This document shows, piece after piece, positions 1 to 64,000 of a stretch of DNA of 64,000 nt. The notes under the pieces were generated by a model that saw only the letters and a program-made list of their open reading frames with translations, did not search any database and was not told the origin of the DNA. The stretch is from Clostridiales bacterium DTU069. Its GTDB lineage: Bacteria > Bacillota > Clostridia > DSM-8532. Where the stretch lies: contig LFRV01000079.1 in assembly GCA_001512485.1 (NCBI GenBank), forward strand, positions 58,491-122,490. Direction: 5' to 3'. The translations under genes and the position numbers were made by a program. Every line of letters begins with the position of its first letter. Positions within the stretch are counted from its first letter, which is position 1.

Positions 1-561
<561 letters not shown>

Positions 562-577
562 TTATTTAAGTCAGTAT

Positions 578-612
578 ACAGGCATCCTATTTGTATGAGG
601 ATGCCTGTTTTA
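578..612 (+). terminator. Rho-independent terminator after gap
   Basis: Perfect stem ACAGGCATCCT / AGGATGCCTGT followed by a T run. Confidence 0.8.
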
Positions 613-765
613 AATGAGAATGGTTTTTATGTTGAAATTGAAAGCGTGTTTATTGTACAATTGATGTTGTAAAAATATCCCGTGCAGCCTAATGCGTTGA
701 AATTGCCAAGCAATTTCTCACGTTGTCGTTAATCCGGATATTGAAATGCGTAAGGAGATGAAAAA

Positions 766-2712
766 ATGAGCATGTATAACAAAATGAGTGTGGAAGACAT
801 TGATGTAAAGGGGAAAAGGGTTATTGCCAGGGTTGATTTCAACGTGCCCCTTGACGCTAATGGAAATATAACCGACGATAAACGGATAGTGGCAGCTTTG
901 CCGACCATCAGGTACCTTATTGAACATGGAGCAAAGACAATACTTGTATCCCATCTTGGCCGTCCGAAAGAGGGGTTTGAGCCGAAATACAGTATGAAAC
1001 CCGCGGCTGAAAGATTATCCGAGCTTTTGGGCAAGGAAGTTGTTCTTGCAAACGATGTAATAGGAGAAGACGCAAAACGGAAAGCGGGCGAACTAAAGGA
1101 AGGCCAGGTTTTAATGCTTGAGAATGTGCGTTTTCATAAAGAAGAAACGAAAAATGACCCGAATTTCACAAAAGAGCTGGCTTCATTGGCGGATATTTTT
1201 GTTAATGACGCTTTCGGCACAGCGCACCGGGCACATTCGTCAACAACCGGTCTGGCCGATTACCTGCCGGCGGTATCGGGATTTTTAATAAAAAAGGAAA
1301 TTGAAGTAATGGGTAAGGCGCTGTCGAACCCGGAAAGACCTTTCGTAGCTATTCTTGGGGGAGCGAAGGTTTCCGATAAAATAACGGTTATTGAGAATCT
1401 TCTTGAAAAGGTAGATTCTTTAATAATCGGCGGTGGTATGGCCTATACTTTTCTTAAAGCAAAAGGGTATAAAATCGGCAATTCGATATGCGAGGAAGAT
1501 AAGATTGATTTGGCAAAAGAGTTAATGGCGAAGGCTGAAGCCAAAGGAGTGAATCTTTTGCTTCCGATAGGAAATATCGTAGGAAAAGAGTTCAGTCCCG
1601 ACACCGAAGTAAAATATGTGCCCTCCGATGATATCCCTGACGGGTGGATGGGAATGGATATCGGACCGATAACTATTGAAAAGTTTGTTAACGAGATAAA
1701 GAAAGCGAAAACAATAGTATGGAACGGACCTATGGGTGTTTTTGAGTTTCCGAAGTTCGCGAACGGAACAAGAAAAATTGCCGAAGCTGTCGCTGAATCA
1801 GGCGCTTTATCGATCGTAGGAGGAGGAGATTCGGCAGCGGCTGTTGAACAGCTTGGTTTTGCGGATAATATAACGCATATTTCCACCGGCGGCGGAGCTT
1901 CCCTTGAATTTCTTGAAGGGAAAAACCTGCCCGGAATTGCCTGCCTGATGGAAAAAAAAACTCGTAAAGTAATGGCGGCGGGCAACTGGAAAATGAATAA
2001 AACCCCGAAAGAAACGGTGGAATTTATTCAAGCGCTGAAGGAAAAGGCAGAAAAAGCGCAGACAGAAGTTGTTGTTGCCGTTCCTTTCGTATCGATACCC
2101 GCTGCTGTTGAAGCATCCAGCGGTACAAATATAAAAGTTGCCGCGCAAAACGTGCATTGGGAAGACAGCGGCGCGTATACCGGTGAAATATCCTGCGGTA
2201 TGCTGAAAGAAGCGGGAGTCCAATATGTTATTGTCGGGCATTCCGAAAGGCGGGAGTATTATGCCGAAACCGATGAATTGGTCAACAAGAAAGCCCATGC
2301 GATATTTAACTACGGAATGACTCCGATAATCTGCTGCGGCGAAAGCCTTACGCAGAGGGAACAGGGCGTGACGAACGAGCATATCCGCTATCAGATGAAA
2401 ATTGCTCTTTTAGGATTGACAAAAGAGCAGGTTAAAAAACTTGTTATAGCATATGAACCGATTTGGGCTATCGGTACCGGGAAAACAGCGACCAGTGATC
2501 AGGCCGAGGAAGCATGTTCCGTTATCAGAAACCTTGTGAAAGAACTGTATGATGAAGAAACGGCGGAAAGCATGAGAATTCTTTACGGAGGAAGTGTTAA
2601 GGCATCAAACGCTGCAGAGTTATTTGAAATGCCGAATATTGACGGAGGTCTGATTGGCGGAGCGAGCCTGAACTTGGAAGAATATGTAGAAATCGTGAAT
2701 TATAATAATTAA
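766..2712 (+). CDS. pgk-tpi: fused phosphoglycerate kinase / triosephosphate isomerase
   Basis: 648 aa; N-terminal PGK ([31 protein letters not shown]) continues in frame into TIM ([37 protein letters not shown]). Confidence 0.95.
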
Positions 2713-2723
2713 ACAAATTTCCG

Positions 2724-2750
2724 GCCCTCCGGGTATAACCGGAGGGCTTT
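2724..2750 (+). terminator. Hairpin between pgk-tpi and gpmI (terminator or attenuator)
   Basis: GCCCTCCGG / CCGGAGGGC stem followed by TTTCT. Confidence 0.6.
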
Positions 2751-2772
2751 CTGCAATACGGAGGTTTAAAGC

Positions 2773-4416
2773 ATGCTGAAAAAGCTTAAAGGTTATAATG
2801 AATATAAAGGTCCTGTGGTAGTTGTTGTCATGGACGGTTACGGAGTATGCGAAAGAACTGAGGGAAACGCGGTATATCACGCATATACTCCGTGCCTTGA
2901 CAATCTGTTCGAGAAATATCCGAATACGCTGCTGAAGGCGCACGGTACGGCTGTCGGCCTGCCGTCCGACAGTGATATGGGTAATTCCGAGGTAGGGCAT
3001 AATGCGATAGGTTCGGGACAGGTATACAGCCAGGGTGCTAAACTCGTAAATGAAGCTATAGGCAGCGGGAAGATGTTTGAAGGGAAAACGTGGAGAGATT
3101 TAATATCTAATGTCAAATCAAACGATTCCACGCTGCACTTTATTGGATTGTTCAGCGACGGCAATGTCCATTCGCACATTGACCATTTAAAGGGAATGAT
3201 TGAGCAGGCAAAGAAGGAAGGAATAAAAAGGGTGCGCATTCATATTCTTTTGGACGGCCGTGATGTCGGCGAGACTTCCGCCCTTGAGTATGTCGATCCT
3301 TTTGAAAAGTACCTTGATGAACTCAGAACCGGCGGTTTTGACATAAAAATAGCCAGCGGCGGCGGGCGCATGAAAGTTACGATGGACAGGTATGAAGCGA
3401 ACTGGGGAGTAGTCGAAACGGGATGGAGAACGCATGTGCTCGGTGAAGGCAGGCAGTTCAGCTCTGCCCGTGAGGCTATAGAAACCTACCGGCAAGAGCT
3501 GAACGTGATTGATCAGGACCTGCCTGCTTTTGTTATCGCTGAAGACGGCAATCCCGTTGGTAAGATAGTTGATAATGACAGCGTTATTTTCTTTAATTTC
3601 CGCGGTGACCGGGCGATTGAAATAAGCCGCGCCTTTGATGAAGCTGATTTTAATAAGTTTGACAGAAAAAGGTATCCGAAGGTGATATATGCCGGGATGC
3701 TGGAATATGACGGGGATCTTCACATACCGAAGAGATATCTTGTTCCTCCGCCGGAAATTAAAAACACGATGGGAGAGTACCTCGTTTCTGCGGGCGTCAG
3801 TCAGCTTGCGATTTCCGAGACGCAGAAGTACGGTCATGTAACGTATTTCTGGAATGGTAACAGGAGCGGGAAGTTCAGCGATGAACTGGAAACATATATT
3901 GAAGTTCCTTCCGACCTCGTTCCTTTCGAAGAACGCCCGTGGATGAAGGCTGCCGAAATTACCGACAGATTGATACAGGAGATTAGGACCGGAAAATACC
4001 GTTTCGCGCGCGTAAATTACGCGAACGGGGATATGGTAGGACACACGGGAAATTTCCAGGCGGCAAGGATAGCGATAGAATCGGTCGATCTGTCGCTGAG
4101 GCGTCTTCTTTCCGTTATTGATGAGCTTGGTGGCATAGCGATAATTACCGCAGATCATGGAAACGCGGACGAAATGTTTGAACTTGGCAAAAACGGCAAA
4201 CCGGCATTGAATAAAAACGGCACAATTAAAGCAAAAACAAGCCATACTCTGAATAAAATCCCGTTTATAATTTACGACAATGTTAAAAGCAACACGTACA
4301 CATTGAAAAAAGGTGAATTCGGGCTTGCCAATATTGCGGCGACGGCAGTGAATCTCCTTGGGTATGAAGCTCCGGATATATGGGAGGAAAGCATTATATC
4401 ATTTGAAAACGCATAA
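2773..4416 (+). CDS. gpmI: 2,3-bisphosphoglycerate-independent phosphoglycerate mutase
   Basis: VVVMDGYGVCERTEGNAV, SDSDMGNSEVGHNAIGSG, TADHGNADEM motifs. Confidence 0.95.
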   Translation: MLKKLKGYNEYKGPVVVVVMDGYGVCERTEGNAVYHAYTPCLDNLFEKYPNTLLKAHGTAVGLPSDSDMGNSEVGHNAIGSGQVYSQGAKLVNEAIGSGKMFEGKTWRDLISNVKSNDSTLHFIGLFSDGNVHSHIDHLKGMIEQAKKEGIKRVRIHILLDGRDVGETSALEYVDPFEKYLDELRTGGFDIKIASGGGRMKVTMDRYEANWGVVETGWRTHVLGEGRQFSSAREAIETYRQELNVIDQDLPAFVIAEDGNPVGKIVDNDSVIFFNFRGDRAIEISRAFDEADFNKFDRKRYPKVIYAGMLEYDGDLHIPKRYLVPPPEIKNTMGEYLVSAGVSQLAISETQKYGHVTYFWNGNRSGKFSDELETYIEVPSDLVPFEERPWMKAAEITDRLIQEIRTGKYRFARVNYANGDMVGHTGNFQAARIAIESVDLSLRRLLSVIDELGGIAIITADHGNADEMFELGKNGKPALNKNGTIKAKTSHTLNKIPFIIYDNVKSNTYTLKKGEFGLANIAATAVNLLGYEAPDIWEESIISFENA

Positions 4417-4481
4417 TGTTACAATTATGCGTGGCTTGCCGTTCTGTAAATAAAAGTGTTTTGCAATAGCCGGGAGGAAAT

Positions 4482-4901
4482 ATGAGAATAATGGGAATAG
4501 ATTTCGGTGAAGCCCGGATTGGGATAGCTGTCAGTGATCCGCTGGGAATAACCGCGCAGGCGGTTGAAACAATTTACTGGAATAAGGAATGGAAAAAACC
4601 TGTTGAAAGGATAGGAACTTTAATGGAGTCTTATGGCTGCGATACGATTGTTGTCGGCCTGCCTGTTAATATGAACGGCACAATCGGCGAAAGAGGGGAG
4701 AGAACACGTCAATTTATAAACAAACTTAAGCAGGCTTTTCCCGGGATAACAGTTATTGAATGGGATGAAAGACTAACCACCGCGCAGTCGAAACAGGCTC
4801 TTGCCGAAATGGGTATAAACAGCAGAAAACAAAAAGGGAAAATTGATCAGATAGCTGCCGCGCTCATTCTTCAAAGTTATATCGATGCGAACGGAGCGTG
4901 A
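4482..4901 (+). CDS. ruvX: Holliday junction resolvase RuvX/YqgF family
   Basis: MRIMGIDFGEARIGIAVSDPLG; VVGLPVNMNGTIGERGE; DERLTTAQ. Confidence 0.93.
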   Translation: MRIMGIDFGEARIGIAVSDPLGITAQAVETIYWNKEWKKPVERIGTLMESYGCDTIVVGLPVNMNGTIGERGERTRQFINKLKQAFPGITVIEWDERLTTAQSKQALAEMGINSRKQKGKIDQIAAALILQSYIDANGA

Positions 4902-5013
4902 AGGAGATTTCTTAAGCGGACATAATAATATGAAAAAGAAGAAAGAAGCGCTATGAAACTTCCGGTGATCAGCCGGAAATTGAATAGAAATTATTGTACG
5001 GGGAGGTGTTCGT

Positions 5014-5331
5014 ATGAATGAACACGATCATAAAAACGGAGATTGCTGCAACTGCGGCGAAGGGGACAACATCATAGAGTTGACGGGAGAAAACGGTGAA
5101 ACGCTGCTGGTCGAATATTTGGCAACGCTTAAAATTGAGGACAAACAGTATGCTGTAATGAAATCCTGTGACGATAATGAAGACAGCGAAGACAGTGAAG
5201 AAATAATAATTATGAAAATAGAAAGGGATGGGGAAGAAGATTACCTGGTCAGCTTAGAGGATGATGAAGAACTCGATATGGTTTTTGAAGCCTTTAAGAA
5301 AGTTGCGTCGGAAGATTTTGATTTTGAATAA
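5014..5331 (+). CDS. DUF1292 (YrzB-like) acidic protein
   Basis: Acidic ORF downstream of ruvX; ITGENGETLLVEYLATLKIEDKQYAVM; SD GGGGAGGTG. Confidence 0.75.
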   Translation: MNEHDHKNGDCCNCGEGDNIIELTGENGETLLVEYLATLKIEDKQYAVMKSCDDNEDSEDSEEIIIMKIERDGEEDYLVSLEDDEELDMVFEAFKKVASEDFDFE

Positions 5332-5372
5332 GCAAGCAAGCATTATTAATACGTTTTTTTTTTGATAACTGA

Positions 5373-5400
5373 TTGATATAAATGTTCTGTTCGTTATAAT
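5373..5400 (+). promoter_or_regulatory. sigma-A-type promoter for DUF3048 gene
   Basis: TTGATA-N16-TATAAT. Confidence 0.6.
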
Positions 5401-5452
5401 AGATAATAGGCTTGATTTTAAAAACACCGACACAGTTTGCCTGGGGGTTAAA

Positions 5453-6586
5453 ATGAAAAAAATAAAAATAAACATAAAATTGAACAAAAGAGGCAAAATA
5501 CTTCTTATTGTTGCGCTGTTTTGCCTGAGCACTGTTCTCACCGTTGTATTAATAGGAGCTTTAAAATCTTCGCGCGATCAGCAATCCGCCGGCTTGGAAA
5601 CGGATATTACTCCCGTACCGGAACAGAACGATTATTCCGAAACGGAAGACAGTGAAGCTGCTACCGAAATTACGCCGACGCCTGAACCTGCTGAACCTGA
5701 AGAAGAATTTATATTTCCGAAGGAAAAGGTAAGGCCTATTGCGGTCATGATTGACAATGAAACCAGCAAGGTATTGCCCCAGGGAGGAATCGGGATTGCG
5801 CAGATAGTATATGAAATGATTGTTGAATATGGAGATACGCGCTATATGGCCATATTTTGGGATAATCTTCCCGACATGATTGGGCCGGTAAGAAGTGCAA
5901 GGCATTATTTTATTGATTATTTAATGGAATATGACGCAATTTATGCCCATATAGGTTGGAGTGACTACGCATACAAGGATCTTGAAAGGTATGAGATAGA
6001 CAACATTGACGGCGTATCGGACGCGAGCACTGTTTATTGGGATTTGACAAGGGAAAGAGATAATTACCATGATTCATACACAAAACCGGACAGATTAAAC
6101 CGGTATATAGAAAGAGTAGGATACAGTCTCGAAACGGATGTGCCGTTCCCCTTTTCATACCATGAAAAAGACACCGACCTTTCGGGACAGATGACCGCAG
6201 AGGAAGTGTTTATAAAGTATCATAAAAACAGTACATGTGGTTATTATTACGATCCCGATGCCAAAAATTATAAAAGAACCAGGCAAGGGGAGTATCAAAT
6301 TGACAGAAATACTAATGAAGTTATACGGGTAAAAAACATTATTGTTATGTTTGTAAGAAATGAACCCATTCCCGGTGATAAACAGGGAAGACACAATGTA
6401 TATACAGTGGGAAGCGGTGAAGGATTCTATATTACCAATGGAAAAGCGCAGAAGATAAAATGGAGCAAGGTTTCCCGCACTGCGCAGACAAAATACCGTG
6501 ACGAAAATGGAAACGATATAGTGCTAAATCCGGGGCAAACGTGGATACAGGTTGTTCCGTTGAATGCCGATGTAAGAATAAATTAA
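5453..6586 (+). CDS. DUF3048 (YerB-like) membrane-anchored protein
   Basis: N-terminal TM then VRPIAVMIDNETSKVLPQGGI, GPVRSARHYF motifs. Confidence 0.8.
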   Translation: MKKIKINIKLNKRGKILLIVALFCLSTVLTVVLIGALKSSRDQQSAGLETDITPVPEQNDYSETEDSEAATEITPTPEPAEPEEEFIFPKEKVRPIAVMIDNETSKVLPQGGIGIAQIVYEMIVEYGDTRYMAIFWDNLPDMIGPVRSARHYFIDYLMEYDAIYAHIGWSDYAYKDLERYEIDNIDGVSDASTVYWDLTRERDNYHDSYTKPDRLNRYIERVGYSLETDVPFPFSYHEKDTDLSGQMTAEEVFIKYHKNSTCGYYYDPDAKNYKRTRQGEYQIDRNTNEVIRVKNIIVMFVRNEPIPGDKQGRHNVYTVGSGEGFYITNGKAQKIKWSKVSRTAQTKYRDENGNDIVLNPGQTWIQVVPLNADVRIN

Positions 6587-6603
6587 AAGCCGCCCAACAT
6601 TTC

Positions 6604-6632
6604 TTTACACGGACAAATTCCTGTGCTATAAT
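6604..6632 (+). promoter_or_regulatory. sigma-A-type promoter for rplS
   Basis: TTTACA-N17-TATAAT. Confidence 0.75.
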
Positions 6633-6737
6633 GTTACAGCGTAAATACGGACGGTCCGCTGCCCATTGCTTTATATTAAGACAATATGTTTTGTTATTAT
6701 GCAGGGCATGAACGTCTATGGTATGGAGGAAAAGAAA

Positions 6738-7091
6738 ATGGATATTATTCGTGCAATTGAAAAAGAGGGCATGAAAGAAAACCTTCCGGATTTAAGAGTC
6801 GGAGACTATGTAAAAGTATCCGTTAAGGTTAAAGAAGGTGCCCGCGAAAGGCTTCAGGTTTTTGAAGGTTATATTATAGGCATGCATGGCAGGGGAATCC
6901 GCCGTGCAATTGTCGTCAGAAGGTTGTCTTTCGGAATTGGTGTTGAAAGGGTTTTCCCCATCCACTCTCCCAAAGTTGAAAGCATTCAAATTATCAGACG
7001 AGGGAAAGTCAGGAGAGCAAAACTTTATTACCTGCGGGACAGAGTGGGAAAAAGAGCCAAAATCAAGGAAGACATCAATGCAAAAAAATAA
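6738..7091 (+). CDS. rplS: 50S ribosomal protein L19
   Basis: [38 protein letters not shown] upstream; start trimmed from the longer ORF. Confidence 0.95.
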
Positions 7092-7099
7092 TTCACAGG

Positions 7100-7128
7100 A
7101 AGAAAGAGGACAATACGTCCTCTTTCTT
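7100..7128 (+). terminator. hairpin after rplS
   Basis: 12-bp perfect stem AAGAAAGAGGAC / GTCCTCTTTCTT. Confidence 0.7.
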
Positions 7129-7192
7129 AATATTTGAGAAGCCGAGCTGTTTGAATTCTTTCAGAAAATAATGCGGGTTTGGAGATGATTCA

Positions 7193-8056
7193 ATGAATAT
7201 TCAATGGTTTCCGGGTCATATGGCTAAAACAAAGCGTATGATAATGGAAAATATAAAAATGGTGGATATCGTAATAGAACTTCTCGACGCACGGATCCCA
7301 ATAAGCAGCCGGAACCCTGACATTAATGAGATAACGGCAAACAAACCCAGGATTGTTGTGTTTAATAAGAGCGACCTTGCAGATCCCGATAAGAATCGAA
7401 TCTGGAAACAGTGGTCCGAATTAAACGGGATTGACGCTGTAAATGTAAATTCACTGACAGGGGACGGGATAAAAGAACTTAAACTGAAAATAATGGATGT
7501 TATGAAACCGAAGCTTGAGGCGGCAAGCAGGGTAAGGATAAGGCGCCCTGTCAGAACCATGGTCGTCGGTGTTCCGAATGTCGGCAAATCGGCTTTTATA
7601 AACAGAATATCGGGCAGGGCTGTAGCGGTTACCGGGAACAGGCCCGGCGTGACCCGGAACAAGCAGTGGGTTAGAATAAACCCGGAAATACAGCTCATGG
7701 ATACTCCCGGTATTTTATGGCCTAAGTTTGACGATGAATTAACCGGAATTCATCTTGCTTTCACAGGGGCGATAAAAGACGAGATTGTTGATGTTGTCGC
7801 TTTAGCGCAAAAGCTTGTCGAAGAACTTTCAGTTCTGTATCCCAACCAGTTAAAAAAAAGATATAAACTTGATGATATTGAAGGCAGATCAGGAGCGTCC
7901 ATTCTTGAAGAAGCGGGAAAGAAACGGGGCTGCCTCGCCGCGGGCGGTGAAGTTGACTATTTCCGCATTTCGAATACAGTGCTCGACGAGTTCAGGGCCG
8001 CGAAAATCGGCAGGTTTACTCTGGAACTGCCGGAAAAGGGGGATGACATTGGATAA
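7193..8056 (+). CDS. rbgA: ribosome biogenesis GTPase RbgA (YlqF)
   Basis: MNIQWFPGHMAKTKR; circularly permuted GTPase motifs; GVPNVGKSAFINR. Confidence 0.95.
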   Translation: MNIQWFPGHMAKTKRMIMENIKMVDIVIELLDARIPISSRNPDINEITANKPRIVVFNKSDLADPDKNRIWKQWSELNGIDAVNVNSLTGDGIKELKLKIMDVMKPKLEAASRVRIRRPVRTMVVGVPNVGKSAFINRISGRAVAVTGNRPGVTRNKQWVRINPEIQLMDTPGILWPKFDDELTGIHLAFTGAIKDEIVDVVALAQKLVEELSVLYPNQLKKRYKLDDIEGRSGASILEEAGKKRGCLAAGGEVDYFRISNTVLDEFRAAKIGRFTLELPEKGDDIG

Positions 8057-8828
8057 TAGGCTTACAGTGGCCGAGATAACGAAGAGAGCCCGGGAAATGC
8101 CGGTCGAACAGGCCGTTGAATGGCTGAATCGTTTGAAACATGAATACGGCATGCAGGTTGACAAGCTTGCCGATATATATTTCAGAAAGCTTCAAAAAAT
8201 TAACGATGAAAGGAAAAGACTTAAAGAGATGTCCCGTTATGAAATCCTTGCTCGCAGCAGCGGCTTTATCAATATCGCAGGGATAGACGAAGCCGGCAGG
8301 GGCCCGTTGGCGGGACCCGTTGTTGCGGCTTGCGTGATGCTTCCGGAGGACATGACAATAGACGGGCTTGACGATTCGAAGAAACTTACCGCTTCTAAGA
8401 GAAATAAACTTTTCGATATTATTATCGAAAAAGCGGTCGCATATGGAATTGGAATGGTACAGCACGATGAGATCGACAGGATAAACATTCTTAACGCGAC
8501 GAAAAAGGCGATGATGATTGCGGTTTCGAACCTGCCTGTCAAACCCGATTACCTTATAGTTGATGCAGTTAAATTGCCGCTGCGGATTGAACAGCTTTCC
8601 GTTTGCAAGGCGGACAGTCTCAGTGTTTCGGTCGCTGCCGCGTCTATCATCGCAAAGGTTACAAGAGACATGTGGATGGAACGGGTACATGAGAAATACC
8701 CGCAGTATGGTTTTGATCGGCATAAGGGCTATGGGACCCGGCTGCATATTAATGCGATAAAGAAATACGGCCTCTGCCCGATACATAGAAAGAGTTTTAC
8801 GGTGAAATTGACGGACGGTGCGTTATGA
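8043..8828 (+). CDS. rnhB: ribonuclease HII
   Basis: IAGIDEAGRGPLAGPVVAACV; DSKKLT; HKGYGT; start set at MTLDNR overlapping rbgA. Confidence 0.94.
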   Translation: MTLDNRLTVAEITKRAREMPVEQAVEWLNRLKHEYGMQVDKLADIYFRKLQKINDERKRLKEMSRYEILARSSGFINIAGIDEAGRGPLAGPVVAACVMLPEDMTIDGLDDSKKLTASKRNKLFDIIIEKAVAYGIGMVQHDEIDRINILNATKKAMMIAVSNLPVKPDYLIVDAVKLPLRIEQLSVCKADSLSVSVAAASIIAKVTRDMWMERVHEKYPQYGFDRHKGYGTRLHINAIKKYGLCPIHRKSFTVKLTDGAL

Positions 8829-10420
8829 GAATTTCCGATGCTGCCTCAAACGAACTTATTAAGCTGCTGTCACTGTATACAAATAACATTTCGGTAGGTG
8901 ATACAATAACCGCTCGCGTTATTACGGTTGAAAGCGGTATTTTACTGCTGCAGCTTTCTGACGGCGGAAATATAAAAGCAAGCGTGCAAACTGACGCTGA
9001 ATACAATTCCGGTGATGTTCTTAAACTGGAGGTAACCGGTATAAAACAGGGCCAGGTGTACGTAAAAGAACTGGAACACAAACAGGCGGCCCGGTCTGAA
9101 GCTTACGCGTGCGATCCCGTGTTAATACTTAAAGATCTGAAGTTACCGGTAAACAAAGAAAGCGTTGAAGTAGTAAAAATGATGCTTGATATGGATTCCG
9201 AGCCGGAAGCCGGCCTTATCGAAAACGCTTTGAGGCTTATTAATGAAAAAAATATATCTGATCCCGGGCAAGCGGTGCTTTTAGCGCTGAATGGCATGGA
9301 AAACAGCGAAGAATATTTTCCTTTGCTTGACCGGTTTGCGGCGGGAGAGTTCAATTTTATAGACAAATGGCAAAATCTTGAGGGTCTGATCAGGCAATCC
9401 GGAGAAGAAACACTTAACCATTTGGTACAGGAGTTTTTACTAAATGAATCGATACAGGAAAAGGATATAAGTGCCCGGGTTAACGAAATTAATTACATGA
9501 TACGGCACGATTTACCGAAGGGCCGGACTATAACCGAAGAGATCGTAAAAAATATAATTTTTAAGCTGTCGTTTGCTGAAACCGGAATTGATCCGGAGTC
9601 AATTGGTATGGATGATGACATAACAGGTGGCATGATTATGAATAACGCCTCACGGTTTCTCCCCGGTTTCGATTCGCTTCCGGAGCCTTCCCGGGAAACT
9701 ATTGCCAAAATTATAAAAAGTATTTTTAATGAAATCCGGAATGAAACAGCTATTAAAGAACCGCAAAACGGAACTGTTTATCCGCGCACGAAAGCGGAAA
9801 TGGAAAATATTACGGCAAGATTCATGCCGCTGCTTTCCAAAAATATGCTGGAAGATGCTGAAGAGCGGCTTTTACCTGAAATTGACAAATGGATCGATGA
9901 TATAGAAAAAAAGATCGCGGTATTAAAAAAGGTATTTGCTGCCGCTGACAGGCCGGACAATGAAAGGGTAATGCCGGCTCTTCGCGAAATTGAAACGGCG
10001 GTCAGGTTTTTTCACGACATTCGATCATATCAGGTTTTTGTGCAAATACCTGTTATTTTACGCGAAAACACAACTTTGGGCGAATTATATATAATGAAAC
10101 GGAAGGGAAAACGCGGAAAAATAAAGGCGGACGATTTTTCGCTGTTTCTTTCCCTTACGACGCAGTATATCGGGGTTATCGATGCGTTTATACATGTGCG
10201 CAGCAGAAATGTTTTAATTAAGATAACGGTTGACGACGAGAAGTATTTTGATATTTTAGCCGGGCAGCACAAGGCTCTGTACGAAGGACTTAAGGGAAAA
10301 GGATATAATTTGTATGAGATAAAGCATGTTTTGAGGGACGAGGGCATAAATATTCTGAATGCCGTTAAAAAAGCTTCGGAAATTATAATTGATAACAGAA
10401 AAATTGATTACAGGGTTTGA
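8825..10420 (+). CDS. YlqG-like protein, possibly FliK/hook-length-control related
   Basis: Position between rnhB and ylqH-like gene; N-terminal GDTITARVITVESGILLLQLSDGGNIKA pattern. Confidence 0.55.
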   Translation: MRISDAASNELIKLLSLYTNNISVGDTITARVITVESGILLLQLSDGGNIKASVQTDAEYNSGDVLKLEVTGIKQGQVYVKELEHKQAARSEAYACDPVLILKDLKLPVNKESVEVVKMMLDMDSEPEAGLIENALRLINEKNISDPGQAVLLALNGMENSEEYFPLLDRFAAGEFNFIDKWQNLEGLIRQSGEETLNHLVQEFLLNESIQEKDISARVNEINYMIRHDLPKGRTITEEIVKNIIFKLSFAETGIDPESIGMDDDITGGMIMNNASRFLPGFDSLPEPSRETIAKIIKSIFNEIRNETAIKEPQNGTVYPRTKAEMENITARFMPLLSKNMLEDAEERLLPEIDKWIDDIEKKIAVLKKVFAAADRPDNERVMPALREIETAVRFFHDIRSYQVFVQIPVILRENTTLGELYIMKRKGKRGKIKADDFSLFLSLTTQYIGVIDAFIHVRSRNVLIKITVDDEKYFDILAGQHKALYEGLKGKGYNLYEIKHVLRDEGINILNAVKKASEIIIDNRKIDYRV

Positions 10421-10716
10421 TTCATATGGGGAAGAAAGATATAAAAAAAGCCGCGGCACTTTCATACAGCCCGGGAAATGATTCCGCTCCGAGAGTGGTA
10501 GCGTCCGGGAAAGGCTTAATCGCGGAAAAAATATTGGAAAAAGCAAAAGAGAAAAAGATACCTGTATATGAGGATGAGCACCTGGCCGATACCCTTGTTA
10601 ATTTGAAATTAGGTTCCGAAATACCCATGGAACTGTACGAGGTGGTTGCGGAAGTGCTGGCTTTCATAAGCCGCGTCGATGAATCGGCGGGAAGAAAATT
10701 CGGCAAAATCATGTAG
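10417..10716 (+). CDS. FlhB C-terminal domain-like protein (YlqH/EscU family)
   Basis: AAALSYSPGNDSAPRVVASGKGLIAEKILEKAKEKKIPVYED. Confidence 0.8.
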   Translation: MIHMGKKDIKKAAALSYSPGNDSAPRVVASGKGLIAEKILEKAKEKKIPVYEDEHLADTLVNLKLGSEIPMELYEVVAEVLAFISRVDESAGRKFGKIM

Positions 10717-10788
10717 GAAATAACGCGTACCCGGGTTTCATTGCTGTCAACGCGGATGATACGTAAATTTTCTGAAAGGTTAATATAT

Positions 10789-11148
10789 ATGGATCGAAGG
10801 AGAATGGGGCAACTCGGCGAAAAACTTGCCGCCGATTACCTGAAAAAGAATAACTGCCGGATTCTTGAAAACAATTACAGGGCAGGACGGCTTGGGGAAA
10901 TAGATCTTGTTGTTTCGGATAACTCAACGATATCATTTATTGAAGTCAAAACCCGGACCGGAAAAAAATACGGCACACCCGCCGAGGCTGTCACATACGC
11001 TAAACAAAAGACAATACGCCGCGCAGCGATGTGCTTTTTGAAGGAAAAAGGGCTTGTTGACAGTCCGGTAAGGTTTGATGTGATTGAAGTTATGCTTGCA
11101 AAAGACGGGAATGTTTTAAGCATAAGCCATATAAAAAACGCATTCTGA
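10789..11148 (+). CDS. UPF0102 / YraN family endonuclease-like protein
   Basis: MGQLGEKLAADYLKKNNCRILENNYRAGRLGEIDLV, FIEVKTR. Confidence 0.9.
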   Translation: MDRRRMGQLGEKLAADYLKKNNCRILENNYRAGRLGEIDLVVSDNSTISFIEVKTRTGKKYGTPAEAVTYAKQKTIRRAAMCFLKEKGLVDSPVRFDVIEVMLAKDGNVLSISHIKNAF

Positions 11149-11200
11149 CAAATATATCCCCGGATTACACACAGGATTTTAAAACAAAAGGAGGACCGTT

Positions 11201-12127
11201 ATGTTTATTGCCGATGGACACTGTGATACACTGACCGAGGCAGTCGAAAAAAATACGAGCCTTGTTGAAAATACCCTTCACTGGGATATATCAAGAGCTT
11301 CATTGTATGATGGCTTTATCCAGGTCCTTGCCATTTTCCACGACCGTGAAAAAATGAAACCGTCCGTATCCCGGGTCGAATATTACGCAAAAAAAGCCGA
11401 AGCTGTTGCAAATCAGGCTGCGAATTTCGTGCTCGCAAAGGACGCCGGACATATTAAAAAAGCAATCGACGAACGTAAGGTATGCGGTATATTGGCGGTT
11501 GAAGGAGGAGACTGCCTTGACGGAAAAACCGAAAATTTACGGAAGCTTTATGATATCGGAATAAGGATTATGACGCTTACATGGAACAACGCAAACGAAC
11601 TTGGGGATGGATGCGGTCAAACGCTTAACGGCGGGCTTACCCCTTTTGGCAGCGAAATAGTCGGATTGATGCAGGATATCGGAATGATTGTCGATGTCTC
11701 GCATGCCGACGAGAAGACATTCTGGGACTGCATTGAAGAATGCCGGAAGCCAGTAATTGCGTCCCACTCAAACGCGAGGGCGGTTCATGATCATCGCCGG
11801 AATCTTTACGATGATCAAATACTTGCAATAGCGAAAACAAATGGCGTAATAGGCGTTAATTTTTATACCGAATTTGTCGGACCTCCAAAAAAGAATGATG
11901 TAAACGGATTAATACGGCATATTGAACATATATGCGCTGTCGCCGGAGAAGACACTGCGGCGTTAGGAGCCGATTTTGACGGTGTCGAAAGCCTTCCTGA
12001 ACAAATTCGCGGCGTGCATGATCTCGATGTTCTTTTTAACAGCCTCGCACGCCTGAATTATTCCGACAGCATAATCAGAAAAATAGCGGGGGAAAACCTG
12101 CTTCGTGTTTATACCGATGTTCTGTAG
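11201..12127 (+). CDS. membrane (renal-type) dipeptidase family M19
   Basis: ADGHCDTLTEA, VEGGDCLDG, DVSHADEKTFWD, SHSNARAVHDHRRN. Confidence 0.92.
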   Translation: MFIADGHCDTLTEAVEKNTSLVENTLHWDISRASLYDGFIQVLAIFHDREKMKPSVSRVEYYAKKAEAVANQAANFVLAKDAGHIKKAIDERKVCGILAVEGGDCLDGKTENLRKLYDIGIRIMTLTWNNANELGDGCGQTLNGGLTPFGSEIVGLMQDIGMIVDVSHADEKTFWDCIEECRKPVIASHSNARAVHDHRRNLYDDQILAIAKTNGVIGVNFYTEFVGPPKKNDVNGLIRHIEHICAVAGEDTAALGADFDGVESLPEQIRGVHDLDVLFNSLARLNYSDSIIRKIAGENLLRVYTDVL

Positions 12128-12226
12128 AAAAAATGCGGTTGATAAAGCCGGACCGCTGCTTCGTTACGGCAGGAAATGGAGATAATAATACATATGCGGA
12201 ATACTTGCGCATTAAGGGGTGAATAG

Positions 12227-13570
12227 ATGGACAAAGCGCGGGATACGGCGCTGAAAGCGCTGATAGAAATAGAAACAAAAAAAGCATATTCAAACCTTGT
12301 GCTGAAAAAACTACTGCGCAGCAAAAGCCTTGACGCGAGGGACAGGGCTTTTGTCAGCGAACTGGTATACGGCACGGTATCGCGCAAGCTGACGCTTGAC
12401 TGGATTATATCGCAGTTTTCGAAAACGAAGCTGAAAAAAATATCGCTGCGTGTTCTTTCAATTCTCCGTCTTGGAGCATATCAGATCATGTTTTTGGACA
12501 GGGTTCCGGACTCCGCCGCGTGCGATACATCGGTGGAGCTCGCGAAAAATTATGCAAAAGAGTCAAGTGGTTTTGTAAACGGGATATTGCGCAATATTTC
12601 CCGAAACAGCGCAGAGATCCGTATGCCCGAAAATACCGGTTCGGCCGCATATGAACTTTCGATAAAGTATTCTTTCCCCGACTTCCTTGTTGAAAATTGG
12701 CTTAACGAATACGGACGTGAATTCACCGAAAAAATCCTTGAATCACTGCTTACGCGACCGGATTTTTATGTCAGGGTCAATACGCTTAAAACAACCCCCG
12801 AAGCTGTAATTGACGAGTTGACGGCAGAAGGTTTCGAAGTTCTGCCGGGACGCTTCTTGAATGAAGCATTGATTATCAGAAACATATCGGATATATCCAG
12901 CCTTAAGGCGTATGCCGAAGGGCGGGTAACGGTGCAGGATGAAAGCTCAATGCTAGTTACGAAGGTTCTCGACCCTAAGCCCGGTGAAAAAATACTTGAT
13001 GTTTGCGCCGCGCCGGGAGGGAAGTCGACGCACATCGCTGAACATATGAAAAACGAAGGCTATATTGTCGCGTGGGATATTCATGAGCATAAATTGGATC
13101 TGATACGGAACAATGCGCGAAGGTTGGGCGTCAATATAATAGAACCGGCGTTGAGGGACGCGCTTGAACCTGTAAATGAACCGGAAGGCAAATTTCACAG
13201 GGTTCTCGTCGACGCGCCCTGTTCCGGAACGGGAATTATAAGAAGAAAACCGGACATAAAATGGCACCGGAGACCGGAAGATTTTGGTAATTTGGTTGAG
13301 ATACAGCAAAAAATATTGTATAATGCGAGTAGATATGTAATGCCGGGAGGAGTGCTGGTTTACAGCACTTGTTCGCTCGATCCGAGGGAAAATTCGGCAG
13401 TTGTCAATGCGTTTATCAGGGAAAACACGAATTTTATTCCGGAACCGATCAGCGGTATGCCCGGTATTATCGGAGATAAAAAAGAAGCAGCGGGAGGAAT
13501 GCTGAACCTGTTTCCACATATTGACGGAACGGATGGTTTTTTTATCGCAAAACTTAAGAAAAACAAATGA
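12227..13570 (+). CDS. rsmB: 16S rRNA m5C967 methyltransferase RsmB
   Basis: NusB-like N-terminus; DVCAAPGGKSTHIAEHM; VDAPCSGTG; YSTCSLDPREN. Confidence 0.93.
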   Translation: MDKARDTALKALIEIETKKAYSNLVLKKLLRSKSLDARDRAFVSELVYGTVSRKLTLDWIISQFSKTKLKKISLRVLSILRLGAYQIMFLDRVPDSAACDTSVELAKNYAKESSGFVNGILRNISRNSAEIRMPENTGSAAYELSIKYSFPDFLVENWLNEYGREFTEKILESLLTRPDFYVRVNTLKTTPEAVIDELTAEGFEVLPGRFLNEALIIRNISDISSLKAYAEGRVTVQDESSMLVTKVLDPKPGEKILDVCAAPGGKSTHIAEHMKNEGYIVAWDIHEHKLDLIRNNARRLGVNIIEPALRDALEPVNEPEGKFHRVLVDAPCSGTGIIRRKPDIKWHRRPEDFGNLVEIQQKILYNASRYVMPGGVLVYSTCSLDPRENSAVVNAFIRENTNFIPEPISGMPGIIGDKKEAAGGMLNLFPHIDGTDGFFIAKLKKNK

Positions 13571-13598
13571 CAAGGCCGGGGATGAGGCTGGTTTTTAT

Positions 13599-14645
13599 AT
13601 GGATAAAATAAATGTGCTTGATTTTGATATCGATCAATTGAAGACTGTTATTAACGAGCTCGGCGAACCTGACTATAGAGCAAAGCAGGTGTGGGAATGG
13701 GTTTACAATGGTGCCGGACGTTTTGATGAAATGACAAACCTTCCGAAATCATTCAGAAACCTTTTAAACAGCCGGCTTTACATCGGAGATATCAGAATAG
13801 CCGAAAAACTTGTATCCGGCAGAAACGGAACGGTAAAATACCTGTTAGTTTTGCCTGACGGCAAAGTTATTGAGAGTGTTCTGATGAAATACCGTTATGG
13901 AAACAGCGCCTGCCTGTCAACCCAGATTGGATGCAGAATGGGATGCCGGTTTTGCGCTTCGGCAAAGCTTGGTATTGACCGCAATCTCACCGCAGGAGAA
14001 ATGATGGCTCAATTTATCGCGATGCAGAAAGACTGCGGTGAAAGAATAAGCCGCGTAGTGCTGATGGGTATCGGGGAGCCCTTTGACAATTATGATGAAG
14101 TTGTCCGGTTTATGCGCCGTTTAAATCAAAAGGACACTTTCGGCATCAGCTACAGAAGAATGACTGTGTCCACTTGCGGTCTTGTACCGGAGATTAACAG
14201 GTTTTCATGTGAGAATATGCCGGTTAATCTTTCTATTTCCCTTCATGCGCCGAATGATGAAATAAGACGCAGGATAATGCCCGTCGCAGCAAGGTATTCA
14301 ATTGACAAAATCCTGTCGGCGTGTAATATTTATATTCGAAAGACCGGAAGAAGAGTTACTTTTGAATATATACTGATTGACGGCGTCAACGACCGGGATG
14401 AACATGCAATTGAGTTGGCCGAAAGAATTTCGGGACTGTTATGTCATGTTAACCTGATTGCGCTTAACGCCGTGGAAGGTGCGGACTACAAGAGAAGCGG
14501 AAGAGAAAGGACGGAAGCCTTTAAAGATATTCTGGAAAGGTACGGGATACCGGTTACGGTACGCAGGGAACTGGGGGATGACATATCGGCATCTTGCGGG
14601 CAACTGCGTAAAAAATCCATTGAAAGTGACGGGATGGTGGATTAG
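13599..14645 (+). CDS. rlmN: 23S rRNA A2503 methyltransferase RlmN (radical SAM)
   Basis: STQIGCRMGCRFCASAKLG; VLMGIGEPFDNYDEV; SCGQLR. Confidence 0.95.
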   Translation: MDKINVLDFDIDQLKTVINELGEPDYRAKQVWEWVYNGAGRFDEMTNLPKSFRNLLNSRLYIGDIRIAEKLVSGRNGTVKYLLVLPDGKVIESVLMKYRYGNSACLSTQIGCRMGCRFCASAKLGIDRNLTAGEMMAQFIAMQKDCGERISRVVLMGIGEPFDNYDEVVRFMRRLNQKDTFGISYRRMTVSTCGLVPEINRFSCENMPVNLSISLHAPNDEIRRRIMPVAARYSIDKILSACNIYIRKTGRRVTFEYILIDGVNDRDEHAIELAERISGLLCHVNLIALNAVEGADYKRSGRERTEAFKDILERYGIPVTVRRELGDDISASCGQLRKKSIESDGMVD

Positions 14646-14647
14646 CT

Positions 14648-15382
14648 TTGGAATATGCAGCTATCAGCGACAAAGGGATAATTCGTGAACAGAATGAGGA
14701 TTCTTGGAATATTGTTCTTGACCTGAATGGGAATCCCCGGGCGTTCATAGTGGCCGACGGCATGGGAGGACACCGGGCAGGGGATGTGGCGAGCAGGATG
14801 GCTGTAGAAATAATTTCCGAAGAAATCAGCCGCTTTATTGAATCCAGCAATACCGGCTCTTCACTGTTCATGGTTTTTGAAAGGGCTGTTTACAAAGCCA
14901 ATGACGAAATATACCGGTATTCGCTGGAATGCCTGGACGGTGCAAGTATAGGAACAACCCTTACCGCAGGTATTATTGAAGGAAATTTATTTACTATCGC
15001 GCATATCGGCGACAGCCGGTTCTACATAGTCCGCGACGGAAAAATTAAAAAGCTAACGAGAGATCATTCATTTGTAGAAGAATTGGTTGAAAAAGGCGTA
15101 CTTGCTCAGGAAGAAGCAAATAATCACCCTTTGAGACATCAGATAACACGGGCTCTTGGATATGAGGAACAGATACAGGTTGATTTTTGCAAAATTGAAG
15201 TAAAAAAACGGGATATTTATTTGTTCTGCACAGACGGCCTTACAATGAAAATTTCATCATCGGAACTGCTGTCAACACTTTTGCAGGAAAAAACACTCGA
15301 TGAAATTCTTAAAAGCATGGTGGAACTTGCAAACGAACGCGGCGGGGATGACAATATAACTGCAATTGCCATAAGAGTATAA
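14648..15382 (+). CDS. prpC: PP2C-family Ser/Thr phosphatase
   Basis: SDKGIIREQNEDSW; VADGMGGHRAGDVAS; GDDNITAIAI; TTG start. Confidence 0.93.
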   Translation: MEYAAISDKGIIREQNEDSWNIVLDLNGNPRAFIVADGMGGHRAGDVASRMAVEIISEEISRFIESSNTGSSLFMVFERAVYKANDEIYRYSLECLDGASIGTTLTAGIIEGNLFTIAHIGDSRFYIVRDGKIKKLTRDHSFVEELVEKGVLAQEEANNHPLRHQITRALGYEEQIQVDFCKIEVKKRDIYLFCTDGLTMKISSSELLSTLLQEKTLDEILKSMVELANERGGDDNITAIAIRV

Positions 15383-15414
15383 TGTGTTGAACATATCGAA
15401 TTCGAGGTGCGGGA

Positions 15415-17427
15415 ATGACTGGAAAAGTTCTTAATAACAGATATGAACTTGTTGAAAAAATAGGGACAGGTGGCATGGCAGATGTGTATAAGGCACGCTG
15501 CCGTGTTTTAAAGCGGTGGGTTGCCGTTAAGATATTAAAAGATGAATTTGTGAACGACGAGGAGTTTTTAGAGCGTTTTGAGAGAGAGGCATATGCCGCG
15601 GGAAGCCTGAATCATCCGAACATAGTGTCCATTTATGACGTAGGCAGGGACGACAATATCCACTATATTGTCATGGAATATGTCGATGGAATTACGTTGA
15701 AGGACTATATTCGCCAAAACGGGGCTTTGCCGTGGGAAGAAGCTGCCGACATCGCGATCTCGATACTCAGCGCGCTTCATAAGGCTCATAGGCACAATAT
15801 TATCCATAGGGATATAAAACCACAGAATATACTTTTAACTTCCGATAATGTACCGAAAGTATCCGATTTTGGTATCGCACGGGCGGCGACAACCGCGACC
15901 GCGACAAGAAAAATCGATACTGTCGGGTCTGTCCACTACGCTTCGCCGGAACAGGCAAGGGGCGGTTATACCGATGAAAAATCCGACATTTACTCTGTCG
16001 GCGTCACCCTTTTTGAAATGGTTACAGGCCATGTGCCTTTTGATGCCGACAATCCCGTTACGGTCGCATTGAAGCAGATAAATGACGAACCGCCGAAACC
16101 GTCGGACTTTGTCCCGGAACTTCCCGAGACAATTGATAATATTATCCTCAGGGCAATGAGGAAATCGAAATCGGAGCGCTATGACAGCGCCCTTCAAATG
16201 ATAGCGGAACTTGATCACATGAAAAAAGGCGAGCTTGGCGAAAATTACTCCAATAATTGGGATACCCAGTTTGCCACGCGCGTAATTATGAATACGGAGG
16301 AAGAAGCCTTGGCAGGGAAAAAAGATAAAAAAAATAAAAAAGACAAAAAAAAGGACAGGAAAGACAGCGGTAAACCTAAAAAAAGCCTTGGTGTAGCCGC
16401 TTTATACGTGGTTTTGCTCGGCGCGATTATAGGCGCGCTATGGCTGACATATGTCCATGTAATAGGCCCGTTTATAGCGACGATTCTCGAACCTAAGAAT
16501 CCTGATGTCGAACTGAAAAATTATGTAGGTATGACTCTTGATGAAGCTATAACCGATTTAACGATGCTGAATATCCCGTTTGAAGAACCTGTTTATGAGT
16601 ATCACGACACGATAGAAAAAGGCATTGTCATGGAGCAGAGCCCCGCAGCGGGAATGGAAGTAAAAACGGGTACGGACGCGATGACAAAGGTTAAGCTTGT
16701 CGTAAGCAACGGGAAACAGGAGGTCGAAATACCAAAAGACCTGAAATTTGCGGATTTTCTTGAAACGATGATTTACTTAAGAGACGAATTGAAACTAAAG
16801 CCTGTTGAAGTTGCCGAATACAGCGATGAAGTCGCGCTCGGAAGGGTAATAAAGACAGAGCCCGAAATGGGTTCGATTGTCCAGGTGGGCAGCCAGGTCA
16901 AAGTTTATAAAAGCCTTGGGCCCGAGCTTGAATTTGTCACCGTTCCCGATTTATCCGGATGTACGTATGACGAGGCAAAGCATTTACTGCTGTCGCTTAA
17001 TCTCAGCATCGGCAGGATATTCCCTGAAGGCAGGGATGGTTACAAGGGACTTATTATCAACCAGGAACCGAAACCTGGTGATACGGTTAAGGAACTGACG
17101 CCTGTAAATATATACTTCCAGGATGAACAGACGCAGGCAACCGGCGACGGGGGCGAGAGCGGTTATGTAAGCGTGCCGGGCGATGTGCGCATCACCGAGC
17201 ATATAAATCTTCCCGACGGCGGACAGTTCGGCGATACGATATTCCTGGAAGTCTACACGTTTTACGAGAAAACAGGGGAAGAAACGCTGCAGCTAAGGGT
17301 TAACCTCAAAAAGACCGATTTTCCGAAATCTGTTCTGATACCCGTTACTCCGGGATACAAAACAACAATGAAGGTTTATATGGATAACAAACTGCAGTAC
17401 CAAAAGGATATTTATTCCCGACAGTAG
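15415..17427 (+). CDS. prkC: PASTA-domain Ser/Thr protein kinase
   Basis: HRDIKPQNILL, DFGIARA; single TM; three PASTA-like repeats. Confidence 0.95.
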   Translation: MTGKVLNNRYELVEKIGTGGMADVYKARCRVLKRWVAVKILKDEFVNDEEFLERFEREAYAAGSLNHPNIVSIYDVGRDDNIHYIVMEYVDGITLKDYIRQNGALPWEEAADIAISILSALHKAHRHNIIHRDIKPQNILLTSDNVPKVSDFGIARAATTATATRKIDTVGSVHYASPEQARGGYTDEKSDIYSVGVTLFEMVTGHVPFDADNPVTVALKQINDEPPKPSDFVPELPETIDNIILRAMRKSKSERYDSALQMIAELDHMKKGELGENYSNNWDTQFATRVIMNTEEEALAGKKDKKNKKDKKKDRKDSGKPKKSLGVAALYVVLLGAIIGALWLTYVHVIGPFIATILEPKNPDVELKNYVGMTLDEAITDLTMLNIPFEEPVYEYHDTIEKGIVMEQSPAAGMEVKTGTDAMTKVKLVVSNGKQEVEIPKDLKFADFLETMIYLRDELKLKPVEVAEYSDEVALGRVIKTEPEMGSIVQVGSQVKVYKSLGPELEFVTVPDLSGCTYDEAKHLLLSLNLSIGRIFPEGRDGYKGLIINQEPKPGDTVKELTPVNIYFQDEQTQATGDGGESGYVSVPGDVRITEHINLPDGGQFGDTIFLEVYTFYEKTGEETLQLRVNLKKTDFPKSVLIPVTPGYKTTMKVYMDNKLQYQKDIYSRQ

Positions 17428-17445
17428 TGAAATGGAGGAGTGTTT

Positions 17446-18333
17446 TTGCCGGAAGGTCTGATAATAAAAGGCGTAGGAGGATTTTACCAGGTAGAAAGCA
17501 GGGAAGGCTTCTATGAATGCAGGATAAGAGGTATTTTCAGAAAAAAAGGAATAACGCCTTTGCCGGGAGACTATGTTGATTTCACGATAACTGATGATAA
17601 GAAAAAAGAAGGCTGGATCGAAGAGATCAGGCAGCGGCGGAATTTCTTCAACCGCCCGCCTGTCGCGAATATAAACAGACTGGCCGTCGTATTGGCGGCT
17701 GCACAGCCAGCTCCGGATTTCCTGCTTGCCGATAAATTAATTATGTCGGCTGTGCTTAATGATATAGAGCCGATTATTATAATAAACAAAACCGATCTTG
17801 TTGAATGCGGTATCGTTGATGAAATAGAAAAAGTATATATAAAGACTGGTTTTCCGATTGTAAAAATGAGCAAGATAACAATGGAGGGTTATGACTTACT
17901 GCGTGAAAAGCTGAAAGGAAAATGTACCGTATTTGCCGGACAGTCCGGAGTCGGAAAATCCACAATTCTTAACAATATGATATCGTCGTCGTTGATGGAG
18001 ACGGGAGAAGTCAGCAAAAAAATTAAAAGAGGGAAGCATACAACGAGGCATGTTCAATTAATATCCCTTGATTGTGGAGGGTATGTAGTTGATACGCCGG
18101 GATTCAGTTTGGTATCTCCTGATGGAGTACATTATGAAGAATTGTCGTGGATGTATCCCGAGTTTGAAAAGTATCAGAGCCTGTGCAGGTTTAATGGGTG
18201 CAACCATATCAAGGAGCCCGGGTGTTCCGTTAAGAATGCCGTCAGCACGGGTGAAATACCCGAAACGCGTTATGAATGCTACAAAAGGATTTATGAGGAG
18301 TTGAAGGAATTACATGAAAAAAGATACGAATAA
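17446..18333 (+). CDS. rsgA: ribosome small subunit GTPase RsgA
   Basis: NRPPVANINRLAVVLA; GQSGVGKSTILN; Zn motif C..GCNH.KEPGCSVK. Confidence 0.94.
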   Translation: MPEGLIIKGVGGFYQVESREGFYECRIRGIFRKKGITPLPGDYVDFTITDDKKKEGWIEEIRQRRNFFNRPPVANINRLAVVLAAAQPAPDFLLADKLIMSAVLNDIEPIIIINKTDLVECGIVDEIEKVYIKTGFPIVKMSKITMEGYDLLREKLKGKCTVFAGQSGVGKSTILNNMISSSLMETGEVSKKIKRGKHTTRHVQLISLDCGGYVVDTPGFSLVSPDGVHYEELSWMYPEFEKYQSLCRFNGCNHIKEPGCSVKNAVSTGEIPETRYECYKRIYEELKELHEKRYE

Positions 18334-19009
18334 CGGGATAATTATTGCGCCTTCCATCCTGTCGGCGGATTTTTCGTTATTGAAAGAAGCTCTCGATATG
18401 ATAAAGGAATCAGGGGCGGATTGGGTTCACGTTGATGTAATGGACGGACATTTTGTACCGAATATAACTATAGGACCTCCGGTTGTTGAGTGCCTGCGCA
18501 GGGCAACCGATATGTTCCTTGATGTCCACCTTATGATAGAAGATCCTGATAAATTCGTACCCGACTTTGTTTCAGCCGGCGCCGACCTTTTAACTGTTCA
18601 CGTAGAAGCGTGTAATCATCTGAACCGTACAATTCAATTAATTAAAGAATACGGAATTAAAGCGGGAGTATCACTCAGCCCGGCGACTCCGCTCGCAAGC
18701 ATTGAATATCTTCCGGAACCCGTTGACATGATCCTTTTAATGACTGTAAACCCGGGCTTCGGAGGGCAGTCATATATTCCACAGATGACCGGAAAAATAA
18801 GAAAGCTTCGTGAACAGCTTAATCGTGATGGCAGGAACATAGACATTCAAATAGACGGCGGGATCGGCACGGACAATATTAAAGAAGTTACATCGGCGGG
18901 AGCCAACATAATAGTTACGGGCTCGGCCTTTTTTAACGCGCCGGATCCGGCATTGTTTATAAAGCAGCTTAGAGACTTAGCGGCTTTTGCTTCTCAGGGA
19001 GAAAAATAA
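18314..19009 (+). CDS. rpe: ribulose-phosphate 3-epimerase
   Basis: APSILSADFSLL; WVHVDVMDGHFVPNITIG; MTVNPGFGGQ. Confidence 0.96.
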   Translation: MKKDTNNGIIIAPSILSADFSLLKEALDMIKESGADWVHVDVMDGHFVPNITIGPPVVECLRRATDMFLDVHLMIEDPDKFVPDFVSAGADLLTVHVEACNHLNRTIQLIKEYGIKAGVSLSPATPLASIEYLPEPVDMILLMTVNPGFGGQSYIPQMTGKIRKLREQLNRDGRNIDIQIDGGIGTDNIKEVTSAGANIIVTGSAFFNAPDPALFIKQLRDLAAFASQGEK

Positions 19010-19644
19010 TGAATGCTTTGATCATTGGAAACGGGAATTTTGAATCGGGCGATACCTTTATTGAAACGGTAAAGCTGTCGGATTTGATTGTTTGTGCCGA
19101 CGGCGGTGCGCGCCATTTATATAGTCTGGGAATAAAACCCGATGTGCTTGTCGGTGATTTTGATTCGATTCCCCGCGATATTCTTGAAGAGTACAAAAAA
19201 TCCGGTGTGGAAATTATAAAATATCCTGTCCGAAAAGACATGACGGATGTGGATTTGGCGGTTGAATGCGCCGTAAGCCGCGGCGCCGGGCGCATATTTA
19301 TTGCCGGGGCATTTGGAACAAGAATTGATCACACCCTTTCAAACCTTATGCTTTTGCACCGGATTTTGGATTCAGGTCTCGAAGGGGTTCTTTTTGATGA
19401 AAAAAATACCGTTTATCTTATTGACAACAAAATAAAAATAAAAAGAAAAGAAAACTATAAGTTGTCTTTACTGCCGGCTGCTCCGGTTGTTGAAGGAATT
19501 AATACGGGCGGGCTTGCCTATCCGCTGACTGACGCGGTAATGAAGATGGGAACGACTGTCGGGATCAGCAACGAATTTACATCGGATGAAGCTTCGGTGA
19601 GCGTACGAAAAGGCCGGCTGTATGTTATTTTATCAAAGGACTGA
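19009..19644 (+). CDS. thiN: thiamine pyrophosphokinase
   Basis: ADGGARHLYSLGIKPDVLVGDFDSI; DMTDVDLAVE; GTRIDHTLSN. Confidence 0.92.
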   Translation: MNALIIGNGNFESGDTFIETVKLSDLIVCADGGARHLYSLGIKPDVLVGDFDSIPRDILEEYKKSGVEIIKYPVRKDMTDVDLAVECAVSRGAGRIFIAGAFGTRIDHTLSNLMLLHRILDSGLEGVLFDEKNTVYLIDNKIKIKRKENYKLSLLPAAPVVEGINTGGLAYPLTDAVMKMGTTVGISNEFTSDEASVSVRKGRLYVILSKD

Positions 19645-19728
19645 TCTGATAAAATTCATTTCAGTTGTCACACATTATAAAATGCTTTATACTTTAAAAC
19701 GTTGATATTATATCCCGGGAGGTTTGGC

Positions 19729-21108
19729 GTGAATAAGGCACATCAGGATATGGGAGAAAAGAAAATTCCGGCGCTGCTTCTGGAACTTTCACTGCCGGCG
19801 ACTGTCGGAATGCTTGTAAATGCCCTGTATAACCTGGTCGATACGATTTTCGTAGGCAAGGGTGTTTCAAGCAACGCTATAGGTGGATTGACCGTAGCGA
19901 TGCCTCTTCAGATGATCATTACGGCATTCGGCTTTTTAGTAGGTGTAGGATCGGGTTCTCTCGTTTCACGGAGCCTTGGAGCCGGTGATAATGAACGCGC
20001 GTACAGGGCGGCCGGAAATGCGTATATGTCGGTTACAATTATAGCTGTAACAGCCGTTGCGATAGGTTTCCTGTTCCTCGACAATTTCCTGATTCTTTTC
20101 GGCGCGACCGAAACTCTTTTGCCGTACGCGAGGGAGTATTTATCCATTATTCTGATAGGAAGCGTCTTTTTCATATTAACGTTGTGTTCAAACAATATTA
20201 TACGCGCGGAAGGAAACGCGAGAATGGCAATGCTCATCATGATTTCCGGTGCAGTAATAAACATCGGCCTTGACGCGCTGTTTATATTTGCTTTCAGGAT
20301 GGGTATCGCGGGCGCCGCATGGGCAACAATTATATCGCAGTTTTGCTCGTTTCTCATTGCCGTATGGTATATGGCAACGGGAAGAAGTTCGATAAAAATC
20401 GGGCTGCGTCATTTCAAGCCGGACTTTAGTGTATTGAAAGAGATTTTCGGCGTCGGCACCGCAGCGTTTATCCGTCAGACTTCGGGAAGCGTGGTTTCAA
20501 TAGTTGTGAACAACGCTTTAAAAATATACGGTGGAACGGATGCGATAAACGTTATAGGCATATTTAACAGGCTCAGCATGTTCATGCTTATGCCCGTGTT
20601 CGGAATCGTGCACGGAATGCAGCCCATTATGGGTTACAATTACGGCGCAAAAAAACCGAAGCGCGTTATGGAGGTTCTTAAGCTGAGCATGATTTCGGCG
20701 ACAGTAATCACTGCGATTGCCTGGGCAATGTCGATGTTTATACCCGACTTTTTACTGTCGCTTTTCGTAAGGCCGGAAGAGAAGGAAGTCATACTGTCTA
20801 TCGGGGTACCGGCGCTGCGGACGCTTATGTCGGTTGTGCTGATAGTCGGGGTCCAGATTGTAGGTTCGGCGATGTTCCAGGCTTTGGGCAAGGCAATCCC
20901 TTCCATTGTTCTTGCTTCGATGAGGCAGATAATCCTGCTGATCCCGATGGTTATAATACTTTCTAAAATCGCGGGAATAACAGGGGTATGGATTTCGTAT
21001 CCCGTTTCCGATGTTATATCGGTCTTTATTACCGCAGTATTGGTGCTGCGTGAGCTGAAAATTATAAGGAAGGATATTATCGAGCAGCCTGCTGCAGAGC
21101 TGCAATAA
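19729..21108 (+). CDS. MATE family efflux transporter
   Basis: LPATVGMLVNALYNLVDTIFVGKGV; 12-TM hydrophobic pattern; GTG start after GGGAGG. Confidence 0.9.
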   Translation: MNKAHQDMGEKKIPALLLELSLPATVGMLVNALYNLVDTIFVGKGVSSNAIGGLTVAMPLQMIITAFGFLVGVGSGSLVSRSLGAGDNERAYRAAGNAYMSVTIIAVTAVAIGFLFLDNFLILFGATETLLPYAREYLSIILIGSVFFILTLCSNNIIRAEGNARMAMLIMISGAVINIGLDALFIFAFRMGIAGAAWATIISQFCSFLIAVWYMATGRSSIKIGLRHFKPDFSVLKEIFGVGTAAFIRQTSGSVVSIVVNNALKIYGGTDAINVIGIFNRLSMFMLMPVFGIVHGMQPIMGYNYGAKKPKRVMEVLKLSMISATVITAIAWAMSMFIPDFLLSLFVRPEEKEVILSIGVPALRTLMSVVLIVGVQIVGSAMFQALGKAIPSIVLASMRQIILLIPMVIILSKIAGITGVWISYPVSDVISVFITAVLVLRELKIIRKDIIEQPAAELQ

Positions 21109-21207
21109 CCGGCTGACGTATATGTGCCTCTTTCAAAAAAACAAAATCTAAAATCCGACGTTCCGTCATAATATATAAACGGAAGCATTAAATCGTGGAG
21201 AGCAGCC

Positions 21208-22224
21208 TTGCGTAAATGTTTTATTCTTTCGATAGACGGCGGCGGGATCAGAGGCATAATTCCGTCGATCTTCCTTGCGTCCCTGAAAGATATGCTGCAA
21301 AAGAGGAATATTAACGAGCCTTTCCACCGGATATTCGATTTGATTGCCGGGACATCAACGGGCGGTCTCATTGCTCTTGTCCTTAGCGTACCTTTATATA
21401 AGAAAGATGGGAATATTTACGATCCGGACGGCGGCGTAAAACCTCAAAACCTTCCGCTTTTGTATGAAACGCTGGGCAGCGTAGTTTTCCCCGGCAGCAG
21501 GCAAAAAGCAATCAAGGTTATAAGACAGCTTTTTACAAGCAAATACAGCTCGGAACCGCTCAGGAAAGTATTGTACGATATTTTCAAAGAATGCAAGGTT
21601 AAGCAGGCTTTGACCAATTTGCTGATTACATCGTTTGATATGAAAACAATGCAGCCTGTGTTTATTAAAAAAAGACCTGCCTTTGCGGGAGGAGATGAAG
21701 ACCAGGATTTCTTTATGACGGATGCCGCGTTGTCAACGTCGGCCGTACCGACGTATTTCTCGCCGGCATATGTGAATAGCCTCGGGCAGAACGGTACGGA
21801 TTTCTGTCTTGTCGACGGCGGGATTTTCTGCATTAACCCTTCGCTCAGTGCGCTTATCGAGGCCCGCAAGATATACCGGTGCGATGAATATGTAATTCTT
21901 TCACTCGGTACGGGTATAAGAACGGAGCAGTATAAAACCGAATCCATCAAAAGATGGGGGTTTTTCAACTGGATAGCGCCGTGGCTTAACGTCCCGCTTA
22001 TAACGGCCGTCGGGGACGGGCAGAGGATCAGCACGAACCATATGCTGAAAAAGCTGCCGAAAGTGAACCTGTACAGATTTGACATTAATCTTGACAAGGG
22101 AAAAGGAGCAATGGACGACGGGAGTGATGAAAACCTGAACTACCTACGCGATAAAGCGTATGAAATGCTTTATCTGCACGATGAAGCTGCAAAAAACCTC
22201 GTGCGGGAGATAGCGCAGGCATGA
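21208..22224 (+). CDS. patatin-like phospholipase
   Basis: SIDGGGIRGIIP oxyanion motif, AGTSTGG nucleophile motif, VDGGIF. Confidence 0.9.
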   Translation: MRKCFILSIDGGGIRGIIPSIFLASLKDMLQKRNINEPFHRIFDLIAGTSTGGLIALVLSVPLYKKDGNIYDPDGGVKPQNLPLLYETLGSVVFPGSRQKAIKVIRQLFTSKYSSEPLRKVLYDIFKECKVKQALTNLLITSFDMKTMQPVFIKKRPAFAGGDEDQDFFMTDAALSTSAVPTYFSPAYVNSLGQNGTDFCLVDGGIFCINPSLSALIEARKIYRCDEYVILSLGTGIRTEQYKTESIKRWGFFNWIAPWLNVPLITAVGDGQRISTNHMLKKLPKVNLYRFDINLDKGKGAMDDGSDENLNYLRDKAYEMLYLHDEAAKNLVREIAQA

Positions 22225-22230
22225 CCGCAT

Positions 22231-23361
22231 CTATACGGTAACGCCCTTGCCTACAATTAACGGCCAGTTCGGGTCGCCGTTAAGCTGTTTCCCAAGGCTT
22301 ATGATCACATTTTTATCAAGTATGCAGTTATCAAGCGACGCGTTCTCACCCACAATCGAGCCCTGCATAATTATGCTATTTTTAACTGTCGCCCCCTTTT
22401 TAATTTTAACGCCCCTGAATATAATGCTGTTTTCGACATGGCCTTCAATTATGCAGCCATCCGCTATAATTGAGTTTTTTACAACCGCTTCCTCGTTATA
22501 CTTCGCAGGAGGTTCATCCTTTACCTTTGTAAAGATCTTACCGTTTTTTACAAACAGTTCATATCGGACGTCAGGGTTTAAAAGTTCCATGTTGGTCCGA
22601 TAATACAGTTGAATTGTCGTTAAAGGCCTCCAGTATCCTTTGAATTCGTACGCGTATAAGCGCAGTTCGACCAGCTTCTTTATTAAAATGTCCTTTACAA
22701 ATTCAAAATAGCCATGCGCGGCGCTGTCTTCAAGAAGGGAGATCAGAAGTTTTCTTTTTATAATATATATACCCATTGAAGCAAAATTGCTTTTAGGGTT
22801 TAAAGGTTTTTCCTGGAAATCAATTATGCGCTGTTCGCTGTCTCTTTCGATTATCCCGAGATGGGTAAGTTCTTCCTGGCTGAAATCGTGCATATACCGG
22901 CATGCTATTGTTATGTCCGCATCCTTGTCGACATGCTGCTCGAGCATGTCATTGTAAATCATGTTGTAGATCGCGTAACCCTGGTTAATAACGACAAATT
23001 CCTCATTACTGCGATTAAGAAAGGTAAGGTTACTGTACATAGCGTCGGCCGTTCCCCTGTACCACCCGGAACTGTATTCGGACAGATACGGCGGGAAAAT
23101 AAAAAGCCCGTCGTTCTTTCTGTCGAGATCCCATTCCTTCCCCGAACCGAGATGATCCATAAGTGAGCGGAAATTGTACTGGGTTGGTATGCCTATATTT
23201 CGAATCCCCGAATTTACCATGTTTGAAAGCGCAAAATCAATCGCCCTGTATTTCCCGCCGAAAGGCACCGCCGAGATTGAGCGTTCGAGTGACAATTCTT
23301 TCAACCTGTTGTTTTTACCTCCGGTTAGTATTATGCCCATAGTGTTATGCACCGTGCTCAT
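22231..23361 (-). CDS. glgD: glucose-1-phosphate adenylyltransferase regulatory-type subunit GlgD
   Basis: [45 protein letters not shown]; left-handed beta-helix C-terminus. Confidence 0.9.
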
Positions 23362-24625
23362 CTCCTTTCATTATGAATGAACCCGATGGAATTTCGGAAG
23401 ATGTGAAATCGTCTGCGGTAACATGGTTGTCTATAGCGACATTGCAGCCTATAACCGTATTATCGGGTATATATGAGCAGGAACCGATTACTGTGATTTC
23501 AGTCTGGTAAACCTTGCTGTTATACCTGCTTTCGGCATATTCGCCCGTGCCCGTTGCGACATTTGAGCCAATCGTTGTTTTTTCGCCTACGATTGTACGG
23601 CGAATATGTGAGCATGATTTTATAACACTGTTTGACATAATAATGGAGTCTTCAATGAGAGCGTTTTTCTCAATGACGACGCCCGGGAAAATAACGGAAT
23701 TTTTAACATGCCCGTATATCATGCATCCTTCCGCAATGATTGAGCGCGTGACATGGCCGGTATCGCTTATATAATGCGCGGGTTTTACAGGATTCGGCGT
23801 ATAGATTTTCCAAAATGGGTCAAACAGGTTGAATTGAGGCACCCTTGTGACGAGATCCATGTTCGATTCCCAGTACGACTGGATAGTCCCGACATCCCGC
23901 CAATAGCCGGAAAACGGGTATGCCCATATATTCCTTTTTTCCTGCACTAGCATCGGTATAATGTTTTTACCGAAGTCGTGATCGGATTGTTCATTCTGGT
24001 GATCGGAGATAAGGAGTTCTTTAAGCACCGGCCATTTGAACAGGTACACTCCCATAGACGCGAGCGTGCTTTTCGGGTTTGCCGGTTTTTCGTCGAATTC
24101 GTATATTTTCCCGTCATCGGTGGTGCTCATTATTCCGTACCGGCTTGCTTCGTCGGGTTTGACGTTTATTACCGAAATGGTGGCATCGGCGTTGTTTTTT
24201 TTGTGATGGTCGAGCATCAGCGAGTAATTCATTTTATATACATGATCTCCGGAAAGAATAATAACATTTTCGGCGCCCTGTTCTTCAACGTAATGTATGT
24301 TTTGATATACCGCGTCGGCACTGCCGGAATACCATTCACCCTTCCGCTGTTTTGTAAATGGAGACAGTATCGTTACACCGCCGTCCATCCTGTCCAGATC
24401 CCACGGTTTTCCGATCCCTATATGATGGTTCAATTGAAGAGGACGGTACTGTGTAAGAACACCGACGGTATCGATTCCGGAGTTTATGCAATTACTCAGC
24501 GTAAAATCAATAATCCGGTATTTCCCGCCATACAAAACAGCGGGTTTAGCAAGAAGCTTCGACAGAACTCCAAGCCTGCTTCCTTCTCCTCCGGCTAAAA
24601 TAAGGGCTATAATTTCTTTCGCCAT
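23345..24625 (-). CDS. glgC: glucose-1-phosphate adenylyltransferase GlgC
   Basis: [45 protein letters not shown]; start trimmed from 24742. Confidence 0.93.
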
Positions 24626-24853
24626 TTTATCTCTTGCCTTCCTTCTTTTTTTAACGCGGTGGTCAATATTAGATTCCGAATAAATATACTCCGGCAAATC
24701 CACAAGCCGCCGGTTTTTATTCAAAAACCGGCCCGGAATCATATCATTCTATGTAAACACGCAGTTGTTTACCCGCTGAATCATATTTATATTACTGCTC
24801 ATTAAATAAAATGCCCTTATTTATTAAAAAATAAAAATAAAACAAAATAATTA

Positions 24854-24883
24854 TTGATTTGACAGGGTAAAATTTGTTATAAT
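24854..24883 (+). promoter_or_regulatory. promoter for cbpA-like/clpB
   Basis: TTGATT-N18-TATAAT. Confidence 0.5.
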
Positions 24884-24891
24884 TGAATCAA

Positions 24892-24908
24892 AGTCAAAGA
24901 AAGTCAAA
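24892..24908 (+). promoter_or_regulatory. CtsR-type operator
   Basis: AGTCAAA-GAA-AGTCAAA heptad direct repeat, matching (A/G)GTCAAA-NAN-(A/G)GTCAAA, just downstream of the -10. Confidence 0.85.
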
Positions 24909-24926
24909 GTCGATGGAGGAGAATGG

Positions 24927-25829
24927 ATGCAATACAGGGACTACTATAAAATCCTTGGCGTTGATAAGAACGCGACGCAGGATGAAATAAAAAAAAGCTA
25001 CCGTAAGCTTGCGAAGAAATATCATCCCGACGCGAACCCCGGAGATAAAAAAGCAGAAGAGAAATTTAAAGAGGTTAATGAAGCTTACGAGGTTTTGGGC
25101 GATCCGGAAAAACGTAAAAAGTATGATAGGTTTGGTGTAAATTTCAGAAACGGCATGGATTTCGATCCGTCCCAGTTCGGGCATTATCAATATAGAACAA
25201 CGAACAGCGGCTTTAGTGACTTTTTTAATATGTTTTTCGGAGACGGCGGGATAGATCTTGATGAACTTTTCGGCGGTATGCGCGGGTTCCGTACGGGTTT
25301 TTCGGGCGGACAGCGCAGCTTCCGCGGCGAAGATATCGAAGCCGAGATGCATATAACGCCGGAGGAAGGAATGGCCGGAAGTGAAAAAACTTTCAGTATC
25401 CGGACAGAATCCGGAGTAAAGACGCTTACGGTAAAAATACCGAAGGGAATTCCCGAAGGCGGAAAAATCAAGCTTACCGGTCAGGGCAATCCCGGAATAG
25501 GCGGAGGGCCAAACGGCGACATGTACATTGTTGTGCGCTTTAAAGAAGGGAAATATAAGCTTGAAGGGAATGACCTTATTCAAAAGGCGAATATATACCC
25601 CTGGGTGGCCGCTCTTGGAGGAGAAATAAAGATAGCGGCTCCCGATGGGCAGATGCTTGTTAAAATACCACCGGGCATACAAACCGACCAAAAGATACGC
25701 ATTTCGGGCAAAGGATACGGGAAGCCCGGCGGCAAACGCGGTGATTTGTATTTATTGATTAAAATAATGAATCCGGGAGTATTGTCCGCCGAACAGCGGA
25801 AGCTGTATGAAATGCTGAAAAACACATAA
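24927..25829 (+). CDS. DnaJ-family co-chaperone without zinc finger (CbpA-like)
   Basis: [36 protein letters not shown]; two C-terminal substrate-binding domains, no CxxCxGxG repeats. Confidence 0.92.
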
Positions 25830-25912
25830 TAACCGCATCGGTTATTATGGCCCGTACATACCTATGCTGCTTATGGAATTATTCTGAGAGATACTTGGAA
25901 GGGGAGAGATAA

Positions 25913-28516
25913 ATGAACTTCGAAAAATTTACTGATAAAGCACAGGAGGCTGTTGTCCAGGCACAGCAGTTGGCAATAAAATATGATCACCAGCAGGTTG
26001 ACGGGGAACACCTGCACATGGCGCTTATCGATCAGGAAGATGGGTTAATACCAAAACTTGTACAGCTATGCGGCGCCGATCCCGGGCTTTTAAAAAGGGA
26101 TTTGGAACAATTACTGGACAAGCTGCCCAGGGTTTACGGCACGAATGTCAATAATGTTTACGCTACGAGGCGCTTTAACCAGATCCTGATTAAAGCCGAG
26201 GACGAGGCAAAGCGATTCAAGGATGAATATGTCAGTGTCGAGCACATTTATCTTGTAATGCTTGCAGAAAGGGACACTCCGTCGAGCCGGCTGTTTTCAG
26301 CCTATGGCATTGATCGCGAGAAATTATTGTCAGCGCTTACCAAGGTACGCGGCGGCGAAAGGGTGACAAGCAAAAACCCTGAGGAAGGGTACGAAGCGCT
26401 TCAAAAATACGGCCGTGACCTTGTTGAACTTGCAAGGAGCGGCAAACTTGATCCGGTAATAGGAAGGGATCAGGAAATACGCCGCGTTATACGCATTCTT
26501 TCACGCCGGACAAAAAACAATCCTGTGTTGATCGGCGAACCAGGTGTGGGTAAAACCGCGATAGCGGAGGGACTTGCCCAGAGAATACTGAAAGGCGACG
26601 TTCCGGAAGGCTTGAAGGACAAGACCATATTCGCGCTTGATATGGGAGCTCTTATAGCCGGAGCTAAATTCAGGGGAGAATTTGAGGAGCGTCTGAAGGC
26701 GGTGCTTAAAGAAATCGCACAGTCGGAAGGCCGTATAATACTGTTTATTGATGAGCTTCACACAATTGTCGGCGCAGGCAGAACCGACGGTGCGATGGAT
26801 GCCGGGAATATCCTTAAGCCGATGCTTGCACGCGGCGAGCTTCACTGCATAGGCGCGACAACGCTTGATGAATACCGCAAATATATAGAAAAAGATGCCG
26901 CTCTCGAAAGAAGATTCCAGCCGGTTATCGTGGATCAGCCGACGGTTGAGGATACGATATCAATTCTGAGAGGTCTTAAGGAGCGGTTTGAAATACATCA
27001 TGGCGTACGCATTACCGACAATGCGATTATTGCCTGCGCGGTTTTGTCGAACCGGTATATAACGGATCGTTTTCTCCCTGACAAGGCAATAGACCTGATG
27101 GATGAAGCAGCTTCAATGCTCCGCATGGAAATTGACAGCATGCCGTATGAACTTGATGAAATAAACCGCAGGATAATGCAGTACGAGATAGAGCTCCAGG
27201 TACTGTCCAAAGAGGAAGACAAATCGTCGAAAGAAAGAATGGAGCAGATAAGGCAGGAGATCCAGCGGCTTAAGGAAGAGGCCGAAAACATGAAAGCGCA
27301 GTGGGAGATGGAAAAGAGCTTTATCCAAAAGGAAAAAATGCTGAAAGAGGAAATAGAGCAGGTAAAACGTGATATAGAAAAAGCGGAGCGTGAATATGAC
27401 CTTGAAATACTTGCGAAATTGAAACACGGGAGGCTTCCCGAACTTGAAAAAGAGATGGAGGAATACAAAAGACGCCAGGCGAGTCTTGATACGCAACTGC
27501 TGAAAGAAGAAGTAACGGAACACGAAATAGCCGAAATTGTTTCAAAGTGGACGGGTATTCCCGTAACAAAACTCGTTGAGGAAGAGAAGGAAAAACTTCT
27601 GAACCTTGAAAACCTGCTGCATAAGCGGGTTGTAGGTCAGGATGAAGCGGTCAAAGCGGTGTCAGACGCGGTATTAAGGGCACGCGCCGGCCTGAAGGAT
27701 CTTAGAAAACCGATAGGATCGTTTATTTTCCTCGGTCCTACAGGCGTAGGAAAGACCGAACTCGCAAAAGCTTTATCCGAAGCTCTTTTTGACAGTGAAG
27801 AAAACATGATCCGGATAGATATGAGCGAGTATATGGAAAAGCATTCGGTTGCGCGCCTTATCGGAGCGCCTCCGGGGTATGTGGGGTATGAAGAAGGCGG
27901 TCATCTTACCGAGGCTGTACGTCGTAAGCCGTATTCGGTTATTCTTTTTGATGAAATAGAAAAAGCCCATCCGGATGTGTTCCATGTGCTGCTTCAGCTT
28001 CTCGATGACGGCCGTCTTACCGACAGTCAGGGAAGAACTGTAAACTTCAAAAACACCGTCATTATAATGACATCAAATATCAGCAGCGGCATTCTTCTTG
28101 AAGCTATTTCCGAAAACGGGGAAATTCCCGGGGATGTTAAGGATGCCGTTATGGAACAGTTGAAGGCTCATTTCAGACCGGAGTTTTTGAACCGTATTGA
28201 TGAAGTCGTTTTGTTCAGACCCCTGGGAAGGGACGACATGTACAAAATTATCGACTTGATACTGAATGAGCTTCGGATGAGACTGCAGGAAAGAGGGATA
28301 GGTCTTGACATAACAGAAAAGGCAAAGGATGTAATCCTGGAAAGATCCTATTCGCCCGCATACGGCGCAAGGCCGTTGAAGCGCTATATACAGAAAATTG
28401 TCGAAACCGAACTTGGCAGGAAAATCATATCCGGTGAGATCCGCGACGGAAATGCGGCAGTTATAGATGTGTCAGGCGGAGAACTGGTTTTTAACGTAAA
28501 GAACCTCCCGCTCTGA
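25913..28516 (+). CDS. clpB: ATP-dependent chaperone ClpB
   Basis: Clp N-domain; two AAA+ ([31 protein letters not shown]); coiled-coil middle domain. Confidence 0.97.
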
Positions 28517-28535
28517 TAGCGGTTTATCATAGATC

Positions 28536-28578
28536 TGCAGCCCCTGGTTCCTTTTTATGGATAGGGGCTGCATTTTTG
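28536..28578 (+). terminator. Rho-independent terminator after clpB
   Basis: TGCAGCCCCT / AGGGGCTGCA stem followed by TTTTTG. Confidence 0.85.
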
Positions 28579-28599
28579 TAAAAAATCCGTGGTCTGGTT

Positions 28600-29772
28600 C
28601 TATCCCGATATTTCGCCGGCTTTCTTTAAAGAAACTTTTGTTAGAATCGGCCCGATTAATTCATAGACAAATGTAGCAGACAAAACAACCGCGCGGATTG
28701 GTTGAGCATACATCGGCAGTCCCCGTGAAGCAATTAGTGAAAGCCCGATAGCAACACCGGCTTGAGGTATTAATGTCAGCCCAAGATACTTTTTGACTGT
28801 ATCGGGAGCTTTCGTAATTACAGAACCATAATATGAACCAAAAACTTTTCCTACAAACCTGGTAACAATATATACAACACCAATTAAACCGACTTCAGGC
28901 AAAATTGAAATATTTAACCCGGCTCCTGAAACGACAAAAAACATGAGATATATCGGTGGTGTTACTCCATCGGCCAACGTAAAAATAGCCCTTGCGCTGT
29001 TGCTAATGTTAACAAGCACCGCTCCCATACTCATACATAACAGCAGCGGAGAAAGATTCATTACAGACGCAATTGCAGACGCAAAAAAGACAAAACCTGT
29101 GGTTATTATCAAACGGTTTGAATCCTTTTTAAAATATTTAAGAGGAAATGTGAACAAAAACCCCAGTAAAGCGCCTATTAGCAGTGAACCTACGATTTCA
29201 ATAACTGGCATAACTATAGACATGGCCGCCGGGGTTTCTCCGGGATACTGCATAGAATTCACAATTGCCATTGAAAACCCGAATAAAATAATGGCTATTG
29301 CATCATCTATTGCCACAACGCTTAAAAGTGATTCGGTAACAGGACCTCTGGCGTTATACTGCTTTATTACCATAACCGTTGCTGCCGGAGCGGTAGCCGA
29401 AGCAATAGCTCCCAAAAGAAGCGCAATTTCAAATTCAACGCCAATAATAACCAGTGATACTGTCACCAAAACCGCAGCAAGTAATGCGGCTGCAGTTGCA
29501 ATAATAATAACCATGTTTCCTACTTTCTTCAGATATGAAAGCTTGAATTCGGATCCAATTGAAAAGGCTATGAAAGCCAAAGCCATTTCAGATATAAGTT
29601 CAAGTTCTGAAACCAGGTCAGGAGATAATAATTTTAAACAGTAAGGACCCAGGATTATCCCTGCAAGAAGATATCCGGTAACATTTGGCAATTTAATAAG
29701 TTTTACAGCGCGGCCGAAAATTAACCCTGATAATAGAATCAAAGCCAGGTAAAATAAAACTGTAAATTTCAT
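28600..29772 (-). CDS. cation:proton antiporter (CPA2/Kef-type)
   Basis: LPNVTGYLLAGIILGPYCL; about 12 TM segments. Confidence 0.87.
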   Translation of the reverse strand: MKFTVLFYLALILLSGLIFGRAVKLIKLPNVTGYLLAGIILGPYCLKLLSPDLVSELELISEMALAFIAFSIGSEFKLSYLKKVGNMVIIIATAAALLAAVLVTVSLVIIGVEFEIALLLGAIASATAPAATVMVIKQYNARGPVTESLLSVVAIDDAIAIILFGFSMAIVNSMQYPGETPAAMSIVMPVIEIVGSLLIGALLGFLFTFPLKYFKKDSNRLIITTGFVFFASAIASVMNLSPLLLCMSMGAVLVNISNSARAIFTLADGVTPPIYLMFFVVSGAGLNISILPEVGLIGVVYIVTRFVGKVFGSYYGSVITKAPDTVKKYLGLTLIPQAGVAIGLSLIASRGLPMYAQPIRAVVLSATFVYELIGPILTKVSLKKAGEISG

Positions 29773-29775
29773 ATT

Positions 29776-30114
29776 TTATTTTTCAATCCCTTCTGAATAA
29801 ATAATAGGCACGGTGAACAAGACTGCCGTATCGGGTTTGGATATGTCGCCGATAACTTCATGGATAACAGCTCGGGCTGTTTCCACCTCTTTAGCATTTA
29901 AAGCGATAAAAATAGTTCTGCTTTCCTTTCGATCAGGATCTATATTTATCCAGGGCGAGCCAAAAATAGGCTGATGCTCCATATGACTTGCCAATTCCCT
30001 AATCATTCCTGTGCTATTTATTATTGTAGCACCGGTTATGCCTTTGTTTATAAACCCTTTTAAAAGGTCTTCAAGTTTCTCCACCTGATTAAGTACCAGC
30101 ACCAATAACTGCAT
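29776..30114 (-). CDS. PII-like (nitrogen regulatory PII superfamily) small protein
   Basis: MQLLVLVLNQVEKLEDLLKGFINKGITGATIINSTGM; directly upstream of the antiporter on the same strand; GGGGGTG SD. Confidence 0.65.
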   Translation of the reverse strand: MQLLVLVLNQVEKLEDLLKGFINKGITGATIINSTGMIRELASHMEHQPIFGSPWINIDPDRKESRTIFIALNAKEVETARAVIHEVIGDISKPDTAVLFTVPIIYSEGIEK

Positions 30115-30220
30115 ATACCGCACCCCCATTAAACGTAGTATGCATTATAAATAATACTACTATAAGAGCAGCAAGTCAAAAAAGTATTGATTTTACAGCT
30201 TTTTGTGTTATTATATTTAT

Positions 30221-30240
30221 ATATGAACAATTGTTCATAT
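30221..30240. promoter_or_regulatory. ArsR/SmtB-type operator
   Basis: 20-bp perfect palindrome ATATGAACAATTGTTCATAT just upstream of the arsR-family gene. Confidence 0.75.
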
Positions 30241-30263
30241 GTTATTGAAAAAGAGGTGAAATT

Positions 30264-30632
30264 ATGAATGCTAAAAATGGGAGAATTGCGAGCTGTGATT
30301 GTAATTTAATACACAAGGAAACAGTAGAATATGTTGCCGGGAAAATGCCCGCGGATGAGAATTTATATGACCTTGCGGAACTTTTCAAGGTATTTGGTGA
30401 CACAACAAGAATTAAAATACTGTGCGCACTGACGGAAGCGGAAATGTGCGTATGTGATATTGCCGCGCTGCTGAATATGTCACAGTCTTCAATATCCCAT
30501 CAATTAAGGATTTTGAAACAGGCAAGGCTTGTAAGATACAGGAGAGATGGAAAGGTAGTGTATTATTCCATTGATGACGAACACGTAAAACAGATATTTG
30601 ACCAGGGGCTTATCCATTTGAATGAGAAGTGA
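30264..30632 (+). CDS. ArsR/SmtB-family metal-sensing repressor (CzrA/CadC-like)
   Basis: VFGDTTRIKILCALTEAEMCVCDIAALLNMSQSSISHQLRILKQARLVRYRRDGKVVYYSI. Confidence 0.92.
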   Translation: MNAKNGRIASCDCNLIHKETVEYVAGKMPADENLYDLAELFKVFGDTTRIKILCALTEAEMCVCDIAALLNMSQSSISHQLRILKQARLVRYRRDGKVVYYSIDDEHVKQIFDQGLIHLNEK

Positions 30633-30748
30633 TTAAGCGGAACACTGCCGAAACAGTGTTGATCGTTCCGGCTGCTTTCGCTGATGTATCACGGTGTGTT
30701 GAGATTGATAAGCACGATTGGTTTTGGCTTACTGTTGGGGGTTTTATT

Positions 30749-32734
30749 ATGGAACAAAAATGTGATTTGGCTCTGGGAGGAACATACTGCGCAGAATGCT
30801 GCGCGGAAACGGAAAGGAAAAACAACTTAAAATTTGTCTCTGCCGCTTTTGGTGCGGCGGTGTATGTTTTAGCGCTTGCGATCCCGTTTTCTCCTGTATA
30901 TCGTTTTATGCTCTATCTGACGGCTTATATGCTTCTTGGAGTTGAGGTTTTGTACAAGGCGGGAAAAAGTGTTGTTCAGGGGAAAATATTCAATGAGAAT
31001 TTCCTTATGGGAATTGCGACACTCGGCGCTTTCGCAATCGGGGAATACGCCGAAGGCGCTGCGGTAATGCTTTTTTATCAAATCGGCGAATTTCTCCAGG
31101 AAAAGGCGGTAAACCGTTCGAGGCAATCCATAGCGGCGTTGCTCGATATAAGGCCGGAAAGCGCGAATGTAATTGAAAATGACATGATTGTAAACAAGCA
31201 CCCGGAAGAGGTTTCAGTAGGCGAACTTATTCTTGTAAAACCCGGCGAGCGGATTCCTCTGGACGGTATTGTAACAAAAGGTCGTTCAAGTATTGATACA
31301 TCCGCTTTAACCGGTGAATCGAACCCGAAAGAGGCGGAACCGGGAGCGGCGGTTTTTTCGGGAACAGTGAATTTAAACGGAGTGTTAACAATAAAGGTTA
31401 ACAAATTATACCAGGATTCCGCCGTGGCAAAAATTCTGGATCTGGTCGAAAAGGCCGGAACAAAAAAAGCACCGGCGGAAAAATTCATAACGCGGTTCGC
31501 AAAGGTTTATACACCCGTTGTATTTGCTGCGGCAGTACTTTTGGCTGTTCTGCCTCCACTTGTTGTTTTAGTATTGAATTCGGGCATTATTGTGCCGGAA
31601 AAACTAATTCTGCCTGGTATACTATCGACTGGATCGCTGGATATTAGATCACTGTTTTTCAAGTGGATTTACAGAGCCCTTGTATTTTTAGTAATTTCAT
31701 GTCCGTGTGCGCTCGTTATTTCTATTCCCCTAAGCTTTTTCGGAGGAATTGGCAGGGCTTCGAAAAACGGTGTTCTGGTTAAGGGCGGAAATTATCTGGA
31801 TGCACTAAACCATGTCGGGACAGTTGTGTTTGATAAGACCGGAACGCTGACAAACGGTGTTTTTAAAGTGGTTGAAATTGTTTCATCGGGAAAGATGCGG
31901 GAAAATGAAATTTTATATCTTGCCGCATTAGCTGAAAGCTATTCAAACCATCCCATTGCAAATTCAATCGTAAAAGCCAATGGCGGGGTACCGGCTGACG
32001 GTATACTGGAACAGTATAGAGAAATTCCGGGGAATGGTGTGGCTGCTAAAGCATCCGGTAAAGAGATATTGGTAGGAAGTGCGGATTTTATGATGAATGA
32101 GGGAATTGAACCGCAAAATCCCGAAGTTCATGGTACCGCGGTACATGTTGCAGTAGACGGGTTATACGCCGGATATCTGATTATTTCCGATACGGTAAAA
32201 AAAGATTCAAAAGAAACTATACGGCAGTTAAAAAGGATGGGGATAAAGACAGCAATGTTAACCGGAGATAAGCATCATACCGCCGATAATATAGGAAATG
32301 AATTGGGCATTGATGAGGTATATTCGGAACTGCTGCCCGATGAAAAGGTTGAAATTCTGGAAAAGATTATAAAAAAAGAAGATAAAAATAAGAAAACATT
32401 ATATGTCGGTGACGGGATCAACGACGCTCCGGTATTGGCGCGTGCCGAAGTAGGAGTGGCGATGGGTGCTCTTGGTTCGGATGCTGCGATTGAAGCTGCC
32501 GATATTGTCCTTATGACCGATGAGCCCGGGAAGCTGATTACTTCAATTGAAATTGCCGGAAAGACGGGAAAAATCGTATGGCAGAACATTATCTTTGCCT
32601 TTGCGGTTAAAATTTTGGTTCTCGTATTGGGAGCAGGCGGTATAGCTACAATGTGGGAAGCGGTATTCGCTGATGTCGGCGTTGCCCTGATAGCTGTTTT
32701 GAATTCGATAAGGCTTAATGGAAAAAGGCCATAA
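30749..32734 (+). CDS. P1B-type heavy-metal ATPase (Zn/Cd/Pb class)
   Basis: CPC motif VISCPCALVISIP; DKTGTLTNG; GDGINDAP; no complete HMA domain; start uncertain (GTG 30629 also possible). Confidence 0.9.
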   Translation: MEQKCDLALGGTYCAECCAETERKNNLKFVSAAFGAAVYVLALAIPFSPVYRFMLYLTAYMLLGVEVLYKAGKSVVQGKIFNENFLMGIATLGAFAIGEYAEGAAVMLFYQIGEFLQEKAVNRSRQSIAALLDIRPESANVIENDMIVNKHPEEVSVGELILVKPGERIPLDGIVTKGRSSIDTSALTGESNPKEAEPGAAVFSGTVNLNGVLTIKVNKLYQDSAVAKILDLVEKAGTKKAPAEKFITRFAKVYTPVVFAAAVLLAVLPPLVVLVLNSGIIVPEKLILPGILSTGSLDIRSLFFKWIYRALVFLVISCPCALVISIPLSFFGGIGRASKNGVLVKGGNYLDALNHVGTVVFDKTGTLTNGVFKVVEIVSSGKMRENEILYLAALAESYSNHPIANSIVKANGGVPADGILEQYREIPGNGVAAKASGKEILVGSADFMMNEGIEPQNPEVHGTAVHVAVDGLYAGYLIISDTVKKDSKETIRQLKRMGIKTAMLTGDKHHTADNIGNELGIDEVYSELLPDEKVEILEKIIKKEDKNKKTLYVGDGINDAPVLARAEVGVAMGALGSDAAIEAADIVLMTDEPGKLITSIEIAGKTGKIVWQNIIFAFAVKILVLVLGAGGIATMWEAVFADVGVALIAVLNSIRLNGKRP

Positions 32735-32794
32735 CTGAATTAAATCTTTGAGAAACGGTATGAAAAAGAATCTTTTATTTTTATTTTTCATTAT

Positions 32795-32836
32795 AGTATA
32801 TCTAAAGTGGTAAGTTGTGGTAAAATGTGAATAAAA
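32795..32836 (+). repeat. 42-bp intergenic element, copy 1
   Basis: AGTATATCTAA..T..TAAGTTGTGGTAAAAT.T.AATA.AA shared with 36100-36141 (35/42 identical by eye). Confidence 0.75.
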
Positions 32837-32963
32837 GTCCGATCCGCCTTTAACCGGAACTATGTTGTTTACCCCTTCGTTGAAACCGGATCGGCTATGA
32901 GAAAGTATTATATCTGTTATAAACCGGATCATTTTAATGGATATTTGGAGGAGTATAAAAGTG

Positions 32964-33860
32964 ATGATAGCAGACAGGCTCAATTACGGTGATACCATAG
33001 GGATAATATCTCCCAGCAGTATAGCAGGCCCGGAAAAATACAAGCACGTCATATCTGTTTTAAATTCCTTGGGCTTTAAGGTTAAAACAGGAAAAAATCT
33101 TTATAAAAGCACATACGGTTATTCCGCAACGGAAATGGAAAGAGCGGAAGACTTAAATAACATGTTTTCCGATGCGGATGTAAAAATGGTTTTCTTCGGT
33201 GGCGGTGAAGGCGGAAATGAACTGCTCCCATATATTGATTTTGAAAATATAGCGAAAAATCCTAAAATAGTTTGCAGTTACAGCGATGGTACAACCATTT
33301 TGAATGCAATATATACAAAAACGGGATTGATTACATATTATGGCCAAACACCCGGGATTTTTAAGGATTTGCGATATTATGACTATATGCAGTTTACTTC
33401 CCATTTCATAGACGGATATGAAGGAAAGTTTGTAAGCAACAGTGAATGGCAATGTATTTGCAAAGGTGTTTGTGAAGGCATACTCATAGGAGGTTATTCG
33501 AGAAATTTTGCTTTGCTTACGGGCAGTGATTATTTTCCGTATGACAAAAAAGAACGGTATATTTTATTCCTGGAAGACCATGAAAAGTTCAGCGAACTCG
33601 ATGAACTCAGTTCATACATATCACATATTGAACAAAGCGGTTTTATGCGAAATGTCGCAGGGCTAATTTTCGGTCATTATTCAGAAACGCCATATCCGGA
33701 ATTGTTCCGGAGGCTTGAGCGGGCGGGGGAAAAACACAATATCCCCGTCGCGTATTGTGATGATTTTGGGCACGGAATAAACCACGCGATATTGCCGATT
33801 GGAAGTTTTGCGAGATTGGATACGGGCAATAAATCATTGTATATTGCGAAACAAAGATGA
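32964..33860 (+). CDS. S66 family peptidase (LD-carboxypeptidase/MccF-like)
   Basis: LNYGDTIGIISPSSIAGPEKY; FFGGGEGGNELLPYIDF; YSDGTTILNAI. Confidence 0.85.
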   Translation: MIADRLNYGDTIGIISPSSIAGPEKYKHVISVLNSLGFKVKTGKNLYKSTYGYSATEMERAEDLNNMFSDADVKMVFFGGGEGGNELLPYIDFENIAKNPKIVCSYSDGTTILNAIYTKTGLITYYGQTPGIFKDLRYYDYMQFTSHFIDGYEGKFVSNSEWQCICKGVCEGILIGGYSRNFALLTGSDYFPYDKKERYILFLEDHEKFSELDELSSYISHIEQSGFMRNVAGLIFGHYSETPYPELFRRLERAGEKHNIPVAYCDDFGHGINHAILPIGSFARLDTGNKSLYIAKQR

Positions 33861-34573
33861 GTTTTTATTTCAGAGGGGGCACTTTGGGAGATAACGTCTC
33901 TATGATAAATGGTATTGAAGAATATTACCTGCTTACTAAACAACCGTGGGGAAAGATGTTTTATGATATGGTATGGGGGCAAATAAATATTCAAAACGAT
34001 AAAACATGTAATATTCTGGATTTTGGCAGCGGATTTGGAATAACATCGGAACATTATTCGAAAAATCATAAGGTTATCGCAATAGAACCAAATCCGTTAA
34101 TGCTGGAAAAAAGAACAAAAGGTGATTATGAGCAATTAGCGGGAGGAATAGAGCATGTCAGGGCTATGCCTGACAATTATTTCGACTTTGTAATATGCCA
34201 TAATGTTCTTGAGTATTGTGAAGATCAGGGACGGATCTTTAAAGAGTTGGCGCGAGTGACAAAAAGCAAAGGCTATTTATCTTTGGTTAAACATAATAAG
34301 GAAGGCAAAGTATTACATACTGCGGTATTTAATGAAGATCCCCAAAAAGCGCTAAAACTATAAAAGGATATAAAGACCGACTTCAGTAAATCTTTTGGAG
34401 AAAGACATGTCTATAGTGAAGAAGATTTAAAAGAATGGACGGAAAATTCAGGTATGGTTATTAATAAAAAATATGGTGTGAGAATATTTTTTTCCCTAAT
34501 ACAAAATGATCGGGTAATGTACGATACCAATTGGTATTCGAACATGCTGGAGCTTGAAAGAGCGGTATCATAG
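33857..34573 (+). pseudogene. class I SAM methyltransferase interrupted by in-frame TAA at 34361
   Basis: ILDFGSGFGITSEHY motif; the same frame is open to TAG 34571, encoding KDIKTDFSKSFGERHVYSEEDLKEWTENSGMVINKKYGVRIFFSLIQ. Confidence 0.75.
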
Positions 34574-34653
34574 GCTGAGCCTTTCAGGAGCATGGCATTC
34601 TTTCACCATTTAATACTGATGAAAAATTAACGCGGTGCATCCGTCCCGGATGC

Positions 34654-35082
34654 GTGGACTTGAAAATCAGAGTTTGTACGGATGATGAACTGGATTTACT
34701 GGCGGTTTTAAATAAGCAGTTAATTGAAGACGAACAGCACGAAAATAAAATGAGTGTTGAACAGCTTCGTGAAAGGATGAAAAAATTTATTAATTCCGAT
34801 TACAAAGCCTATTTATTTGAAGAAAATTCGAAAACCATTGGTTACGCTTTGGTCGATCATACCAGACAACCTTTATACCTTCGGCAATTCTTTATCTGTC
34901 GGGATGTTAGAAGAAAAGGTTATGGAAGAACAGCTTTTAAAGAATTGTTGGATTTATTGAAAACTAATGTTATCGATATTGAAGTATTGTTATGGAATGT
35001 AAGAGGGATGGAATTTTGGAGGTCGCTCGGGTTTAAAGATCGCAGTATTTATATGAGATTTGATCAAAGGCAGATGAATTGA
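34654..35082 (+). CDS. GNAT family N-acetyltransferase
   Basis: LYLRQFFICRDVRRKGYGRTAFKELL; NVRGMEFWRSLGFKDRSIYM; start uncertain. Confidence 0.85.
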   Translation: MDLKIRVCTDDELDLLAVLNKQLIEDEQHENKMSVEQLRERMKKFINSDYKAYLFEENSKTIGYALVDHTRQPLYLRQFFICRDVRRKGYGRTAFKELLDLLKTNVIDIEVLLWNVRGMEFWRSLGFKDRSIYMRFDQRQMN

Positions 35083-35142
35083 TTCACCGGACCCGCAGTA
35101 AATCAGCAAAGGGGTATCAAATATTTCGGGAGAAGGATACAT

Positions 35143-35949
35143 ATGGATGAGAATTTACAAATCAACGCGGAACGTTTTATGGGTTTTGCTGCGATATATG
35201 ATTATGCAAGACCGAAGTGCCCGGAAAAAGTTATTGATATTATTTTAAAATATATCGGGCGCAATCCGTCCGTTGTGGTTGATATCGGCTGTGGTACAGG
35301 CCTGTCAACATTTATATGGAGTGCAATAAGCAACGAAGTAATCGGCATAGATCCAAGCACGGATATGCTAAATACGGCGATACGGAATTCTGCCGGATAT
35401 GGTAATGTAAGGTTCATTTCCGGTTTTTCAGACAATACGGGGCTCGAAGATAGTTCCGCAGATGTAATCACATGTTCGCAGTCATTTCACTGGATGAATC
35501 CGAAAACAACTATAAATGAAGTATCGAGGATATTGAAAGATAAAGGCGTTTTTGCCGCATACGATTGCGACTGGCCGCCGGTTTGCAATTGGGAAATTGA
35601 GAAAGAATACAATCGTCTTTTTGAAAAGGTAAAAGAGCTTGAGACAGTGAAGCCGGAACTTAAAAATAGTTTCAAAAGCTGGCCTAAAGACAAGCATTTA
35701 CAGAATATTAACAATTCCGGGAAATTCCGGTATGTTAGGGAAGTAGTATTTTCAAACAGCGAAGAGTGTGATGCCGGGAGGCTTATTGCTCTCGCGTTGA
35801 GTCAAGGCGGTCTGCAGTCTGTCATTAAAGCCAGAATTGGCGAAATTGATCCGTACTTAAAAAGATTCATAGAAAGAGTGAACTCTGTCGTTGGAGATGA
35901 CAAAATTACGATCGACTTTTGTTACAGGATGAGAATCGGCGTAAAATAG
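35143..35949 (+). CDS. class I SAM-dependent methyltransferase
   Basis: VVDIGCGTGLSTFIW; GIDPSTDML; CSQSFHWM. Confidence 0.88.
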   Translation: MDENLQINAERFMGFAAIYDYARPKCPEKVIDIILKYIGRNPSVVVDIGCGTGLSTFIWSAISNEVIGIDPSTDMLNTAIRNSAGYGNVRFISGFSDNTGLEDSSADVITCSQSFHWMNPKTTINEVSRILKDKGVFAAYDCDWPPVCNWEIEKEYNRLFEKVKELETVKPELKNSFKSWPKDKHLQNINNSGKFRYVREVVFSNSEECDAGRLIALALSQGGLQSVIKARIGEIDPYLKRFIERVNSVVGDDKITIDFCYRMRIGVK

Positions 35950-36099
35950 CGAAACTACCCGGTTTATAAATAATCTGCCGTCTTTGCAGACAGTTTTATA
36001 TTAACTTTCTCCATAACATAAAGAAAATAGACTGTTTTTACCGTGCAATTGACAGTCCGGACTGAACTTGCAAAAGACAACAAAAAGGTTGTTCTTTGC

Positions 36100-36141
36100 A
36101 GTATATCTAACATAATAAGTTGTGGTAAAATATAAATATAA
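36100..36141 (+). repeat. 42-bp intergenic element, copy 2
   Basis: See 32795-32836. Confidence 0.75.
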
Positions 36142-36268
36142 ATAACCTGGATGGTTATAATTATGAATACTGTGAGGCTGCCGTCTGTGGCGGCCTCTGA
36201 ATAAACCAAAAATAATATGTTGTCGACATTGATTTTAGAAAATTTAACGGATTAATTATATCAGGAAA

Positions 36269-36679
36269 GTGACTGATGATATGAAATGGGATTTTCTGGT
36301 GGATGAAGCGGTAAAAGTAAAGGAACACGCATATGTCCCGTATTCCGGCTTTAGAGTCGGAGCCGCTGTTCTGACGCACTCCGAAAAGATATATACGGGC
36401 TGCAATGTTGAAAATGCGTCCTACGGCGCCGCGATATGCGCCGAAAGGGTTGCGGTAACGAAAGCCGTATCGGAAGGAGAAACACTCATTAAAGCGATAG
36501 CCGTTACCGGCGACAGCGATGATATCGTTTTTCCGTGCGGAATATGCAGGCAGGTACTTACTGAGTTTTGCAATTCCGAAACGGTTATAATTTGCAGCAA
36601 TAAAAAAGGCGAATACAGGGAATACAAAATGGAGGATATACTACCGCATCCGTTTTCGAAGGCAGACTTAAATATATAG
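36269..36679 (+). CDS. cdd: cytidine deaminase
   Basis: YVPYSGFRVGAAVLT; GCNVENASYGAAICAERVA; PCGICRQVL; start 36269 (GTG) or 36281 (ATG). Confidence 0.95.
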   Translation: MTDDMKWDFLVDEAVKVKEHAYVPYSGFRVGAAVLTHSEKIYTGCNVENASYGAAICAERVAVTKAVSEGETLIKAIAVTGDSDDIVFPCGICRQVLTEFCNSETVIICSNKKGEYREYKMEDILPHPFSKADLNI

Positions 36680-36741
36680 CCTTAAAGGAATTTTAACATA
36701 TACGACATATACGACAGTTCACAGCAGGAAGGGAGAGAGGT

Positions 36742-37632
36742 ATGGCTTTCAAATCGGGTTTTGCAACAATTATCGGAAGGCCGAACGTTGGTAAGTCAAC
36801 GCTGTTGAATCTTTTAACCGGTGAGAAAATAGCTATAATGTCTGCTAAGCCGCAGACAACAAGAACCGCAATAAAAACGGTTGTTACAACCGACGAATAC
36901 CAGGTGGTTTTTATTGATACTCCCGGAATACACCGTCCTAAAAACAAGCTTGGGGATTATATGGTTAAATCCGCTATGTCTATGCTTGAAGGTGTAGACG
37001 TTATTGTGTATATGGTTGAAGCGACGGACAAAACAATAGGACACGGTGATTCAAAGATTATTGAAAGTCTTAAAGAGGTTAACACTCCTGTGCTTCTTCT
37101 TATTAACAAAATAGACCTTGTGGAAAAACCGGCGCTTTTGCCCCTTATTGATGCATACAGCAAAACTATGGATTTTGAGCAAATAATTCCTGTAAGCGCG
37201 ATAGATGCTTTAACAAGAGAAATTGTCATGTCCGAGGTTGTTAAGCTGCTTCCCGAGAGCGAACCGTATTTTCCTGCGGATATGCTGACCGATCAGCCTG
37301 AAAGGGTATTGATCCAGGAAATTATCAGAGAAAAGATATTAAATCTAATAAGCGATGAAGTGCCGCATGGCGTTGGTGTAGAGATAATAATCTACAAGGA
37401 AAATGAAGAAAAAGACTTACTGGAAATTCATGCAAACATATATTGTGAAAAGGACAGCCATAAGGGCATAATAATAGGAAAAAACGGGGATATGCTAAAG
37501 AAAATAGGTACTTATGCCCGGCAAGACGCGGAAAACATACTCGGTAAAAAAATATTCCTGAAATTATGGGTAAAAACAAAGGATGATTGGCGAAACAATG
37601 ATTATATCCTTAACCAGCTTGGTTACAAATAA
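36742..37632 (+). CDS. era: GTPase Era
   Basis: GRPNVGKSTLLNLL; DTPGIHRPK; KH domain IIGKNGDMLKKIGTYAR. Confidence 0.96.
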   Translation: MAFKSGFATIIGRPNVGKSTLLNLLTGEKIAIMSAKPQTTRTAIKTVVTTDEYQVVFIDTPGIHRPKNKLGDYMVKSAMSMLEGVDVIVYMVEATDKTIGHGDSKIIESLKEVNTPVLLLINKIDLVEKPALLPLIDAYSKTMDFEQIIPVSAIDALTREIVMSEVVKLLPESEPYFPADMLTDQPERVLIQEIIREKILNLISDEVPHGVGVEIIIYKENEEKDLLEIHANIYCEKDSHKGIIIGKNGDMLKKIGTYARQDAENILGKKIFLKLWVKTKDDWRNNDYILNQLGYK

Positions 37633-37897
37633 AAGCCTTCCGGTTTGCAGCCATGCCAAACCACCCGCTGTTTTTTCATGTCCAATGTTTTGCCCTCTTG
37701 TAATAAAATGATTTTCAATGATATACTTATAAGGGCACTAAATACCATTTTATGCGCCTCCGCCGTGAGGCGCATGTTTGTGCGGCGGTGATTGCTTTAC
37801 GATTGCATTTCCGGTTCCGATTCGCTGCCGGTGACCTGCAAACCTGTTTCAGCAAACGCCTGTGAAATCATTATTTGTTTTACTCAAGGAGGAAAAG

Positions 37898-39382
37898 ATG
37901 AACAGAATTGGGTTTGACAATGAAAAATACCTTAAGATGCAGTCCCAGGAGATACTTGACAGGATAGCGCAGTTTGGCGGCAAGCTGTACCTGGAGTTCG
38001 GCGGCAAACTTTTTGATGACTATCATGCATCAAGGGTACTTCCCGGATTTAAACCTGACAGTAAGGTAAAAATGCTGTTGCAGCTTAAGGATAAAGCAGA
38101 GATAGTTATTGCGATAAATGCGGATGATATAGAAAAAAGCAAGAGGCGCGGCGATCTTGGAATTACATATGATCTTGACGTTCTACGCTTAATTGATGCT
38201 TTTCGCGAGAGCGGATTATATGTGGGAAGTGTTGTGATAACCCGCTACAGTTCGCAGTTTGCGGCTGATCAGTTCCAGAAGCGACTGGTGAATCTTGGAA
38301 TAAAGGTTTACAAGCATTATCCGATTCCGGACTATCCGTCTAATATCCCGTTGATTGTCAGCGACGACGGATATGGCAAAAATGATTATATTGAAACATC
38401 ACGCTCCCTTGTCGTTATTACTGCTCCCGGTCCGGGAAGCGGCAAGATGGCGATATGCCTTTCACAGTTGTATCACGATTATAAACGCGGAAAGCGCGCG
38501 GGATATGCGAAGTTTGAAACATTCCCGATATGGAACCTTCCGCTGAAGCATCCCGTAAACCTGGCATATGAGGCGGCTACCACAGATCTTAACGATGTTA
38601 ATATGATAGATCCTTTCCACCTTGAGGCATATGGAGTGACGGCCGTAAATTACAACCGGGATATAGAGGTTTTCCCCGTATTAAATGCCATTTTCGAAAA
38701 AATCGCCGGAAAATCGCCTTATAAAAGCCCTACCGATATGGGCGTAAACATGGCAGGCAACTGTATAATTGATGATGAAGCTGTATGCAGGGCTTCCGAA
38801 CAGGAGATTATCAGAAGGTATTATAACACCCGCTGTGCCCAGCGCCAGGGTCTTGCCGAACGTGCAGAGGTTTACAGACTTGAGTTGTTGATGAACCAGT
38901 TGGGAATATCATCGAAGGATCGACCTGTTGTAGAAGCTGCTCTTCGCAGGGCGGAGGAAACAAAAGGACCGGCCGTGGCTTTGCAGTTGAATGACGGCAG
39001 GATTGTCACCGGAAAAACATCATCGCTGCTTGGTGCATCCGCGGCTCTTTTATTGAATGCTTTAAAGGAACTCGGTGGAATTCAGCATGATATACATTTG
39101 ATTTCGCCAATCGTAATTGAACCGATTCAGGTGCTGAAAGTGGAACATATGGGAAATCGCAACCCGCGTCTGCATACTGATGAAATACTGATGGCTCTGT
39201 CAATCTGCGCCGCTACGAATCCAACTGCCGCGCTGGCACTGCAGCAGCTTCCGAAACTGCGCGGCTGTGAAGCCCATTCTTCAGTGATTTTATCAAGAGT
39301 AGACGAAAACGTGTTTCAGAAGCTTGGAGTTAATATTACCTGCGAACCTCAATATCAGACAAACAAATTGTATCATCAATAG
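37898..39382 (+). CDS. DUF1846 family protein
   Basis: MNRIGFDNEKYLKMQSQEILDRI; SLVVITAPGPGSGKMAICLSQLYHD; AGGAGG SD. Confidence 0.88.
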   Translation: MNRIGFDNEKYLKMQSQEILDRIAQFGGKLYLEFGGKLFDDYHASRVLPGFKPDSKVKMLLQLKDKAEIVIAINADDIEKSKRRGDLGITYDLDVLRLIDAFRESGLYVGSVVITRYSSQFAADQFQKRLVNLGIKVYKHYPIPDYPSNIPLIVSDDGYGKNDYIETSRSLVVITAPGPGSGKMAICLSQLYHDYKRGKRAGYAKFETFPIWNLPLKHPVNLAYEAATTDLNDVNMIDPFHLEAYGVTAVNYNRDIEVFPVLNAIFEKIAGKSPYKSPTDMGVNMAGNCIIDDEAVCRASEQEIIRRYYNTRCAQRQGLAERAEVYRLELLMNQLGISSKDRPVVEAALRRAEETKGPAVALQLNDGRIVTGKTSSLLGASAALLLNALKELGGIQHDIHLISPIVIEPIQVLKVEHMGNRNPRLHTDEILMALSICAATNPTAALALQQLPKLRGCEAHSSVILSRVDENVFQKLGVNITCEPQYQTNKLYHQ

Positions 39383-39482
39383 TGACGCAATTTCCCTCGC
39401 TTTTTGTTGGTTCTATCTGGTGTACATAAAACATTCACAACTGCGGAAAATAATAAAAACAGAAAGAAGTGAGGGAAAATTT

Positions 39483-39662
39483 ATGTTAAAGGATCTTGTC
39501 TGGCAAATGTTTAAAAATACCGGGAACATAGAATATTTTATTCAATACAGCAGGTTGAAAGAACATACTCCTGATTTTTATACGGAAGCAGGATCGGATA
39601 TTGTATTGGATGGTGAAAAATGTCATACGTCAAAACCAGAGGGATGGTTGTCCGGGAAATAG
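39483..39662 (+). CDS. YqzL-like small protein
   Basis: MLKDLVWQMFKNTGNIEYFIQYSRLKE directly upstream of recO. Confidence 0.7.
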   Translation: MLKDLVWQMFKNTGNIEYFIQYSRLKEHTPDFYTEAGSDIVLDGEKCHTSKPEGWLSGK

Positions 39663-40363
39663 AAGTCGGAGACTATGATAAACTGATTACGGTTGTTACT
39701 GATGATCTGGGGAAAATATCGGTTTCGGCAAAAGGTACCCGCCGCAGCGGGAACCGTTTTTCCGCCGGAACACAGGTTTTCTCATATTGCGAATGGGTAC
39801 TTTATAAAGGGAAAAATACATACATATTGAATAGCTGCGACATTATCACATCATTTTACGAAATCAGAAAAGACTTATCTCTTCTCGCGTATTCGGCCCA
39901 TATGCTTGATATACTTCAGGATACGACGTATGAAAACCAGCCTGCGAAAGAACCGTTAACCCTGCTTCTTTATGCATTGAACGCTTTATCCCGCCAAAAC
40001 AGGGAGCCCGAACTTATTGTTAGGGTATTTTCACTAAAGCTGGTTCAGATAATGGGTTTTGCCCCGTCTTTGAACGGATGCCGCCTGTGCGGGACAAAAA
40101 AGATAGATGATATATATTTCAGCTTTGATAAATGCGGTTTTACCTGCGAAGAATGCAGGAAACAAACGAACGATGCGGTAAAAATAAAACTGGGCGCCGC
40201 GAAAGCGTTAATTTATGTGATATGCGCAGAAATAAAGGATGCGTTCTCGTTTAATCTTTCAAGCGATGCCTTAAAGGACTTTTCGGAGGTTGTGGATAAA
40301 TACCTGGATAACTGCCTGGGAAAAAGATACCAAAAGCTATCGTTCCTGAAAGGCATAGAATGA
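39620..40363 (+). CDS. recO: DNA repair protein RecO
   Basis: TRGMVVREIEVGDYDKLITVVTDDLGKISVSAKGTRR; C..C...C..C cluster. Confidence 0.92.
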   Translation: MSYVKTRGMVVREIEVGDYDKLITVVTDDLGKISVSAKGTRRSGNRFSAGTQVFSYCEWVLYKGKNTYILNSCDIITSFYEIRKDLSLLAYSAHMLDILQDTTYENQPAKEPLTLLLYALNALSRQNREPELIVRVFSLKLVQIMGFAPSLNGCRLCGTKKIDDIYFSFDKCGFTCEECRKQTNDAVKIKLGAAKALIYVICAEIKDAFSFNLSSDALKDFSEVVDKYLDNCLGKRYQKLSFLKGIE

Positions 40364-40373
40364 AAATTTTCTC

Positions 40374-40402
40374 TTGTTTTACCGGACGGGTTGTGTTAGA
40401 AT
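40374..40402 (+). promoter_or_regulatory. promoter for secG
   Basis: TTGTTT-N17-TAGAAT. Confidence 0.5.
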
Positions 40403-40470
40403 ATAACGAGGCGCAAAATATCCCCGCTTTCGTAAGAGGCGGATGTAATAAATTGTTTGGAGGCTTGACA

Positions 40471-40704
40471 ATGAATATTGCTGTAAACATTGTCCATATC
40501 ATTATATGCATTGGAATTATCGCGGTTGTTCTGCTGCAGTCCGGGCGTTCGGCCGGTTTAAGCGGAGCTATTGCCGGTGGCGCGGAAACGTTTTTTGGAA
40601 AGAACAAGGGCAGGACAATAGACGCAATGCTTAGTAAATATACAGGCGTAGCGGCGATATTGTTTCTCATAACATCAATAGTGCTTACATTGCTGCTGAA
40701 ATAA
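40471..40704 (+). CDS. secG: preprotein translocase subunit SecG
   Basis: VVLLQSGRSAGLSGAIAGGAETFFGKNKGRTID. Confidence 0.93.
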   Translation: MNIAVNIVHIIICIGIIAVVLLQSGRSAGLSGAIAGGAETFFGKNKGRTIDAMLSKYTGVAAILFLITSIVLTLLLK

Positions 40705-40722
40705 CCGTATACTTAAATAAGA

Positions 40723-40755
40723 CTGTACATGCTTAAGCCATGTACGGTTTTTTTA
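40723..40755 (+). terminator. Rho-independent terminator after secG
   Basis: CTGTACATG / CATGTACGG stem followed by TTTTTTT. Confidence 0.85.
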
Positions 40756-40790
40756 TTTAAAAGCAAAAGAGCGGAATGGAAAGGAGTATT

Positions 40791-42770
40791 ATGCGTCGTT
40801 TTAAGCTGAAATCCGATTACAGGCCTTCAGGGGATCAGCCCGAGGCGATTAAGAGCCTTGTCGACTCGATTAATATGGGCAAGAAACATCAGACGCTCCT
40901 GGGGGTAACAGGTTCGGGTAAAACTTTTACAATTGCGAATGTAATAGAGCACGTACAGAAACCTACGCTCGTGATAGCGCATAATAAAACCCTTGCGGCC
41001 CAGTTATGCCTGGAATTCCGCGAATTTTTCCCCGATAACGCGGTGGAGTATTTTGTGAGCTACTATGATTATTACCAGCCTGAAGCCTATATACCCTCTA
41101 CCGATACTTATATTGAAAAGGACGCTTCGATAAACGATGAAATAGATAATCTCAGGCACTCGGCTACAGCATCGCTGTTCGAGCGAAGGGATGTGATAAT
41201 CGTAGCAAGTGTATCCTGCATATACGGCCTTGGAGATCCGGAAGATTATACCGAATTAATGCTGTCATTGAGACCGGGAATGCGAAAGGACCGGGATGAA
41301 GTCATAAAAAAACTCGTGGACATACAGTATACCCGCAATCAGATAGATTTCAGGAGAGGAACTTTCAGGGTAAAAGGAGATGTGCTTGACATATTTCCCG
41401 CTTCTTCATCGGGAAGTATATTACGCGTTGAATTCTTCGGGGATGAAATTGAACGAATTACCGAAATAGATCCGTTAACCGGAGAAATAATAGGGATGAG
41501 AACGCATATAGCGGTATTCCCCGCATCGCATTATGCCACAACAAGAGCAAAAATGGAGCGCGCGATAAAATCAATCGAGGCTGAACTTGAAGAACGGCTG
41601 AAATATTTCAGGGAAAACGGCAAGCTTCTGGAAGCGCAAAGGCTTGAGCAGCGTACGCGCTATGATCTTGAGATGATGCGCGAGGTTGGGTTCTGTTCGG
41701 GCATTGAAAATTATTCAAGGCATATAAGCGGGAGAGCGCCGGGAACCGCTCCATATACATTAATTGACTATTTCCCTGAGGATTATCTTCTGGTTATTGA
41801 CGAGTCTCATGTGACGATACCGCAAATAGGCGCGATGTACAACGGTGACCGTTCAAGGAAAGAAGCGCTTGTGGAATACGGTTTTCGCCTTCCATCCGCA
41901 TATGACAACAGGCCGCTGATGTTTTCCGAATTCGAGGAGCGCGTAAACCAGGTAATTTATGTAAGTGCCACACCGGGCAAATACGAGCGCGAAAAATCGA
42001 AAACAGTTGTCGAACAGATTATCAGGCCAACAGGGCTGGTTGACCCCGAGGTTATAGTCAAACCCGTCAAGGGACAGGTTGACGACCTGATCGAACAAAT
42101 TCGAATTTGCGTTGAACGAAATGAACGGGTTCTTGTAACAACTCTTACAAAAAGAATGGCGGAAGACCTGACAAACTACCTCAGAGATTTGGACATAAAA
42201 GTGCGTTACCTGCATTCGGATGTTGAAACGCTGGAACGGATGGAAATTATCAGGGATTTGCGGCTTGGGGTTTTTGATGTGCTCGTTGGAATTAATCTGT
42301 TGCGTGAGGGCCTTGACCTGCCTGAAGTATCCCTTGTGGCAATCCTTGATGCCGACAAGGAAGGATTTCTCCGTTCGGAAACCTCACTGATACAGACTAT
42401 AGGGAGAGCCGCGAGAAATGTGAACGGAAAAGTTATAATGTATGCCGATAACATGACCGGTTCAATGCAAAGAGCAATAAGCGAAACGAACAGGCGCAGG
42501 CATAAGCAGTTGGAATATAACAGAAAAATGGGAATAACCCCTAAAACGATACAAAAATCGGTGCATGACGTGATTGAAACCCTTAAGGTCGCCGAAGACA
42601 GTGCACAGTTCAAGGTTGATGATTTCAGGACAATATACAAAGACAAGTCTTTGGAAGTTATTATCAAGCAATTAACATCGGAAATGAAGGAAGCCGCGAG
42701 AAAACTCGAATTTGAAAAAGCGGCGGAACTGCGGGATCAAATAGAAATGCTGACGAAAAACAAGAGATAA
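40791..42770 (+). CDS. uvrB: excinuclease ABC subunit B
   Basis: [39 protein letters not shown] domain at C-terminus. Confidence 0.97.
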
Positions 42771-42826
42771 TGGATTATTAAGGTATTCCCCATAATACAG
42801 TTTTTGATGCGATTTGGAAGGAGTTA

Positions 42827-43549
42827 ATGATGGGCAGCAAGATGCTTCCGGAAAACATCAACAGTTCCTGGTATGATTTTCTAAACGGCGGAGGCCTCGA
42901 AATGATTGACGAAATCGCCGCCAAAACAGGCGAAAATATAAACCCTGAAGCTGATAAGGTTTTACGCTTTTTAAAGGTTAATCTGGAAAATGTTAAAGTT
43001 ATAATTTTGGGTCAGGATCCGTATCCACAGAAGGGAATAGCGACAGGCAGAGCATTTGAGGTGGGCGGCCTTACGTCATGGCAGCAAAGCTTCAGGCAGG
43101 TTTCTCTTAAAAACATCGTCAGGCTTATACATAAAAGCTATAACCGGGTTTCTTCGTACGAGGACATACTCCCGTTCAAACAGATACAAAGAGAGGTAGA
43201 AACGGGCAGGTTCCCGATACTGCCACCTGGCAAGCTGTTTGAATCATGGGAAAATCAGGGCGTGTTGCTGCTTAACACTTCTTTTACGTGCATTCCCGGT
43301 GTTCCCGGCAGCCATGGGCATTTATGGCATGAGTTTTCCTGCAGGCTTTTATCTTACATATCTTCGCGGATTGTATGCCATTGGTTTCTTTGGGGAAAAA
43401 GTCCACAGCAGAGAATAAAGCATATTAAAAAGGGAATATTTCATATTTCAAGGCATCCGATGTTATGCTCTTCAAAATATGATGACGATTTCTTAAAATC
43501 CGATTGCTTCTTGAAGACATTTGCTATCATAAACTGGCTTGGATCGTAA
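42827..43549 (+). CDS. ung: family 1 uracil-DNA glycosylase
   Basis: VIILGQDPYPQKGIATGRAFEV; LLLNTSFTCIPG; HPM near C-terminus. Confidence 0.85.
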   Translation: MMGSKMLPENINSSWYDFLNGGGLEMIDEIAAKTGENINPEADKVLRFLKVNLENVKVIILGQDPYPQKGIATGRAFEVGGLTSWQQSFRQVSLKNIVRLIHKSYNRVSSYEDILPFKQIQREVETGRFPILPPGKLFESWENQGVLLLNTSFTCIPGVPGSHGHLWHEFSCRLLSYISSRIVCHWFLWGKSPQQRIKHIKKGIFHISRHPMLCSSKYDDDFLKSDCFLKTFAIINWLGS

Positions 43550-43750
43550 ATATTACATAGTTCTCAATTCCTCTATTTGTCTTGAGCGGTATTCTAAAAT
43601 CCGCTTTCTTTTCGCATAATTTTTTTGCGCTTCGGTTAACTTAAGAACACCCGTATTCATAAATCTTTTGAATACACAGTTAATTACGGCCGACAGATCA
43701 CCGGCCTAATGTTAAGATGCCGTAAAAGTTTTCCGACTGGAGCGTGTAAA

Positions 43751-45016
43751 ATGAGAAAAAAGAATCCCATTTTCAGGTTTTGTTTTTTACTGCTTACTGT
43801 TATTGTAACGGTTCTTATATCTATAATAGCGTTCACTCCGAGCCAAATGACGGTTCTTGCCGGACAGGAATATCGGGTTGAATTTTTTTCTCCTTTTCAA
43901 CTGCAGCTTTCGACGCAAACAAGCGGGATAAGGATAGAAAAACTGGATGACGCTGCTAAAAATTCGTCATTTACAATGCCTTACACGATTGAATGCACAC
44001 AGTACGGGCAGAAAAGAATACGGCTCAGTTTGTTTGGAATAGTTCCCGTAAAAGATATAGAAGTAAACGCTATTCCGTCAAAAGAGCTTATAGTATGCGG
44101 CAATACCGTAGGAATAAAATTATATGTAAAAGGAATTCTCGTAGTCGGCGTATCCGGTGTGGTCACTCCCGACGGAAAGGAAGTCATACCCGTAAAAGAT
44201 ACCGGTCTGGAGCCGGGGGATTTTATCATTGAAGCGAACAACAAAAAGCTTGAGAAAATAACCGATCTTTCAAAAATAGTCGAGCAGTCGGGAGCAAATC
44301 CTGTACAGATAAAATTTATCCATGATAACCGGATAATGTACTCACAGGTTACCCCCGCGCAGTGCGTCGAAGATGGCAAATACCGGCTCGGGATTTGGGT
44401 AAGGGACAGTACGGCGGGAATAGGCACGCTGACGTATATCGAAGAAGAAACAGGGAAATTTGGGGCGCTGGGACATGGCATAACCGATATTGATACGGGA
44501 ATAATGATGCCTGTCAAAAGGGGGGAATTGTTAAAATCGTCCGTATACGGCATAAGAAAGGGGCTGCAGGGAACACCGGGAGAACTGCAGGGCGATTTTC
44601 TGGATAGTCAGGAGGTAATTGGCGACATATACTGGAATACGGCTTTCGGGGTATATGGAAAAATCAGAAGCGATGCGTTAAATGATTTGGCCGGCAGAAA
44701 GTACCCGGTGGGAACGAGAAGTGTTGTGAAGGAAGGGCCGGCGTATATCCTTTCGAATATACACGGAGAAGAAATTGAAGAATTCAGTGTTGAAATTCAA
44801 AAAGTAGTAAGGAAAAATCTGTCCGGTCCGAAAAGCATGATCCTTAAAATTACCGATCCGAGGCTTCTTGGAGAGACGGGCGGAATCATACAGGGGATGT
44901 CGGGAAGCCCGATTATCCAGGACGGCAAAATAGTAGGAGCGGTAACGCATGTGCTTGTAAATGATCCCTCCCGCGGATACGGCATTTTCATTGACACAAT
45001 GCTCGGCATGAATTAG
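43751..45016 (+). CDS. spoIVB: SpoIVB peptidase (S55; PDZ domain)
   Basis: GALGHGITDIDTG; GGIIQGMSGSPIIQDGKIVGAVTHVLVNDPSRGYGIF. Confidence 0.95.
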   Translation: MRKKNPIFRFCFLLLTVIVTVLISIIAFTPSQMTVLAGQEYRVEFFSPFQLQLSTQTSGIRIEKLDDAAKNSSFTMPYTIECTQYGQKRIRLSLFGIVPVKDIEVNAIPSKELIVCGNTVGIKLYVKGILVVGVSGVVTPDGKEVIPVKDTGLEPGDFIIEANNKKLEKITDLSKIVEQSGANPVQIKFIHDNRIMYSQVTPAQCVEDGKYRLGIWVRDSTAGIGTLTYIEEETGKFGALGHGITDIDTGIMMPVKRGELLKSSVYGIRKGLQGTPGELQGDFLDSQEVIGDIYWNTAFGVYGKIRSDALNDLAGRKYPVGTRSVVKEGPAYILSNIHGEEIEEFSVEIQKVVRKNLSGPKSMILKITDPRLLGETGGIIQGMSGSPIIQDGKIVGAVTHVLVNDPSRGYGIFIDTMLGMN

Positions 45017-45057
45017 AACAACCTGCTGAACAATTACTGCGAATTCATGCTGTAAAC

Positions 45058-45125
45058 CAGCGGGTGGTTCGGGCGCTTTCGGTGACGACGGGCGACATGC
45101 TTCGAAGCCCTGCTGCCTACAGGTA
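45058..45125 (+). repeat. 68-bp direct repeat, copy A (5' part of candidate structured RNA, truncated)
   Basis: CAGCGGGTGGTTCGGGCGCTTTCGGTGACGACGGGCG(A)(C/T)ATGCTTCGAAGCCCTGCTGCC(T/C)ACAGGTA; 2 mismatches vs copy B at 45374-45441. Confidence 0.95.
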
Positions 45126-45134
45126 CTTCCTTTT

Positions 45135-45339
45135 GAACTATTGTACAATAACGTCAACAAGGAGCTTCATTTGCAAGAGCTATACAGTTCAGCTCGGGCA
45201 AGTCGAAACTCGCAAAAATGCTTCAGAATAATTTTTGCAGGAAGCATTTTCGCTCAAACAGTCGACTTGCTTATCCTCGCTCTGACTGTATATCTCTAAG
45301 CTTCATTCCGCTATAGTATCCGTTATTGCACAATAGTTC
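45135..45339. mobile_element. 205-bp MITE-like hairpin element
   Basis: 19-bp terminal inverted repeats GAACTATTGTACAATAACG ... CGTTATTGCACAATAGTTC (1 mismatch); interior arms imperfectly complementary around about 45230; no ORF. Confidence 0.7.
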
Positions 45340-45373
45340 TTCCGAGTAGCCCGTGAGAGTTACGCCGAAAAGA

Positions 45374-45571
45374 CAGCGGGTGGTTCGGGCGCTTTCGGTG
45401 ACGACGGGCGATATGCTTCGAAGCCCTGCTGCCCACAGGTAACTGTGGAGCGGGTTAATGAGCGACCCGGGATATGAAGACCTCTACGTAAACGTAAAAC
45501 ATGATCTAAAGAATGTTGCCGGTAGGTGCTTTGTCGCCCCAGGAACCCGAAACACCCGAACCAGGACCCGC
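45374..45571 (+). ncRNA. candidate structured RNA of about 198 nt, copy B; family unknown
   Basis: Ends pair by GCGGGT/ACCCGC, GGTTCGGG/CCCGAACC, TTTCGG/CCGAAA, GGGCG/CGCCC; internal CCACAG-GTAA-CTGTGG hairpin. Strand inferred only from neighbouring genes. Confidence 0.55.
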
Positions 45572-45595
45572 GGGAATAGTGTGCAAACTAGTTTC

Positions 45596-45614
45596 CGTTA
45601 TTGTGCAATAGTTC
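45596..45614 (+). repeat. third copy of the 19-bp CGTTATTGYRCAATAGTTC terminal motif
   Basis: CGTTATTGTGCAATAGTTC, same orientation as 45321-45339, both followed by TTC. Confidence 0.85.
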
Positions 45615-45653
45615 TTCTAATTCCGTTCGCAAGGTCAGCCGGAAAATGACATA

Positions 45654-45683
45654 TTGTACAGCATTAAGACCCTGTGGTATATT
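45654..45683 (+). promoter_or_regulatory. possible promoter for lepA
   Basis: TTGTAC-N18-TATATT. Confidence 0.4.
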
Positions 45684-45722
45684 ATTATTCAATGATACTT
45701 TCCTAAAAAACGGGGTAATGCG

Positions 45723-47534
45723 ATGATAAGTGAAAGGCAAAAGCGAATTAGAAATTTCTGCATAATAGCTCATATTGATCACGGCAAATCGACGCTTGCC
45801 GACAGGCTCCTGGAAATGACCGGGGTTTTAACCGAACGTGAAATGGAAGAACAGGTTCTGGATACGATGGATTTGGAAAGGGAACGCGGAATTACCATTA
45901 AAGCTCAAGCCGCGCGTATGATATATAAGGATAAAAACGGTGACGAATATATTCTTAACCTTATTGATACACCCGGCCATGTCGATTTTAATTACGAAGT
46001 TTCCAGGAGCATTGCCGCCTGTGAAGGCGCTGTATTGGTTGTGGACGCCTCACAGGGCATTGAAGCCCAGACGCTTGCGAATGTCTACCTGGCGCTCGAG
46101 CATAACCTTGAAATTCTTCCGGTTATCAATAAAATAGATCTTCCCGGGGCAAGGCCTGATGATGTAAAACGCGAGATTGAAGATATAATAGGGCTGGATT
46201 GCAGTGAAGTGCCCCTTATTTCCGCAAAGAACGGGATTAATATTGAGGCTGTTCTTCAAAAAATTATTGAAACAATCCCGCCCCCGAAAGGCGACGAGAA
46301 CGATCCGTTAAGAGCTTTGGTTTTTGATTCGGTTTATGACAATTATAAAGGTGTTATAGCCCATGTCCGGATAATGGAAGGCAGCGTGAGCGTCGGCGAA
46401 GAAATTATTATGATGCATACGAAGAAGAGATTTACAATAACCGAGTTGGGCTATTTCAAGCCGGGCGGGCTGATGCCGGCAGAACGCCTTTTGTCGGGTG
46501 AAGTGGGATATATATGCGCAAGCATAAAAAACGTTCGGGATACGCATGTAGGAGATACAATAACTTCTGCGTCATATCCGGCAAGTGAGCCCCTTCCCGG
46601 TTATAAAAAAGCTGTCCCAATGGTATTTTGCGGCGTCTATCCGGCGGATGGCGCCGAATACGAAGATCTGCGGGAAGCGCTTGAAAAACTTCAGCTAAAT
46701 GACGCATCACTGTTGTTTGAACCCGAAACATCGGCTGCGCTTGGTTTTGGTTTCAGATGCGGTTTTTTGGGCCTCTTGCATATGGAAATAATACAGGAAA
46801 GGCTTGAACGCGAGTACAATATTGCTCTTGTTACCACTGCGCCGAGCGTTATATACCGCATTACAACAGTTGACGGTGAAGTCAGCATGATAGATAATCC
46901 TACCAATTTCCCCGATGCCGGTTTAATTGAAATGATGGAAGAACCCATTGTCCGTACCTCAATAATGACACCGGCCGAATATGTCGGCAGCGTTATGGAA
47001 TTATGCCAGGATCGCCGGGGCAATTATATCGGGATGGAGTATATCGATCAGGTACGTACCATTCTTACTTATGACATGCCGCTGAATGAAATAGTGTATG
47101 ATTTTTTTGATGCTTTGAAATCACGCACCAGGGGCTATGCATCATTTGATTATGAGTTCCGGGGATATCAAAAATCCGATCTGGTAAAACTGGATATCCG
47201 CCTTAACGGAGAAATTGTCGACGCATTGTCTTTTATTGTCCATAAAAGTAAGGCTTATGCCCGCGGAAGAAAAATAGCGGAAAAACTTAAGGATACAATT
47301 CCGAGGCAAATGTTTGAGGTGCCGATACAAGCCTGCATAGGATCAAAGATAATAGCGCGCGAAACCGTGAAGGCGTACAGGAAAGATGTCCTGTCAAAAT
47401 GCTACGGCGGAGATATAACCAGAAAGAAGAAGCTGCTTGAAAGGCAAAAGGAAGGCAAAAAAAGAATGAGGCAGATAGGGAGCATAGAACTTCCGCAGGA
47501 AGCGTTTATGAGCGTATTGAAACTGGACACATGA
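45723..47534 (+). CDS. lepA: elongation factor 4
   Basis: [36 protein letters not shown]-terminal LepA domain. Confidence 0.97.
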
Positions 47535-47597
47535 CATGACGGAGAGTCAAGTCCTGCGGTCTTCCGGGGACTTATGGCTTTAAAGAGGCATTGAGAA

Positions 47598-48740
47598 ATG
47601 AATGATATCGAAAAGGTAGGCATCTATATCCATATACCCTTTTGCGTTAAGAAGTGCAATTACTGCGATTTCCCTTCTTTTTCCGGGATGGAGGGTTTGT
47701 TCCGCGACTATGCGCTGGCATTGTGCAAAGAAATGGAGCTTGCAAGAGAAAAATACGGTCATGTTCACGCGGATACGGTTTTTGTGGGCGGCGGAACGCC
47801 TTCGCTTATTCCCGCAGCGGACTTTTCATTAATTATAGATACATTAACAAAATTATTCAGTGTATCGAAAGATACTGAAATGACTTTGGAGGTCAATCCC
47901 GGAACGGTCACCGATGAAAAAGCGGAAGCGTACCGGCGGCTCGGATTCAACAGGATAAGCGTAGGATTACAGGCCGCTCAGGACCGGATTTTAAGGCTTA
48001 TGGGACGCATCCACACTAAGGATAAGTTCGTTGATTGTATCGATATGGCAAAAAAATTTGGTTTTACCAATATAAATGCCGATATAATATTTGGTATTCC
48101 GACACAGACAATGGAAGACTGGGCTGAAACGATAGACACAGTAATAAAAAGCGATATTACGCATGTGTCATGCTACAGCCTTGAAATCGGAGAAAACACG
48201 CCCTGGTACCGAATGCGCGAAAGAGGTAAATTACCGTATACCGATGACGAACTTGACAGGCAAATGTACAATTACGCAATTGCTGAATTAGGCTGCAATG
48301 GTTTCAGGCATTACGAGATATCCAATTTTTCCAGACCGGGGTTTGAATGCGCGCATAACATAAAATACTGGTTATGTAAACCATACTTGGGATTTGGAGC
48401 GGCTGCGCATTCATTTTACCGCAATATAAGAAGTTGTAATTTGACGGATCCTGTTGAATACATTAAAATACTAAAAAAGGGATTCTCACCGGAAACTACG
48501 GCCCAAACAATTAATGATGAACAGAGGTTATCCGAAAGGTTTATTCTAGGACTCAGGCTTACGGATGGCATATCCCTGAAAAGACTGGAATGCGAGTTTG
48601 GCTCTGAAGCAGTAAATAAATACAGAAAGAAAATTGCTTCTCTTGAAGAGAAAAAACTCGTATGCATGGATAGAGATATTTTAAGATTGACAAAAGCCGG
48701 ATTGGATTATGCGAATCAGGTTTGGCTGGAATTTATATGA
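47598..48740 (+). CDS. hemW: HemW/coproporphyrinogen III oxidase-like radical SAM protein
   Basis: GIYIHIPFCVKKCNYCDFPSF; FVGGGTPSLI; SCYSLEIGENTPW. Confidence 0.93.
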   Translation: MNDIEKVGIYIHIPFCVKKCNYCDFPSFSGMEGLFRDYALALCKEMELAREKYGHVHADTVFVGGGTPSLIPAADFSLIIDTLTKLFSVSKDTEMTLEVNPGTVTDEKAEAYRRLGFNRISVGLQAAQDRILRLMGRIHTKDKFVDCIDMAKKFGFTNINADIIFGIPTQTMEDWAETIDTVIKSDITHVSCYSLEIGENTPWYRMRERGKLPYTDDELDRQMYNYAIAELGCNGFRHYEISNFSRPGFECAHNIKYWLCKPYLGFGAAAHSFYRNIRSCNLTDPVEYIKILKKGFSPETTAQTINDEQRLSERFILGLRLTDGISLKRLECEFGSEAVNKYRKKIASLEEKKLVCMDRDILRLTKAGLDYANQVWLEFI

Positions 48741-48851
48741 AATGTTTGGGGAAATGCTGTATGTTTATGTTCTTAAATAATACTGTGGCATTGCTGTTTG
48801 TGGACAGGCAGTACTGCAAAACCTAATTTAAAATAGAAAGGTTGTTTGTTT

Positions 48852-50138
48852 ATGGAACATAACAATCGGGCAAATTCCCACGGGATTAGCGGCGGCATGG
48901 ATTTTGAACTGAATCAAATCAAAAAAAATTATATCAATGACTTTATTCAGGAAATTCTTGAAACGCTTGACTCAATTGAACTCGAGTTGGTTAATCTTGA
49001 GGTTGATCCTGATAACACGGAATATTTAAATTCTGTTTATAATATCTTTATTTCGCTGAAGGGATTAGCGGGATTTCTAGAAAAAGATGAAGCGGTCCGG
49101 CTTATCGAAGAAAATGAGGCATTAATTGATGCATGCAGGAAATTCCGTATACCGGCTACACGCACTTTTATTAATGTTTTGCTTCAAACAGTTTTGTTTT
49201 TAAGGAGAATATGCAATAATTCTAACATTGTTAAAGATACCAGATTCCAGGGAGAATTAGAACAGCATCTGACCAGTGTAAAGCAGCTTCATGATGAAGT
49301 AATGCTCGATGTAAAACAGCCTGTCCGCCCGCCCGAAAATAGAATCGGGGAAATCCTTGTCGAAGAAGGAGCAATGCAAGAGAATGATATAAATGATGTT
49401 CTTGAAAAGCAAAGCAATATATACCGGAAGATGAAATTCGGCGAAATTGCCGTCCGTGAAAAAAAGCTTGAAACCGGATTACTTATTAAAGCTATAAGAG
49501 CTCAAAAAATACGTAACGTGTCCGGTGAGCAATATGTCAAAATTCCGCTCAAACAGCTTGATACAATTCTTGATATCACCAGATGCCTTGAAGAAGCTCA
49601 ACAAAATCTGCATAATGAATCCGTGTCGAGGTTTGGAAGCGATGATGCTTTCACTGTCGAATTGAAGAAAGCCGGGGAAATGTCGTCGGATATTGGAAAG
49701 ATTATACAGGAATTGCGGCTTGTAACGCTGCAGCAATCTTTTCAGAAAATTACGCGTGCAGCAAGGGCCATGATTGAAGAAACCGGTATACACGTGGTTT
49801 TCTCAACAATCGGCGAAAATACCGAAATAAAGAAAGAAATAGCAGACGAAATAGTCATTCCCCTTGCCGAGCTTATAGAGCTTATACTTTCGATATACCG
49901 TTCACGACAGGGGATGGATCAGGAAAAACTGGGCAATATCGAGCTTGCCGCGTACAGTAAGAACAATAGTGTTATTATTGAGGTATCCGGCAACCAAATT
50001 GGTTCCTGTGAATCATTTGCAGGCAGTAAAAAAATGGACGATATTCACGGGAAAATTGAGAAAATCAACGGGCGCATCGAGTTTGAAGATATTAAAGACG
50101 GCGGATGCAGGGTGAAAATCATATTACCGGCAGATTGA
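48852..50138 (+). CDS. CheA-like protein with degenerate HPt and kinase regions
   Basis: VYNIFISLKGLAGFLEKDEAVRLIEENE (HPt-like, no His); NRIGEILVEEGAMQENDINDVLEKQ segment; LDTILDITRCLEEAQQNL dimerisation-like; ELRLVTLQQSFQKITRAARAMIEETG. Confidence 0.7.
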   Translation: MEHNNRANSHGISGGMDFELNQIKKNYINDFIQEILETLDSIELELVNLEVDPDNTEYLNSVYNIFISLKGLAGFLEKDEAVRLIEENEALIDACRKFRIPATRTFINVLLQTVLFLRRICNNSNIVKDTRFQGELEQHLTSVKQLHDEVMLDVKQPVRPPENRIGEILVEEGAMQENDINDVLEKQSNIYRKMKFGEIAVREKKLETGLLIKAIRAQKIRNVSGEQYVKIPLKQLDTILDITRCLEEAQQNLHNESVSRFGSDDAFTVELKKAGEMSSDIGKIIQELRLVTLQQSFQKITRAARAMIEETGIHVVFSTIGENTEIKKEIADEIVIPLAELIELILSIYRSRQGMDQEKLGNIELAAYSKNNSVIIEVSGNQIGSCESFAGSKKMDDIHGKIEKINGRIEFEDIKDGGCRVKIILPAD

Positions 50139-50147
50139 ACAGTTTTC

Positions 50148-50166
50148 CATTATTATGCAATAGTTC
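50148..50166 (+). repeat. diverged fourth copy of CGTTATTGYRCAATAGTTC
   Basis: CATTATTATGCAATAGTTC, 17/19 vs 45596-45614, with upstream TTCC also shared. Confidence 0.5.
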
Positions 50167-50192
50167 AAAATCAGGTTTTAAATGCTCCCCTC

Positions 50193-50221
50193 TTGACAAA
50201 AATCAGGCGGAATGGTATTTT
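50193..50221 (+). promoter_or_regulatory. promoter of hrcA operon
   Basis: TTGACA-N17-TATTTT. Confidence 0.6.
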
Positions 50222-50232
50222 TATATTAGCGT

Positions 50233-50259
50233 TTAGCACTCGTTTAAAGAGAGTGCTAA
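50233..50259 (+). promoter_or_regulatory. CIRCE operator
   Basis: TTAGCACTC-N9-GAGTGCTAA, perfect. Confidence 0.98.
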
Positions 50260-50381
50260 CAAAATATAAGGGGTGTTTTTTGGAAGTCTTTAAAAAGACT
50301 TAAAACATTATCATTGGGGATTATATTTTTGTGGCCGTTGTTTCCAACAGGCTGTTTGTTTTTGGGTTTGGAGGTGAACTA

Positions 50382-51434
50382 ATGGTCTGGGAGGAAGAAT
50401 TGAGCGAACGAAAGATGCGAATACTTAAAACACTGATTGATGATTATATACAGACGGCACAGCCTGTGGGTTCAAGGACCATTTCGAAAAAACATGAACT
50501 TGGCTTGAGTTCGGCGACAATACGAAATGAAATGGCTGACCTTGAGGAAATGGGCTATATAACCCAGCCGCATACTTCGGCAGGAAGAGTACCGTCAGAC
50601 AAGGGCTACAGGTTTTATGTGGATCATCTTATGCAGGTAGAAACGCTTGCGAGAGATGAAATTAGAAAAATAAGAAGCGCCATTGAGCTTCGTTTGAATG
50701 AAATTGATGCACTGATTAACCAGGCTTCGGATATAATATCAACAGTTACGGGTTATACTTCTTTTGCCTTGGCGCCGGCGCTTAAAAAAACTATTTTAAG
50801 GAATGTACAAGTTGTGCAGATAGATGAAAAAAAGGCGCTTGTTATTATTGTGACCGGCGGAGGAGTTGTAAAAAACAACATAGTTCGCCTGAATACTGAA
50901 TGTACATCCGATGATATGGCAAAACTGTCAGGTTTTTTTGAGGAAAAACTCAGTGGTAAAATTATAGAGAATATTAAAATACCCTCGGTTGACATTATCA
51001 GCAGGGAAACCAAAGTTGATCAGGGTATAGTGGAAAATGTTGTTGAAGGGCTGAACACATGCCTGAAAGGAACAGAACAAACCAAATTGATGCTTCACGG
51101 AGCGACAAACCTGCTGAACCATCCTGAATTCAGTGATCTGCTGAAAGTGAGAGAAGTTTTGGAACTGTTTAGTGATAAGGATGTTATTAAAGAATTGATG
51201 AGTTCGGCAATGAATAAAAGTGGTCTGCAGGTTCAAATCGGAAAGGAAAATCAGCTTGGGCTTATGCAGGACTGCAGTCTTGTGACCACAGCTTACGGAG
51301 TCGGGGATACCGATGTGGGGGCTTTTGGTATTTTTGGCCCGACACGGATGTCATATGCAAAAGTTATTTCGGCAATGAAATATATACAAAAGCTTATAAA
51401 CCGGGAGATTTTAAGAATACTTAATGAAGAGTGA
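50382..51434 (+). CDS. hrcA: heat-inducible transcription repressor HrcA
   Basis: RKMRILKTLIDDYIQTAQPVGSRTISKKHELGLSSATIRNEMADLEEMGYI; SD GGAGGTG. Confidence 0.96.
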   Translation: MVWEEELSERKMRILKTLIDDYIQTAQPVGSRTISKKHELGLSSATIRNEMADLEEMGYITQPHTSAGRVPSDKGYRFYVDHLMQVETLARDEIRKIRSAIELRLNEIDALINQASDIISTVTGYTSFALAPALKKTILRNVQVVQIDEKKALVIIVTGGGVVKNNIVRLNTECTSDDMAKLSGFFEEKLSGKIIENIKIPSVDIISRETKVDQGIVENVVEGLNTCLKGTEQTKLMLHGATNLLNHPEFSDLLKVREVLELFSDKDVIKELMSSAMNKSGLQVQIGKENQLGLMQDCSLVTTAYGVGDTDVGAFGIFGPTRMSYAKVISAMKYIQKLINREILRILNEE

Positions 51435-51473
51435 CAAGAATTATTAATATATATAATGGAAGGATGAAACCGT

Positions 51474-52076
51474 ATGGACAAGAGAAAAACGGATGAAAAG
51501 CAAATAGAAGACGTAACATGTGAAGTTGATAACACAAAAAAGAACACAGGAATTGATAATGGGCAAACCGACGGTAATGAACAGCAAACGCTGCAGCCGG
51601 AAAATGGAAACAGTACCGATAAAAAAGAAGAAGACATCGATAAGAAGGCAGAAGAATTGGATGAATTAAAAGACAGGTTCCAGCGGCTTGCCGCCGAGTT
51701 TGATAATTATAAAAAAAGGACGCTGAAGGAAAAGGAAAAACTGTACGGCTGCGCGGTGGCGGATATAGTTGCGGCGTTTCTTCCGGTTTTGGACAATATT
51801 GAGCGAGCCGTGTCGGCGGCCGATGAGCAGGGTGGTCAGAGTATAAGGGAAGGAGTACAGTTAATTCACAGGCAAATCCTGGATATACTTTCCAATATGG
51901 GAGTAAAACAGATCGAAGCCCTTGGGAAACCCTTCAATCCTGATTTTCACGAAGCCGTGTCGCATGTAGAAGATGAAAAATACGGGGAAAACGAAGTTAT
52001 TGAAGAGTTCCAGAAGGGTTATATATATAAGGATGAAATCGTAATTCGCCATTCGATGGTTAAAGTGGCTAACTAA
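51474..52076 (+). CDS. grpE: nucleotide exchange factor GrpE
   Basis: LKDRFQRLAAEFDNYKKRTLKEKE; GKPFNPDFHEAVSHVED. Confidence 0.95.
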   Translation: MDKRKTDEKQIEDVTCEVDNTKKNTGIDNGQTDGNEQQTLQPENGNSTDKKEEDIDKKAEELDELKDRFQRLAAEFDNYKKRTLKEKEKLYGCAVADIVAAFLPVLDNIERAVSAADEQGGQSIREGVQLIHRQILDILSNMGVKQIEALGKPFNPDFHEAVSHVEDEKYGENEVIEEFQKGYIYKDEIVIRHSMVKVAN

Positions 52077-52145
52077 TAAAGTTTATATATATGTAATAAG
52101 AGATTATCTTTGACCTTAAATTTGAAATATAGGAGTGATTTTTTT

Positions 52146-53987
52146 ATGGCAAAAGTGATAGGAATAGATTTGGGTACAACGAATTCCTGTGTTGCTGTAA
52201 TGGAAGGCGGAGAGCCTGTTGTTATTCCGAGTGCGGAAGGAAGCAGGACGATGCCGTCTATTGTAGCGTTTTCGAAAACCGGAGAGCGGCTTGTAGGGCA
52301 GGTTGCGAAGCGTCAGGCCATAACGAACCCTGAAAGGACCGTAATGTCAATCAAAAGGGATATGGGCACAAACAGGAAAATAAATATTGACGGCAAGCAA
52401 TACACACCGCAGGAGATTTCCGCGATGATACTTCAGAAACTGAAAGCCGATGCGGAAAGCTATCTTGGCGAAACCGTTACTCAGGCTGTTATTACCGTAC
52501 CGGCATACTTCAGCGATTCGCAGCGTCAGGCCACAAAAGATGCCGGAAGGATAGCAGGTCTTGAAGTGCTTCGCATAATCAATGAGCCTACGGCTGCTTC
52601 TTTAGCATATGGACTGGATAAAGAGAATGATCAGAAGATACTTGTGTTCGACCTTGGCGGCGGTACGTTCGACGTATCGATACTCGAGATAGGCGATGGT
52701 GTTTTTGAAGTTCTCGCGACCAGCGGTAATAACCGCCTTGGCGGCGATGATTTTGACGATAGAATTATAGACTGGATGGTTGCCGAATTTAAAAAGGATA
52801 GCGGAATAGACTTAAAAAACGACAAGATGGCTCTCCAGCGATTGAAGGAAGCTGCCGAGAAAGCAAAAATAGAATTATCCTCGGTGGCCACGACAAACAT
52901 CAACCTTCCGTTTATAACCGCGGATGCTACAGGTCCGAAACACCTTGACCTTACGCTGACAAGGGCGAAATTTGAAGAGTTGACTGCGGATTTGGTTGAG
53001 AAAACTATGGAACCAACCCGAAGAGCATTGGCTGATGCCGAACTTTCCCCGTCAGACATCGATAAAGTACTGCTGGTCGGCGGTTCCACAAGGATTCCCG
53101 CAGTTCAGGAAGCAATAAAGAAGTTTCTTGGCAAGGAGCCGTTTAAAGGGATCAATCCCGACGAATGCGTTGCAATAGGTGCGGCTATCCAGGCGGGCGT
53201 GCTTTCCGGAGAAGTCAAGGATCTGCTGCTTCTTGATGTCACGCCGCTGTCCCTTGGTATAGAAACTCTTGGCGGTGTATTCACAAAACTGATTGAAAGA
53301 AACACGACAATTCCGACAAAGAAAAGCCAGATATTTTCTACGGCAGCTGACGGTCAAACCAGTGTCGATATCCGCGTATTTCAGGGCGAAAGAGAAATGG
53401 CAGCCGACAACAAGCTGCTTGGGAATTTTCAGTTGTCAGGCATACCGCCTGCTCCGAGGGGTGTTCCTCAGATAGAAGTTACATTCGATATTGACGCGAA
53501 CGGAATTGTGCACGTATCGGCAAAAGATCTTGGAACCGGAAATGAGCAAAAAATCACGATTACTGCGTCCACCAATCTGACCGAGGCAGAAATTGAAAAA
53601 GCGGTGAAAGAAGCCGAAAAATACGCAGCGGAAGACAAAAAGAGGAAGGAACTTATTGAAGTGAAGAACCATGCCGATTCGATGATTTACCAGACCGAGA
53701 AAACACTTAAGGAGTTAGGCGACAAGGTTGATTCTGCCGATAAGGAAAATATCGAAGCAGAGCTGAACAATTTGAAGGAAGCTGTAAAAAGCGACAATGC
53801 CGACAGAATAAAAGAGGCCACAGAGAAATTGGCACAGGCGTTTTATCCGGTATCTCAAAAAATATACCAGCAGAACCCGGGCGGTGCAGAAGGGTTTAAT
53901 CCCGGAGCAGGTGCGGACACGGGGACTAATTCGGGGCAGGATGACGTATATGACGCCGATTATAAAGTTGTGGACGACGACAAATAA
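52146..53987 (+). CDS. dnaK: molecular chaperone DnaK
   Basis: [27 protein letters not shown]. Confidence 0.98.
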
Positions 53988-54033
53988 AACGGCCTGAGCA
54001 ATGCATTATTGTTTTGACCATAACATGATTATA

Positions 54034-54064
54034 CAACGAGTCAAAGGCACCCTTTGACTCGTTG
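54034..54064. repeat. 14-bp perfect inverted repeat with 3-nt loop after dnaK
   Basis: CAACGAGTCAAAGG-CAC-CCTTTGACTCGTTG; no following T tract. Confidence 0.9.
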
Positions 54065-54291
54065 CTATAATGATTCCGCACGGAACGGAAATTGAACTTT
54101 AGACAATAGCTCTTGTTTTTATTCCTGTACCTAATTAAGCAGCCGCTAAATTGGGTACTGTTTTAATTAGTTCGTATTCATTGAATTGTTTTCTTATCCG
54201 TATTACGATTTTTAACTTTAAAAACTGGATACAGGTTCCTGGAAAAAATTTTTAGGACACGGAAACTGCAAGAAATACGGCTGTTTCTAAG

Positions 54292-54320
54292 TTGAAGGCA
54301 GGCATTAAGTATGCTATAAT
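54292..54320 (+). promoter_or_regulatory. dnaJ-specific promoter
   Basis: TTGAAG-N17-TATAAT about 30-40 nt upstream of the TTG starts. Confidence 0.65.
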
Positions 54321-54350
54321 TTTTAAGTTGTTTAGATCAACTGCTGGGGG

Positions 54351-55499
54351 TTGGTTAGTTTGCCCGAAAAAAGGGATTATTATGAAATACTCGGCGTAGA
54401 CCGCAGCGCAAGTGAAGCGGAGTTAAAAAAGGCGTACAGGAATCTTGCAAAAAAGTATCACCCTGACGTAAATCCAGGCGATAAGGAAGCCGAAATCAAA
54501 TTTAAAGAAATAAATGAGGCATATGAAGTTTTAAGTGATCCTCAAAAACGTCAGAAATATGACCGCTTCGGGCATGCCGGGCTGGACGGCTCCGGATTCG
54601 GTGGTTTCAACGGTTTTGGAGGCTTTGATTTTAATTTTGGGTTTGATGATTTATTTGAAGATTTTTTTGGCGGTTCGCCTTTTGGCACAAGAAGAAGACA
54701 AAAACCGGGTCCCAGAAGGGGAGCGGATATTAAATACACTCTCGAAATAACATTTAATGAAGCGGTATTTGGCACGAACAAGGAAATCCGTGTTACACGT
54801 CTTCAAACATGCGGCAAATGCAGCGGTACGGGAGCTAAACCCGGTACATCTCCGCAGACATGCAGGCACTGTAACGGAACCGGTCAGGTTCGTCATGCCC
54901 AGGCCACTCCGTTTGGACAGATGATTAACATGAGGACCTGTGATGTTTGCCGCGGTGAAGGCACAATTATTTCCGATCCCTGCGATGAATGCCGCGGCAG
55001 CGGAAGACAGCAAAAAACTTCGAAGATTAAAGTGGAAATACCGGCAGGAATAGATAACGGGCAGACAATATCGCTGCGCGGAGAAGGAGAGCCAGGCCTT
55101 AGAGGAGGACCGCCGGGAGATTTGTATGTTAACATAAGAGTTCAGCCGCATCCGATTTTTATACGGGACGGTTATGATATTATGTGTGAAATACCGATTA
55201 CGTTTACACAGGCGGCTTTGGGGGCGGAGTTGGAAATTCCGACCCTTGAAGGAACGATGAAATACAGCATACCGGAAGGCACCCAGACGGGAACAGTGTT
55301 CCGTTTAAGGAACAAAGGAATAAAACACCTGCGCTCAAATGCCAAGGGCGATCAGTTTATAAAAGTGAACGTGGAAGTCCCTAAAAAACTTACGGCAAAG
55401 CAAAAAGAACTGCTGCGCCAGTTTGCGGATATCAGCGGAGAAGATGCGTTTGAGCAAAGAAAGAACTTCTTTGATAAAATGAAGGATTTGTTTCAATAA
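54351..55499 (+). CDS. dnaJ: chaperone protein DnaJ
   Basis: [78 protein letters not shown]; start 54351 or 54360 (both TTG). Confidence 0.97.
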
Positions 55500-55512
55500 A
55501 TCCGATAAATGG

Positions 55513-56454
55513 GTGAAGCAGATGAATTGGCTCGAAGTTACGGTTACTATAGAATCCAAATGGCAGGATATAATTTCTGAAGTTTTTATTGAACTGGGAA
55601 TTCAGGGTATAGAGGTTGTAGACCCTGAAGATTTCCGCAGGCTCCTCGAAGAGCGCAAATACTTGGATTATGCAGCGGATGATTTTCTCAGCGGTCTTGG
55701 AGATAATATCATTATCAGGGCTTATTTCAGCGCAGATGATAAAGACAGTCGCAGCCTGCGAAAAAAACTTATTGAAGCGTTCAAACGGTATTCGGTATCG
55801 CCCTGTCCACATATTGAAATACGCGAACGTAACGATTACGAATGGAAAGACAACTGGAAGAAGTATTATAAAACGTTTCCGATTTCAAAAAGAGTGATTA
55901 TAAAGCCATCCTGGGAAGACTTTAATGCTCCGGCGGATAAAGTGGTTATTGAGCTTGATCCCGGAATGGCGTTCGGAACGGGAACACATGAAACAACCCG
56001 TTTGTGTGCGATCATGCTCGATGATATAGTAAAGGGCGGCGAAAAGGTACTCGATCTCGGGTGCGGGACGGGAATACTCGGGATTATTGCCGCAAAGCTG
56101 GGAGCCTTTAGCGTAACCTGCGCGGATATAGACGAAATTGCATGCAGAACGGCAATAGAAAATATCCGGAATAACGGAGTTGATTCAAAAGTTGCCGTAA
56201 TACATGGAAGCCTTAACGATATAAAGCGTGAACGGTATGATATTATTTTGATTAACATAATAACCGATGTTATCCTGTCGCTGCTTCCATTGCTGCATGC
56301 GTATTGCACCGACAATACAAATATTGTGCTAAGCGGTATTACTAAGGAAAGAAGAAAAGAGATAACCGAAGCGGTAAGCAAATCAGGATATCGCATTATA
56401 CAGGAGTTGTTTGATGGGGAATGGATGGCTGTAAGAATCTGCACAGGTTCGTGA
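55513..56454 (+). CDS. prmA: ribosomal protein L11 methyltransferase
   Basis: MNWLEVTVTIES; MAFGTGTHETTRLCAIML; VLDLGCGTGILGIIAAKLGA. Confidence 0.94.
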   Translation: MKQMNWLEVTVTIESKWQDIISEVFIELGIQGIEVVDPEDFRRLLEERKYLDYAADDFLSGLGDNIIIRAYFSADDKDSRSLRKKLIEAFKRYSVSPCPHIEIRERNDYEWKDNWKKYYKTFPISKRVIIKPSWEDFNAPADKVVIELDPGMAFGTGTHETTRLCAIMLDDIVKGGEKVLDLGCGTGILGIIAAKLGAFSVTCADIDEIACRTAIENIRNNGVDSKVAVIHGSLNDIKRERYDIILINIITDVILSLLPLLHAYCTDNTNIVLSGITKERRKEITEAVSKSGYRIIQELFDGEWMAVRICTGS

Positions 56455-57212
56455 TACAACCTGGGTATATAAAAAACGATGCCGCTGTTATATCGGGAAG
56501 CGAAGCAAAGCATATGCTCAATGTTTTGCGCCTTCGAAAGGGCGACAGGTTTATAGCCTTTGACGGTATGGGTTTTGAATATGAAATGGAACTTGTATCA
56601 TTTGAAGACAATACCGCCTACGGAAGGATATTGAGAAAATACGACCCTAAAACCGAGCCCGGGATAAAGGTAATACTTTACCAGGGGCTTCCTAAATCCG
56701 ATAAAATGGATTTGATAGTTCAAAAAACGGTTGAACTGGGTATATATAAAATTGTTCCGGTAATAACGCAGTTTTCGGTGCCGAGAATCCGGGTAAAAGA
56801 TACCGTAAGAAAGCTTGAACGGTGGAACCGGATCTCCCTCGAAGCCAGCAAACAATGCGGGCGGGTTGTTGTACCCAAAGTGTCTGAACCTGTTGATTAC
56901 GAAGCCGCCCTGAATCATTGGGGTGATATGGCAAAAGCCCGTCCGACCGGCACGAGCATGATGGTTTTCTGTTATGAAGGAGAGGCAAAAAAATGTTTGA
57001 AAGATTTATTCAAATGTTATAATATAAATTGTGTTGACTTAGTCGGCGTTTTTATCGGCCCGGAAGGCGGGTTCTCGCCTGACGAGATACATATGGCGGA
57101 GGCATGCGGTATTTCGCCGGTTAGTCTGGGCAGAAGAACTCTAAGAACGGAAACGGCTGCAATAGCGGTTTTATCAGTTATAATGCATGAAATGAGTGAT
57201 ATGCTCCCATGA
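56421..57212 (+). CDS. rsmE: 16S rRNA m3U1498 methyltransferase
   Basis: GSEAKHMLNVLRLRKGD; VGVFIGPEGGFSPDE; LGRRTLRTETAAIAVL. Confidence 0.94.
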   Translation: MDGCKNLHRFVIQPGYIKNDAAVISGSEAKHMLNVLRLRKGDRFIAFDGMGFEYEMELVSFEDNTAYGRILRKYDPKTEPGIKVILYQGLPKSDKMDLIVQKTVELGIYKIVPVITQFSVPRIRVKDTVRKLERWNRISLEASKQCGRVVVPKVSEPVDYEAALNHWGDMAKARPTGTSMMVFCYEGEAKKCLKDLFKCYNINCVDLVGVFIGPEGGFSPDEIHMAEACGISPVSLGRRTLRTETAAIAVLSVIMHEMSDMLP

Positions 57213-57580
57213 AGGAAATTTCTTTTGTTATTGTTGATGATGCTGTCTTTATGAGGACGATAATTAAAAAAATGATAGAGCAGGTTGACGGGTATACCGT
57301 GGTCGGTGAAGCGACAAACGGGCACGAAGCTATAGAAGCGGCAAAGAAATATCAACCTGATATAATGACTTTGGATATTACAATGCCGGAAATGGACGGG
57401 ATTGTTGCAGTTCCTGAAATACTGAAGGTAAGTCCCAATACGCGCATTATTATGGTATCGGCAATGGGGCAGCAGTCAATGGTAATTGAAGCAATAAAAA
57501 TGGGTGCTAAGGATTTTGTTATCAAGCCTTTCGAGAAATCAAGGGTTTACCAGGCGATAAAAAACGTACTGGCAATGTAG
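57209..57580 (+). CDS. stand-alone CheY-like response regulator
   Basis: FVIVDDAVFMRTIIKKM; DIMTLDITMPEMDG; VSAMG; FVIKPF. Confidence 0.93.
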   Translation: MKEISFVIVDDAVFMRTIIKKMIEQVDGYTVVGEATNGHEAIEAAKKYQPDIMTLDITMPEMDGIVAVPEILKVSPNTRIIMVSAMGQQSMVIEAIKMGAKDFVIKPFEKSRVYQAIKNVLAM

Positions 57581-57733
57581 TAGTCCGTCCGCATATCATT
57601 ATGTCCGACATTGGCCAGAATGTTCTTTTTAATAGTTTTACTCCTGTGCTTTCCTGAAAGGGTGTATATACGCCTGGTTTTTTGGGAGAGGTGACCGGGG
57701 CTGGCGCGGATTTGAACCGGGAGGTCAAATGTA

Positions 57734-58612
57734 ATGCTAAAAAGTATGACCGGGTATGGTCGGTGCGAATATCAGGATAGCAATTTAAGAATGACAGTGG
57801 AATTAAAGTCCGTGAATCACAGGTACTGTGAAGTTTTTATACGTATGCCGAGGCAGCTTGGTTCTTTTGAAGACAGGATCCGTACTCTTATTATGGAGCG
57901 CATTTCAAGAGGCAAAATAGACGTTTTTCTTAATTGGGACAATTTAAGTGATCAGGCAAAGGAAGTTATTCTTGATGAAGGTCTTGCAAAAGCATATTAT
58001 AATGCATTGATGAAAATTTCAGCCGGACTTGGATTGCGTGATGATATCTCTTCTTCAACGCTGGCAAAATTCCCCGACATTCTGAAAGTGGAAAAAAAGG
58101 ATGAGGATGACGAAGCTATCTGGGCGGTGATAAAAACCGCCGTAAATGATGCTCTGGACAGGCTGATAATTATGAGAGAAAAAGAGGGGGAAAAACTGCA
58201 GAAAAGTCTGTCGGATATTCTTTGCAGCATAGAGTCCCATGTATCCTTTCTTGAGACCCGTGAGCCGGTTGTAGTGCGTGAATACAGGGATAAGCTTTCG
58301 GCAAGAATACAGGAGTTAATGGAAAACAATGTTGTTGACGAAACGCGCCTTGCTATGGAAGTCGCTATTTTTGCGGACAGGTGCTGTATAACCGAGGAAT
58401 TGGTACGTTTAAAAAGTCACATTTCTCAATTCAGGGATATAATGAATATGAATGGTGCCGTAGGAAAGAAAATGGATTTTCTCCTGCAGGAGATGAACCG
58501 GGAGGTTAATACGATCGGATCAAAATCAAATGATTTGGAGATAACAAAACATGTCGTGGAACTAAAGAGTGAAATTGAAAAGGTAAGGGAACAAATACAA
58601 AATATAGAGTAA
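57734..58612 (+). CDS. YicC family endoribonuclease-like protein
   Basis: MLKSMTGYGRCEYQDSNLRMTVELKSVNHRYCEVFIRMPRQL. Confidence 0.93.
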   Translation: MLKSMTGYGRCEYQDSNLRMTVELKSVNHRYCEVFIRMPRQLGSFEDRIRTLIMERISRGKIDVFLNWDNLSDQAKEVILDEGLAKAYYNALMKISAGLGLRDDISSSTLAKFPDILKVEKKDEDDEAIWAVIKTAVNDALDRLIIMREKEGEKLQKSLSDILCSIESHVSFLETREPVVVREYRDKLSARIQELMENNVVDETRLAMEVAIFADRCCITEELVRLKSHISQFRDIMNMNGAVGKKMDFLLQEMNREVNTIGSKSNDLEITKHVVELKSEIEKVREQIQNIE

Positions 58613-58630
58613 TATATTTATCCGTTTGAT

Positions 58631-58658
58631 TTGCCTGAGCCTTGAATGTTGATATAAT
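58631..58658 (+). promoter_or_regulatory. promoter for remA-gmk
   Basis: TTGCCT-N16-TATAAT. Confidence 0.5.
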
Positions 58659-58689
58659 TATGTCTCTGTAAAACTGGAGGATTTGAATA

Positions 58690-58974
58690 ATGAAACTAAT
58701 AAATGTTGGATTTGGAAACATTGTATCCGCAAACCGCATAGTCGCCATTGTAAGCCCGGAATCGGCGCCGATAAAACGTATCATCCAGGAAGCAAGAGAA
58801 CGCGGGATGCTTATAGACGCGACATATGGAAGAAGAACCCGTGCGGTAATTGTGACCGACAGTGATCATATTATACTTTCGGCGGTTCAGCCGGAAACGG
58901 TAGCTCACAGGCTAAGCGGCAAAGGAAGCGATTCGCTCGCGATTGATGAAGACGATCAGGAGGCTGCGGAATGA
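58690..58974 (+). CDS. remA: RemA/DUF370 family regulator
   Basis: [55 protein letters not shown]. Confidence 0.93.
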
Positions 58975-59561
58975 AATCAGGTCTTCTGGTGGTTGTATCA
59001 GGACCGGCAGGAGTAGGTAAGGGTACTGTTGTGTCGCGTGCAAGGGAAAAAAACAATAACATTGTGTATTCTGTTTCTGCGACTTCCCGAAAACCAAGGC
59101 CGGGTGAAGTAGAAGGAAGAAACTACTTTTTTGTTTCGCGAGAGCGTTTTAACGAAATGATAAAGAATAATGAGCTTCTTGAGTGGGTAGAATACTGCGG
59201 CAATTTCTATGGAACGCCAAGAGCGTATGTTGAAGAGCAGTTAAAAAAGGGCCGTATTGTTCTTCTTGAGATTGAGGTTGAAGGTGCCGGCAACATTAAA
59301 AGGCAATACCCTGAATGCGTTTCAATATTTATTGCCCCGCCTGATCCTGATGAGCTTAAAAGAAGGATAACAGGCAGAGGAACAGAGCCGCCCGACGTCA
59401 TTGAGAAAAGGATGCGCAGAGCAAAAGAGGAAATGGAGCGTATGTCGGAATATGATTATGTTATTATAAATGATACGATAGAAGATGCTTCGGACAGATT
59501 GATTGAAATTTTGGAAATTGAACTTGAAGCCGCAAACAAAGGAACGTCTGCAAACCGGTGA
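58971..59561 (+). CDS. gmk: guanylate kinase
   Basis: [40 protein letters not shown]. Confidence 0.96.
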
Positions 59562-59679
59562 ATAACAGCCTTCTGTTTGATAATCTTGTCAGTTTCCATG
59601 TTTTGTTTTAATATAGCATAATGATGCATTGTTAATTCGAGCTAAGTATGACAATAAATAAACAGGGAGTGATATTGTT

Positions 59680-60075
59680 ATGATAAAACCTCCGATATCG
59701 GAACTGCTTAAAAAAGTTGATAACCGTTATACTCTTGTGATAGCGACGGCAAAAAGAGCCCGTATGCTGAATAATGGAGCACAGCCCCTTGTCGAAATAA
59801 AATCGGATAAGGATGTGACAATAGCTATAGAAGAAATAAAAGAAGGGAAAGTTAAATACCGGTATACCAGAAAAGGTGAGGCTTCTAAACCGGAAGAGAA
59901 TAAAACAGTCGAATTCGCTGAAAATGCGGAATCGCATGAAACCATTAATGAAAATAATAACGAATTGGAATATATATCGAATGAAGCTGAACAGGAAGAA
60001 ACCAAAACGGATAACGAGCCTGAAGGTGCTGATATTTTAATCCGAGAGATAAAGCAAATACAGGAGGAAAAATAA
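59680..60075 (+). CDS. rpoZ: RNA polymerase omega subunit with extended acidic C-terminus
   Basis: MIKPPISELLKKVDNRYTLVIATAKRARML downstream of gmk. Confidence 0.9.
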   Translation: MIKPPISELLKKVDNRYTLVIATAKRARMLNNGAQPLVEIKSDKDVTIAIEEIKEGKVKYRYTRKGEASKPEENKTVEFAENAESHETINENNNELEYISNEAEQEETKTDNEPEGADILIREIKQIQEEK

Positions 60076-61464
60076 ATGGCTTTTGAGAAGACGATGGAAA
60101 AAATCGTTGCCCTTGCAAAAAACAGGGGATTTGTATTTCAGGGTTCTGAGATATACGATGGGCTTGCCAATACGTGGGATTACGGCCCGCTTGGGGTAGA
60201 GTTTAAAAACAATATAAAAAGGCTTTGGTGGAAGAAGTTTATACAAGAAAGCCCGTATAATGTCGGGGTTGACTGCGCGATACTGATGAATCCGATGGTT
60301 TGGGTCGCGTCAGGCCATGTGGGAGGTTTTTCAGATCCGCTTATTGACTGCCGGCAGTGTAAAACAAGGCATCGCGCCGACAAATTAATCGACGACTGGA
60401 ATAAAGAAAACGGGATCGATATGGTTGTCGATGGTCTCAGTGATGAAGATATATCGAAGTATATTGCGGCAAAAAACATTGGATGTCCTGATTGCGGCGG
60501 TCACAATTTTACGAATATACGCAAGTTCAACCTTATGTTTAAAACCTTTCAGGGAGTTACCGAAGAATCAAAAAATGAAATATATCTAAGGCCTGAAACC
60601 GCTCAGGGTATATTTGTCAACTTTAAGAATGTAATGCGTTCAACTCGCAAAAAGATACCTTTTGGGATCGGGCAGATCGGAAAGTCCTTCCGTAATGAGA
60701 TTACACCGGGAAATTTTACATTCAGAACACGCGAATTTGAGCAAATGGAATTGGAGTTTTTCTGCGAGCCCGGTACGGACATGGAATGGTTTGTCTATTG
60801 GAAAAACTTTTGCAGGGATTGGCTTTTGTCGTTGAACATAAAAGAAGAAAACATACGGTTCAGAGATCATTCCAAGGAAGAATTAAGCCATTACAGCAAA
60901 GCTACAACCGATATTGAGTATAAATTCCCGTTCGGATGGGGAGAACTGTGGGGTATAGCCAACAGGACGGATTTTGACTTAAAACAGCATATGGAACATT
61001 CGAAAGAGGATTTAAGCTATTTTGATCCTGTTACAAACGAAAAATATGTGCCATATTGTGTAGAACCTTCTTTGGGCGCGGATCGCGTTACGCTTGCTTT
61101 TTTGTGTGACGCGTATGACGAAGAAGAAATTGGACCGGACGATGTGCGGACGGTTCTTAGATTTCATCCTGCGGTAGCGCCGGTGAAAATAGCTGTCTTG
61201 CCGCTGTCAAAAAAACTTGGCAATGAAGCTTATGAGATTTACAAAGAACTGATTGCATATTACGTATGCGAATATGACGAAACCGGGAGCATCGGGAAAC
61301 GATACCGCAGGCAGGACGAGATTGGCACGCCTTACTGCGTCACTTATGATTTTGATTCATTGGAAGATAAAAAGGTTACAATAAGAGAAAGGGATTCGAT
61401 GCAGCAGGTCAGAATTCCGATTGAACATTTAAAAGATTTCTTTATCGGAAAATTTGAGCTGTAA
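60076..61464 (+). CDS. glyS: glycyl-tRNA synthetase (single-chain, alpha2 type)
   Basis: [53 protein letters not shown]. Confidence 0.96.
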
Positions 61465-61511
61465 CGAACACAGCATTAAATTTGAACCTATTTGAAAAAC
61501 TAGAATTTTTG

Positions 61512-61540
61512 TTGTTAGAAATTTATACATATGTTATTAT
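61512..61540 (+). promoter_or_regulatory. promoter for ppdK
   Basis: TTGTTA-N17-TATTAT. Confidence 0.5.
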
Positions 61541-61621
61541 GTTTTTTGGCAGTAAACAGGGAATATTTTGCCTATATGATTATCTGATATTTAGATCATA
61601 ATATACTAGGAGGAAAATAAC

Positions 61622-64000
61622 ATGAAAAAATACGTGTATTTATTCAGCGAAGGCGACGCGTCAATGCGCAATCTGCTTGGCGGGAAAGGCGCAAACCTTG
61701 CCGAGATGACCGGTTTAGGCCTGCCGGTCCCCAGGGGCTTCACTGTCACAACGGAAGCCTGCACCCGTTATTATCAGGACGGAAAAATAATTGCGAAAGA
61801 AATCGAGGCTCAGATTTATGAAGCCCTTTCCAAAACGGAAGAAATCGTCGGCAAGAAATTCGGAGATCCGAAAAATCCGTTTCTTGTTTCGGTGCGTTCC
61901 GGTGCCCGCGCATCAATGCCGGGTATGATGGATACCATTTTGAATCTCGGACTGAATGACGAAGTCGTTGAAGGGCTCGCTGAATTAACGCAGAATCCCC
62001 GTTTTGCTTATGACAGCTACAGGCGCTTTATTACAATGTTTTCAGATGTCGTTATGGAGATAAACAAATCTGAATTCGACAAGGTTATGGACGAAATGAA
62101 AGAAAGAAAGGGAGTCGTACAGGATACGGATTTGGATGCGTCCGATTTAAAGGAACTCGTCGCGAAATATAAAGAACTGTACATTAGAATAAAAGGCGAA
62201 CCTTTCCCTCAGGAACCGAAAGCTCAGTTAATGGAAGCGGTAAAAGCTGTTTTTAGATCATGGGATAATCCCCGTGCTATCGTATACAGGCGTTTGAATG
62301 ATATCCCTTCCGATTGGGGAACGGCTGTTAACGTGCAGGAAATGGTATACGGGAACATGGGAAATGATTCCGGTACCGGCGTTGCGTTTACGAGGGATCC
62401 GGCAACAGGTGAAAAGAAACTGTACGGCGAGTTTCTTATGAATGCCCAGGGTGAAGATGTTGTTGCGGGGATAAGGACGCCCTACCCCATTGAAAAATTA
62501 AAGGAAATAAATCCCGAAGTTTATAACCAGTTTGTTGATATAGCTAAAAAACTTGAAAATCATTACCGTGATATGCAGGATATGGAGTTTACTATTGAGC
62601 GGGGCAAGCTGTTTATGCTCCAGACAAGAAACGGCAAGAGAACGGCGGCTGCCGCGCTTAAGATAGCGGTTGATCTTGTGAATGAAGGTATGATTACAAA
62701 GGAAGAAGCATTATTGAAGGTAGACCCGAAACAGCTTGACACTCTTCTTCACCCGCAGTTTGAACCCAATACTTTGAAAAAAGCGGAGCCGATAGCAAAA
62801 GGGCTGCCAGCGTCTCCAGGAGCCGCAACGGGTAAGATTTACTTTACGGCGGAAGATGCGGTGGAAGCGTTTGAAAAAGGCGAAAAACAGGTTATTTTGG
62901 TTCGTTTGGAAACATCCCCGGAAGATATAGAAGGTATGCACATTTCGCAGGGTATTTTAACAGGACGCGGAGGCATGACATCACATGCGGCCGTCGTCGC
63001 ACGCGGAATGGGAACATGCTGTGTTGCCGGATGCGGGGAAATTAAAATCAACGAAGAAGGCAAATACTTTATTGATAAAAACGGGCGTAAGTTTACCGAA
63101 GGAGACTGGATCTCAATTGACGGTTCAACCGGAAATATCTATGGTGAAAAACTGCCTACAATAGAACCGAAGATGACCGGCTATTTCAATACCCTTATGG
63201 AATGGGCGGACGAAGTTCGCAGGCTTAAAGTAAGAGCAAATGCCGATACCCCTGCCGATGCTGCGCAGGCACTGAGGTTTGGCGCAGAAGGGATTGGCTT
63301 GTGCAGGACCGAGCATATGTTTTTTGAAAGCGACAGGATTGGTCCTATGCGTGAAATGATCGTATCACGTACGGCGGAACAGCGTAAAAAAGCATTGGAT
63401 AAGCTTCTTCCGATGCAAAGGGCCGATTTTGAGGCTTTGTTCAGGGAAATGAAGGGACTTCCCGTTACTATCCGTTTCCTTGATCCCCCGCTTCATGAGT
63501 TCCTGCCGCAGGACGATGAAGATATAAGAACATTGGCGGACGAAATGGGAATGACGTATGATGAGCTTAATGGAATTATTTGTGAACTGCATGAATTTAA
63601 TCCTATGATGGGTCACAGAGGATGCCGCCTGACGGTGTCTTATCCCGAGATAGCCGAAATGCAGACAAGAGCGATTATTGAAGCCGCAATAAATGTTAAT
63701 AAGGAAGGAATGAATATCGTACCGGAAATAATGATTCCGCTCGTCGGTGAAGTTAAGGAACTGAAGTTTGTGAAAGATATCGTTGTTTCAACCGCCGACA
63801 AAATAATCAAGGAAGCAGGCGTAGACTTGAAGTATCTGGTCGGTACGATGATAGAAATCCCAAGGGCGGCCATTACAGCCGATCAGATTGCGGAAGAAGC
63901 CGAATTCTTCTCATTCGGAACAAATGACCTTACGCAGATGACTTTCGGTTTCAGCCGTGACGACGCTGGTAAATTCCTCGAAGAGTATTACAATAAGAAG
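61622..64000 (+). CDS. ppdK: pyruvate, phosphate dikinase (3' end beyond window)
   Basis: MKKYVYLFSEGDASMRNLLGGKGANLAEMTGLGLPVPRGFTVTTEAC; TGRGGMTSHAAVVARGMG. Confidence 0.96.
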   Translation, partial: MKKYVYLFSEGDASMRNLLGGKGANLAEMTGLGLPVPRGFTVTTEACTRYYQDGKIIAKEIEAQIYEALSKTEEIVGKKFGDPKNPFLVSVRSGARASMPGMMDTILNLGLNDEVVEGLAELTQNPRFAYDSYRRFITMFSDVVMEINKSEFDKVMDEMKERKGVVQDTDLDASDLKELVAKYKELYIRIKGEPFPQEPKAQLMEAVKAVFRSWDNPRAIVYRRLNDIPSDWGTAVNVQEMVYGNMGNDSGTGVAFTRDPATGEKKLYGEFLMNAQGEDVVAGIRTPYPIEKLKEINPEVYNQFVDIAKKLENHYRDMQDMEFTIERGKLFMLQTRNGKRTAAAALKIAVDLVNEGMITKEEALLKVDPKQLDTLLHPQFEPNTLKKAEPIAKGLPASPGAATGKIYFTAEDAVEAFEKGEKQVILVRLETSPEDIEGMHISQGILTGRGGMTSHAAVVARGMGTCCVAGCGEIKINEEGKYFIDKNGRKFTEGDWISIDGSTGNIYGEKLPTIEPKMTGYFNTLMEWADEVRRLKVRANADTPADAAQALRFGAEGIGLCRTEHMFFESDRIGPMREMIVSRTAEQRKKALDKLLPMQRADFEALFREMKGLPVTIRFLDPPLHEFLPQDDEDIRTLADEMGMTYDELNGIICELHEFNPMMGHRGCRLTVSYPEIAEMQTRAIIEAAINVNKEGMNIVPEIMIPLVGEVKELKFVKDIVVSTADKIIKEAGVDLKYLVGTMIEIPRAAITADQIAEEAEFFSFGTNDLTQMTFGFSRDDAGKFLEEYYNKK

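What the first reader, a model, noticed from the sequence alone, without database searches (positions are those of the whole stretch)
45374..45571. Candidate new structured RNA between spoIVB and lepA
No convincing ORF spans this stretch, but its two ends form a long interrupted helix: GCGGGT/ACCCGC, GGTTCGGG/CCCGAACC, TTTCGG/CCGAAA, GGGCG/CGCCC (25 bp), separated by an AGG bulge, a CGC/CA loop and a 7x7 internal loop (TGACGAC/CAGGAAC). Inside are CCC-GCT-CCACAG-[GTAA]-CTGTGG-AGC-GGG with a GNRA tetraloop, TACG-TAAA-CGTA, and AACAT/ATGTT enclosed by ACCT/AGGT. This does not look like tmRNA, RNase P, SRP, 6S or group II domain V. It could be the RNA of a mobile element (HEARO/omega-RNA type was considered, not established) or a new ncRNA class.
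Basis: partly seen in the sequence, partly recalled or inferred. Interest (0 to 1): 0.75.

Follow-up and report, generated by a model that had tools for sequence, protein, structure and literature searches.

The report
Mobile, structured non-coding repeat in Clostridia
The stretch between spoIVB and lepA is one of about 50 copies of a roughly 200-base, non-coding, spreading DNA element whose folded shape and inner core have been preserved across related Clostridia; this points to a small mobile element whose folded strand matters, but what moves it and whether it is copied into RNA are unknown.

Summary
Window 45371-45573 (+) folds as described, and its two outer helices (P1, P2) are supported by covariation in 63 copies. 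It matches no Rfam family. It is not a single gene: the genome (2.55 Mb MAG) carries about 55 matches, more than 30 of them full length. Two congeneric Clostridiaceae MAGs carry 43 and 49. Diverged relatives, found with two covariance models, occur in several other genera and one other family, nearly always in several copies. Between lineages the P1 and P2 sequences turn over completely, while the pairing and three core motifs stay (GCUUCGRAGC; GACCCGNGA-GAC; GUGCUU). Empty sites in relatives, species-specific subfamilies, tandem arrays and opposite orientations at one locus (spoIVB-lepA) show mobility. G-U pairs outnumber A-C mismatches, which suggests that the + strand is the folded one, but only weakly (P = 0.055). 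I read it as a non-autonomous mobile element (MITE-like) whose folded + strand, RNA or single-stranded DNA, is needed. The enzyme is unknown: no IS110 or reverse-transcriptase match above the cut-off was found in this genome, and no HEARO match. Transcription is untested. The lepA promoter-like site lies downstream of the element.

The parts
45371..45573 (+). Full-length copy of the repeat (called R), about 200 nt
   Evidence: 55 matches in own genome; nhmmer match 45371-45578; covariance-model match G000:C49:103861-104063, E 4e-51
45376..45397 (+). 5' strand of helix P1 (pairs with 45548-45571; interrupted by a bulge and loops)
   Evidence: helices 1 and 2 pair in 97-98% of cells; double changes at 5 of 20 pairs, e.g. 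45384-45560 UA:34 CG:23
45548..45571 (+). 3' strand of helix P1
45406..45413 (+). 5' strand of helix P2 (GGGCGAYA)
   Evidence: helix 3 pairs in 93% of cells; 4 of 8 pairs with double changes (GC to AU x9, AU to GC x3)
45532..45539 (+). 3' strand of helix P2 (TGTCGCCC)
45415..45424 (+). Core motif 1, GCTTCGAAGC (general form GCUYCNRAGC), conserved in diverged relatives
45435..45450 (+). Hairpin CCACAG-GTAA-CTGTGG, continued by GCT/AGC
   Evidence: helix 2 pairs in 84% of cells, 4 pairs with double changes; variable in many copies
45459..45482 (+). Core motif 2, TGAGCGACCCGGGATATGRAGACC, nearly invariant; GACCCG and GAC kept in distant relatives
45487..45499 (+). Variable hairpin (TACG-TAAA-CGTA here; other sequences elsewhere, e.g. 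CTGT/ACAG in G001, a 17-bp stem in G185)
   Evidence: (44% paired with this exact register)
45526..45531 (+). Core motif 3, GTGCTT; its GCTT can pair with GAGC of motif 2
   Evidence: pairing GAGC/GCUU in the diverged clade
45054..45125 (+). Truncated second copy of R (positions 1-72)
   Evidence: (97% identical over 68 nt)
45135..45339 (.). Separate palindromic MITE-like element ('M') with ends GAACTATTGTACAATAACG / CGTTATTGYACAATAGTTC, lying between the two R copies
   Evidence: 113 matches of the end sequence in the genome
45599..45614 (.). M-type end sequence downstream of R; such sequences lie within 80 nt of 25 of 34 R copies in this genome
45655..45683 (+). Promoter-like site of lepA, kept in G001 and by eye in relatives that lack R; R lies upstream of it, so R is probably not in the lepA 5' leader

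Best explanation
R is a non-autonomous mobile element (MITE-like) of about 200 nt. Its ends form a long closing stem (P1), followed by an internal loop, a second stem (P2) and a conserved multi-branched core. The folded + strand, as RNA or as single-stranded DNA, is what selection maintains. Most likely a recombinase or transposase supplied in trans recognises the folded molecule through its core and inserts copies into intergenic sites, preferentially next to other palindromic repeats and into or beside existing R copies. This produces tandem units with about 17-nt spacers, truncated end pieces and opposite orientations. Shown: repetition, spread, absence of coding, conserved pairing, conserved core, insertion polymorphism. 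Inferred: that the folded strand is the substrate or cofactor of the moving enzyme, and that the enzyme acts in trans.
For: About 55 copies in own genome, 43 and 49 in two congeners, patchy elsewhere. spoIVB-lepA lacks R in G019, G004, G007 and G010 but carries it in G000 (+) and G001, G002 (-). These three copies resemble their own genome's copies more than each other (W best match is a G000 copy at 89%; W/L079 81%, W/L092 80%), i.e. independent arrivals. An R locus of G019 is empty in G004 and G010. Tandem units with constant spacer (L082, L089). Covariation in P1/P2 and, separately, in a diverged clade of 15 copies (92.9% paired, 12 pairs with double changes, 0/500 shuffles). P1 and P2 sequences replaced wholesale while pairing and core motifs stay. 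G-U exceeds A-C on the + strand: 46 vs 31 inferred changes, P = 0.055; 88 vs 27 cells in the diverged clade. R sits near palindromic M ends in 25/34 copies vs 4% of random 80-nt windows.
Against: No enzyme or autonomous relative was found, and no copy with a gene between its halves was seen among the loci read. No clear target-site duplication was found at the one empty site aligned. The strand asymmetry is only suggestive. Expression was not examined. Much of the within-genome conservation could reflect recent spread or gene conversion rather than function: in the two same-orientation orthologous pairs, R (98%, 95%) is only slightly better kept than its flanks (94-97%, 80-92%).
Confidence: 0.55

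Rival explanations
1. Ordinary DNA-level MITE: P1 is simply a terminal inverted repeat cut by a transposase in trans, and the interior is passenger sequence whose fold has no role.
For: Terminal inverted repeats, no coding, dispersed intergenic copies, nested with another palindromic MITE. Small bacterial mobile repeats of 100-200 bp with stable folds are common (PMC2229807). No expression evidence.
Against: The interior core is better conserved between lineages than the termini, the reverse of a MITE kept only by its ends. P2, which is not terminal, shows compensatory changes. Wobble pairs favour one strand. No target-site duplication was recognised.
Confidence: 0.25
2. R is the non-coding RNA of an RNA-directed mobile system (guide or scaffold RNA of a nuclease or recombinase such as IscB/TnpB or IS110) acting in trans, as in HEARO-type elements.
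For: RNA-like conserved core with replaceable stems; multi-copy non-coding elements; tandem units with constant spacers, and insertion next to palindromes, would fit a site-specific recombinase.
Against: No HEARO or any other Rfam match. No IS110 recombinase above cut-off in own genome and no correlation with R across the family (own assembly 91% complete). IscB and TnpB were not searched. No variable guide with matches to target sites was identified.
Confidence: 0.15
3. SINE-like retroelement copied by a reverse transcriptase.
For: Truncated copies often stop at the same place: 5' pieces end near nt 36-50, 3' pieces start near nt 144-167.
Against: No reverse-transcriptase match in G000 or G002, although both are rich in R (assemblies 91% and 84% complete). 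Recurrent break points are equally expected at the base of hairpins.
Confidence: 0.04
4. Cis-regulatory RNA of lepA or spoIVB (leader, attenuator or 3'-end element).
For: Lies between the two genes, on the same strand, in this genome.
Against: Orientation is opposite in G001 and G002, and R is absent in other relatives. A lepA promoter-like site lies downstream of R. Neighbours differ from copy to copy, and gene orientations around copies are mixed.
Confidence: 0.03

Closest known systems
bcr repeats of the Bacillus cereus group (bcr1-bcr18)
   Same: Interspersed non-coding repeats of 100-400 bp, tens of copies per genome (bcr1 averages 39), MITE-like; some types (bcr10, bcr18) have conserved secondary structure, and many copies are part of transcripts (PMC6542083, PMC3446304)
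   Different: bcr1 is reported to be restricted to one species group. R relatives span several genera and two families with complete turnover of the stems but a kept core. No sequence comparison with bcr elements was made here.
Small bacterial MITEs (Correia/NEMIS, CIR, RUP, ERIC, BOX)
   Same: 100-200 bp, intergenic, terminal inverted repeats, highly paired transcripts, no proteins (PMC2229807)
   Different: Most are described as A+T-rich with TA target duplications; R is 55-60% GC with no recognised duplication, and its best-conserved part is internal
HEARO / IscB omega-RNA (Rfam RF02033)
   Same: Structured RNA linked to mobile elements
   Different: No covariance-model match; no associated nuclease gene recognised next to any copy seen
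IS110 bridge RNA / IS1111 elements (from general knowledge)
   Same: Structured RNA of mobile DNA; circular intermediates could give tandem units with constant junctions
   Different: No IS110 recombinase above cut-off in the R-rich own genome; no guide loops identified; R has a long closing stem
Integron attC sites (from general knowledge)
   Same: Imperfect palindromes active as folded single strand, arranged in arrays
   Different: R is dispersed and units are separated by about 17 nt rather than by cassettes; attC consensus boxes were not seen by eye

Membership tests
MITE-like non-autonomous mobile element | Many short non-coding copies dispersed in one genome | tested here: met
   no conserved reading frame (frame-breaking indels)
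MITE-like non-autonomous mobile element | Terminal inverted repeats | tested here: met
   P1 arms; perfect 18-bp arms in G185
MITE-like non-autonomous mobile element | Insertion polymorphism (empty sites in relatives) | tested here: met
   spoIVB-lepA and the G019 C145 locus
MITE-like non-autonomous mobile element | Target-site duplication | tested here: inconclusive
   One empty site aligned, flanks too diverged and other repeat remnants present
MITE-like non-autonomous mobile element | Parental transposon with the same ends | tested here: inconclusive
   None seen in matched loci; the whole genome could not be scanned for its transposases
Structured non-coding RNA | Covariation supporting a common fold | tested here: met
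   two independent alignments; P1, P2 and a hairpin; R-scape itself not available
Structured non-coding RNA | Strand preference (G-U tolerated more than A-C) | tested here: inconclusive
   46 vs 31 inferred changes, P = 0.055
Structured non-coding RNA | Transcript of defined ends | not testable with these tools
   No RNA data; no promoter above chance next to this copy
HEARO / omega-RNA | Match to the RF02033 covariance model | tested here: not met
HEARO / omega-RNA | Associated IscB-type nuclease | not tested
   No genome search left; no nuclease gene recognised beside the copies read
IS110 bridge RNA | DEDD recombinase in genomes that carry the RNA | tested here: not met
   no match above cut-off in G000, G002, G019 or G024, all with many copies
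Group II intron / retron / other RT element | Reverse transcriptase in carrier genomes | tested here: not met
   none in G000, G002, G023, G007; no Rfam intron match in the window

The most novel reading that the evidence does not exclude
R is the catalytic or guide RNA of an undescribed kind of RNA-dependent mobile element in Clostridia: the transcribed + strand, not just the DNA ends, directs its own insertion, which is why the internal core and the pairing of freely replaceable stems are preserved across genera and families.
Probability: 0.2. Interest if true: 0.85.

Novelty: new variant of a known kind. Interest (0 to 1): 0.55.

Why it matters
Bacterial MITE-like repeats are usually regarded as deleted transposons kept only by their ends. 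Here the internal core is the best-kept part and the stems change sequence but keep pairing, which implies that a folded strand does something. If that strand is RNA, these genomes (40-60 copies each) hold a new RNA-dependent mobile system; if it is single-stranded DNA, it is a new folded-strand transposition substrate. Either way the family is absent from Rfam and can now be searched with two covariance models.

Tried and rejected
Rfam search of the window and of relatives: no match to R. Plasmid and phage collections with the window copy by blastn: no match. IMG/VR with four motif patterns: none. In-place inversion at spoIVB-lepA, my first reading of the opposite orientations: rejected because the copies are no more alike than random copies of the two genomes. 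Coding: an SD-like GGAG precedes ATG in the core, but frame-breaking indels among copies and stops in relatives rule out a conserved peptide. IS110 and reverse-transcriptase distribution: no correlation with R. The helix CATGCTTC/GAAGCGTG: in the register tested, its pairs fail in most copies. Literature searches for this element or an equivalent: nothing matching found.

Full report
What is there. The window has no match above any Rfam gathering score, and the locus has only trivial matches at E<=10. BLASTN of the 198 nt against the window's own genome gives 55 matches, about 33 of them full length at 80-100% identity. The finding is therefore one copy of a dispersed repeat, here called R. 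A truncated second copy lies at 45054-45125, and a different palindromic element, M, at 45135-45339 between the two.

Is the fold more than chance? The energy alone is only moderately unusual (z = -2.57). On an alignment of 63 copies from five genomes (A1) the 28 pairs of the two outer helices pair in 96.0% of cells. Nine pairs have double changes and 53 cells show them, against 4.1 and 14.1 in shuffles (0/500 reach either), and slid registers pair in only 28-51% of cells. Examples are UA to CG at 45384-45560, GC to AU at 45410-45535 and 45407-45538, and AU to GC at 45411-45534 in copies from three different genomes. Helix P2 is internal, so this is not explained by terminal repeats alone. The shuffle control does not remove relatedness. 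By parsimony on a tree I count 16 double Watson-Crick to Watson-Crick changes.

Relatives. Congeners G001 and G002 (records JAAYXD and JAAYBO, Clostridiaceae MAGs) carry 43 and 49 copies, G019 carries 19 and G007 three. A covariance model of P1+P2, then a second model with diverged members, found further relatives: 13 matches in G024, 8 in G031, 8 in G023, 5 in G006, 6 in G185 of another family, and some in G027, G009 and G397. Eight of 391 sampled genomes of the class have one, so the distribution is narrow and patchy. In these relatives P1 and P2 have wholly different sequences. In G185 P1 is TGACCTCCGGTACCGTTT/AAACGGTACCGGAGGTCA and P2 is GCTGTGTTTC/GAAACACAGC. In G023/G024 P1 is GCGGGTGCAAGG...CCTTGCGCCCGC. 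The pairing and three core motifs remain: GCUUCGRAGC, GACCCGNGA..GAC and GUGCUU. The G023/G024 clade, folded on its own, has P1, a short P2, GAGC/GCUU pairing of motifs 2 and 3 and a hairpin, with 92.9% of cells paired and 12 pairs with double changes. In both groups G-U pairs outnumber A-C mismatches on the + strand: 46 versus 31 inferred changes in P1/P2, one-sided P = 0.055. This suggests, without proving, that the + strand is the folded one.

Mobility. The spoIVB-lepA gap has R in G000 (+), G001 (-) and G002 (-), and none in G019, G004, G007 or G010. The three copies are each closer to other copies of their own genome than to each other, so they arrived independently or were replaced. An R locus of G019 is empty in G004 and G010. 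Two loci (L030/L077 and L036/L082) hold true orthologous copies, 98% and 95% identical, so copies can persist. Copies occur in tandem with spacers of about 17 nt (L082, L089), with truncated 5' pieces downstream and 3' pieces upstream, and as P1-only miniatures (L016, L026, L031). 25 of 34 copies in this genome have an M-type end (ATTGTACAAT, up to 2 mismatches) within 80 nt, against 4% of random 80-nt windows. In G019, R lies inside M-like sequence, and in G024 beside another palindromic repeat family. R thus favours palindromic repeats, including its own ends.

How it works. I think R is a non-autonomous mobile element whose folded + strand is recognised by an enzyme supplied in trans. The core is better kept than the ends, which separates it from a plain MITE. 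Which enzyme is unknown: no IS110 recombinase above the cut-off and no reverse transcriptase was found in this genome, and neither family tracks R across the 32 genomes. HEARO is not supported. A role for this copy in lepA regulation is unlikely: orientation varies, R is missing in relatives, and a lepA promoter-like site (45655-45683) lies downstream of R.

Known kinds. It works like the small mobile repeats of bacteria (review PMC2229807) and resembles the bcr repeats of the Bacillus cereus group in copy number, size and partly structured nature (PMC6542083, PMC3446304). It is new as a family. Its unusual feature is a conserved internal core with freely replaced but always paired stems across genera and two families.

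Noticed in passing
window 45135-45339: M: a palindromic element of about 205 bp with ends GAACTATTGTACAATAACG; the 16-base end sequence has 113 matches (up to 1 mismatch) in the genome, also away from R, and solo 20-bp palindromes GAACTATTGTACAATAGTTC occur.
   Followed up: partly
L014, L022, L028, L039, L079, L093 (5' side of R); L010, L017, L021 (3' flank): A longer form of R carries about 50 extra nt in the 5' P1 arm with its own hairpin (GCCGCG...CGCGGC).
   Followed up: no
L016:1467-1551, L026:1230-1315, L031:956-1040: Miniature copies consisting only of the two P1 arms with about 12 nt between them.
   Followed up: no
L082, L036, L033, L031, L026, L184: Downstream 5' fragments of R often stop at the same place (just before or in the 5' strand of P2, near nt 36), in two unrelated subfamilies.
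   Followed up: partly
G018 and G025, flanks of L144, L184: Another very abundant palindromic repeat (GATCCTTCGACTTCGCTCAGGATGACA type) in genus g2; R relatives in G024 sit beside it.
   Followed up: no
window 45445-45461: GGAG followed 7 nt later by ATG inside the core looks like a translation start; the frame is not conserved among copies.
   Followed up: yes
L141:1860-2039: Cobalamin riboswitch (119.5 bits) about 200 nt from an R relative in G006.
   Followed up: no
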